Of a stretch of DNA of 40,957 nucleotides, positions 1-40,957 are shown in pieces. The notes below the pieces were generated by a model. The model was given only the letters and a program-made list of their open reading frames with translations, did not search any database and was not told the origin of the DNA. The translations under genes and the position numbers were made by a program. The stretch's first letter is position 1, and the number at the start of each line of letters is the position of its first letter. The stretch is from NCBI GenBank assembly GCA_002714805.1, contig PAYK01000003.1:138022-178978 (forward strand). The letters are read 5' to 3'. Source of the DNA: Flavobacteriales bacterium. Its GTDB lineage: Bacteria > Bacteroidota > Bacteroidia > Flavobacteriales > UBA7312.

Positions 1-2534
1 GATTCCGTATGTCCTAATTTTTCCCATAGTTCTTCTGCAAAGTGTGGAGCGTAGGGTGCTATCAACACAATTAAATCTTTGAGGATTTGTCGTTTATTAC
101 ATTTCAAATCATTCAACTCATTGACCGCTATCATCAAATTACTAACTACCGTATTGAAAGCCTGTCTGTCGATGTCCTCCGTTACCTTTTTAATAGCTTT
201 ATGCAAAGACTTCAATTCTGCTTTTGTTGGCTCATCATCAGAAAAATGGATTTGATTATTTTCATCGTGCGCTAAACGCCAAAACTTTCTTAAAAAATTA
301 TGGACCCCGTTAATACCTTTAGTATCCCAAGGCTTGAACTGCTCTAAGGGTCCCAAAAACATTTCGTACATTCTTAAAGTGTCAGCGCCAAATTTCTCCA
401 CCAAATCATCAGGCGTTTGAATATTGTATTTGGACTTAGACATTTTTTCTACCTCAAAACCACAGATGTATTTGCCATCATCATTAAGAATGAATTCAAC
501 GTCTTTGTATTCTTCTCGCCATTTTTTGAAGGCTTCAATATCTAAAACGTCCTTATCCACGAGGTCAATATCAACATGCATGCGACTGGTTTTGTAGTCT
601 TTTCTCTTATCAAAACTGACTAAAGTATTACTGTCTTTAATTCGATATACAAAATTGGAACGCCCTAAAATCATTCCTTGGTTGATCATTTTTTTGAAGG
701 GCTCATCAAAAGCAATAAAGCCTCTATCGTACAAAAACTTAGTCCAAAACCTAGAATATAATAAGTGTCCAACAGCATGTTCTGCACCACCAATATATAA
801 ATCCACTTGTCCCCAATAATCGACTTTTTGCTTAGACACAAACTCTTTATCGTTTTGTGGATCCATAAACCTTAAAAAATACCACGAAGAACCTGCCCAC
901 CCTGGCATAGTATTATACTCCATTTTATCGCCTTGAAAAACATTCCAATCTTCTTTTTTAGCTCTAGCTAAAGGCGGCTCACCTTCTTCTGTTGGGAGAT
1001 ATTTATCAACCTCTGGCAACTCAACACAACTGTCATCATTTGTCAGTCTAGGCATGTCATTTTCATAGTACACTGGAAATGGCTCTCCCCAATACCTTTG
1101 ACGACTGAAAATAGCATCTCTTAGTCTGTAGTTTGTTTTGCCCTTACCTATCTCTTTTTTCTCGATGGCTAAAATGCTTTGTTGTATGGCTTCTTGGGAA
1201 GTAAGACCTGATAGAAAATCCGAATTATCAATGATAGCCGCTATGTCTTCATTAGCCCCTTCACTAATATCCGTATCTTTAAAGATGTTCTTTATCCTAA
1301 TACCAAACTTATTAGCAAAGTTCCAATCCCTTTGGTCGCCACAAGGAACTGCCATAACAGCCCCTGTACCATAAGATGCTAAGACATAATCTCCAATCCA
1401 AATTGGTATTTTTTCATTGGTAAAAGGGTGAATAGAATAAGCTCCCGTAAAGGCTCCCGTTACACTCTTCACATCAGACTGTCTGTCCCTTTCGGACTTC
1501 AAGGCAGCTTGTTGGCAATAGCTTTCTATTTCCTCTTTTTGTGAAACAGTAGTGATGGACTTTACAAGTTTATGCTCGGGTGCTAATACCATAAAAGTAA
1601 CGCCATATATGGTGTCTGGTCTAGTAGTAAATACTTCTATTTGCTCGCTACTATTTTCTACAGAAAAACTAAGCGATGCCCCTTTAGATTTACCTATCCA
1701 GTTGCGCTGAATTTCTTTGATAGAATCGTTCCATTCTATTTGTTCCAATCCTTCAAGCAATCGTTCTGCATAGGCTGTTATTCGCATAGACCATTGCTTC
1801 ATAAGTTTTTGTTCAACTGGAAAATTACCTCGTTCTGAACGACCATCTTTTATCTCATCATTAGCCAATACAGTTCCTAAACCTTCACACCAATTCACCC
1901 ATGTTTCAGATAAAAATGTAAGTCTATATTTTAATAAAATGGCTTGTTGCTCGGATTCACCAAAAGCGTTCCATTCTTCAGAAGTAAATACTGAAGTGTC
2001 TTCATCGCATGGGGATTGTACTAAAGTGTTTCCATTACGATCTAATTCTTCTACCAATTTTGAAATGGGTAAAGCCTTATTTTCGATATTGCAATAGTAG
2101 GAGTTAAAAAGTTGCTTAAAAATCCACTGTGTCCACTTATAATAGTTGGGTTCCGAAGTACGAATTTCTCTATTCCAATCAAAAGAAAAGCCTAATTTAT
2201 CAAGTTGTTCTCTGTAGCGGTTAATGTTTTTTTCTGTTGTAACAGCTGGGTGTTGTCCCGTCTGTATGGCATACTGTTCTGCTGGCAAACCAAAAGAATC
2301 ATATCCCATAGGATGTAAAACATTAAAACCCTTATGACGTTTGTAGCGAGCATAAATATCAGATGCTATGTAACCTAATGGATGGCCAACATGCAGACCT
2401 GAACCCGAAGGATAAGGAAACATATCTAAAACATAAAACTTTGGCTTGGAAGTATCTTCATCAACTTTATAGGTTTGCCATTCCCTCCATCGGTCTTGCC
2501 ATTTTTGCTCAATGCGATTAAAATCGTATTCCAT
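1..2534 (-). CDS. leuS: Leucyl-tRNA synthetase (3' end outside window)
   Basis: Charges tRNA-Leu with leucine in the cytoplasm (class I aminoacyl-tRNA synthetase). Translating the minus strand from ATG at 2534 gives an open frame to the window edge (about 844 residues); the family is usually 860-930, so only the C-terminal tail is missing. The HIGH-type motif reads HVGH at residues 48-51 and the KMSKS motif is exact at residues 697-701, so both ATP-binding signatures of the Rossmann catalytic core are present; the long stretch between them leaves room for the editing domain. The start follows a TAACTTTG -7 box by 18 nt and the gene is divergent from ftsX. Identification is near certain. Confidence 0.97.
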   Translation of the reverse strand, partial: MEYDFNRIEQKWQDRWREWQTYKVDEDTSKPKFYVLDMFPYPSGSGLHVGHPLGYIASDIYARYKRHKGFNVLHPMGYDSFGLPAEQYAIQTGQHPAVTTEKNINRYREQLDKLGFSFDWNREIRTSEPNYYKWTQWIFKQLFNSYYCNIENKALPISKLVEELDRNGNTLVQSPCDEDTSVFTSEEWNAFGESEQQAILLKYRLTFLSETWVNWCEGLGTVLANDEIKDGRSERGNFPVEQKLMKQWSMRITAYAERLLEGLEQIEWNDSIKEIQRNWIGKSKGASLSFSVENSSEQIEVFTTRPDTIYGVTFMVLAPEHKLVKSITTVSQKEEIESYCQQAALKSERDRQSDVKSVTGAFTGAYSIHPFTNEKIPIWIGDYVLASYGTGAVMAVPCGDQRDWNFANKFGIRIKNIFKDTDISEGANEDIAAIIDNSDFLSGLTSQEAIQQSILAIEKKEIGKGKTNYRLRDAIFSRQRYWGEPFPVYYENDMPRLTNDDSCVELPEVDKYLPTEEGEPPLARAKKEDWNVFQGDKMEYNTMPGWAGSSWYFLRFMDPQNDKEFVSKQKVDYWGQVDLYIGGAEHAVGHLLYSRFWTKFLYDRGFIAFDEPFKKMINQGMILGRSNFVYRIKDSNTLVSFDKRKDYKTSRMHVDIDLVDKDVLDIEAFKKWREEYKDVEFILNDDGKYICGFEVEKMSKSKYNIQTPDDLVEKFGADTLRMYEMFLGPLEQFKPWDTKGINGVHNFLRKFWRLAHDENNQIHFSDDEPTKAELKSLHKAIKKVTEDIDRQAFNTVVSNLMIAVNELNDLKCNKRQILKDLIVLIAPYAPHFAEELWEKLGHTE

Positions 2535-2552
2535 TCTAAATAATTTACAAAG

Positions 2553-2560
2553 CAAAGTTA
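2553..2560 (-). promoter_or_regulatory. leuS -7 promoter box
   Basis: On the minus strand this reads TAACTTTG, an exact match to the Bacteroidota -7 consensus TAnnTTTG, 18 nt before the leuS ATG. No TTG -33 element at standard spacing is evident. The opposing ftsX start has a weaker TAACTTAG box at 2593-2600. Confidence 0.6.
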
Positions 2561-2608
2561 ATCAATCGTCACAACTTAGCAGTAAAAATTATTAACTTAG
2601 CAAACGTA

Positions 2609-3487
2609 ATGAAACAAATGCAAGAAAGACACATAAAACGAAAGCTTAGAAGCTCTTCTTTATCTACTATGCTAAGTATATCTTTGGTTTTACTGATGTT
2701 AGGTAGTATGGGATTTATATATCTAAATACTCAACGTTTAATCAATTATATCAAAGAAAATGTTGGATTTACTTTAGTCCTAGAAGAAAATATTAAGAAA
2801 GTTGACAGACTACAACTTCAAAGGAATTTAGACGCTTCACCAGAAATAAAAAGTACAATATTTATAAGTAAAGACGATGCCGCTAAAATCTTAAAAAATG
2901 ATTTAGGAGAGGATTTTATTAATTTTTTAGGTTTTAACCCATTATCAGCATCAATTGATGTATATATGCATGCAGAATATGCTGAAGAAAATCAAATTGA
3001 AACTATAGAATCCAATTTGATAAAAAACCCAATTATTAAAGAAATAATAATTCAAAAGGATTTGATAGCCGACATCAACACAAATGTTAGAAAGCTAGTC
3101 TTAATTTTAATTTCCTTTAGCATTTTACTTTTAATTGTTGCTGTTGCCCTTATTAATAATACTATTAGATTAACAGTCTATTCACAAAGGTTTAATATAA
3201 AATCTATGAAACTAGTTGGAGCTACAAATAAATTTATAAGAAAACCATTTTTAAGAAATAGTATGCTGCAAGGCCTTTTTTCTTCATTAATTGGTATAGT
3301 ATTTTTAATAATTGCATTATTTAGTCTACATAAAGAAATGCCAGAACTTTTATTAGCTGAAGATATATCTAGTATGCTGATTATTTTTTTGGCTATGATT
3401 TTTTTTGGAATCTTAATGAGCACAATTGTAACCAACATTTCTGTTGGAAAATATCTTAAAATGAACGAAAACGATTTATATCATTAA
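2609..3487 (+). CDS. ftsX: Cell division ABC-transporter-like permease FtsX
   Basis: Inner-membrane partner of the ATPase FtsE; the FtsEX complex couples septum formation to peptidoglycan hydrolysis. The 292-aa protein has the FtsX layout: cytoplasmic N-terminus, a first transmembrane helix around residues 18-42, an extracytoplasmic domain of about 130 residues, then three helices around 165-190, 215-240 and 255-280. Length is normal for the family. ftsE is not adjacent here, so it must lie elsewhere. It heads a run of DUF3098, uppP and truB genes. A near-consensus -7 box (TAACTTAG) ends 8 nt before the ATG, so the leader is very short. Confidence 0.93.
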   Translation: MKQMQERHIKRKLRSSSLSTMLSISLVLLMLGSMGFIYLNTQRLINYIKENVGFTLVLEENIKKVDRLQLQRNLDASPEIKSTIFISKDDAAKILKNDLGEDFINFLGFNPLSASIDVYMHAEYAEENQIETIESNLIKNPIIKEIIIQKDLIADINTNVRKLVLILISFSILLLIVAVALINNTIRLTVYSQRFNIKSMKLVGATNKFIRKPFLRNSMLQGLFSSLIGIVFLIIALFSLHKEMPELLLAEDISSMLIIFLAMIFFGILMSTIVTNISVGKYLKMNENDLYH

Positions 3488-3491
3488 AATT

Positions 3492-3713
3492 ATGGAATTT
3501 AATTTTGGAAAAAGAAACTACCAGCTTATGATTTTAGGTGTTATACTTATTATTACTGGCTATATATTGATGTCTGGAGGAAAATCTGAAGATCCAAATG
3601 TATTTAGCGATGCCATCTTTAGTTTCAGAAGAATGACACTTTCAGTAATCTTTCTTATAGCGGGACTAATAATTGAAGTCTTCGCTATATTACATAAGGC
3701 TAAAGATGAGTAG
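3492..3713 (+). CDS. DUF3098 family small membrane protein
   Basis: Small 73-aa protein of unknown function with two predicted transmembrane helices (about residues 11-28 and 48-67) joined by a loop containing a GGKSEDPNVFSD-type sequence. I recognise this as the DUF3098 family, which in Bacteroidota sits directly after ftsX. It starts 4 nt after the ftsX stop, and its final codons overlap the uppP start by 8 nt, so translation of the three genes is probably coupled. Its position suggests a role at the division site or in envelope synthesis, but no activity can be assigned. Confidence 0.8.
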   Translation: MEFNFGKRNYQLMILGVILIITGYILMSGGKSEDPNVFSDAIFSFRRMTLSVIFLIAGLIIEVFAILHKAKDE

Positions 3714-4509
3714 TGTTTTAGCAGCAATAATTCTTGGTATTATTCAAGGACTTACCGAATTTTTACCTGTAAGCAGCAGTGGCCATCTAGAAATATCTAC
3801 TTTTATTTTAGAATCATTCGGAAGTAAAGGCCTACCTGAAGAGAATATTTTAATGACCATAGTGTTACATTCTGCTACTGCGCTAAGCACTCTTGTTATT
3901 TTTAGAAATGAAGTTATACAAATTTTCAAAGGATTATTACAATTTAAGTGGAACAAAGAATTTCGTTTTTCCTTAAAAATAATTATTTCGATGCTCCCTG
4001 CTGTATTAGTCGGTGTAATTTTTAATGAACAAATAGACGCTCTATTTGGTGGTAGAATCTTACTAGTTGGCAGTATGCTAATCTTTACTGGTTTTCTTCT
4101 TTTTGTTGCAGATAAAGCTAAAAGTACAACTCAATCTGTTAGCATTGGGCAATCATTGATTATCGGCATAGCTCAAGCTATTGCTATTCTACCTGGAATT
4201 TCAAGATCAGGAGCTACTATTTCTACATCTGTTATTCTTGGGATTGATAGAGAAAAAGCAGCAAGATTTTCTTTTTTAATGGTTGTTCCTCTAATTTTTG
4301 GAAAGATGGCAAAGGAAATTTTTAGTGGTAAGATAGCATCTGAGAGCGCTGCTCTAATTCCCTTAATAGCTGGATTCATTGCTGCGTTTATTACAGGTCT
4401 AATCGCATGTAAATGGATGATATCTTTAGTCAAAAAAAGTCAGCTAAAATATTTTTCTTATTACTGTTTTACCATAGGAATTTTGGCTATTATTTTCACT
4501 GTAATATAG
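3706..4509 (+). CDS. uppP: Undecaprenyl-diphosphatase UppP (BacA family)
   Basis: Integral membrane phosphatase that converts undecaprenyl diphosphate to the monophosphate, recycling the lipid carrier for peptidoglycan and surface polysaccharides; overproduction of the family gives bacitracin resistance. The two family signatures are visible: GLTEFLPVSSSGHLEI near the N-terminus and PGISRSGAT in the second half. The start is placed at the ATG at 3706, giving 267 aa, the usual family length. An in-frame ATG at 3673 would add 11 residues that lie inside the upstream gene and do not resemble the family. The stop abuts the truB start with no gap. Confidence 0.95.
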   Translation: MSSVLAAIILGIIQGLTEFLPVSSSGHLEISTFILESFGSKGLPEENILMTIVLHSATALSTLVIFRNEVIQIFKGLLQFKWNKEFRFSLKIIISMLPAVLVGVIFNEQIDALFGGRILLVGSMLIFTGFLLFVADKAKSTTQSVSIGQSLIIGIAQAIAILPGISRSGATISTSVILGIDREKAARFSFLMVVPLIFGKMAKEIFSGKIASESAALIPLIAGFIAAFITGLIACKWMISLVKKSQLKYFSYYCFTIGILAIIFTVI

Positions 4510-5217
4510 ATGATTGATTACATAGAGGGGCACACTTTACTTATAAATAAACCATTACGATGGACTTCTTTTGATGTAGTAAAAAAAATACGCAATTGCC
4601 TGTTAACATCTTTACAGCTTAAAAAAATAAAAGTAGGTCATGCTGGAACGCTAGACCCTTTGGCGGACGGGCTTCTTATAGTATGTACTGGAAAATTTAC
4701 GAAACGTATTAATGAGTTTCAAGCAAAAGAAAAAGAATATACAGCCGAATTTACTTTGGGTGCAACGACTCCCTCTTTTGATTTGGAAACAGAAGTGAAT
4801 GAAACCTTCGATTATAGTCATATTACAGATGATATGCTCAAAAAAACTGCCAAATCATTAACAGGTAACATTATGCAGGCTCCCCCTATTTATTCAGCAA
4901 TAAAACAAGATGGCAAACGACTTTACGAATATGCTAGAAAAGGAGAAAATATAAAAATAAAAGAACGAATGGTTAATATTTCAAAATTTGAACTAGTAAA
5001 AGTAGAAATGCCGAAAGTATATTTTAAAATAGTTTGCAGTAAAGGAACCTATATTCGTTCACTAGCATATTCTTTTGGTAAAAATTTAAATAGTGGTGCC
5101 CACTTAAGTCAACTCACACGGACACGTATTGGAAATTTTAAACTAAGTAAAGCAATTGATCTTCAAGAGTTTATAGACACGCATTCAAAAAGAAATAATC
5201 AAATATCTGAACATTAA
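4510..5217 (+). CDS. truB: tRNA pseudouridine-55 synthase
   Basis: Isomerises uridine 55 in the T-arm of tRNAs to pseudouridine. The catalytic aspartate lies in the motif HAGTLDPLADGLL (about residues 44-56), and the KGTYIRSLAYSFG segment further on is also typical. At 235 aa it is the short bacterial form without a long C-terminal PUA-like extension. It begins at the base following the uppP stop (TAGATG), so the two are almost certainly one transcript. The short C-terminal tail is lysine-rich and probably unstructured. Confidence 0.96.
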   Translation: MIDYIEGHTLLINKPLRWTSFDVVKKIRNCLLTSLQLKKIKVGHAGTLDPLADGLLIVCTGKFTKRINEFQAKEKEYTAEFTLGATTPSFDLETEVNETFDYSHITDDMLKKTAKSLTGNIMQAPPIYSAIKQDGKRLYEYARKGENIKIKERMVNISKFELVKVEMPKVYFKIVCSKGTYIRSLAYSFGKNLNSGAHLSQLTRTRIGNFKLSKAIDLQEFIDTHSKRNNQISEH

Positions 5218-5222
5218 TTTAG

Positions 5223-5230
5223 TATATTTG
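5223..5230 (+). promoter_or_regulatory. queA -7 promoter box
   Basis: TATATTTG, an exact fit to TAnnTTTG, in the gap between truB and queA and 33 nt before the queA ATG. It suggests queA-ispD has its own promoter even though the upstream genes run the same way. Confidence 0.6.
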
Positions 5231-5263
5231 CGAACTTTTTTAATAAAAGAATAAATTAACATT

Positions 5264-6322
5264 ATGATAAAAAGAAAGCTTTCGCAATTTAATTTTGAAT
5301 TACCAAAAGAACTTTTAGCAGAAAGACCATCTTACAACAGAGATGAATCTCGTTTAATGGTTATAAATAGAAAAACTGGTGAATTCGAACATAAACAATT
5401 TAAAGATTTAGTAGACTATTTTGATGAAGGTGATGTCATGATTTTTAATGATACAAAAGTTTTTCCTGCAAGGATGTATGGTAACAAAGAAAAGACTGGG
5501 GCAAGAATAGAGGTTTTTTTATTAAGAGAATTAAACAAAGAGAACCTGTTGTGGGACGTATTAGTTGACCCTGCTCGTAAAATAAGGATAGGAAATAAAC
5601 TATATTTTGGTGAAGACGATAGCTTAGTTGCTGAAGTTATCGACAATACGACATCGAGAGGAAGAACTTTGCGCTTTCTGTATGATGGAAGTTATCATGA
5701 TTTTAGAAAAAAACTAAACGAGCTTGGTGAAACTCCATTACCAAAATACATAAATAGAGAACCTGATGCTGATGATGAGGAGCGATATCAAACAATATAT
5801 GCAAAAACAGAAGGTGCGGTTGCAGCTCCAACAGCAGGTTTACATTTTAGTCGAGAACTTTTAAAAAGATTAGAAATTAAAGGTCTTGAATTTGCTAATT
5901 TAACACTACATATTGGACTTGGCACATTTAGAGCTGTAGAAGTAGAAGATTTAAGCAAACATAAAATGGATTCAGAGGAGGTAATAATTAGTGATGAAAC
6001 GGCAACAATAATTAATACAGGTATTAAAGAAAAACAAAGAGTTTGTGCTGTTGGAACAACTTCAATGAGAGCAATTGAAACATCAGTTACCACTCAGAAG
6101 CTTATGACTCCTTTTGAAGGATGGACAAATAAATTTATTTACCCTCCTTACGATTTTAGTATCGCCAATTGTATGATTACAAATTTTCATACTCCTAAAT
6201 CTACATTATTAATGATGGTTAGTGCTTTTGGCGGCCATGATTTAATAATGAATGCATATGAAGAAGCTATAAAAGAAAAATATAATTTCTTTAGTTATGG
6301 CGATGCTATGCTCATATTATAA
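5264..6322 (+). CDS. queA: S-adenosylmethionine:tRNA ribosyltransferase-isomerase
   Basis: Transfers and isomerises the ribosyl group of S-adenosylmethionine onto 7-aminomethyl-7-deazaguanine in tRNA, forming epoxyqueuosine, the penultimate step of queuosine synthesis. The 352-aa length matches the family. Recognisable segments include NDTKVFPAR near residue 60, [14 protein letters not shown] in the middle, and [11 protein letters not shown] near the C-terminus. It has its own -7 box and is followed after 2 nt by ispD. No other queuosine genes are in the window. Confidence 0.97.
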
Positions 6323-6324
6323 AA

Positions 6325-6999
6325 GTGAAACAATATACAATCATAGTTGCGGGAGGTCGTGGAGCTCGAATGGGTTATTCAATACCTAAGCAATTTATAG
6401 ACCTCAATTATAGGCCAATCCTAATGCATACTATTGAAAAAATGCATCAAATTTTAGATCATTCTGAAATAATCTTAGTTTTACCAAAAGCTGAATTTAA
6501 AAATTGGAAAAATCTCTGTCAAAAACACCAATTTAACATAAATCATAAACTTGTTGAAGGCGGGAATACACGTTTTGAATCGGTTAGTAATGCTTTAAAA
6601 AAAGTCAATGAAAAATCTGTTGTTGCCGTACACGACGGCGTTCGTCCGTTAGTTAAAAATAGCGTAGTTAATAAATGTATGCAGATAGCACAAGAGAAAG
6701 GAACTGCAATTCCAATCATAGCGATTGAGGAAAGCTTGAGACAAAAAACTGCAGGAGGAAGTGTTGTTGTTAATAGAGACGAATACCTTATTGTTCAAAC
6801 ACCTCAATGTTTTAGAAGTGAGGTATTATTAGAGGCCTACCAACAGGATTATTCGCCTACATTTACTGATGACGCTTCAATTGTAGAAGCTTTAGGGATA
6901 GAGATACAACTTATTCAAGGCAATAAAGAAAACATCAAAATCACAACACCAGAAGACTTAAAGAAAGCTCAAGTTTACATAAATTTAATATCAGAATAA
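6325..6999 (+). CDS. ispD: 2-C-methyl-D-erythritol 4-phosphate cytidylyltransferase
   Basis: Third enzyme of the non-mevalonate (MEP) isoprenoid pathway; couples CTP with methylerythritol phosphate. The nucleotide-binding signature AGGRGARMG followed by PKQF is at the N-terminus, and VHDGVRPLV lies around residue 108, as in the family. The start codon is GTG at 6325, 2 nt after the queA stop; no ATG nearby preserves the glycine-rich loop. Length 224 aa is typical. The last 9 nt overlap the tail of the opposing amidohydrolase gene. Isoprenoid supply links it loosely to the polyprenyl synthase and uppP in this window. Confidence 0.95.
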   Translation: MKQYTIIVAGGRGARMGYSIPKQFIDLNYRPILMHTIEKMHQILDHSEIILVLPKAEFKNWKNLCQKHQFNINHKLVEGGNTRFESVSNALKKVNEKSVVAVHDGVRPLVKNSVVNKCMQIAQEKGTAIPIIAIEESLRQKTAGGSVVVNRDEYLIVQTPQCFRSEVLLEAYQQDYSPTFTDDASIVEALGIEIQLIQGNKENIKITTPEDLKKAQVYINLISE

Positions 7000-8124
7000 C
7001 TTTTTAACCTGACTAGCATCTGTTAATTTTCCATCTATTATATGATTTATATAATTGATGCCAGGTATTTTACCTTTTTTTAATGTTCCTAATGCATCTA
7101 GCCCAAGAAATTCAGCGCCGTTTTTACAAGCCCATTCCATCAATAAATCTAAGGAAACATAAGATTGTATCGTTTTCATTTCTTCCAAAATAGATAGTGT
7201 ATCGTTAGATGCTAAACTATCAGTTCCAATCGTCATTTTAACTTGAGCATCTATAAACTGTTGGTAGTTAGGTAATTGATTTTCTATATATAAATTAGCT
7301 TTAGGGCAAGTGCACCAATAAAGCTTATCGAAATTAGATATAGCCTCTGTCATATCTTCTTTTTTGGTAAAGGTATTATGCACTAATAAAATAGGAGATT
7401 CTGGCAATAAAGGAAGGGTGCTTTGAAGTGCAGTCTTACCAGTGTACTTGAAAAATTCTTTTGCAATAAGTTGTGACAACAATTTACCGGTACCATTCAA
7501 AAACATAGTGTCTTCCTCAGACGTTTCTTGACTGTGTATACTGATAATTTCCCCCTTATTATGATGTCTAATCTTTTCGAAAAGAGGCAAAGAAACCGAA
7601 TAGTTAGCATGAGGTGTTAAAGAGTTGGGGGTGTTACATAATTCACTAAGTTTCAGCCCTCGCTCAAATACTTCTTCAGCTTTATGGGGATTAGAAGAAA
7701 ATAATTCGATAAAAGTGTAATAATATATGGCACTATTAGCTTTTGAAGAAAAAGAATCTGCTGTATTACTAATGTCTGCTACAGCCACAATTCCATTATT
7801 ATACATCTGTCTGTCTGCTAACTTTAAGGCATCGTCTTTTCGTCGCTGACTAGCCTTTCTAATTTGACCTATAGAGTTAATAAAATGTGGTAATCCTGTT
7901 TTTGGGGCTAACTCTCCCTGCAAGTGTGACAACTCCAAATGACAATGAGTGTTGATAAATCCAGGGCAAAGAGCACCTCTAAAATATTCTAAATTAGCAC
8001 TGTCTATCTGCTGATTATCTTCAAGTAAATCTGCAATTTTTCCATCATCGTCAACAACAATAACACCATCGTAAATAGGACTAGAAAAAGCCGTAAAAAT
8101 GATATCTGATGTTAAGTAGCGCAT
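6991..8124 (-). CDS. Amidohydrolase family protein (cyclic deaminase type)
   Basis: Metal-dependent hydrolase of the amidohydrolase superfamily, in the subgroup of cytosine/aminofutalosine/S-adenosylhomocysteine-type deaminases. Metal ligands are visible in order: HxH in GFINTHCHLELS (near residue 60), His in SIHSQET (near 199), His in LVHNTF (near 250) and Asp in IGTDSLASN (near 302). Length is 377 aa. The substrate cannot be read from the sequence; aminofutalosine deaminase (menaquinone synthesis) is one possibility, but no other futalosine-pathway gene is nearby. It is divergent from rlmN and its start codon lies inside a palindromic double promoter. Confidence 0.85.
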   Translation of the reverse strand: MRYLTSDIIFTAFSSPIYDGVIVVDDDGKIADLLEDNQQIDSANLEYFRGALCPGFINTHCHLELSHLQGELAPKTGLPHFINSIGQIRKASQRRKDDALKLADRQMYNNGIVAVADISNTADSFSSKANSAIYYYTFIELFSSNPHKAEEVFERGLKLSELCNTPNSLTPHANYSVSLPLFEKIRHHNKGEIISIHSQETSEEDTMFLNGTGKLLSQLIAKEFFKYTGKTALQSTLPLLPESPILLVHNTFTKKEDMTEAISNFDKLYWCTCPKANLYIENQLPNYQQFIDAQVKMTIGTDSLASNDTLSILEEMKTIQSYVSLDLLMEWACKNGAEFLGLDALGTLKKGKIPGINYINHIIDGKLTDASQVKKLF

Positions 8125-8160
8125 AGAGTGTACAAAGATAGTATCTTTGTGCGCTCTATG
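8122..8160. promoter_or_regulatory. Palindromic bidirectional promoter, amidohydrolase gene/rlmN
   Basis: A 39-bp inverted repeat centred on G8141. Both strands carry the exact -7 box TATCTTTG (plus 8142-8149, minus 8140-8133), and both start codons (CAT 8122-8124 and ATG 8158-8160) fall at mirror-image positions 8 nt past their boxes. Of 19 base pairs between arms 17 match, and the two mismatches (8131/8151 and 8129/8153) are T opposite G. Transcripts in both directions should have leaders of only a few nucleotides. No clear -33 element was found on either side. Confidence 0.85.
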
Positions 8161-9207
8161 TCTTTAGATAAAAAAAATATTCGCACACTTACCTTAGACG
8201 AACTTAAGGACTTTTTCAAAGAGAATGATATGCCCACTTTTCGGGCCAAACAAGTATACGAATGGCTATGGAAAAAGTCGGTATCTTCCTTTGAAGAGAT
8301 GCGTAATGTTTCCAGAGAAACCATTCAATTGTTAAATGAGCACTTTGTTATTTTACACGCCAAAATTACAGAATCGCAAAAAAGTGCTGACCGCACCATA
8401 AAATCTGCTTTTAGCCTTTACGACAATAATAGTGTTGAAGGGGTGCTAATCCCTACCAAAAGTAGAATGACAGCTTGTATATCTTCTCAAGTTGGGTGCA
8501 GTCTAACATGTAAATTTTGTGCTACTGGCAAATTAGATAGACTGAGGAATTTAAATGCTGATGAGATTTACGACCAAGTATTTATGCTTAACGAACAAGC
8601 GCTAAGCAATTACAATAAAAAGCTGAGCAATATTGTTTATATGGGTATGGGTGAGCCTCTTTTAAACTACAGAAATGTTCTAGAGTCTATCGATAAAATC
8701 ACCTCGACAGACGGGCTTGGTATGTCGCCCAAACGTATTACGGTATCTACTGCTGGTATCGCAAAGCTGATAAAAAAGCTAGGCGATGATGAAGTCAAAT
8801 TTAATTTGGCACTTTCCTTACACGCTGCTAATGATAAGAAACGTGACTATATAATGCCTATAAACGAACAGAACTCCTTAGAAGCATTAAAAGAAGCCAT
8901 TGTCTATTTTTATGAAAAAACACAAACAAGAATAACCTACGAATACATCATTTTCAAGGACTTCAATGATGAAATTAGCGATGCCAAAGAGCTCGCTAGC
9001 TTTGCTAAAATTACACCCTGTAAGATCAATATCATTGAATACAACCCCATTGACAATGGAGAATTTCAACAAGCCAAAAGAGAAAAAGTAGATGATTTTG
9101 TTAATTTTATCAAAGGCAAAAATATTATTGTAAATGTTAGGAGAAGTCGTGGTAAAGACATAGATGCTGCATGCGGACAACTTGCCAATAAACTCGTAAA
9201 ATCCTAG
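8158..9207 (+). CDS. rlmN: 23S rRNA/tRNA adenine-C2 methyltransferase (radical SAM)
   Basis: Methylates C2 of A2503 in 23S rRNA and A37 of some tRNAs by radical chemistry. The radical-SAM cluster motif CKFCATG-type CxxxCxxC (within CSLTCKFC) is clear, followed by the MGMGEPLLN segment and the C-terminal cysteine in AACGQL that forms the methyl intermediate. The start is set at 8158 (MSLDKK...), 349 aa; the longer frame from 8128 would begin upstream of the -7 box TATCTTTG and is therefore unlikely to be transcribed. The next gene has its own -7 box immediately after the stop. Confidence 0.96.
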   Translation: MSLDKKNIRTLTLDELKDFFKENDMPTFRAKQVYEWLWKKSVSSFEEMRNVSRETIQLLNEHFVILHAKITESQKSADRTIKSAFSLYDNNSVEGVLIPTKSRMTACISSQVGCSLTCKFCATGKLDRLRNLNADEIYDQVFMLNEQALSNYNKKLSNIVYMGMGEPLLNYRNVLESIDKITSTDGLGMSPKRITVSTAGIAKLIKKLGDDEVKFNLALSLHAANDKKRDYIMPINEQNSLEALKEAIVYFYEKTQTRITYEYIIFKDFNDEISDAKELASFAKITPCKINIIEYNPIDNGEFQQAKREKVDDFVNFIKGKNIIVNVRRSRGKDIDAACGQLANKLVKS

Positions 9208-9215
9208 TATCTTTG
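9182..9215 (+). promoter_or_regulatory. Polyprenyl synthase-dnaG promoter
   Basis: The -7 box TATCTTTG lies at 9208-9215, directly after the rlmN stop. A possible -33 TTG at 9182-9184 is 23 nt upstream, at the long end of accepted spacing and inside rlmN. The ATG follows 21 nt after the box. Confidence 0.6.
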
Positions 9216-9236
9216 TACTTCTTGCAAAATATGTAA

Positions 9237-10211
9237 ATGAATACTATAAGAGAGATTAAAAAACCTATTCAACATGAGATGCTCTTATTTGAAAAGAAGT
9301 TCAGAGACTCCTTAAATAGTAAGGCTCCTCTTTTAGATAAAATATTACACTACATTGTAAAACGTAAGGGAAAACAAATGCGTCCTATGTTTGTTTTTCT
9401 TAGTGGCAAAATGCTTGGTGAAATCAACGAAAGCAGTTTCAGAGCAGCTTCACTAATTGAACTATTACATACTGCTACATTAGTACACGACGATGTAATT
9501 GATGATGCTAATATTCGTAGAGGATTTTTTTCTATTAATGCACTTTGGAAAAACAAAATTGCAGTTCTAGTTGGAGACTATTTATTATCTAAAGGGCTAC
9601 TGATGTCATTAGAAAATAAAGAATACGATTTGCTGCAAATTGTTTCAAATGCAGTTAAAGAAATGAGTGAAGGAGAACTTTTGCAGATAGAAAAAGCCCG
9701 TAAACTAGACATTGAAGAAGATGTATATTTTGAAATTATCAGACAAAAAACAGCAACACTTATTGCGGCTTGTTGTGCTTGCGGTGCTATAACTGCTAAA
9801 CAAGACAAAGAAACTGTCGAACGTATGAGAAAATTTGGAGAACTCATTGGGATCGCTTTTCAAATGAAAGACGATTTATTCGATTACTATAACGAAGATG
9901 TTATTGGTAAACCTACAGGTATTGATATCAAAGAACAAAAGATGACTTTGCCTCTTATATATTCTCTAAGAAATTGCGATAAAAAACAAAAGAAATTCAT
10001 TATTCAAACTATAAAAAATCACAATACAAATAACGAGAGAGTTTCTAAGGTATTAGAAATAGTTAAAAAAAGTGGCGGGATAAACTATACGGTTGAGAAA
10101 ATGAAAGCCTACCAAGAAGAAGCCTTGCATTTGTTGAAAACTTTTGATGACAATGAAAGCCGAAAGTCTTTAGAACTTTTAGTAAATTTCGTCATCGAAA
10201 GAAAAAAATGA
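9237..10211 (+). CDS. Polyprenyl diphosphate synthase (all-trans, long chain)
   Basis: Builds the isoprenoid chain, probably for the menaquinone side chain, by adding isopentenyl diphosphate to an allylic primer. The first aspartate-rich motif appears as LVHDDVIDDANIRRG (about residues 82-96) and the second as QMKDDLFDY (about 207-215). The 324-aa length and the KGKQMRP segment near residue 43 match the octaprenyl/solanesyl synthase group; chain length cannot be fixed from sequence alone. Its stop overlaps the dnaG start (ATGA), implying coupled translation. Confidence 0.92.
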   Translation: MNTIREIKKPIQHEMLLFEKKFRDSLNSKAPLLDKILHYIVKRKGKQMRPMFVFLSGKMLGEINESSFRAASLIELLHTATLVHDDVIDDANIRRGFFSINALWKNKIAVLVGDYLLSKGLLMSLENKEYDLLQIVSNAVKEMSEGELLQIEKARKLDIEEDVYFEIIRQKTATLIAACCACGAITAKQDKETVERMRKFGELIGIAFQMKDDLFDYYNEDVIGKPTGIDIKEQKMTLPLIYSLRNCDKKQKKFIIQTIKNHNTNNERVSKVLEIVKKSGGINYTVEKMKAYQEEALHLLKTFDDNESRKSLELLVNFVIERKK

Positions 10212-12124
10212 TTCCAAAGGAAACCATAGATGCCATTTTTGAAACAGCCCGAATAGAGGAGGTTGTTGGAGACTTTGTTACTCTTAAAAAAAGAGGTGCA
10301 AACATGCTTGGTAATTGTCCCTTTCACGACGAAAAAACACCTTCTTTTACCGTTTCTCCTACTAAAAATATTTACAAGTGTTTCGGTTGTGGTAAAGGAG
10401 GACATGCGGTGAACTTCGTTATGGAAATTGATCAGCTATCATATCCCGAGGCTCTCAAATATATCGCCAAAAAGTACAATATTGAAGTTCCAGAAGATAA
10501 GCAAACCCCTGAACAGATTGAAAAATATAACCTTAGAGAAAGTTTATTTATCGTTAATTCATTCGCCAATGATTACTTTCAGAATAGCTTACACAAAACA
10601 GTAGAAGGTAAAGCTGTAGGCTTAAGCTACTTCAAAGAAAGAGGTCTTTCGGAAAAAATGATAAATAAATTCCAATTGGGCTACAATCCTGATAGTTGGG
10701 ACGCTTTTACGAAGTCTGCTCTAGAATCATCTTATAAAAAAGATTTTTTAGAAAACACCGGGCTTAGTATTTTCAAAGAAGATAAGGCTTTTGATAGGTT
10801 TAAAGGTCGTATTATTTTCCCTATTCATAGCATTTCAGGCAGAGTACTTGGCTTTGGTGGAAGAGCCATTAAAAAAGAGGAAAAGGCTAAATACCTCAAC
10901 TCTCCAGAAAGTGAAATTTATCATAAAGGAAAAGTCTTGTATGGCATGTACTTCTCCAAGTCTGCCATTGTAAAAAATGACAATTGCTTAATCGTAGAAG
11001 GCTATACAGATGTTATATCTATGTATCAATCGGGCATTGAAAATGTGGTGGCATCATCAGGTACCGCTCTTGGCACAGATCAAATAAAACTGATTGGTCG
11101 ATATACCAAAAACATTACCCTTTTGTTTGACTCCGATAATGCAGGAATTAATGCTGCTTCAAAAGCCATTGACCTAATACATACTGAAAGCATGACCGTC
11201 AAGCTAGCACTTTTACCAGAAGGTGAAGATCCTGACAGTTATACCAAAAAATTTGGAGGAGAAGGATTAATTCAATTTATAAACAAAAACGCTCAAGACT
11301 TTGTAGAGTTTAAAATTAACTTACTAGACGAAAAAAGTAAAAATGATCCCATCAAAAAAGTAAATCTCATTAGTGAAATTATGCAATCTATTGCTAAAAT
11401 TCCTGATGGTATTACTAGGGAGGTTTACATTGACAAATGCAGTAAGCAATTAGAAATTGGAAAACAAGAATTATATAATAAAGTACATGAGCTAATTCAT
11501 AAAGTTAAAGCTGGTAAAAAAGCACAAAGAGAAGTTATCAAAAAATTAACAGATGACTCTGCCCCAACAAATAGCCCTGCTAAATCAGAATTTCAAGAAA
11601 AAGATATTATTCGCTTTATGTTACAATATGGTGACTACCAGATAAATCCTTACGATAAACAGGAAAAAAGCACTGAGGATGATAAAATATACGTCACACA
11701 ATATATTTTAACTGAGTTTAAGGACGAAAACCTTATTTCAAATCCCAATTATGCATTGATCTTTAAAACATACGAAGAAGCTATAAGTCAAGGTACGCTG
11801 TTAACAGAAGAGTATTTTACCCAACATAAAGACCCTGCTATTTCTCAAGTTGCTGTTGATATCATTAGTAATCAACATTCCATAAGTGAGCAATGGAAAA
11901 ATCACGGCATTTATACAGAAACTGAAGAAATGCAGTTAAAAAAAGCGGTTGACACTGCTATTTATTCTCTTAAAATTGCTAAAATATCAGAACTCATAGA
12001 GACTAAAAACATAGAGTTATCTAAGGGAGACAATGATGACATAAACCTACTTGTTGAAATCAATAATATGTTGAAAATAAAACGAGAAATTTCTGAAAAA
12101 CTAGGTAGGATTGTCTTAAGGTAA
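10208..12124 (+). CDS. dnaG: DNA primase
   Basis: Synthesises RNA primers for lagging-strand replication. Domains in order: CHC2 zinc finger (CPFHDEKTPSF and CFGCG, residues about 38-63), the catalytic core and Toprim region (VEGYTDVISMYQSG near residue 263, followed by the SSGTALG and FDSDNAG segments), then a C-terminal helicase-interaction domain. Length 638 aa is typical. The gene overlaps the preceding synthase by 4 nt, and its last 9 nt overlap the end of convergent recJ. Confidence 0.97.
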   Translation: MIPKETIDAIFETARIEEVVGDFVTLKKRGANMLGNCPFHDEKTPSFTVSPTKNIYKCFGCGKGGHAVNFVMEIDQLSYPEALKYIAKKYNIEVPEDKQTPEQIEKYNLRESLFIVNSFANDYFQNSLHKTVEGKAVGLSYFKERGLSEKMINKFQLGYNPDSWDAFTKSALESSYKKDFLENTGLSIFKEDKAFDRFKGRIIFPIHSISGRVLGFGGRAIKKEEKAKYLNSPESEIYHKGKVLYGMYFSKSAIVKNDNCLIVEGYTDVISMYQSGIENVVASSGTALGTDQIKLIGRYTKNITLLFDSDNAGINAASKAIDLIHTESMTVKLALLPEGEDPDSYTKKFGGEGLIQFINKNAQDFVEFKINLLDEKSKNDPIKKVNLISEIMQSIAKIPDGITREVYIDKCSKQLEIGKQELYNKVHELIHKVKAGKKAQREVIKKLTDDSAPTNSPAKSEFQEKDIIRFMLQYGDYQINPYDKQEKSTEDDKIYVTQYILTEFKDENLISNPNYALIFKTYEEAISQGTLLTEEYFTQHKDPAISQVAVDIISNQHSISEQWKNHGIYTETEEMQLKKAVDTAIYSLKIAKISELIETKNIELSKGDNDDINLLVEINNMLKIKREISEKLGRIVLR

Positions 12125-13819
12125 GGTGTTATTCCTTATATCTTTAATTCTCAATTGAAGATTAGAATTGCCATTCCATTCATTTAAATCCAAAACAAAA
12201 CAAACATCAAAAGGTCGCCTGTCTTTAATAGTAGAAAAATAGTCAGACATTGCAAAGCCTATCCCGTCCAATGTCTTTGAATTATCGGCATCAGTAATGG
12301 CCAATTTGAGGTGATTTTTATCTTGACCTATTAAACGTCCTGAACCATTATCAATGACTGCTTTTGTCATAAAAACAGGTCGGCTATTTGAAGGACCGAA
12401 AGGAGCCATTTGTTCAATAATTCGATGCGTTTTCATAGTAATATCTTCCATAGGCATTTCAAGGTCAATATTAATCTTTGGAATTTGCATCTCAGCAGTA
12501 ATGGTGGTGCTTACCACTTCTTCAAAACGCTGAGTAAAAGCAGTAAGGTTTTCTTTTTTTAAGGTTAATCCTGCTGCATATTTATGCCCTCCAAACTGCT
12601 CTAATAAATCGGAACAAGCATCAATAGCGTTATAAACATCAAAACCCCTTACTGAACGAGCTGAGCCGGTTAATTTACCATTACTTTCAGTTAAAACAAT
12701 CGTAGGTCTGTAATGTGTTTCTATAAGTCTTGACGCTACTATACCAACCACACCCTTATGCCATCTTTCACTACAAACAACTGTTGAATTAGCATCTGGA
12801 ACTATCATAGCTAGAGCCTCTTGTGTAATGCTTTTCTCTAGTTCTTTTCTAGTAAAGTTATGCTTGTCAATATAATCTGCTTTTTCTTTAGCTATAGAAA
12901 AGTCCTGTTGTACAAGTAACTCAACAGCCTTATTGCCATGCTCTATTCTACCAGCCGCATTGATTCTTGGAGCTAAGCCAAATACAACATCGGAAATGTT
13001 AAAAGCATCTTTTCGATTGGCAACATCCATTAGAGCTTTTAATCCGATTCTTGGACTTGCATTAAGTTGTTTTAACCCATAAAAAGATAGTACTCGGTTT
13101 TCATCAATCATAGGAACAATATCAGCAGCTATACTAACTACTACTAAATCTAAAAGTGGCACTAAATCTTCAAAGGGTAAATTGTATTGTTGATGATAAG
13201 CTTGTGCTAATTTAAATCCTACACCACAGCCACAAAGCTCTTTAAAAGGATAATCGCAATCGCTTCTTTTAGGGTCTAAAACAGCTTCAGCTAATGGCAA
13301 CGTACCTCCCGGCCTGTGATGGTCACAAATAATAAAATCAACGTCTTTATTTTTGGCGTAAGCCACTTTTTCAACAGCTTTAATTCCACAATCTAAGCAT
13401 ACAATTAATGAAAACCCATTGCTTTTAGCATAGTCTATACCCTTATAAGAAATACCATAACCTTCATCGTATCTATCAGGAATGTAATACTCTACATACT
13501 TAGATTTCTCTTTTAAAAAAAGATACATCAATGAAACGGCAGTAGTTCCATCTACGTCATAGTCGCCATAGACAAGAATCTTTTCATTACTGGTTATAGC
13601 TCTATGTAGACGCTCCACAGCTTTATCCATATCCTTCATCAAAAAAGGATTGTAAAGGTCTGATAGTTGTGGTCTAAAAAATTGTTTGGCTTCCTCAAAA
13701 GTTTCTATCCCTCTTTGAGCAAGTAAACTAGCAACAAGTTCAGAAACTCCTAGACTTTCTTTTAAAGCATATACAATGTCCTTATCAGGCAAAGTTTTTA
13801 AAGTCCACAAATTTTCCAT
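12116..13819 (-). CDS. recJ: Single-stranded-DNA-specific 5'-3' exonuclease
   Basis: Degrades single-stranded DNA from the 5' end in recombination and mismatch repair. The DHH phosphoesterase motifs are visible: YGDYDVDGTTAV near residue 80, LDCGIK, and CDHHRPGG near 166; the DHHA1 domain carries FGGHKYAAGLTL. Length 567 aa fits the family. It is the last gene of the group rsmI-DAHP synthase-recJ, starting 1 nt after the upstream stop, and is convergent with dnaG with a 9-nt overlap. Confidence 0.96.
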   Translation of the reverse strand: MENLWTLKTLPDKDIVYALKESLGVSELVASLLAQRGIETFEEAKQFFRPQLSDLYNPFLMKDMDKAVERLHRAITSNEKILVYGDYDVDGTTAVSLMYLFLKEKSKYVEYYIPDRYDEGYGISYKGIDYAKSNGFSLIVCLDCGIKAVEKVAYAKNKDVDFIICDHHRPGGTLPLAEAVLDPKRSDCDYPFKELCGCGVGFKLAQAYHQQYNLPFEDLVPLLDLVVVSIAADIVPMIDENRVLSFYGLKQLNASPRIGLKALMDVANRKDAFNISDVVFGLAPRINAAGRIEHGNKAVELLVQQDFSIAKEKADYIDKHNFTRKELEKSITQEALAMIVPDANSTVVCSERWHKGVVGIVASRLIETHYRPTIVLTESNGKLTGSARSVRGFDVYNAIDACSDLLEQFGGHKYAAGLTLKKENLTAFTQRFEEVVSTTITAEMQIPKINIDLEMPMEDITMKTHRIIEQMAPFGPSNSRPVFMTKAVIDNGSGRLIGQDKNHLKLAITDADNSKTLDGIGFAMSDYFSTIKDRRPFDVCFVLDLNEWNGNSNLQLRIKDIRNNTLP

Positions 13820-13820
13820 A

Positions 13821-14879
13821 TTACTTATTTAAAATATGCGTTTGAGTAAGGACAGAATGTTTATGAATAAGCTCGAATAATTCGCCAACCATTTGAGGGT
13901 CTAAATTGGTGTCATGCCCCCAATCTTTTCTAGATTTTAGTATTTCGAACCAACGCTCTATCTGTAAGATAGTGACTGCATTTTCTTTTTTATAGCGACC
14001 TATCTCTCTGACTATTTCGGTTCTTTGGCCTACAATATCGACTAACTTTTTATCAATAGCATCAATTTCTGTACGTAGATTGTTGAGTAATGTTCTGAAC
14101 TCAGTATTGGCATTGGTGGAAGTTCTCAAAATTAGATTATCCAACAACACACCTAATTCATTCGGTGTAATTTGTTGTTGTGCATCGCTTAATGCAACGC
14201 TTGGATTGTAGTGAGTTTCAATCATAAGTCCGTCCATATTCAAGTCCATAGCTGTCTGCGAAACTTCGCTTAACATTTGTGGTGCTCCGGAAATATGGCT
14301 AGGGTCACAAATAATTGGGAGTTCAGGTACTAAACGTTTGAGTTTAATGGGTATTTCCCATTTTGGCTCATTTCTAAATGCCGATTTTTCTAATGTGAAA
14401 AAGCCACGATGGATAGCAGACAATTGACTTACACCAACTTGATTTAGTCGCTCTATGGCACCCATCCATAAGCTCAACTCTGGATGTAAAGGGTTTTTAA
14501 TCATTACCTTTACATCAACGCCTCTTAAAGCCTCTGCTATTTCTTGAACATAAAAGGGATTAACCGTGGTCCTTGCTCCAAGCCACAATACGTCTATCTC
14601 CGCTTTTAAACATGCTTCCACATGCTGAGCATTTGCAACTTCTGTGGCTACTTTCAATGGCGTTTCTTGCTTAACTACCTTTAACCATTCCAAAGCCTTT
14701 TGCCCTTCCCCTTCGAATGAGTTAGGACGTGTTCGAGGCTTCCACACACCCGCCCTAAAAATAGTTGCTTTATCTTCTAAGTCTTTTGCAGTAGCTAGTA
14801 GCTGCTCTTGACTTTCTGCACTACAAGGCCCAGCAATAATAAGTGGTTTAGTAAACTCTTGTTTTTTTATCTCCATCAT
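13821..14879 (-). CDS. Bifunctional DAHP synthase / chorismate mutase
   Basis: Catalyses the first step of the shikimate pathway (phosphoenolpyruvate plus erythrose 4-phosphate to DAHP) and, through a fused domain, chorismate to prephenate. Residues about 1-255 are a type I-beta DAHP synthase (IAGPCSAES at the N-terminus, GVWKPRTRPNSFEG, CDPSHISG). Residues about 260-352 are an AroQ-type chorismate mutase (LRTEIDAIDKKLVDIVGQR). The C-terminal mutase fusion is known from Bacteroidota and likely confers feedback control by prephenate. Start is ATGATG directly after the rsmI stop; either ATG is possible. Confidence 0.94.
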   Translation of the reverse strand: MMEIKKQEFTKPLIIAGPCSAESQEQLLATAKDLEDKATIFRAGVWKPRTRPNSFEGEGQKALEWLKVVKQETPLKVATEVANAQHVEACLKAEIDVLWLGARTTVNPFYVQEIAEALRGVDVKVMIKNPLHPELSLWMGAIERLNQVGVSQLSAIHRGFFTLEKSAFRNEPKWEIPIKLKRLVPELPIICDPSHISGAPQMLSEVSQTAMDLNMDGLMIETHYNPSVALSDAQQQITPNELGVLLDNLILRTSTNANTEFRTLLNNLRTEIDAIDKKLVDIVGQRTEIVREIGRYKKENAVTILQIERWFEILKSRKDWGHDTNLDPQMVGELFELIHKHSVLTQTHILNK

Positions 14880-15548
14880 TTATTTACCCTCTAATACTAT
14901 TACAAATTCTCCTTTAGGTTCTTTGGTTTCAAAGTGAGCTAATACTTCCGCAACACTCCCCCTAATTGTTTCTTCAAATTTCTTGCTAATTTCTCTAGAA
15001 ACAGAAACATTTCTATCCTCTCCCATATATTCGACAAATTGTGCTAATGTTTTTTTAACTCTATATGGAGACTCATAAAATACCATCGTTTTGGTTTCTT
15101 CTGCCAAAATTTTTAAGCGAGTGTGTCTTCCTTTTTTCTGAGGTAAAAAACCCTCAAAAACAAACTTTTCACAAGGCAGACCAGAATTAACAAGTGCAGG
15201 AACAAAAGCTGTAGCTCCAGGCAAACAATCTACCTCAATATCGTTTTTTACACATTCCCTAACTAATAAAAAACCAGGGTCAGAAATAGCTGGAGTCCCA
15301 GCGTCTGTAATTAATGCAATAGTTTTCCCATCTAACAAAAACTCGATCCATTTCTCTACGGTTTTATGCTCATTATGCATATGATGTGAACGCATAGGAG
15401 TAGATATTTGGTAGTGAGTCATTAATTTAGTACTAGTGCGTGTGTCTTCAGCTAAGATTAGGTCTACTTCTTCTAGTATACGAACTGCTCTGAAAGTAAA
15501 ATCTTCTAGATTTCCAATAGGTGTGGGAACTACAAACAATTTTGCCAT
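14880..15548 (-). CDS. rsmI: 16S rRNA 2'-O-ribose methyltransferase (C1402)
   Basis: Methylates the 2'-OH of C1402 in 16S rRNA, tuning the decoding centre. The SAM-dependent tetrapyrrole-methylase fold signatures are present: VVPTPIGNLED at the N-terminus, LAEDTRTS, and ALITDAGTPAISDPG in the middle. At 222 aa it is on the short side but complete. Its -7 box TAAATTTG ends 4 nt before the ATG, so the mRNA is probably leaderless. It leads the rsmI-DAHP synthase-recJ transcript. Confidence 0.95.
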   Translation of the reverse strand: MAKLFVVPTPIGNLEDFTFRAVRILEEVDLILAEDTRTSTKLMTHYQISTPMRSHHMHNEHKTVEKWIEFLLDGKTIALITDAGTPAISDPGFLLVRECVKNDIEVDCLPGATAFVPALVNSGLPCEKFVFEGFLPQKKGRHTRLKILAEETKTMVFYESPYRVKKTLAQFVEYMGEDRNVSVSREISKKFEETIRGSVAEVLAHFETKEPKGEFVIVLEGK

Positions 15549-15552
15549 TACA

Positions 15553-15560
15553 CAAATTTA
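15553..15560 (-). promoter_or_regulatory. rsmI -7 box, leaderless configuration
   Basis: On the minus strand TAAATTTG, exact consensus, with only 4 nt before the ATG. It overlaps the stop codon of the upstream DUF2279 gene. Confidence 0.65.
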
Positions 15561-16433
15561 AAAGAAAATAGGGTAAAACATGGTTTTAGGAGTGATTAAG
15601 ATGGCTGGTGCAGGGATTTTTATATAATTCAACCAATGTTTAACACGCCTTGCTGTCGGTGTATCCCAACCTTTGAGCACACGCTTTAAATCATAGTCTA
15701 ATGCAATATAAATTTCGTTGTTGCCTCCAACTTTTGTGTTTTTTGAATTGAGATACTGTGTATCATCTAATCCAAAACCAATAGAAAGTCCAACATCTAT
15801 GTTCCTATCTTTTAGTGGATAAACGGTTAACCAATAGGTTTGATTAACATAATCATCTTGATAGGCATATGGATGTGGTGGTGCCCATGGCTTTTGTTGC
15901 TCACCTAGCTCCCAATACCGATTACTTCTTTTATAATAACTCATTTTGAAATCGATATATTTCATAGGCTTCCAGCACCTTTCTGCAACAGGGACTAATG
16001 CCCCAATAGATCCTGTTCCAAAATCCCAAATGCTAAAGCCCCAATAAGGAGCATAAGCATCTTTCATCTCAATTGCCAACTGTATAAAAGAACTCATCGC
16101 TGCTCCGTACCAATACGATGTCTTTTCATTCATGCCTGCCCATTTCAAATTAGAATGAAAAAGGTCTGCAACAATTACGCCTCCAAAAAAGTGTCCCCCC
16201 TTATCAATATTTCTAGCGTATCTAAGATCTGAACCATCATCAAAATGAAAAGATGTAGACTGATCGCTCCACCAAGAATTATGAATATAAATGTAAGAAC
16301 CTCCTAATACGGTTGCACCACTAGCTAAAACAACTCCTAGTCTTAAAGGATCAATTTCATTAGTATCTAATCTAGAAATTGCCTCTGAACTAGAGCTAAA
16401 AAAGTAAAGAATTATAAGAAAATAATATCTCAT
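15558..16433 (-). CDS. DUF2279 family exported protein
   Basis: Envelope protein of unknown function (DUF2279, YfiM-related). The 291-aa protein begins with a hydrophobic signal-like segment (residues 3-18), followed by a predicted membrane stretch (about 33-50). Conserved features include DKGGHFFGGVIVADL (near 97), and WGFSIWDFGTGSIGA (near 150). No lipobox cysteine is evident. The C-terminal half resembles beta-strand-rich outer-membrane proteins. It is divergent from tdk, with facing -7 boxes only 4 bp apart, and runs into the rsmI promoter. Confidence 0.78.
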   Translation of the reverse strand: MRYYFLIILYFFSSSSEAISRLDTNEIDPLRLGVVLASGATVLGGSYIYIHNSWWSDQSTSFHFDDGSDLRYARNIDKGGHFFGGVIVADLFHSNLKWAGMNEKTSYWYGAAMSSFIQLAIEMKDAYAPYWGFSIWDFGTGSIGALVPVAERCWKPMKYIDFKMSYYKRSNRYWELGEQQKPWAPPHPYAYQDDYVNQTYWLTVYPLKDRNIDVGLSIGFGLDDTQYLNSKNTKVGGNNEIYIALDYDLKRVLKGWDTPTARRVKHWLNYIKIPAPAILITPKTMFYPIFF

Positions 16434-16456
16434 ACCATTAAATTTAAATCAATTCT

Positions 16457-16476
16457 TACATTTGTTTACAAAGTTA
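16457..16476. promoter_or_regulatory. Facing divergent -7 boxes for tdk and the DUF2279 gene
   Basis: Plus strand TACATTTG at 16457-16464 (tdk, 17 nt before its ATG) and minus strand TAACTTTG at 16476-16469 (DUF2279 gene). The boxes point past each other with 4 bp between them, so simultaneous initiation in both directions is likely to interfere. Confidence 0.65.
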
Positions 16477-16481
16477 ATCGA

Positions 16482-17039
16482 ATGTTTTTGGAAAAAAATA
16501 AAATTAGAAAAGGAAGTGTTGAAGTAATCTGTGGCTCTATGTTTTCAGGTAAAACTGAAGAATTAATTAGAAGACTTGGACGAGCTAAAATAGCTAAACA
16601 AAGTATTATTATTTGTAAACCATCAATAGAAGATAGGTACGAAAGGGATAAAGTAGTATCCCATAATATGAGGGCAATAGATTGTATAACTGTTGGGGAT
16701 GCAACTGATATTATCGAATTATGTCAGGATAAAGAAGTAGTAGGTATTGATGAAGCACAATTTTTCAATAATAATCTAGTTGAAGTGTGTAACCAATTAG
16801 CAAATCAGGGAGTTCGTGTTATTATTGCTGCTTTAGACATGGATTATGAAGGCAATCCCTTTGAACCTATTCCGCAATTGATGTCTATTGCAGAAGATGT
16901 AACTAAAGTTCGTGCTATTTGTATTCAATGTGGCGATTTAGCTAATTACTCATATAGAATAGTTGATAAAGACGATCAAATACTATTAGGCGAAAAAAAC
17001 GAATACGAAGCCCGTTGCAGAAATTGTTTTAGTAAATAA
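16482..17039 (+). CDS. tdk: Thymidine kinase (type II)
   Basis: Phosphorylates thymidine and deoxyuridine for salvage. The P-loop is in GSMFSGKTEELIRR (about residues 18-31); DEAQFF near residue 88 is the Walker-B/catalytic segment; the lasso-domain zinc cysteines appear as CIQCG (near 147) and CRNC at the C-terminus. Length 185 aa matches the type II enzyme. Its stop and the alr start share a base (TAATG), so the two are co-translated. Confidence 0.96.
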   Translation: MFLEKNKIRKGSVEVICGSMFSGKTEELIRRLGRAKIAKQSIIICKPSIEDRYERDKVVSHNMRAIDCITVGDATDIIELCQDKEVVGIDEAQFFNNNLVEVCNQLANQGVRVIIAALDMDYEGNPFEPIPQLMSIAEDVTKVRAICIQCGDLANYSYRIVDKDDQILLGEKNEYEARCRNCFSK

Positions 17040-18133
17040 TGACTAATTCCCACGAAACCATATTGCATATCAACCTCAATACACTTGAGGCTAACTTTAA
17101 CTTTCTTAAAAGTAAATTTCCCAATGGTGTAAAAACTATTGCTGTAGTTAAAGCTTTTGCTTACGGTTTAGGTGATATAGAAATTTCAAAACACTTAGAA
17201 AAAATGGGCGTTCACGCTTTTTGGGTGGCAGACTTTGAAGAAGGCGTTAAATTGCGAAAAGAAGGAATTACTAAGCCAATTATTGTAGCAAATCCTGGTT
17301 ATAGGAGTTTAAAGACAATAATAAAATATCAATTAGAACCTGTAATATTTAATCATAGACTACTTGAATTATATGCCAATTGTAAAGAGAAGATTTCTAT
17401 TCATTTGAAGTTTAACACAGGTATGAATAGGTATGGTTTTGAAACAACTGACTTACAAGAAATCCTTCTAATACTTAAAAATAATCCTCAGCTAAATATA
17501 GAAAGTGTATGTTCGCATTTGTCATCTTCTAATGACCCAAATAAAGATGATTTTAGCGAACGACAAATTGAGCGGTTTAAAGAAGTATGTAAAAATATAG
17601 AAGACTCTCTTGATATAAATGTTCCATCACATTTAATGAATAGTAATGGAGCTATGCGTTTTGGTTCTGACTATAACGAATGGGTCAGATTAGGGATTGC
17701 TTTATATGGAGGATTAGGTCATCCTAATTTGAAGCAAATTTTTAGCTTAAAAAGTGTAATCAGTCAAATAAAATTTATCAAAAAAGGTCAAAGTATAGGA
17801 TATCAAAACTCATTTATTGCAGATAAAGATATGCAAATTGCAATTATACCAGTAGGATATGCTGATGGACTTAATAGAAAATTAGGAAATCAAAATGGGC
17901 AAGTTTTTATTAAAGATAAAGCATGTCGTATAATTGGAGATATAAGTATGGATAGCTTCATCGCAGATATATCAGGTGTCGAAGCAAAAGAAGGACAAGA
18001 AGTTACTATCTTTAGCCCTAAATATAGTGTTTCAAAATTGGCCAATGATCTAGATACCATTCCATATGAAATAATGGCAACTCTTAATCGAAGAATAAAA
18101 CGTATTTATCGAAAGAGTAAGTCGAAAAAATGA
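17039..18133 (+). CDS. alr: Alanine racemase
   Basis: PLP-dependent interconversion of L- and D-alanine, supplying D-alanine for peptidoglycan. The PLP lysine is in VVKAFAYGLG near residue 38, and the catalytic tyrosine lies in the IGYQNSF/PVGYADGLNRKLG region. Length 364 aa is standard. The stop lies 50 nt inside the 3' end of the opposing O-antigen ligase gene. The basic C-terminal tail (IKRIYRKSKSKK) is encoded in that overlap. Confidence 0.96.
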   Translation: MTNSHETILHINLNTLEANFNFLKSKFPNGVKTIAVVKAFAYGLGDIEISKHLEKMGVHAFWVADFEEGVKLRKEGITKPIIVANPGYRSLKTIIKYQLEPVIFNHRLLELYANCKEKISIHLKFNTGMNRYGFETTDLQEILLILKNNPQLNIESVCSHLSSSNDPNKDDFSERQIERFKEVCKNIEDSLDINVPSHLMNSNGAMRFGSDYNEWVRLGIALYGGLGHPNLKQIFSLKSVISQIKFIKKGQSIGYQNSFIADKDMQIAIIPVGYADGLNRKLGNQNGQVFIKDKACRIIGDISMDSFIADISGVEAKEGQEVTIFSPKYSVSKLANDLDTIPYEIMATLNRRIKRIYRKSKSKK

Positions 18134-19283
18134 AAGACAGATAACAATACAAAACTGCTGTGTTGTGATTTTGCAAATAGGTGTCTGTCATCATTATTAC
18201 CAAAAAAACAGCAGGAAAAATCATCCGAAAATAACCTTGATTTAGTGACTTATATGCCTTAAGCTGAAAAAAGAATATGGATAGAAAAACCAGTAGTCCC
18301 ACCAATCCAAGTTCAAACCAAATGAAAAGGTAATTATTATGTGGAGTTTTATGAACCCCAGCAAGAATTTTAGTTGCGTGTTCGCTAATTGAAGAAAACT
18401 CTTTTACAAAACTTCCTGTACCATATCCAAAGACTGGTTTTTCTTTTATTTTTTCAAACGAATACTTAAATAGATAATAGCGTGTATTTAAATTATTTGT
18501 TTTATTTTTTTCTAGCTGATTTACTTGTATTTGAATTTTCCTTATTCTTTGATTGAACTGAGTAGAAGAAAAATACGCTGTTAAATTGACTCCAACAATA
18601 GCTATCACAGACAGAAAAATTAAGCGTTTTTTATTCCAAAAAGTAATAATGGAAAATGATAAAAAAATAAATATAAAAGCAAATTGTCCTGACCTTCCCT
18701 TTTCAGCATACAGATTCATTAAAAACAAAATAGAAATTAATATAAGACCTATTCTTAAAGTCCTATTTGAATAACTATTGTATAATAGAAAGAAAGAAAC
18801 AAGTAATGAAAAAGCTAAAAATATATTATGCTCTGTGTAAGTAATGAAGGCTGGGTTTTGCCAATTATTGGCAAAAATAGAGGAATATTTGAATAGATGT
18901 TTTATCAAGCCTAGATTAATCAAGCTGGCAATTAGAGCAGATAGTGTTGTCGCTGAAAGAAAGGCAAATAAAGAATACTTTACCTCTTTTTGACTAAAGT
19001 TAAAAGTGTATAAAATAGGTAAAAGTAAGAGTAATGCACTTTTTTGAAATAGCCATTCAGCGCCTTGGTGATTAGGGCCCCACAGCATACCAACTACATA
19101 AAGAAAAAGCAAAGCCAATAAAGAAATTATCCAAGGACTAGATTTAATCTTATTCCACTTTGATTTAAATTGGCCTTCAAATAACCATAAAATGACTAGG
19201 CAAAAAACAGCTACGTCAGTTACAAAAATTGATATAGGGACAAAAAATGCTAAGGTAATTAATGCTATTCCTTTAAGTTTCAT
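18084..19283 (-). CDS. O-antigen ligase family membrane protein
   Basis: Polytopic inner-membrane protein of the Wzy/WaaL (Wzy_C) family, which polymerises surface glycans or ligates them to lipid A core or proteins. About 10-12 hydrophobic segments cover the 399 residues; the periplasmic loop carries the family signature FGYGTGSF...HKTPHNNYLFIWFELG (about residues 283-325). The overall match to the family is good, but polymerase versus ligase cannot be decided. It is the last gene of a seven-gene run and shares a TAATG junction with the protease gene upstream. The end overlaps alr by 50 nt. Confidence 0.87.
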   Translation of the reverse strand: MKLKGIALITLAFFVPISIFVTDVAVFCLVILWLFEGQFKSKWNKIKSSPWIISLLALLFLYVVGMLWGPNHQGAEWLFQKSALLLLLPILYTFNFSQKEVKYSLFAFLSATTLSALIASLINLGLIKHLFKYSSIFANNWQNPAFITYTEHNIFLAFSLLVSFFLLYNSYSNRTLRIGLILISILFLMNLYAEKGRSGQFAFIFIFLSFSIITFWNKKRLIFLSVIAIVGVNLTAYFSSTQFNQRIRKIQIQVNQLEKNKTNNLNTRYYLFKYSFEKIKEKPVFGYGTGSFVKEFSSISEHATKILAGVHKTPHNNYLFIWFELGLVGLLVFLSIFFFQLKAYKSLNQGYFRMIFPAVFLVIMMTDTYLQNHNTAVLYCYLSFIFSTYSFDKYVLFFD

Positions 19284-20944
19284 TACTTAATGCTATCACC
19301 ACGAAGAATAGCGTTATAAAGCACCATATTTTCTAAAACGTCAATGGCTTTTGCAATTTCTTCGTCATGCTTTATAGTTGTTTCAATTTTTCCTTTTTGA
19401 TAGAAATATCGTGTTACTATTTCCATTTCCAAAAGCTCACTTATCTCGGATTTGAAGCGCTCAATATCGTTATTTTTACTTTCTTCCATTTTTGAACTTA
19501 AAACTTCCAATTGATCTTGTAATTCGGAAAGATATTTTTCCCCCTCAGCGTCTTTTTCAAGTTTTTTAATCGCCTTTTCGGTTTTAGTTTCGTACTCATA
19601 TTCCTTGTCATTGAGGTATTGCTTGAATTGACTATAAACATCATCACTTATAACAAAAGATTTTGCATCATCAATAGATTCATTATTTCTTCTATACTCA
19701 TTAGCAAAATTGAAAATATGACGTTTAGATATTAAACTTATCAAAATATTACTGAATTTCTCTGGATCAATTGTAATGTCTGGATTAATTCCTCCGCCAT
19801 CAAAAACAGAGCGCTCATTTTTTAAAGTCTTGAACTCTGTTCGTAAACTATCTGGCACCTTTCCTACACTTCCATCTTCATCTCTGTTAGAATAGTCTAG
19901 TGCTTGTATACATCTTCCACTAGGAATGTAATATTTTGCAGTTGTTAATTTCATCTGAGCATTATAGCTTAATTTTCTAGTTTGTTGAACTAAACCCTTA
20001 CCAAAACTACGTTGACCTATTACAACACCTCGATCTAAGTCTTGTATAGCTCCTGAAACTATTTCCGAAGCAGAAGCTGAGCTTCTATTAATAAGTACAA
20101 CTAAAGGAATGTTTGTATCAATAGCCTCATATCTAGCTTTATAACTTTTATCCCAATCTTTAATTTTTCCTTTTGTATAAACAATTTCTTGACCTCTATC
20201 GATAAAAATATTCGCCATATTAATTGCCTCATTTAAAAGCCCTCCTGGATTACCTCTCAAATCTAAAACTAAACCTTTTAACACTGAATTAGCTTTCATA
20301 TCTTTGAAAGCGTCAATCACTTCTTTTGAAATATTGCGAGTAAAGGACCGTGTTTTAATATAACCAATGCTATCAGAAATTAGCCCATAATAAGGAACGG
20401 AATTGAGTTTAATTTCTTCTCTTATTATTTCAACCTCAAATGGTTTTTCAAAACCTTCTCTTTCGATCAACACCTTAACACCTGTATTAGGCTCTCCCTT
20501 TAGTACTTTACTTATATCTTCTGTTGATTTACCTTTAGCTGATTCACCAGCAATTTCAATAAACTTATCACCGGCAATAAGACCTGCTTTATCTGCCGGA
20601 AAGCCTTCATATGGCTCACTTACTAATACCCAATCACCATTTTTAGTAATAATTGCTCCTATACCCCCGTATTGTCCAGTCGTCATAAATTCAAAATCTT
20701 CCTTTTCAGATTCTGGAATATAAGTAGTATAAGGGTCAAGAGACTCTAACATGGCATCAATACCAATTTTCATTAAATCGCCAGGATCCGTTTTATCGAC
20801 ATAATAAATGTTTAGCTCTTTATATAATGAACTAAAAATGTCTAGGTTTTTAGAAATTTCAAAGAAGTTATCTGCAAATCCGAGTGATATAACACTAGTA
20901 ATTGATAATACAAAAATAAGAGAGTATTTTTTAATTTTTTTCAT
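19283..20944 (-). CDS. C-terminal processing peptidase (S41, CtpA/Prc-like)
   Basis: Periplasmic serine protease that trims C-termini. Residues 1-24 form a signal or anchor segment, followed by an N-terminal helical region, a PDZ domain (about 95-180, GGIGAI...GLIAGDKFIEIAG) and the S41 core with catalytic serine in SSASASEIVSGA and the lysine in RSFGKGLVQ (about residues 290-325). A long charged, probably coiled-coil C-terminus (about 440-553) extends beyond the usual core. A second S41 enzyme lies at 33179-34753 without this extension. It follows yidD by 14 nt. Confidence 0.93.
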   Translation of the reverse strand: MKKIKKYSLIFVLSITSVISLGFADNFFEISKNLDIFSSLYKELNIYYVDKTDPGDLMKIGIDAMLESLDPYTTYIPESEKEDFEFMTTGQYGGIGAIITKNGDWVLVSEPYEGFPADKAGLIAGDKFIEIAGESAKGKSTEDISKVLKGEPNTGVKVLIEREGFEKPFEVEIIREEIKLNSVPYYGLISDSIGYIKTRSFTRNISKEVIDAFKDMKANSVLKGLVLDLRGNPGGLLNEAINMANIFIDRGQEIVYTKGKIKDWDKSYKARYEAIDTNIPLVVLINRSSASASEIVSGAIQDLDRGVVIGQRSFGKGLVQQTRKLSYNAQMKLTTAKYYIPSGRCIQALDYSNRDEDGSVGKVPDSLRTEFKTLKNERSVFDGGGINPDITIDPEKFSNILISLISKRHIFNFANEYRRNNESIDDAKSFVISDDVYSQFKQYLNDKEYEYETKTEKAIKKLEKDAEGEKYLSELQDQLEVLSSKMEESKNNDIERFKSEISELLEMEIVTRYFYQKGKIETTIKHDEEIAKAIDVLENMVLYNAILRGDSIK

Positions 20945-20958
20945 TGTTTTATTAAATT

Positions 20959-21180
20959 TTAAGGAACTTGATCATCACCATGCCCTCCCCAAGGATGACA
21001 GGTTGATAGTCGCTTAATTGTTAACCATAAGCCTTTATAAGGCCCGTGTTTTTTAATTGCTTGAAGCCCATATTCAGAACAACTAGGTGTGTATCTACAG
21101 CTCGGGGAAAAAAAGGGTGATACTGCCCCTTTATAAAATATAATTATTAATTGTAGCATCACTGAAATTAATCGTCTCAT
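20959..21180 (-). CDS. yidD: Membrane protein insertion efficiency factor YidD
   Basis: Small amphipathic protein associated with insertion of proteins by YidC. The 73-aa sequence contains the family core CRYTPSCSEYGLQAIKKHG and the C-terminal CHPWGGHG segment. It overlaps the rnpA stop (ATGA), matching the conserved rnpA-yidD pair. Neither rpmH nor yidC is next to the pair here, unlike in many other bacteria. Confidence 0.94.
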   Translation of the reverse strand: MRRLISVMLQLIIIFYKGAVSPFFSPSCRYTPSCSEYGLQAIKKHGPYKGLWLTIKRLSTCHPWGGHGDDQVP

Positions 21181-21554
21181 ACTTCATCTGCTAAACGTTG
21201 TAAAGTTACACTTATTTTGTCTTCAATTTCAGCAAATGATAAAATGACTGGTAACGTGTAGATTAACATTAAAATTATGGACTTATTTTTGACTTGTAAT
21301 TGTTCTATTAAAGATGACTTTTGTTTCCTGAAGGCTTCTCTAACTAGACGTTTAACTTGATTACGTTGAATGGCTTTGGGCAATCTTTTTTTCGGAACGC
21401 TTATTGCTACTTTTAATAAGGAATCTAATGGCTCTACTTCAGTCCAAATAACTTTAAATGGGGATTCATATAATCTTTCTCCTTCTAAAAAAAGATTTTT
21501 AATTCTACTAGATTTATAAAGCCTATCCTTTTTTGAAAAACACTGTGAGGCCAT
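21177..21554 (-). CDS. rnpA: Ribonuclease P protein component
   Basis: Protein subunit of RNase P, which binds the catalytic RNA and helps process the 5' end of tRNAs. The RNR signature region reads AIQRNQVKRLVREAFR (about residues 60-75), and SVPKKRLPKA precedes it. The 125-aa length is typical. It starts 11 nt after hemD and overlaps yidD by 4 nt. Confidence 0.94.
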   Translation of the reverse strand: MASQCFSKKDRLYKSSRIKNLFLEGERLYESPFKVIWTEVEPLDSLLKVAISVPKKRLPKAIQRNQVKRLVREAFRKQKSSLIEQLQVKNKSIILMLIYTLPVILSFAEIEDKISVTLQRLADEV

Positions 21555-21565
21555 AATAAAATATA

Positions 21566-22321
21566 TTATCGCTTGTTAACTTGCTTTATATATTGTTCTA
21601 GTGCCATAGTCATAGATGGATGTTCAGGACTAGGAGCTTTAATATTTAGTTTTAGGCCAGCATCAGATACAGCTTTTGATGTTGTTGGACCAAAGGCGGC
21701 AATACGTGTATTATTTTGTTTGAATTTTGGGTAGTTCTGATATAACGATTTTATTCCTGAGGGAGAGTAAAAAACTAGAACATCATAAAATACGTTTTCT
21801 AAATCTGATAGATCGCTACATACTGTTTTATACATAACAGCCTTAGTAAAGTCAAAACCGCTTTTTGCTAAAAATTCAGGAATACTATCTTTCAAAATAT
21901 CAGAACAAGGCAATAAAAATTTACTGTCTTTATTTTTTTTCAATACAGGAAGTAAATCCTCTATTTTTTGTTTTCCTATAAATACTTTACGCTTTCTATA
22001 TGTAATATACTTTTGTAAATAGTAAGCAATTGCTTCAGATACACAAAAATATTTCATTTCTTCCGGAACGGTAATTCGAGTAGCTTCACACATTCGAAAA
22101 AAGTGATCCATTGAATTTTTGCTAGTAAATATTACAGCATTGTGACTTAAGATACTTATTTTTTGTTGACGAAATTCTTTAGCTGTTAAACCCACGACAT
22201 GAATGAATGGCCTAAAATCTATCTTAACATTGCATTTTTTAGCTAAGCTAAAATAAGGTGACTTATCAGATTCAGGTTTGGGCTGAGAAACTAAAATTGT
22301 CTTGACTTTATTCTCTTTCAA
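21566..22321 (-). CDS. hemD: Uroporphyrinogen-III synthase (HemD-like)
   Basis: Closes and inverts ring D of hydroxymethylbilane in heme synthesis. The 251-aa protein has the loosely conserved two-domain HemD layout: FTSKNSMDHFF near residue 70, VLVFYSPSGIKSLY near 180, and IAAFGPTTSKAVSDAGL near 207. The family is poorly conserved, so recognition rests on these segments and on the known DUF4271-hemD adjacency in Bacteroidota. It lies 41 nt after DUF4271 and upstream of rnpA. No other heme synthesis gene is in the window. Confidence 0.85.
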   Translation of the reverse strand: MKENKVKTILVSQPKPESDKSPYFSLAKKCNVKIDFRPFIHVVGLTAKEFRQQKISILSHNAVIFTSKNSMDHFFRMCEATRITVPEEMKYFCVSEAIAYYLQKYITYRKRKVFIGKQKIEDLLPVLKKNKDSKFLLPCSDILKDSIPEFLAKSGFDFTKAVMYKTVCSDLSDLENVFYDVLVFYSPSGIKSLYQNYPKFKQNNTRIAAFGPTTSKAVSDAGLKLNIKAPSPEHPSMTMALEQYIKQVNKR

Positions 22322-22362
22322 AAGGCATTTTATTTAGTGTTCAACATAATGCCAAAAGGAAT

Positions 22363-22992
22363 TTAATAAAAGAGCTTTATTATAATTACTAATGGCAAAA
22401 TTTCGAATGCACAAAGATATATAATTATGTGGGCTTTACGAAGTGAACTATTAAAAAAACTTAAATAAAGAACCCTTAACCATTTGTAGTTTAATATTAA
22501 TAATAAAAAAATATTGATTAAATGTGATAAAATAAACTTATCAATAGGGCTGTAATATAAAACTAATGTTAAAGGAAAAAGTAATATTCCTGCAGCCTTT
22601 TCATAAATAAAAGAGTGAAAAATTATTTCCTCAAATAAATAATTCTTTTCAAAAATATATCCAATACAAATTAATAATATGTATTTAGCTAAAAAATATA
22701 TCGAAATGACAAAAATTACTTTTAGATACAATATTAAAGATAGTTTATTGTAGCAAAAAAATAAACCAAATGATAAAATAAATAAAGGTATCAGAAAAAA
22801 TTTATTTTTAGAGTTTGTTTCTTCTCTTAAAAATTGATTCGAATATTTTTGATTATAAAAAGACTTTATTGTTAGTGTAAATTGGTTGGAAAAATTAAAC
22901 TTTAAAAATGCTATGTAAGCAAAAATGAATAAAAAAGATAAAAACACCCAGTGGGGGTAAGTTGTAGGGCTTAAATCAGCTATTAAATCCAT
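22363..22992 (-). CDS. DUF4271 family membrane protein
   Basis: Polytopic membrane protein of unknown function. About six to seven hydrophobic helices cover 209 residues (roughly 15-32, 65-82, 86-113, 130-146, 152-168, 187-207). I assign DUF4271 from the overall pattern (FEEIIFHSFIYEKAAGILLFPL, followed by KWLRVLYLSF) and its position before hemD, which is a recurring arrangement in Bacteroidota. It begins directly after the cytochrome gene stop (TAAATG). No activity can be assigned. Confidence 0.8.
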   Translation of the reverse strand: MDLIADLSPTTYPHWVFLSFLFIFAYIAFLKFNFSNQFTLTIKSFYNQKYSNQFLREETNSKNKFFLIPLFILSFGLFFCYNKLSLILYLKVIFVISIYFLAKYILLICIGYIFEKNYLFEEIIFHSFIYEKAAGILLFPLTLVLYYSPIDKFILSHLINIFLLLILNYKWLRVLYLSFFNSSLRKAHIIIYLCAFEILPLVIIIKLFY

Positions 22993-23340
22993 TTACTCTG
23001 AATATCCAGTATTTACCCAATTAATTAATCTATTTTTTTCTTCTTCTGAAAGATTGCCATTAGGGGGCATACGATAGAATTCATCCTCTGAACTAAGTCT
23101 ATCTATAAATGTATTGTTTCCATCTAAATAAGTTTTGATATTTATATAGGAAGTTAAGTCAAGAAAAGATGCGCTCCCACTCACAATATGACAATCTACA
23201 CAATTTATTTCTAAAATTTTTCTAATACTTTGGTAGGTTTCTTGAACTTGTAATGGCTCAATGGAAGTCGGTATTTCTTCCTTTTTACAAGATGAAAATA
23301 TGATTGAAATGAAAATAGTAAAAAAAAGAAAAAGCCGCAT
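22993..23340 (-). CDS. Small c-type cytochrome lipoprotein
   Basis: Predicted envelope-anchored electron carrier. A signal peptide ends in a lipobox with cysteine 18 (IFSSC). The heme-attachment motif CVDCH is at residues 47-51 and a probable axial methionine is in RMPPNG (Met91). The C-terminal NLSEEEKNRLINWVNTG is typical of such domains. Length 115 aa. It is the first gene of a run in which hemD is third, so a heme protein and a heme-synthesis enzyme probably share a transcript. Its redox partner is unknown. Confidence 0.85.
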   Translation of the reverse strand: MRLFLFFTIFISIIFSSCKKEEIPTSIEPLQVQETYQSIRKILEINCVDCHIVSGSASFLDLTSYINIKTYLDGNNTFIDRLSSEDEFYRMPPNGNLSEEEKNRLINWVNTGYSE

Positions 23341-23386
23341 TAAATTGATTTTTATGCAATTTAGCTATTTATCGTAAATTATTCAA

Positions 23387-23394
23387 TAATTTTG
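23387..23394 (+). promoter_or_regulatory. gcdH -7 promoter box
   Basis: TAATTTTG, an exact consensus match, 22 nt before the gcdH ATG. No -33 TTG at standard spacing is evident. The same 76-bp gap must also hold the promoter of the divergent cytochrome gene, for which only weak candidates are seen. Confidence 0.55.
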
Positions 23395-23416
23395 TTCCTA
23401 CTTAATTCATAATACT

Positions 23417-24595
23417 ATGTTAACAGATATGTTTCAGGCTCCAGATTACTTTCAATTAGATGAGTTACTAAGTGACGAGCATAAATTAGTTCGTGAAGCC
23501 GCAAGAGATTGGGTTAAAAAAGAAGTCTCACCAATAATAGAAGATAGTTGCCAAAAAGCTCAGTTCCCAAAACACCTTATTAGTGGATTAGCTGATATTG
23601 GTGCATTTGGACCATATATTCCAGAAAAATATGGAGGATCTGGACTTGATCAAATTTCGTATGGACTTATAATGCAAGAATTAGAAAGGGGTGACAGTGG
23701 TATTCGCTCTACCGCATCTGTTCAATCTTCTTTAGTTATGTATCCAATTTTTAAATATGGTAGTGAAGAGCAACGAAAACGTTTTCTTCCTAAATTAGCT
23801 TCAGGCGAAATTGTAGGATGTTTTGGACTTACTGAACCTGACTTTGGATCAAACCCTGGTGGCATGGTAACGCATTTTAAAGATATGGGCGACCACTATC
23901 TTTTAAATGGTGCCAAATTATGGATTTCTAATTCTCCATTTGCAGACATTGCAATTGTTTGGGCTAAAAATGAACAAGGGCGTATTAAGGGCTTAATTGT
24001 TGAAAGAAATATGAAAGGTTTCAGCACTCCCGAAACTCACAATAAGTGGAGTTTAAGAGCTTCTGCAACAGGAGAATTGGTATTTGATAATGTTAAGGTT
24101 CCAAAAAATAATCTTCTACCTAACAAGGATGGACTTGGTGCTCCATTAGGATGTCTAGATTCTGCAAGATATGGTATTGCTTGGGGAACGATTGGCGCCG
24201 CTATGGATTGCTATGATACAGCCTTAAGATATTCTAAACAACGTATTCAGTTTGGAAAACCTATAGCAGGCTTTCAATTACAACAAAAAAAATTAGCTGA
24301 GATGATTACAGAGATAACCAAAGCGCAATTTATAACATGGCGTTTAGGTACTCTAAGAAATGAAGATAAAGCTACATCTGCACAAATTTCTATGTGTAAA
24401 CGCAACAATGTAGAAATGGCATTAAATATTGCCCGAGACGCTAGACAAATCCTCGGGGGTATGGGTATCACAGGAGAATATCCAATAATGCGACATATGA
24501 TGAACTTAGAATCAGTTGTTACATATGAAGGAACACATGATATTCATTTACTAATAACAGGACTAGACATTACAGGAGAAAATGCATTCGTGTAA
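23417..24595 (+). CDS. gcdH: Acyl-CoA dehydrogenase, glutaryl-CoA dehydrogenase type
   Basis: FAD enzyme that oxidises and decarboxylates glutaryl-CoA to crotonyl-CoA in lysine and tryptophan breakdown. The FAD-binding middle domain shows CFGLTEPDFGSNPGGM; the catalytic glutamate lies in TYEGTHDIH (about residue 371), which together with the RSTASVQSSLVM segment matches the glutaryl group rather than short-chain dehydrogenases. Length 392 aa. A second ATG four codons on is an alternative start. It converges on nrdA with only 2 nt between stops. Confidence 0.9.
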   Translation: MLTDMFQAPDYFQLDELLSDEHKLVREAARDWVKKEVSPIIEDSCQKAQFPKHLISGLADIGAFGPYIPEKYGGSGLDQISYGLIMQELERGDSGIRSTASVQSSLVMYPIFKYGSEEQRKRFLPKLASGEIVGCFGLTEPDFGSNPGGMVTHFKDMGDHYLLNGAKLWISNSPFADIAIVWAKNEQGRIKGLIVERNMKGFSTPETHNKWSLRASATGELVFDNVKVPKNNLLPNKDGLGAPLGCLDSARYGIAWGTIGAAMDCYDTALRYSKQRIQFGKPIAGFQLQQKKLAEMITEITKAQFITWRLGTLRNEDKATSAQISMCKRNNVEMALNIARDARQILGGMGITGEYPIMRHMMNLESVVTYEGTHDIHLLITGLDITGENAFV

Positions 24596-24597
24596 TC

Positions 24598-26346
24598 TTA
24601 TGCCTCACAACTTGTGCATTCTTTTTTCTGTTTAAATTTCTGCGCCGCATTCATACTATGCTGATAATATAGTGACTTAATATTTAATTTCCATGCTGTT
24701 GTATGAATCTTATTAATTTCTTTCGGAGACATATCTGGGTGAATCATTATATTTAGAGATTGACCTTGGTCAATATGATTTTGTCTATTGGCAGCTTGAT
24801 AAATAATATCTAATTGATCAATTTCAGAATATGTTTTAAATACCTCCTTTTCATGGTCCGTTAGAATTTCTAAATGTTGTACCGAACCATCATTTTCTCT
24901 AATACTATCCCATGTATCTTTATTGTCAAATCCTTTTTCAGCAAGCAATTGTTTTAAAAACGGATTTTTTATAGTAGTTTTTACCTTGGCAATATCCTTT
25001 ACATAAATATTTGACCAAATTGGCTCAATACCTTGCGATACCTGACCTAATATAAAAGCAGAAGATGTTGTAGGAGCAATTGCGTTTAAAGTTGAATTTC
25101 TACGACCATACCCTTTTAAAATTTTAGGTTCTCCAAATTTTGAAGCTAGTTCTTTTGATGCATAATATGATTTATCTTTAATAATTCTAAACACTTCATT
25201 GTTAAGATCAAAGGCTTCTTGAGAATTAAATGAAAGAGATTTTGATTGTAAAAGAGAATGCCACCCAAGCGCCCCTAGTCCCAACGCTCTGTTATCTTTA
25301 GCGAAATTATATGCTCTTTCCATAAACAAGAAAGTTTGTTTGTCATCATTGCTATTCGAATCTCTGTAAATTTCTAGTTTGTTTAGAAATTCTGTAATCA
25401 CTGCATCCAAAAAATATACCATTGTTTCAACAGCATCTGTATCTTTCCACTTATCATAATGAAGTAAATTTATTGAAGATAAAACACACACAAATGACCA
25501 CTCAGAGTTTGATGGCAACATTATTTCTGTACAAAGATTGCTTGCGTTGATGCGTATATTCTTATCTTGATATACTTCCGGAGCACCAAGATTAGCCTTA
25601 TCATTAAAAAGTATGTAAGGATAGCCTATTTCACATCTTCTCTGAATAACTTTTGCCCAAATTTTTCTTTTATCTAAGTCCCCATCAATCATTTCCTGCA
25701 TCCATTTATCTGAAACTGTAACTCCGTGAGTGAGTTCTTGGATGGGATTCCCTTCAGTACCAATATCTAAAAATTCATTAATGTCTTTATGCTCAATTGG
25801 CAAGTATGGAGAAAATCGTCCTCTTCTTACTGAACCTTGACTTACGACGTCAACCATTGACTCAAATAATTGCATAATATGGACAGCTCCTGAAGCTACA
25901 CCATTATCTTTGACAGCGGCGCCTCTATGTCTAATGTGGCCAAAATATCCTGATGTACCTCCTCCTAACTTTGACATCATACCCACTTCTGATTGAGTAT
26001 ATAGGATATTGCCCATATCATCGTCAACATTTGATCCAAAGCAACTGATAGGCAATCCTCTTTCTTTACCAAAATTTGACCATACTGGGGAGGCTAAGGA
26101 ATAATATCCTTCAGACATATATTTGTAAAATTTTTCTGCATAACCAGGAATGTTTAAAATTTTTTCGGCATTTTTTGCTATATCCATAATTCTAGTTTCT
26201 GGTGTTTCTCCTTGTGAGAGATATCCAGAAGAAAGAAATTTACGACTATGCTCGGTCAACCAATCAAATTTACCTGTTTTAGGTTTTTGATTTTGATTTG
26301 GTAAAGACTTTTTTAAATCAGGGGTTTTTAGTTTAGTTGTATTCAT
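24598..26346 (-). CDS. nrdA: Ribonucleoside-diphosphate reductase, catalytic subunit
   Basis: Large subunit of class I ribonucleotide reductase, reducing ribonucleotides to deoxyribonucleotides. Catalytic residues are visible: C102 (ISCFGS), N270-C272-E274 (NLCTEI), C287 (FVCVLSS), the radical-transfer tyrosines Y560-Y561 and the C-terminal redox pair CTSC at 577-580. At 582 aa it is much shorter than E. coli NrdA (761) because no N-terminal ATP-cone precedes the core. The cone is instead on the NrdB encoded 12 nt upstream. Confidence 0.95.
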   Translation of the reverse strand: MNTTKLKTPDLKKSLPNQNQKPKTGKFDWLTEHSRKFLSSGYLSQGETPETRIMDIAKNAEKILNIPGYAEKFYKYMSEGYYSLASPVWSNFGKERGLPISCFGSNVDDDMGNILYTQSEVGMMSKLGGGTSGYFGHIRHRGAAVKDNGVASGAVHIMQLFESMVDVVSQGSVRRGRFSPYLPIEHKDINEFLDIGTEGNPIQELTHGVTVSDKWMQEMIDGDLDKRKIWAKVIQRRCEIGYPYILFNDKANLGAPEVYQDKNIRINASNLCTEIMLPSNSEWSFVCVLSSINLLHYDKWKDTDAVETMVYFLDAVITEFLNKLEIYRDSNSNDDKQTFLFMERAYNFAKDNRALGLGALGWHSLLQSKSLSFNSQEAFDLNNEVFRIIKDKSYYASKELASKFGEPKILKGYGRRNSTLNAIAPTTSSAFILGQVSQGIEPIWSNIYVKDIAKVKTTIKNPFLKQLLAEKGFDNKDTWDSIRENDGSVQHLEILTDHEKEVFKTYSEIDQLDIIYQAANRQNHIDQGQSLNIMIHPDMSPKEINKIHTTAWKLNIKSLYYQHSMNAAQKFKQKKECTSCEA

Positions 26347-26358
26347 TAAGCTTAAATA

Positions 26359-27633
26359 TTAAAAAAGGTCATCTGAGGTTATACTTTGGGTTCTTTTACT
26401 ATAGTTAATTGATCTTTTAACAAAAAAATCACCATGCTTGGTGCCAATAATTTCATCATTAAACCATTCTGTTTCAATTAATATATTTGGGTCTACATCA
26501 AATAGGTTAGGGAAGCCTATACTTTCTAGTGATCTATTAAATCTATCCTTTAAAAACTCATCAATTTGCTTTATAGGTATAAAGTCTAATTCTCCATCTT
26601 CAAATATCCAATTTACTATGTCCATTTCTGACTCATAGGCCTCTTTGCACATTTGGTGTATTTTATTTACATACAAATCATCAAACCAATCAGGATTCTC
26701 CTTTTTAATTATATTAATAATATCGATCCCAAAATCACCATGAATTTGTTCTTCTTTTGACGTAGCTTCAACTACATTTGAGATCCCTTTTAACATATTT
26801 CTATGCTTATTAAAAGCCATTATTATCAAAAATTGTGAGAACAGAGAAACATGCTCTATAAACAATGAGAATAATAAAACTGACTCTGTATAATCTTGTT
26901 GATTTGAGCTTTTAGAATTCATTAATGAAGCTTCTAAATATCTAACTCTTCTTGTTAGCACAGGGTTATTTTGTATTTTATCAAACTCACCATTTAGTCC
27001 TAATATTTCTAGAAGATGAGAATAAGCATCGGCATGTCGCACTTCACTTTCGGCAAAAGTAGCGCCTACGGAACCAACTTCAGGTTTTGATATTACTTTA
27101 TGAATATCTCCCCAAAAAGATTTAACAGCAACCTCGATTTGTGATATAGCTATCATAGCATTTTTAATTGCATTTCTTTCTCTATCTGTTAACCTAGCTT
27201 TAAAATCTTGTATATCACTTGTAAAATTGAATTCTGTATGAATCCAATAAGAGTGTCTTATTGCAGGCACATACTCATATAATTCTGGGTATTCGTATGG
27301 TTTGAGATTAACACGTTTGGCAAAAATATCTCTCTCACGTTTTACTGCCTGCTTGTTTCTATATATTATATATGATTTAGCTGTCTTTAAATGATTTGTA
27401 ATCATTAACTCATTTTCAACTAGATCCTGTATTTCTTCAACATTTGGTATATATCTTGGATTTTTTTCGATTTTTAAATCTAACTTTTTAATAATGTTTT
27501 TAGTTACATTAATTGCAGCGTCAATACTGCCCTCTGAGGATGCGAGCATAGCTTGCGAAATAGCATCTATAATTTTTTGCTCATTGAATTTTTGTTGGGT
27601 TTGGTCTCTTTTAAAAATAATTCTATCCTTCAT
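26359..27633 (-). CDS. nrdB: Ribonucleotide reductase radical-generating subunit with N-terminal ATP-cone
   Basis: Small subunit that generates the oxidant for NrdA. Residues about 1-98 form an ATP-cone (FKRDQTQQKFNEQKIIDAI...SYIIYRNKQAVKRE), so allosteric on/off control is built into this subunit. The ferritin-like core follows, with likely metal ligands E167, E197, H200, E260, E295 and H298, and Y204 at the position of the classical radical tyrosine. Glutamate rather than aspartate as first ligand and the ATP-cone match the manganese-type (class Id) enzymes described from Flavobacteriia. That cofactor assignment is inference from family resemblance. Length 424 aa. Confidence 0.93.
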   Translation of the reverse strand: MKDRIIFKRDQTQQKFNEQKIIDAISQAMLASSEGSIDAAINVTKNIIKKLDLKIEKNPRYIPNVEEIQDLVENELMITNHLKTAKSYIIYRNKQAVKRERDIFAKRVNLKPYEYPELYEYVPAIRHSYWIHTEFNFTSDIQDFKARLTDRERNAIKNAMIAISQIEVAVKSFWGDIHKVISKPEVGSVGATFAESEVRHADAYSHLLEILGLNGEFDKIQNNPVLTRRVRYLEASLMNSKSSNQQDYTESVLLFSLFIEHVSLFSQFLIIMAFNKHRNMLKGISNVVEATSKEEQIHGDFGIDIINIIKKENPDWFDDLYVNKIHQMCKEAYESEMDIVNWIFEDGELDFIPIKQIDEFLKDRFNRSLESIGFPNLFDVDPNILIETEWFNDEIIGTKHGDFFVKRSINYSKRTQSITSDDLF

Positions 27634-27795
27634 TGTAATTTTTTTGTTAAAATACAGCTACGTTGTTTGTAAAAATACTTTCTCACATAATTTTATTAAA
27701 ATTGAATTGTTAAAACATTCAAAAAAAAGAGAAATAAAAATTAAGCCTCATGATGAATTGAGATGTTTTTACATTCAAAAATTTAAAAAAATGGG

Positions 27796-27859
27796 GTTAT
27801 AAAGTTTCAAAGGTGAAATTGATAGAGTGTGATTCAAATTTTTTATTTCACTTTATAAC
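27796..27859. repeat. Inverted repeat with bulge
   Basis: Arms GTTATAAAGT (27796-27805) and ACTTTATAAC (27850-27859). The right arm continues as a match to a second left segment (TGAAAT against ATTTCA) if 9 nt are looped out of the left arm, giving a longer imperfect stem. It lies roughly 165 nt upstream of the nrdB start. Confidence 0.5.
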
Positions 27860-27872
27860 GGTACAAATGTTT

Positions 27873-27896
27873 CAAAAAATAATTGCTTTAGCAATT
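27873..27896 (-). terminator. Possible terminator of the DUF3109 gene
   Basis: On the minus strand a 6-bp stem AATTGC/GCAATT with loop TAAA is followed directly by ATTTTTTG. The stem is short and AT-rich, so the call is weak; it lies about 180 nt past the DUF3109 stop. Confidence 0.35.
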
Positions 27897-27991
27897 CAAT
27901 TTTATTCACAATAATTTCAAGTTTTTAACACTACAGTAAGTTTTTGGATTCAATTTTTTTGGACTTACTCAAGGAATTTATTTTTTTCAAT

Positions 27992-28057
27992 TTATCAACT
28001 TTTTTTTCAAAAAAAAATGAACGTCAATTCACAATTTTAATTTTTAAAAGTTGATAA
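27992..28057. repeat. 12-bp inverted repeat with 42-nt spacer
   Basis: Perfect arms TTATCAACTTTT (27992-28003) and AAAAGTTGATAA (28046-28057), lying 16 nt beyond the DUF3109 stop in the direction of its transcription. The spacer itself contains a T/A-tract hairpin. It could be a terminator or a protein-binding site. Confidence 0.5.
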
Positions 28058-28072
28058 TTATTTAAAAACAAC

Positions 28073-28645
28073 TTAGTTCTTTTTTAATAAATGTGCCGCC
28101 TCTGATAACTGTTCAAACCACGCGATTCCATAACTTCTGACAAGCGGCTCCTTTAAAAAAAGGTAAACTGGGACCTGTAATTTATGTCCACATTCACAAG
28201 CAGGCTTACAAATATCAAGCGACTCATAATTAATAGCCTCGAAATCCCTGTACCTCTTCACCCTAATCGGAAAAAGATGACAAGAAATAGGTTTTTTAAA
28301 TCCTATTTTATCGTCATTATAGGCCTGTTCTATACTACATTTAGCTATACCATTTAGATCAAAAGAAACGAAAGCACATTCTTTGTTATTAACTAATGTA
28401 GTGGTATTGTCACCATCTGCATCCACCACATACAATCCTTGTTGCTCTATGGCAGCTATACCCTCTTGACGCATATACGGTTTTACCTTATCAAAAATTT
28501 TAGAAAGAATATCAAGCTCATCGTCAGTTAGCGGAGCCCCAGCATCACCATCTATACAACAGGCTCCTTTACAAGCCGATAAATCACAAACAAATTGCTT
28601 TTCAAAGACATCAAAGGAAACGATTTTATCCTCAACCTGGACCAT
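28073..28645 (-). CDS. DUF3109 family cysteine-rich protein
   Basis: Cytoplasmic protein of unknown function, 190 aa, assigned to DUF3109. It has clustered cysteines: CDLSACKGACC near residue 19, C in NKECAFV, C in IAKCSIEQ, C in PISCHLFP, and CKPACECG near 156, a pattern resembling the YkgJ-type zinc- or iron-binding proteins (CxxC...CC with CxxHLFP). A metal cluster is therefore likely, but the metal is unknown. It is divergent from glyS, and its -7 box leaves only 4 nt before the ATG. Confidence 0.82.
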   Translation of the reverse strand: MVQVEDKIVSFDVFEKQFVCDLSACKGACCIDGDAGAPLTDDELDILSKIFDKVKPYMRQEGIAAIEQQGLYVVDADGDNTTTLVNNKECAFVSFDLNGIAKCSIEQAYNDDKIGFKKPISCHLFPIRVKRYRDFEAINYESLDICKPACECGHKLQVPVYLFLKEPLVRSYGIAWFEQLSEAAHLLKKN

Positions 28646-28649
28646 AAAA

Positions 28650-28657
28650 CAAAGATA
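28650..28657 (-). promoter_or_regulatory. DUF3109 gene -7 box, leaderless configuration
   Basis: Minus strand TATCTTTG, exact consensus, with 4 nt (TTTT) before the ATG, so the transcript should begin at or next to the start codon. Confidence 0.65.
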
Positions 28658-28691
28658 ACGAAAGACAGTACAAAAATGTAACGAATATGTT

Positions 28692-28699
28692 TATTTTTG
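28692..28699 (+). promoter_or_regulatory. glyS -7 box, leaderless configuration
   Basis: TATTTTTG, exact consensus, with 4 nt (CTCT) before the glyS ATG. Together with the facing DUF3109 box it makes a compact 58-bp divergent promoter region. Confidence 0.65.
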
Positions 28700-28703
28700 C
28701 TCT

Positions 28704-30230
28704 ATGGCAAATTATGAAGAAGTATTTAAGAAAGTAGTTGCTCACGCTAAAGAGTATGGTTTTATTTTTCAGTCAAGTGAAATTTATGATGGCCTAGGTG
28801 CTGTATACGATTATGGCCCAAATGGCGTGGAATTAAAAAATAATATTCGCAACTATTGGTGGAAGTCAATGGTTAATATGAACAATAATATAGTAGGCTT
28901 AGACTCTGCTATTTTTATGCATCCTAAAACTTGGAAAGCTTCTGGTCATACCGATGCTTTTAACGATCCTTTGATTGATAACAAAGATTCTAAAAAGAGA
29001 TACCGTGCCGACATTCTTATTGAGGATTATTTAGCCAAAATAGAAGGGAAGATTGAAAAAGAAGTCAAAAAAGCTGCCAAACGTTTTGGTGATAGTTTTG
29101 ATGAAGAACAATTCGTATCCACTAATCAAAGAGTGGTCAGCTATAAAGAAAAATGCTCGTCGATTATACAACGTTTTAATCAAGCAATGGGAGATAATAA
29201 TTTAGCAAAAGTCAAATCACTCATTGAAGAGTTAGATATTGCTTGTCCAATTTCAGGCACAAAAAATTGGACCGATGTACGTCAATTTAACCTGATGTTT
29301 AAAACACAAATGGGTTCTACTGCTGATGGGGCTACTAACTTATACCTGAGACCTGAAACTGCTCAAGGTATTTTTGTCAATTTCCTCAATGTGCAAAAAA
29401 CTGCTCGTATGAAATTACCTTTTGGTATTGCTCAAACAGGAAAAGCTTTTAGAAATGAAATAGTAGCGCGACAGTTTATCTTTAGAATGCGTGAATTTGA
29501 ACAAATGGAAATGCAGTTTTTTGTTCGACCAGGTGACGAAATGAAATGGTACAAGTATTGGAAAGAAAGCCGTATGCAGTGGCACCTAAGCTTAGGTATT
29601 GACAAAGAAAATTTCCGCTTTCACGACCACCAAAAATTAGCCCATTATGCTAATGCTGCATGCGATATTGAGTTTAAGTTTCCATTTGGATTTAAAGAGT
29701 TAGAGGGGATACACTCTAGAACAGATTTTGATTTGAAAAGTCATCAAAAATATTCCGGAAAAAAAGTACAATATTTTGATCCTGAAATTAATGATAGTTA
29801 TGTCCCTTATGTGGTTGAAACTTCTATTGGATTAGACCGTATGTTCTTAACTATATTAAGCCATTCATACCTTGAAGAAAAAGTCAATGGTGAAAATCGA
29901 TTAGTTCTAAGTATTCCACCGATTTTATCGCCAATCAAAGCCGCTATATTACCGCTAACTAAAAAAGATGGCTTACCAGAAAAGGCTAAAGAAATTTTAA
30001 AGTCTCTACAATACGATTTCAATTGTCAATACGAAGAAAAAGATTCAATAGGAAAACGATACAGACGTCAAGACGCAATCGGGACACCATATTGCATTAC
30101 GGTAGATCATCAAAGCTTAGAAGACCAAACAGTTACGCTTCGAGATAGAGATACTATGCATCAAGAACGCATTGCAATTGATCAATTACACAGTCTTATT
30201 TCAAAAAAAGTCATCTATAGTCGAACATAA
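28704..30230 (+). CDS. glyS: Glycyl-tRNA synthetase, single-chain dimer type
   Basis: Class II synthetase that charges tRNA-Gly; the single-chain type found in Bacteroidota, archaea and eukaryotes rather than the alpha2-beta2 type. Class II motifs can be followed: the N-terminal SSEIYDGLGAVYDYGPNGVELK, motif 2 region around FRNEIVARQFIFRMREFEQMEMQFF (residue 250 onward), and motif 3 in VVETSIGLDRMFLTIL near 370. The C-terminal anticodon-binding domain (about 400-508) is complete. Length 508 aa. Its -7 box is 4 nt before the ATG. It converges on pth with 18 nt between stops and no clear terminator. Confidence 0.96.
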   Translation: MANYEEVFKKVVAHAKEYGFIFQSSEIYDGLGAVYDYGPNGVELKNNIRNYWWKSMVNMNNNIVGLDSAIFMHPKTWKASGHTDAFNDPLIDNKDSKKRYRADILIEDYLAKIEGKIEKEVKKAAKRFGDSFDEEQFVSTNQRVVSYKEKCSSIIQRFNQAMGDNNLAKVKSLIEELDIACPISGTKNWTDVRQFNLMFKTQMGSTADGATNLYLRPETAQGIFVNFLNVQKTARMKLPFGIAQTGKAFRNEIVARQFIFRMREFEQMEMQFFVRPGDEMKWYKYWKESRMQWHLSLGIDKENFRFHDHQKLAHYANAACDIEFKFPFGFKELEGIHSRTDFDLKSHQKYSGKKVQYFDPEINDSYVPYVVETSIGLDRMFLTILSHSYLEEKVNGENRLVLSIPPILSPIKAAILPLTKKDGLPEKAKEILKSLQYDFNCQYEEKDSIGKRYRRQDAIGTPYCITVDHQSLEDQTVTLRDRDTMHQERIAIDQLHSLISKKVIYSRT

Positions 30231-30248
30231 ATTAACATAGAAGCAATA

Positions 30249-30812
30249 CTACTTTCCATTAAAATCACACATCGTTTGGTCCAAACCAATACACCCAAAT
30301 GCAAACACCATCTTTTTAGCGTGATAGATTCGTTCTGACAAGTTCTTTGCTTCGTCGGTTGTCCACTTCGACAAAACATATTGAGCCTGTTGCCCTTTCA
30401 AAAACTGATCGCCTACACCAAATCGCAAACGTGCATATTTTGTATGCCCTAAGTAATAATTGATATCTTTTAAACCGTTGTGTCCGCCATCAGAACCTTT
30501 ACCTCTAAGTCGTATAACACCAAATGGCAAAGCGATGTCATCGGTCACTACAAGAACATTTTCGACTTTAACTTTTAGATGTTGCATCCAATAGTTGAGT
30601 GCTTTACCACTCAAATTCATAAAAGTAGTAGGTTTTATTAGATGATAGGTTCTAGATTTATGCTTTATGCAAGCATAATAAGCGTGTTTTTCTTCTTTAA
30701 AAGAAGCATTGGACGACTTTACAAGAACGTCCAATACTTTAAATCCTATATTGTGTCTTGTGTTTTCATACTTGACACCAGGGTTTCCCAAACCAACAAT
30801 GAGGTATTTCAT
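30249..30812 (-). CDS. pth: Peptidyl-tRNA hydrolase
   Basis: Releases tRNA from prematurely dropped peptidyl-tRNA. Catalytic elements are visible: GLGNPGVKYENTRHNIGF with Asn and the catalytic His near residue 20, the MNLSGKAL segment, and the DDIALPFG aspartate near 91. Length 187 aa is typical. It follows the L25 gene by 19 nt, the conserved prs-rplY-pth arrangement. Confidence 0.96.
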   Translation of the reverse strand: MKYLIVGLGNPGVKYENTRHNIGFKVLDVLVKSSNASFKEEKHAYYACIKHKSRTYHLIKPTTFMNLSGKALNYWMQHLKVKVENVLVVTDDIALPFGVIRLRGKGSDGGHNGLKDINYYLGHTKYARLRFGVGDQFLKGQQAQYVLSKWTTDEAKNLSERIYHAKKMVFAFGCIGLDQTMCDFNGK

Positions 30813-30831
30813 TGCTTAAATATAGAAAATA

Positions 30832-31473
30832 TTATTCTTTAGCTGGTTCAGATGGCTCTGTTTTAGCGCCTTCTTCTGTTGTTGATTCTTCAGTTTCTTC
30901 TTCAGTTTCCTCTTCAGTTTCTTCTTCTAGTGCACCACGAGCGGTTTTCACCCCAACAATTACAGATTTATCTCCTGCTAAAAAAGTATATTTATCATCT
31001 CTGACATCACCAATATAAAGGAAATCTCCAATTTTCAATTCTTCAATATTAATATTAATAGCATCTGGAAGATTAGAGGTAGTAGCACGAGTTTTAATAG
31101 CTCTTTTTCTTACCAATAAGTTTCCGCCATTACGAACGCCAACAGGTGTACCTATGAAATTAATTGGTATACTAACCGTAACTTCTTTATCATCAAATGT
31201 TTGTAAAAAGTCAACGTGAAGTATCCTGTCGGTTAATGGATGAAATTGAATATCTTGAAGAATAGCTGTAAACCCTTCTCCATCAATATCAATGTTTAAT
31301 AAAAATACGTCCGGAGTATTAACAAGCTTGTTTAGATCATTCTCAGAAGCAGAGAAGTACAATTGCTTTTCTCCCCCGTAAAGAACGCATGGAACTTTAC
31401 CCTGATTTCTTAGTGCTCTGTTAGCTATTTTGTTAGTTTCTCTAACTTCAGCACTTAATGCAAATGTTTTCAT
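30832..31473 (-). CDS. rplY: 50S ribosomal protein L25 (CTC form)
   Basis: Binds 5S rRNA; the long CTC form. Residues about 1-95 are the L25 domain (ALRNQGKVPCVLYGG), and about 96-180 the CTC C-terminal beta domain (NFIGTPVGVRNGGNLLVRKRAI). The 213-aa protein ends in an acidic low-complexity tail of about 30 residues with repeated EEET units. The start follows the prs stop by 21 nt. Confidence 0.94.
   Translation of the reverse strand: MKTFALSAEVRETNKIANRALRNQGKVPCVLYGGEKQLYFSASENDLNKLVNTPDVFLLNIDIDGEGFTAILQDIQFHPLTDRILHVDFLQTFDDKEVTVSIPINFIGTPVGVRNGGNLLVRKRAIKTRATTSNLPDAININIEELKIGDFLYIGDVRDDKYTFLAGDKSVIVGVKTARGALEEETEEETEEETEESTTEEGAKTEPSEPAKE
30860..30930 (-). repeat. Low-complexity Glu/Thr repeat encoding the L25 tail
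   Basis: Short degenerate tandem repeats on the minus strand, with a unit close to GAAGAAACTGAA, encode three to four EEET-type units. Such tracts often vary in length between strains; the reading frame here is intact. Confidence 0.6.
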
Positions 31474-31494
31474 TTTTTAAAAATAGTTTAATAA

Positions 31495-32427
31495 TTAATT
31501 TATAAAGTTTGAGCTAATAGATTGCTTATTGATAACTCTATCAATTGTATCTGCAAATAGATTTCCTATTTCTATTACTTTAACTTTTTCGCTTTTATGT
31601 TCTTTTCTCAAAGTATCAGTAACAATGAGTTCTGATAGCTGTGAGTTGTCTATTCTTTCGTAAGCATTTCCTGTCAAAATACCATGAGTACAGCATGCTC
31701 TTACACTATTTGCTCCGCTTTCTATCATCAAATCAGCTGCTCTAGTTAGTGTTCCGGCTGTATCAACCATATCATCAACTAGTACAACATCTTTTCCTTT
31801 TACATCACCTATTAACATCATCCTACTTACCTCATTTGCTTTGTCTCTATGCTTATAACATACTACTACGTCAGTATTTAAGTATTTAGCATAAGTATTA
31901 GCACGTTTTGTGCCGCCCATATCAGGTGAAGCTATACATAAATTTTCTAAATTCAATTTTTGAATGTGTGGTACAAATAATGTGGAAGCAAATAAATGAT
32001 CAACAGGAACCTCAAAAAAACCTTGTATTTGATCGGCGTGTAAATCCATAGTAATTACTCTATCAACTCCAGCAGCTGACAATAGATTAGATACTAATTT
32101 AGCGCCAATTGGAACTCTTGGCTTACCTTTTTTATCCTGTCTAGCATAACCAAAATAAGGCATTACTGCAGAAATTTTATAGGCTGAGGCACGCTTAGCA
32201 GCATCAATCATTAGTAATAATTCCATTAAATTATCTGATGGCGGAGGTGTTGATTGAACAATAAAGACGTGACAACCTCTAACAGTTTCATCAAAAGAAG
32301 GCTCAAACTCACCATCACTAAAATGAACAATAGATGTTTCTCCTAATGTTTGGCCAAATTTTTCAGCAATAGTGGTAGCTAATTCTTTACTAGCTGAAGC
32401 AGCAAATATTTTGACTTTTGATGACAT
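31495..32427 (-). CDS. prs: Ribose-phosphate pyrophosphokinase
   Basis: Makes phosphoribosyl pyrophosphate from ribose 5-phosphate and ATP for nucleotide, histidine and tryptophan synthesis. The signature segments are DLHADQIQGFF (near residue 124) and the PRPP-binding loop VVLVDDMVDTAGTL (near 211). The start is set at the ATG at 32427 (MSSKVKIF..., 310 aa); the longer frame from 32445 begins inside the -7 box TATCTTTG and would lack a leader. It leads the prs-rplY-pth group. Confidence 0.96.
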   Translation of the reverse strand: MSSKVKIFAASASKELATTIAEKFGQTLGETSIVHFSDGEFEPSFDETVRGCHVFIVQSTPPPSDNLMELLLMIDAAKRASAYKISAVMPYFGYARQDKKGKPRVPIGAKLVSNLLSAAGVDRVITMDLHADQIQGFFEVPVDHLFASTLFVPHIQKLNLENLCIASPDMGGTKRANTYAKYLNTDVVVCYKHRDKANEVSRMMLIGDVKGKDVVLVDDMVDTAGTLTRAADLMIESGANSVRACCTHGILTGNAYERIDNSQLSELIVTDTLRKEHKSEKVKVIEIGNLFADTIDRVINKQSISSNFIN

Positions 32428-32442
32428 AATTATTTTGGATGG

Positions 32443-32450
32443 CAAAGATA
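32443..32450 (-). promoter_or_regulatory. prs -7 promoter box
   Basis: Minus strand TATCTTTG, exact consensus, 15 nt before the chosen prs ATG at 32427. Its position rules against the upstream in-frame ATG at 32445. Confidence 0.65.
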
Positions 32451-32490
32451 AAAAAATTGATACATCAATAAACTATTTTCTGTAGTTTCA

Positions 32491-32520
32491 TTGACACGTG
32501 AGAAAAAGACTTTACATTTG
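32491..32520 (+). promoter_or_regulatory. tRNA-Leu promoter (-33 and -7 elements)
   Basis: TTG at 32491-32493 (within TTGACA), a 19-nt spacer, then TACATTTG at 32513-32520: a textbook Bacteroidota housekeeping promoter, 14 nt before the mature tRNA 5' end. Confidence 0.8.
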
Positions 32521-32534
32521 CTCCCATAAAAACA

Positions 32535-32618
32535 GCCCGAGTGGCGGAATTGGTAGACGCGCTGGATTCAAAATCCAGTGATAGCAATATCGTGCCGGTT
32601 CGACCCCGGCCTCGGGTA
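32535..32618 (+). tRNA. tRNA-Leu (anticodon CAA)
   Basis: Complete class II tRNA of 84 nt. The acceptor arm GCCCGAG pairs with CTCGGGT (first pair G-U), followed by discriminator A. The anticodon stem CTGGA/TCCAG encloses loop TTCAAAA, so the anticodon is CAA, reading TTG leucine codons. A variable arm follows, and the T-arm reads GCCGG-TTCGACC-CCGGC. CCA is not fully encoded (the genome continues CATT). It sits in the gap between prs and the dCMP deaminase gene with its own promoter and terminator. Confidence 0.97.
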
Positions 32619-32625
32619 CATTAAA

Positions 32626-32649
32626 AAAGACCATTTAATAATGGTCTTT
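32626..32649 (+). terminator. Intrinsic terminator of tRNA-Leu
   Basis: A perfect 10-bp stem AAAGACCATT/AATGGTCTTT with loop TAAT, followed by a T-rich stretch (CTTGTTTTATT), starting 8 nt after the tRNA. Confidence 0.85.
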
Positions 32650-32740
32650 CTTGTTTTATTATTTTTCATTTTAGCCAAGGAACCACTTTATTAAAGTTAC
32701 AGTTTCTTTGATATACTTCGATAAAAAGGAGGTTTTTTTG

Positions 32741-32748
32741 TAATTTTG
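32741..32748 (+). promoter_or_regulatory. dCMP deaminase gene -7 box
   Basis: TAATTTTG, exact consensus, 21 nt before the ATG. No clear -33 element at standard spacing. Confidence 0.55.
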
Positions 32749-32769
32749 TAATTAATATATTCATTATCA

Positions 32770-33189
32770 ATGAAACAAAAAAAATACGATAAGGCATATT
32801 TGAAAATGGCAAAAGAATGGGCCAAGCTTTCACAATGTAAAAGAAAAAAAGTAGGCGCACTTATCGTTAAAGATAAAATGATTATTTCAGACGGATACAA
32901 TGGTTGTCCTTCCGGCTTTGAAAATACCTGCGAAGATGAAAGAGGAGATACAAAATGGTATGTCCTACATGCAGAAGCTAATGCAATAATGAAAGTAGCA
33001 CGCTCCACCAATGATTGTAAAGGTGCCACTTTGTACCTAACCCTATCTCCCTGTAAGGAATGCAGTAAATTAATACATCAATCGGGTATAAAAAGATTAG
33101 TTTATCTTAATAAATACAAAGATACCACAGGCTTAGATTTTTTAAAAAAAGCCAATGTAGAACTATTACATTTTCAAGATGTTGAATAA
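32770..33189 (+). CDS. comEB: Deoxycytidylate (dCMP) deaminase
   Basis: Zinc enzyme that converts dCMP to dUMP for thymidylate synthesis. Zinc ligands and the catalytic glutamate are in HAEANAI (near residue 66) and SPCKECSKLI (near 94). An N-terminal CKRKKVGALIVKD segment is standard. Length 139 aa. The final 11 nt overlap the start of the S41 protease gene, the usual Bacteroidota arrangement. Confidence 0.94.
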   Translation: MKQKKYDKAYLKMAKEWAKLSQCKRKKVGALIVKDKMIISDGYNGCPSGFENTCEDERGDTKWYVLHAEANAIMKVARSTNDCKGATLYLTLSPCKECSKLIHQSGIKRLVYLNKYKDTTGLDFLKKANVELLHFQDVE

Positions 33190-34753
33190 AAAATCTGATT
33201 TTAGTCCAATCGTTTTTGCATTGATTCTTGTTTTTGGTTTTTTCTTGGGTAAACATCTAGACTTTAACATCTTTCAAGGCAACGATTTAAATAAATTTAA
33301 CATAGTGTTATCTCAACTAGAGGACTCTTACGTTGACAGTATAAATAAAGACGAGTTAATAGAAAAAGCTGTTACAAATCTTTTAAAAGATCTTGATCCT
33401 CATTCATATTATATTAAAGCAAAAGACTTATCCGCTATTAATGAACCAATGGAAGGTAGTTTTGATGGAATAGGTGTTGAGTTTAATTTAACCAAAGATA
33501 CTATTCTCGTTGTTGCACCTATTTCAGGTGGGCCATCAGAGAGCGTAGGTGTTTTTTCTGGAGATAAAATTATTTCTGTAAATGGGGACACAATAGCCGG
33601 GACAGGGCTAAAAAATGAAGATGTATTTAAATTATTAAGAGGTAAAAGAGGAACTAAAGTAAATATTGGTATTTTGAGAAAAGGACATCGTGAATTATTA
33701 GACTTTGAAATTACAAGAGATAAAATACCTATATATAGCGTTGATGTATCCTATATGATAAGTCCGGAATTAGGATATATCAAAATTAATCGCTTTGCAG
33801 CAAACACATACAAAGAATTTATTAGTGCCTCTAAAAAACTATTGGGCAATGGTATGAAAAAGCTTGTACTTGATCTAAGGAATAACCCAGGAGGCTATCT
33901 TGGAGCCGCAATAAATATAAGTAATGAATTTTTGGATGATGATTTGCTTATTGTTTATACCAAGGACCGTTTAGGTAATAAAGAAGAGTACTATTCTAAT
34001 CAAAAAGGTTTACTTCTTAATACTCCAGTAATCGTCATAATTGACGAAGGCTCAGCATCTGCAAGTGAAATAGTTGCCGGGGCCTTACAAGACAATGACA
34101 AAGGAACTATTGTTGGACGAAGGTCATTTGGAAAAGGCTTGGTACAAGAACAATTTGAATATTCAGACGGCTCTGCTTACCGTATTACTACACAAAGATA
34201 TTATACCCCAACAGGAAGGTGTATACAACGACCTTATTCAAAAGGAAAAGGCGATGACTATACTAGTGAATTAATGGATAGAATTAATTCTGGAGAACTA
34301 ATCAACAAAGATAGCATTGAATTTAATGACAGTTTAAAGTTTATTACACCAAAAGGTAAAATTGTTTATGGAGGAGGGGGAATAATGCCAGATACATTTA
34401 TTCCTTTAGACACTAACACTTTTCATCCTGCTATTTCTGAAGCAATTAGAAAAGATTTAATCCGACAATTTGCATTTGATTATACAAATAAATATCGAGC
34501 TGAATTAGAAAGTCAGGAATTATCAAACTTTATTAAATTCTTTGAACTTAATACGAATGATTTAAAAATTCTAGAAACATATTTTAAGTCTTCAAATGTA
34601 ACGTTATCAATTTTTGAGTTAAGTAAAGCCGATAAAAATATTTTAACTACTCAAATTAAGGCCTATATTGCTAGAAATATTTGGAATGATGACGGATTTT
34701 TTCCTGTTATTCATACAATAGATAATACTTTCCAAAAAGCAATAATGCAGTAA
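33179..34753 (+). CDS. C-terminal processing peptidase (S41, CtpA/Prc-like)
   Basis: Periplasmic serine protease anchored by an N-terminal helix (about residues 8-24). The PDZ domain spans about 85-175 (DGIGVEFN, SVGVFSGDKIISVNGD), and the S41 core holds the catalytic serine in GSASASEIVAGA and lysine in RSFGKGLVQ (about 285-320). Length 524 aa. It is a paralogue of the enzyme at 19283-20944 but lacks that protein's long charged C-terminus. Translation is likely coupled to the dCMP deaminase gene through the 11-nt overlap. Confidence 0.94.
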   Translation: MLNKKSDFSPIVFALILVFGFFLGKHLDFNIFQGNDLNKFNIVLSQLEDSYVDSINKDELIEKAVTNLLKDLDPHSYYIKAKDLSAINEPMEGSFDGIGVEFNLTKDTILVVAPISGGPSESVGVFSGDKIISVNGDTIAGTGLKNEDVFKLLRGKRGTKVNIGILRKGHRELLDFEITRDKIPIYSVDVSYMISPELGYIKINRFAANTYKEFISASKKLLGNGMKKLVLDLRNNPGGYLGAAINISNEFLDDDLLIVYTKDRLGNKEEYYSNQKGLLLNTPVIVIIDEGSASASEIVAGALQDNDKGTIVGRRSFGKGLVQEQFEYSDGSAYRITTQRYYTPTGRCIQRPYSKGKGDDYTSELMDRINSGELINKDSIEFNDSLKFITPKGKIVYGGGGIMPDTFIPLDTNTFHPAISEAIRKDLIRQFAFDYTNKYRAELESQELSNFIKFFELNTNDLKILETYFKSSNVTLSIFELSKADKNILTTQIKAYIARNIWNDDGFFPVIHTIDNTFQKAIMQ

Positions 34754-34758
34754 TTGTG

Positions 34759-34766
34759 TACTTTTG
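34759..34766 (+). promoter_or_regulatory. Superoxide dismutase -7 box
   Basis: TACTTTTG, exact consensus, 33 nt before the ATG and 5 nt after the protease stop. Confidence 0.6.
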
Positions 34767-34799
34767 TAAAAAATATTAATAATTTAAAGAATATAAACT

Positions 34800-35393
34800 A
34801 TGTCATTTGAATTACCAAAACTATCCTATTCATACGATGCTTTAGAGCCTCATATCGATGCTAGAACTATGGAAATACATCACAGTAAACACCACGCAGG
34901 ATATACCACTAAACTAAATGTTGCTATTGAAGGCACAAGCTATGTTGGTCAGTCAATCGAAACTATTCTTGCTAGCGAACTATCTCCAGGATTAAGAAAT
35001 AATGGAGGGGGATATTATAACCATTGCCTATTTTGGAGTATTATTAGTCCAAACGGAGGAGGTAGACCCTCAGGAAAGTTAGCGGATGCTATAAATAGCA
35101 CTTTTGGCTCTTTTGAGGAATTTAAATCAGTTTTTTCTAGTGCTGCTGCTACTCAGTTTGGCTCAGGTTGGGCTTGGCTTTGCGCTAAAAATGGCAAGCT
35201 GAGCGTTTGCTCTACACCAAACCAAGACAATCCACTGATGAAATCAGGCTGTGGCAATATTCCAATTTTAGGCATTGATGTATGGGAACATGCATACTAC
35301 CTTAAATATCAAAATAGAAGACCAGATTATATTGAAGCATTTTTTAATATAGTAGATTGGAACGAAGTTAGTCGCAGGTATAGCGAAGCATAA
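34800..35393 (+). CDS. sodA: Superoxide dismutase, Mn/Fe family
   Basis: Dismutates superoxide to oxygen and hydrogen peroxide. The four metal ligands are visible in HHSKHH (near residue 27), GYYNHCLFW (near 77), and [10 protein letters not shown] (Asp and His near 158-162). The glutamine in TPNQDNPLM, together with the GGG before YYNH, resembles manganese-type enzymes such as E. coli SodA, but metal preference cannot be settled by sequence. Length 197 aa. It has its own promoter and a strong terminator. Confidence 0.92.
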
Positions 35394-35396
35394 TTT

Positions 35397-35420
35397 AAAA
35401 CCCTTCAAATGAAGGGTTTT
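35397..35420 (+). terminator. Intrinsic terminator of the superoxide dismutase gene
   Basis: A perfect 10-bp stem AAAACCCTTC/GAAGGGTTTT with loop AAAT, running into TTTTTTATT. It starts 3 nt after the stop codon. Confidence 0.88.
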
Positions 35421-35442
35421 TTATTAATAAAGATTGAAATTC

Positions 35443-36507
35443 TTATTTATTGAATAACTTTAATTTTGAAATTTTTATTCTCATTGGATATTCGATATAT
35501 CGATAACTTATTAAGGATGCTATAAGTAAAAATACTACGGATATATAAAATTGCAACTCTGGCTGATACCAATTTAATTTAGTAAATATTCCTTTAAACA
35601 ACATAAAAATTGGTTTTTGTAGAATATAAATACCAAAGCTAATATCTCCTAAATAAACGAAATATTTTAGATTAAAAAATTTATAAATTATTCCATTATT
35701 GCAAGAAATTAATAAAATCAAAGGAACAAACACAACCATTAGTAATCCATTATGAAAAGATAGAGCTAGGTTATATTTTAAAATTATAACTGTTATAATT
35801 AATAACGCTATTATCATCAAATCATTTGATTTTTTTATTTTTCTTAAGTGTTTTATAAAGAATAAACCTGCGACATTTCCAATTAAAAATTCATTTAGAT
35901 GTAATAAAGGGAAATAATGAATTAGACTATGGCTAGCTGATGGGAAGCCCATATAAAAAGAAGACGATAAAAAATAATGTAGGATATATTGACTGATTAA
36001 CCAAATAACTAGAGTTATAGTTGAAATGAGCCACATATTTGGACGTTTATAAAACCGATTAAATATAAATGGGAAGCATAAATAAAAAAACCACTCAACA
36101 GTAATAGACCAAGCTGGAGTGTTAAATGACAAAGCTTTGGCAGGGAACCAAGCTTGTTGGAGACTTATTCCTAATAAAAAATCTGTTATGCTTAAATCAC
36201 TCTTAGCTGGATATATAAATAATTCTAAAATTTTAAAAATTAATAATAAAATTGCGGCTAGAAAAGTTACAGGGTATATTCTAGCGAACCTTTTTTTCAT
36301 ATACGATAAAAAATGTACTTTTTCTTTATTATGATATGCAATGATCATTACAAAGCCTGAAAGAATAAAAAAGTAACTAACTCCTATGTTAGCTTGTTGA
36401 AATAAAAAAGATAAATAATTAAATGGAGGAACATCCTTGCCATAATGAAAAATAACAATTGAAATTGCAGCAACAAATCTAGTAAATGTCAACTGTTCTA
36501 TTCTCAT
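35443..36507 (-). CDS. OafA/YrhL-type acyltransferase (first copy)
   Basis: Integral membrane acyltransferase-3 family enzyme that transfers acetyl or other acyl groups to surface carbohydrates. About ten hydrophobic helices fill the 354 residues. The family start MRIEQLTFTRFVAAISIVIFHYG carries the conserved Arg and His; further marks are FFILSGFVMI, RFARIYPVTF, and a WSITVEWFFYLCFP segment near residue 130. No SGNH extension is fused. It lies 38 nt downstream of the knotted-repeat gene in the same direction. The acceptor is unknown. Confidence 0.88.
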   Translation of the reverse strand: MRIEQLTFTRFVAAISIVIFHYGKDVPPFNYLSFLFQQANIGVSYFFILSGFVMIIAYHNKEKVHFLSYMKKRFARIYPVTFLAAILLLIFKILELFIYPAKSDLSITDFLLGISLQQAWFPAKALSFNTPAWSITVEWFFYLCFPFIFNRFYKRPNMWLISTITLVIWLISQYILHYFLSSSFYMGFPSASHSLIHYFPLLHLNEFLIGNVAGLFFIKHLRKIKKSNDLMIIALLIITVIILKYNLALSFHNGLLMVVFVPLILLISCNNGIIYKFFNLKYFVYLGDISFGIYILQKPIFMLFKGIFTKLNWYQPELQFYISVVFLLIASLISYRYIEYPMRIKISKLKLFNK

Positions 36508-36545
36508 TGATAATATAGCTTTAAACGATTTTTTTTAGGTTTTGT

Positions 36546-36905
36546 CTAATACATCAAATACTGTTTTGATTTATTTCTCCAACCAGACTGATTTTGATAG
36601 TCAACAAAAAAAATCTTTAAGTCTGATTGATTAGGATATTCAACAAAATATATTTTTTTATCAGACTGATTTGGATAATCAACAAAGTACCAAAGACCTT
36701 TGTTTCCTTTAGTTTGATTTGGATAATCAACTTTATAGACTTTTAAATCACATTGATTTTCATATTCAACAACAAAGACCTTTATATCAGACTGGTTAGA
36801 ATAATCAACAGAATATACTTTTTGTGAAAAAGATAGTAATGGAAAAACCAAGAATAACAGTAATAATTTCACGATTATAATATTATATCTATTTTTTAAT
36901 AACAA
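36546..36905 (-). CDS. Secreted repeat protein, 7(1) septoil knot (DUF6150) type
   Basis: Exported 119-aa protein: a signal peptide (about residues 1-27, LLLLFLVFPLLSFSQ) followed by six units of the pattern [KW][VI][YF]xV[DE]YxNQ at about residues 29-106 and a final GWRNKSK stretch. The third unit is followed by an insertion (TKGNKGLW). The pattern with VDYPNQ and KGLWYFVDYPNQ matches what I know as the septoil-knot family, predicted to form a single-chain deeply knotted beta ring. Function is unknown; location is periplasm or outside. One cysteine (position 52) is present. Confidence 0.8.
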   Translation of the reverse strand: MLLKNRYNIIIVKLLLLFLVFPLLSFSQKVYSVDYSNQSDIKVFVVEYENQCDLKVYKVDYPNQTKGNKGLWYFVDYPNQSDKKIYFVEYPNQSDLKIFFVDYQNQSGWRNKSKQYLMY

Positions 36906-36956
36906 AAAAATTTAATTCTAAACCATCAATTATAATTCTTAAATAAGAAAATTTAT

Positions 36957-37343
36957 TTAAGAATAAACAAGATTAACTTTTGGGATTAATCCTATTTCTA
37001 CATGAATCTCGTTCATAGTCATACTTCTAATTTCTAATTTTTCTTTCATTTTGGTGGCGCTAATTAGAGCGTTAAGAACAGCCTTACCAACTTTGTTTGA
37101 ATCAATCTCATCAATAGCGGCTTTGTGCTCGTCATCAGAAACATTTTTAATATTAAATGTTGCAGTAATTGATGGAGGCACACCAACAGCAATATTTAAT
37201 TCATTTAAATTGTATCCTGCTTTTTTAATTATTGGAAGAGCATTTTCAAAATCTTTTAATGTTGATTTTACTTTTTCAATGCCCGCATCCTTAAGACTAC
37301 TAAGCTTTCCGCCTGTATCTTTAATTTTGTCAAATAAACCCAT
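36957..37343 (-). CDS. Unrecognised 128-aa protein
   Basis: I do not recognise this family. The N-terminal half is charged and helical (MGLFDKIKDTGGKLSSLKDAG), with a GVPPSITATFNI beta-type segment around residues 54-65 and a second beta-type end (NEIHVEIGLIPKVNLVYS). No signal peptide or membrane helix is seen, so it is probably cytoplasmic or membrane-peripheral. It ends 51 nt upstream of the septoil-knot gene in the same direction and may share its transcript. The frame is intact with coding-like composition, which supports a real gene. Confidence 0.65.
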   Translation of the reverse strand: MGLFDKIKDTGGKLSSLKDAGIEKVKSTLKDFENALPIIKKAGYNLNELNIAVGVPPSITATFNIKNVSDDEHKAAIDEIDSNKVGKAVLNALISATKMKEKLEIRSMTMNEIHVEIGLIPKVNLVYS

Positions 37344-37519
37344 ACTTAATTATTTAATATTTATATAACAATTATAATTATTTTATTTTTAAAATAAAAT
37401 TTATTTAATATGACTAATTAAGTTTTTAACAAAAACTATTTTTGATTAGTTTTAATTCCTACATTAATTGACAAGTATTAATAAATTACTATTGAAAAAA
37501 ATAAAGAAATGTTAGTCCT

Positions 37520-38458
37520 ATGAAAATGATCTTCCATCGAATTCGATATAATTTTTATGTCTCTTTTATTCTCTCGTTGTTTTTAAAACCAATTTATATT
37601 TTTTTTAATTTCATAGCTAAACACATTGAAAAAAAGGTAAGGATAAATGGTCGATCTGTTAGATATGATGGATATCAAATATTTTTTCCTAAAAATATTG
37701 GAGTATCTTATTCTAGTAATATATTTTGGAAAGAAACGAATGGATTTGAGGCTGAGACATATTATGTCTTAAAAGAATTATTTATTGTTGGCGATTATTT
37801 TTTTGATGTAGGCGCAAACATAGGGTTATATTCAGTATTGGCTAAAAAAAATAATCCCTATTTAAATGTAACCGCTTTTGAACCAATTAAAGAAATATAT
37901 AATCAAAATGAAAAATTTAAACTTTACAACTCTGTTAAATATAGACTTCACAACATTGCTTTATCTAATAAAATGGGATATCAAAATATATATTTACCCA
38001 AAACTAACTCTATAGATATAGAAACAACAGCTACATTAAGAAAGGATTCTTGGCAAAAAATAAAAAATCATATAACATATCAAGTTGAGACAAAATTGCT
38101 AGATAATATTGTGTCTGAAATGGATATAGAAAATACAGCAAAAATTATAATTAAAATTGATGTTGAAGATTACGAAACTTCAGTTTTAGAAGGAATGAGC
38201 AATACAATAAAAAAATATAAGCCAATTATAATCTGTGAAGTGCTATCAAGAAATCATAAAAATAAAGCGTTCTTGAAACAAGTTGACAAAATGAACTATT
38301 CAGTCTTTGGGATAACGACTGGTGGATGTTTTAGAATGACGAATATGGATTTTTGTAAAAAAAGAAAATTTAGAGACTTTATATTATGTCATAAAAATAC
38401 CTTTTTAGGTGAAAATTATGTTACTTCAAATGATTTAAGCACCATATTCAAAATATAA
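37520..38458 (+). CDS. FkbM family methyltransferase
   Basis: SAM-dependent O-methyltransferase family often acting on polysaccharides or natural products. The SAM-binding loop reads FFDVGANIGLYSVLA (about residues 94-108), with the acidic FEP at the second strand and the family block IIIKIDVEDYETSVLEGM near 207-224. The 312-aa length is typical. A hydrophobic stretch at residues 10-35 suggests membrane association. An alternative start is the second ATG two codons on. Its neighbours are acyltransferases, suggesting glycan modification, but the substrate is unknown. A degraded promoter (TTG at 37468-37470, TACTATTG at 37487-37494) precedes it. Confidence 0.85.
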   Translation: MKMIFHRIRYNFYVSFILSLFLKPIYIFFNFIAKHIEKKVRINGRSVRYDGYQIFFPKNIGVSYSSNIFWKETNGFEAETYYVLKELFIVGDYFFDVGANIGLYSVLAKKNNPYLNVTAFEPIKEIYNQNEKFKLYNSVKYRLHNIALSNKMGYQNIYLPKTNSIDIETTATLRKDSWQKIKNHITYQVETKLLDNIVSEMDIENTAKIIIKIDVEDYETSVLEGMSNTIKKYKPIIICEVLSRNHKNKAFLKQVDKMNYSVFGITTGGCFRMTNMDFCKKRKFRDFILCHKNTFLGENYVTSNDLSTIFKI

Positions 38459-38546
38459 TATATCTGTATTTGATGTTTTTTTGAGTTAATTATATAACAT
38501 AGTTCATAAATACTGTCACACTCTGCCCATCGAAATAATTAAAATT

Positions 38547-38723
38547 ATGAAAAAGATATTAATTCTTTTATCAATAATAATAACTCTATTTATATGTTAT
38601 ATAGATGAAGGATATTATAATTTCAAATGGGTGTTAGATTGGGAAAATTGGATATCGTTTATTATTTACTGTACAATCATTTACTTTATGTTCTGTCTCA
38701 TTTTTAATAAATTACTTAAATAA
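38547..38723 (+). CDS. Small two-helix membrane protein, 58 aa
   Basis: Short open frame from ATG at 38547 to TAA at 38723. The protein has an N-terminal hydrophobic helix (about residues 4-18), a short polar loop DEGYYNFKWVLDWENW (about 20-35), and a second helix (about 36-53). The composition is not that of a random frame: the aromatic loop between two clean helices resembles small hypothetical proteins I have seen in Bacteroidota, but I cannot name a family. It is followed by the convergent NTF2-like lipoprotein gene. Confidence 0.6.
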   Translation: MKKILILLSIIITLFICYIDEGYYNFKWVLDWENWISFIIYCTIIYFMFCLIFNKLLK

Positions 38724-38729
38724 AAGACT

Positions 38730-39230
38730 TTAATCTATTGAAGAAATAGCAGCAGTAAGATCTCCAAAATATTGAAGATAAATAAATTTGCCATCATTAT
38801 CAAAATCATAAGACTGGTAAATTGGAAGTGTAACAGTTTTTTCATTTTCAGTATTTTTTACTGAGAAATTACAATAAAATCTGACTGACCCATCGATTTC
38901 TTTAGTTTCGACATTAACACCAGGTAAAAAAACAATTGAATCAGAGAAGTAAAAGTCATATTTCGCCCACATTTCTTTGTGTGCCGATTTTCTATCTTCA
39001 ACACTCATTGGACCTTCAGAATTAAAATATGTTCCTCTTACCTTACAAGTGTCGTTGTAATATTTTTTATAATCTATAGATTCGTTTACAAAATCATTAA
39101 GATAAGATTCTACAGTCATACAATTTTTTAAAAATAATTGATCAATATTATTATCTTTATTTTGATTTGTTTCATTCGTTTGGCATGAAACAAAAAATAT
39201 TATAAATGTTAAAAAGAAAATATTTTTCAT
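38730..39230 (-). CDS. NTF2-like lipoprotein
   Basis: Predicted lipoprotein of 166 aa: a signal peptide with a lipobox ending in Cys16 (FFVSC), then an Asn/Asp-rich linker and a domain that fits the SnoaL/NTF2-like fold (helix, then MWAKYDFYFSDSIVFLPGV, and ending in KFIYLQYFGDLTAA). The family commonly binds small hydrophobic ligands or acts as a scaffold; nothing catalytic can be identified. It converges on the 58-aa gene with 6 nt between stops. Confidence 0.65.
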   Translation of the reverse strand: MKNIFFLTFIIFFVSCQTNETNQNKDNNIDQLFLKNCMTVESYLNDFVNESIDYKKYYNDTCKVRGTYFNSEGPMSVEDRKSAHKEMWAKYDFYFSDSIVFLPGVNVETKEIDGSVRFYCNFSVKNTENEKTVTLPIYQSYDFDNDGKFIYLQYFGDLTAAISSID

Positions 39231-39505
39231 AATTTGTATTTTAAAATTTGGGCAAATATCAATATTTTTTTAAACCTATTAACTTATTATACTATTAGAA
39301 TTACAAATAGATTGATGAAAATTATATTGATCTGCAGATTCTGGAATTTTAAAAGAATTAATTCGATACCCTTTTGCCAACTTTAATATTAGGTGGAGCA
39401 TTGATCATTTGGACTCTAAAGCTTCTTGGAATTATTGATTTGTAATTACATTATTAGCACTTTTAATAAAGACCATTTAATAAACAGATGGATCATCTCC
39501 AAGAA
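39231..39505. other. 275-nt gap, possible gene remnant
   Basis: No intact gene. One minus-strand frame reads fragments such as SVEIVLGDDPSVY and YRINSFKIPESADQYNF separated by three stops, which could be a decayed gene, but the AT-rich composition makes such a frame unsurprising. No promoter or strong hairpin was found. Confidence 0.3.
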
Positions 39506-40570
39506 CTATTTCAACAGATGTTTTCTTAAAAATTTAGTTCCCCTGATTTCAACATGCTTATAAGTAAAATAAGAGTATAATATTGTTAAAATTAAACACA
39601 GAATGAATATTATAATTTGAATTGTTTCATTATTTGGTATGCTAAGAACTTTAAATAAAATATTAGGTAAAATATATAATATTATAAAATGATTGAGATA
39701 TGTTGAGTAAGAAATTCTGCCTAAAAACTGCATAGGTTCTTTCTCAAGAATCCTAGAAATCCATCCATTTGTCTTAATTAGTATAAATATAGATAGTCCA
39801 AAAATTACTGGTACTAAGAATTCAAAATATACTCTAATACTATTGCCGACATTAATGTGTAAGATATAAAGAATGCTAGTTAGTAGAAAAGGTATTGTGT
39901 ATTCTAAATAGTTATTAAGTTGAAATTTTAATAAATTTAATTCCCAAATAAAATATCCCAACAAGAAACACATTAACCCTCTTATAAATCCATAATCTCC
40001 AAAAACGAAAAATGTTCCATAATCTAGTAAGGTGATCGTTGATAGACACATGATACATAAGAATAGAACAATTTTGCGGTTTTTGATTAATATTACACTT
40101 AATAAACCAAAAACAATATAAGATATCATTTCTGCAGAGATAGACCAAGAAGGGTGATTCATTCCTAAAGAATCTCCAAGTAGAGGAGTAGAATTTAAAA
40201 AAGTTAATGAATCTAACGTTGTATATATTTGTTCCATTAATGAACTACCTTCATCAATATATTTAGTGAGAAAATTATTTGATATTATCATGGCTACTAA
40301 GCAAATGTTGACCGTGTAAAAAAGAAGTGGATATAATCGAATAAACCTTTTCTTTAGGTAGGTCCAAAAATCTTTGAAATTACCTAGAGAATGATAATTA
40401 TAGGCGATAACAAATCCGCTTAACACAAAGAAAAAATCAACAAAAGTATGAGACTCTCTAATGATAAAGAAGTTATATAAATAATCAGGCAAGAAATCTT
40501 GAGAATAATGATAGATTACAACCATTACACTACAAATTCCTCTCAGACCATCTAATTTCTTAATTCGCAT
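39506..40570 (-). CDS. OafA/YrhL-type acyltransferase (second copy)
   Basis: Second acyltransferase-3 family membrane enzyme, again exactly 354 aa. It starts MRIKKLDGLRGICSVMVVIYHYS with the conserved Arg and His, followed by FFFVLSGFVIAYNY, RFIRLYPLLFY and a WSISAEMISYIVFG segment. About ten membrane helices. The sequence differs widely from the copy at 35443-36507, so the two are old paralogues or separate arrivals rather than a recent duplication. The substrate is unknown; surface glycan acylation is the family's usual role. Confidence 0.88.
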   Translation of the reverse strand: MRIKKLDGLRGICSVMVVIYHYSQDFLPDYLYNFFIIRESHTFVDFFFVLSGFVIAYNYHSLGNFKDFWTYLKKRFIRLYPLLFYTVNICLVAMIISNNFLTKYIDEGSSLMEQIYTTLDSLTFLNSTPLLGDSLGMNHPSWSISAEMISYIVFGLLSVILIKNRKIVLFLCIMCLSTITLLDYGTFFVFGDYGFIRGLMCFLLGYFIWELNLLKFQLNNYLEYTIPFLLTSILYILHINVGNSIRVYFEFLVPVIFGLSIFILIKTNGWISRILEKEPMQFLGRISYSTYLNHFIILYILPNILFKVLSIPNNETIQIIIFILCLILTILYSYFTYKHVEIRGTKFLRKHLLK

Positions 40571-40703
40571 TTAAATTGAATTTATCTCTTCAAAACTAAG
40601 AAAAAGAATATACTGCGCATTAGAAAGACCTTAGAAATTGAAACCAATTCATAGTGTTTGAAAGAAGAAAGAAATATTAGATATCGAAGAAAATTTCAAG
40701 TTC

Positions 40704-40733
40704 TTGTATAAGTTGCGAATATTTATATCTTTA
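40704..40733 (+). promoter_or_regulatory. Promoter of the right-edge repeat protein gene
   Basis: TTG at 40704-40706, a 19-nt spacer, then TATCTTTA at 40726-40733 (one mismatch to TAnnTTTG). Spacing is identical to the tRNA-Leu promoter. The ATG follows 17 nt after the box. Confidence 0.6.
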
Positions 40734-40750
40734 CAATTAAATTAAATAAA

Positions 40751-40957
40751 ATGAAACAATTATTACTATCTATCTTTTCTTTTTGTTTTGTTCTAACTTC
40801 ATTTGGACAAAACATAAACATATATAATAGTATTTTTGATACAGATCCAGTACAAGTTTCTCCAAATAGTACTGGTGGTTATGATGTGTATGACGGGATA
40901 TTTGATACTGACCCAGGAAGAATAGAACCAAATGGGACTGGTGGTTATGATGTGTAT
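40751..40957 (+). CDS. Secreted tandem-repeat protein (cut by window edge)
   Basis: Partial gene, 69 codons visible and open at the right edge. A signal peptide (residues 1-20, LLLSIFSFCFVLTSFGQ) is followed by a 22-residue tandem repeat: IFDTDPxxxxPNxTGGYDVYDG begins at residues 28 and 50. The 66-nt units share a 21-nt identical stretch (40871-40891 and 40937-40957). I do not recognise the family. It is likely exported, and the repeat suggests a beta-rich elongated or circular fold. The total length is unknown. Confidence 0.75.
   Translation, partial: MKQLLLSIFSFCFVLTSFGQNINIYNSIFDTDPVQVSPNSTGGYDVYDGIFDTDPGRIEPNGTGGYDVY
40832..40957 (+). repeat. 66-bp tandem repeat within the right-edge gene
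   Basis: Copy 1 at 40832-40897 and copy 2 from 40898 to the window end. Near-identical DNA in the TGGYDVY-coding part suggests recent unit duplication or gene conversion. Confidence 0.7.

Follow-up and report, generated by a model that had tools for sequence, protein, structure and literature searches.

Back-to-back -7 boxes and a putative inverted leader copy between an amidohydrolase gene and rlmN in a Flavobacteriales genus

An amidohydrolase-family gene and its divergent neighbour rlmN probably both begin transcription from two abutting, mirror-image -7 boxes, and the symmetry that extends beyond these boxes to both start codons most likely arose by a short inverted copy of one side's leader onto the other. 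The locus lies in the window, by which we mean the whole 40,957-nucleotide stretch of Flavobacteriales DNA analysed. According to our explanation, back-to-back sigma-A -7 boxes (8133-8149) would start transcription of the two genes divergently with very short leaders, and RNA polymerase would bind this core in one orientation at a time. In the ancestor of the genus, a 4-nt rlmN spacer, predicted to yield a leaderless mRNA, would have been replaced by an inverted copy of the 8-nt amidohydrolase spacer, and selection acting on the two promoters and leaders individually would then have maintained both arms. Taken as a whole, we consider this account reasonably likely. The features of the region are as follows.

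6991-8124, minus strand: amidohydrolase-family gene (PF01979; the nearest NCBIfam model, aminofutalosine deaminase family hydrolase, scored below its cut-off)
8158-9207, plus strand: rlmN, dual-specificity RNA methyltransferase (TIGR00048, 378.5 bits, cut-off 290)
8122-8160, no strand: near-perfect palindrome from start codon to start codon (17/19 pairs, centre 8141)
8142-8149, plus strand: rlmN -7 box TATCTTTG of the sigma-A type TAnnTTTG (consensus, and its place at -12 to -5, taken from PMC9723704)
8133-8140, minus strand: amidohydrolase -7 box TATCTTTG, separated from the rlmN box by 1 bp
8150-8157, plus strand: rlmN box-to-ATG spacer TGCGCTCT (predicted start about 8154, 5' UTR about 4 nt)
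8125-8132, minus strand: amidohydrolase box-to-ATG spacer TACACTCT (predicted start about 8128)
8101-8181, no strand: constrained block (95-100% identity among this genome, locus L002 and locus L005, the last from the same-genus species that is most distant)

The amidohydrolase gene and rlmN are themselves ordinary genes. In same-genus relatives the alignments of both proteins start at residue 1, and that of the amidohydrolase does so in every relative that has the divergent pair, supporting both start codons.

A repeat search recovered two arms of 19 nt each (8122-8140 and 8142-8160), 89% complementary and 1 nt apart, with the sequence CATAGAGTGTACAAAGATA-G-TATCTTTGTGCGCTCTATG. The preliminary description had reported a 39-bp inverted repeat with 17 of 19 pairs matching and both start codons inside it, and an identical box on each strand 8 nt from ATG; both observations were confirmed. 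The pairs without a match are 8129/8153 and 8131/8151, and the outermost three bases of each arm form a start codon, that of the amidohydrolase gene on one side and that of rlmN on the other. Background statistics were collected from the whole of contig 3 (179 kb) and 260 kb of contig 5, together 439 kb of the 1.67-Mb genome. On contig 3 this was the only palindrome with a 1-nt spacer and at least 17/19 pairs, and 3 Mb of first-order Markov sequence with matching composition contained none; the other strong hairpins in the 439 kb were few and terminator-like in appearance. When the 8 nt following the box were compared between promoter-like sites of this genome, at least six of eight bases matched in 1.4% of site pairs and all eight in 1 of 5,995 (about 1.7e-4), the latter being the state of the palindrome spacers in four sister species. 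These rates indicate that the outer symmetry is not a by-product of the promoter consensus, in agreement with the earlier claim that symmetry past the -7 box goes further than the consensus requires.

The boxes match the Bacteroidota sigma-A consensus (TAnnTTTG, -12 to -5; PMC9723704, PMC7366714) exactly on both strands, upstream of and close to the start codon; unlike in an ordinary promoter of this type, two of them stand back to back, abutting without sharing a base. In Flavobacterium psychrophilum, TAnnTTTG occupies -12 to -5 relative to the transcription start (PMC9723704). This rule predicts starts at 8154 on the plus strand and 8128 on the minus strand, 26 bp apart, with 5' UTRs of about 4 nt compared with a 24-nt median in F. 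psychrophilum. Both strands have C as the predicted start base, whereas a purine is usual, which counts against the model. In the 439 kb, TAnnTTTG occurred within 40 nt upstream of a long open reading frame 149 times, compared with 52-82 times for four control motifs. No TTG was present upstream on either strand as a candidate -33 element (TTTG/TTG, about 17-23 bp upstream of the box). A TTG of this kind accompanies just 10% of promoter-like sites in this genome, and the -33 element was not found in F. johnsoniae (PMC7366714), indicating that it does not discriminate promoters in this group. A sigma-70 scan made no call at the palindrome. We infer both the promoter activity of the core and its start sites.

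The core was compared with other genomes. We read the region upstream of rlmN in 64 loci of the same order, 29 with a divergent amidohydrolase neighbour and 35 without; the assemblies are metagenome-derived, and families and genera carry code names (f and g), g1 being the genus of this genome. Both boxes, back to back, were present in all 29 loci with the divergent pair, which belong to families f1, f11 and f15 and in which amidohydrolase identity falls to about 36%. The gap between the boxes is 1 bp in most of f1, 3 bp in one f1 genome and most of f11, 8 bp in f15, and 13-15 bp in some f11 genomes. In contrast, a reversed box lay within 40 nt upstream of rlmN in only one of the 35 loci lacking the amidohydrolase neighbour; these otherwise carry at most the rlmN box. 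This comparison shows that the pair has long kept its back-to-back boxes, and it lends good support to the core (8133-8149) as a shared divergent promoter region. The mirror-symmetric double promoter proposed earlier is thus upheld as an arrangement of boxes, its starts being predictions.

Within the genome itself, the composite motif CAAAnnTA-N0-8-TAnnTTTG occurred 17 times against 6 for a reversed control, and 9 of 15 inspected sites lay between divergent genes, suggesting that back-to-back boxes are a recurring divergent-promoter arrangement here. A second back-to-back site (L031 1501-1517; G000:C3:27556-27572) has a 1-bp gap and divergent starts and lacks outer symmetry. A further divergent pair, at window positions 28650-28699 (G000:C3:166671-166720), has facing boxes separated by 34 bp, with 4 nt between each box and its ATG.

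The core would work in the way that bidirectional promoters do in E. coli and Salmonella (PMC12825309, PMC10268837), in which a short symmetric segment directs transcription both ways but can be occupied by a single polymerase only, often between divergent genes and with a weak or missing upstream element. As the starts here are predicted, we do not claim membership of that class in the strict sense. There are also differences: the boxes here abut with a 1-bp gap and share no bases, the predicted starts are 26 bp apart rather than 10, 18 or 23 bp, and the symmetry reaches past the boxes to both start codons. Searching the literature for Bacteroides bidirectional promoters that have a TAnnTTTG-type box gave no result. 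Because the predicted starts are only 26 bp apart, the two polymerases should exclude one another, and steric exclusion at bidirectional promoters has been stated (PMC12825309). The preliminary description had gone further, expecting the two genes to compete. This is sterically plausible, but exclusion does not have to lower output: in five of five tested E. coli bidirectional promoters the basal output was too low for competition, which appeared once one direction was activated (PMC12825309). Competition between the amidohydrolase and rlmN promoters is possible.

The outer symmetry has a narrower distribution than the boxes. In the four other g1 species, the spacers are TACGCTCT on both sides, producing a perfect 19/19 palindrome, while this genome has TACACTCT on the amidohydrolase side and TGCGCTCT on the rlmN side, and its two changed pairs are uncompensated. 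The genus is monophyletic, and its first-branching member (G004, locus L005; support 99/99) has the perfect form, so that by parsimony the perfect palindrome is ancestral for the genus and two pairs would have been lost in this genome. Outside the genus, the outer symmetry was absent from g2, g3, g4, f11 and f15 despite the gene pair and boxes; among the genomes sampled it was confined to g1. Boxes without symmetry outside them, the pattern that had been named as refuting the proposal, were thus found beyond the genus and not within it. The comparison of relatives showed symmetry kept in the genus (19/19 in four species) and no compensating changes.

The outgroups indicate which arm changed. 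The rlmN spacers in g3, g4 and g2 are CGCC, TGCA, TGCC and TGGC, 4 nt long and unlike that of g1, and families f3, f8 and f13 likewise include rlmN spacers of 4 nt. The amidohydrolase spacers of g3 are 8 nt long (TACACTCT or CACACTCT), and the TACACTCT of this genome recurs in a sister-genus genome. In the perfect form, the rlmN spacer of the genus equals its amidohydrolase spacer over 8/8 bases, and since the outgroup rlmN spacers are shorter and different, the rlmN arm appears to have changed in g1 and become a mirror copy of the amidohydrolase arm. No species with an intermediate rlmN spacer was found among the nine genomes of the family that have the locus. We propose that the likely route was a template switch during replication, in which the inverted boxes served as priming or pairing arms and the strand rejoined at the common ATG; this single step would have made the palindrome perfect and given rlmN a predicted 4-nt leader.

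Four of the five g1 species show what such an event should leave, namely arms identical in one lineage and outgroups differing on one arm only. Known marks of template switching at inverted repeats are arm homogenisation and spacer inversion (PMC8604942). The locus resembles quasipalindrome template-switch mutations (PMC7202029, PMC8604942, PMC8794818) in having an inverted repeat whose arms are identical in one lineage and a centre base that varies between species, C in G001 (L004) but G in the remaining four g1 species, although plain substitution would explain this base too. It differs in being an inferred history, in lying at a promoter and in being joined to a change of leader length. The inverted copy rests on one event in five species. 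Of the three explanations originally offered for the symmetry, an inverted duplication, a site for a dimeric regulator and an RNA hairpin, the first fits the outer arms best. In L004, rlmN begins with ATGCAT rather than ATGTCT, which extends the symmetry by one base and is a two-base change beside the inverted repeat.

Convergence would make the outer arms alike without any copying, if both leaders had been selected separately toward TACGCTCT. We consider this unlikely. In G002 and G003 (L113 and L114), a TACTTTTG box close to another probable start has the related 8-mer TACACTCT after it, so that this promoter type may favour such a sequence on its downstream side. Against this, the bases that follow promoter-like sites in this genome are A/T-rich and show no such consensus, and convergence would need a 4-nt length change together with an 8/8 match on one branch. 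At L113 and L114, from two sister genomes, TACTTTTGTACACTCT lies after a terminator-like hairpin and before a probable start, and shares the 8-mer TACACTCT with the amidohydrolase arm.

There is a small chance that the perfect genus-wide palindrome is itself the selected feature, either as a shared operator or because equal -4 to +4 regions tie the strengths of the two promoters. If selection acted through such identical regions, amidohydrolase and rlmN output would stand in a fixed ratio. However, this genome tolerates two uncompensated changes, indicating that the symmetry itself is probably not selected.

We give only a slim chance to the proposal that the palindrome is an operator at which a dimeric regulator represses or switches both genes together. 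Operators often overlap divergent promoters, and the perfect 19-bp arms of the palindrome were kept over a divergence that leaves only about half of third codon positions identical. Between L002 and L005, positions 8122-8160 are 100% identical, compared with 51% of third codon positions in the amidohydrolase gene and 57% in rlmN; in the comparison of the whole constrained block, which includes this genome, third positions are about 49-57% identical. However, g2, g3, g4, f11 and f15 keep the pair and the boxes and lack the outer symmetry, the two changes in this genome are uncompensated, and by inspection no apparent regulator gene lies among the immediate neighbours. Across six genomes, the arm motif with 0-1 mismatches was almost confined to the locus, and the near-matches inspected were mostly coding-like. 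Neither compensating changes nor convincing recurrence of the arms at other promoters was found, and the dimeric-regulator site of the preliminary description thus gained no positive support. A possible regulon was also sought in the six genomes with the arm motif AGAGYGTACAAAGATA at two mismatches and was rejected, as the off-locus matches inspected were mostly coding-like, except for the promoter-like L113 and L114.

A hairpin in RNA or DNA, whether an mRNA 5' stem-loop, a terminator or a cruciform, is very unlikely: the single strand folds almost completely (-13.2 kcal/mol, z -8.7), but the predicted mRNAs (from 8154 and 8128) begin beyond the centre, so that neither has both arms and each holds at most the last few bases of one, a terminator scan made no call there, and an Rfam scan of the window found nothing at the palindrome, its sole match being a tRNA at 32535.

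DNA-level constraint also enters both coding sequences by about 20 bp (8101-8181). Something beyond the boxes and leaders may thus be conserved, and promoter upstream regions lying inside the opposite gene could explain this coding-side constraint.

The spacing of boxes and start codons further bears on leaderless mRNAs. In contigs 3 and 5 of this genome (G000 C3 and C5), an interval of exactly 4 nt between TAnnTTTG and ATG is the commonest (16 of 149 sites, compared with 1-4 in controls), from which leaderless mRNAs are predicted to be common in this lineage, perhaps exceeding the 5.5% published for F. psychrophilum. Exactly 4 nt also separate the rlmN box from the ATG after it in many genomes of the order (f3, f8, f13 and g2-g4), suggesting that rlmN may be leaderless across much of the order. 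Bidirectional promoters have been studied best in enteric bacteria, and the back-to-back core would extend them to a Bacteroidota -7 box arrangement conserved across three families. The rlmN leader of this genus may be an example, with a history that can be traced, of a replication-type error rewriting the leader of a gene and turning a predicted leaderless mRNA into a leadered one.
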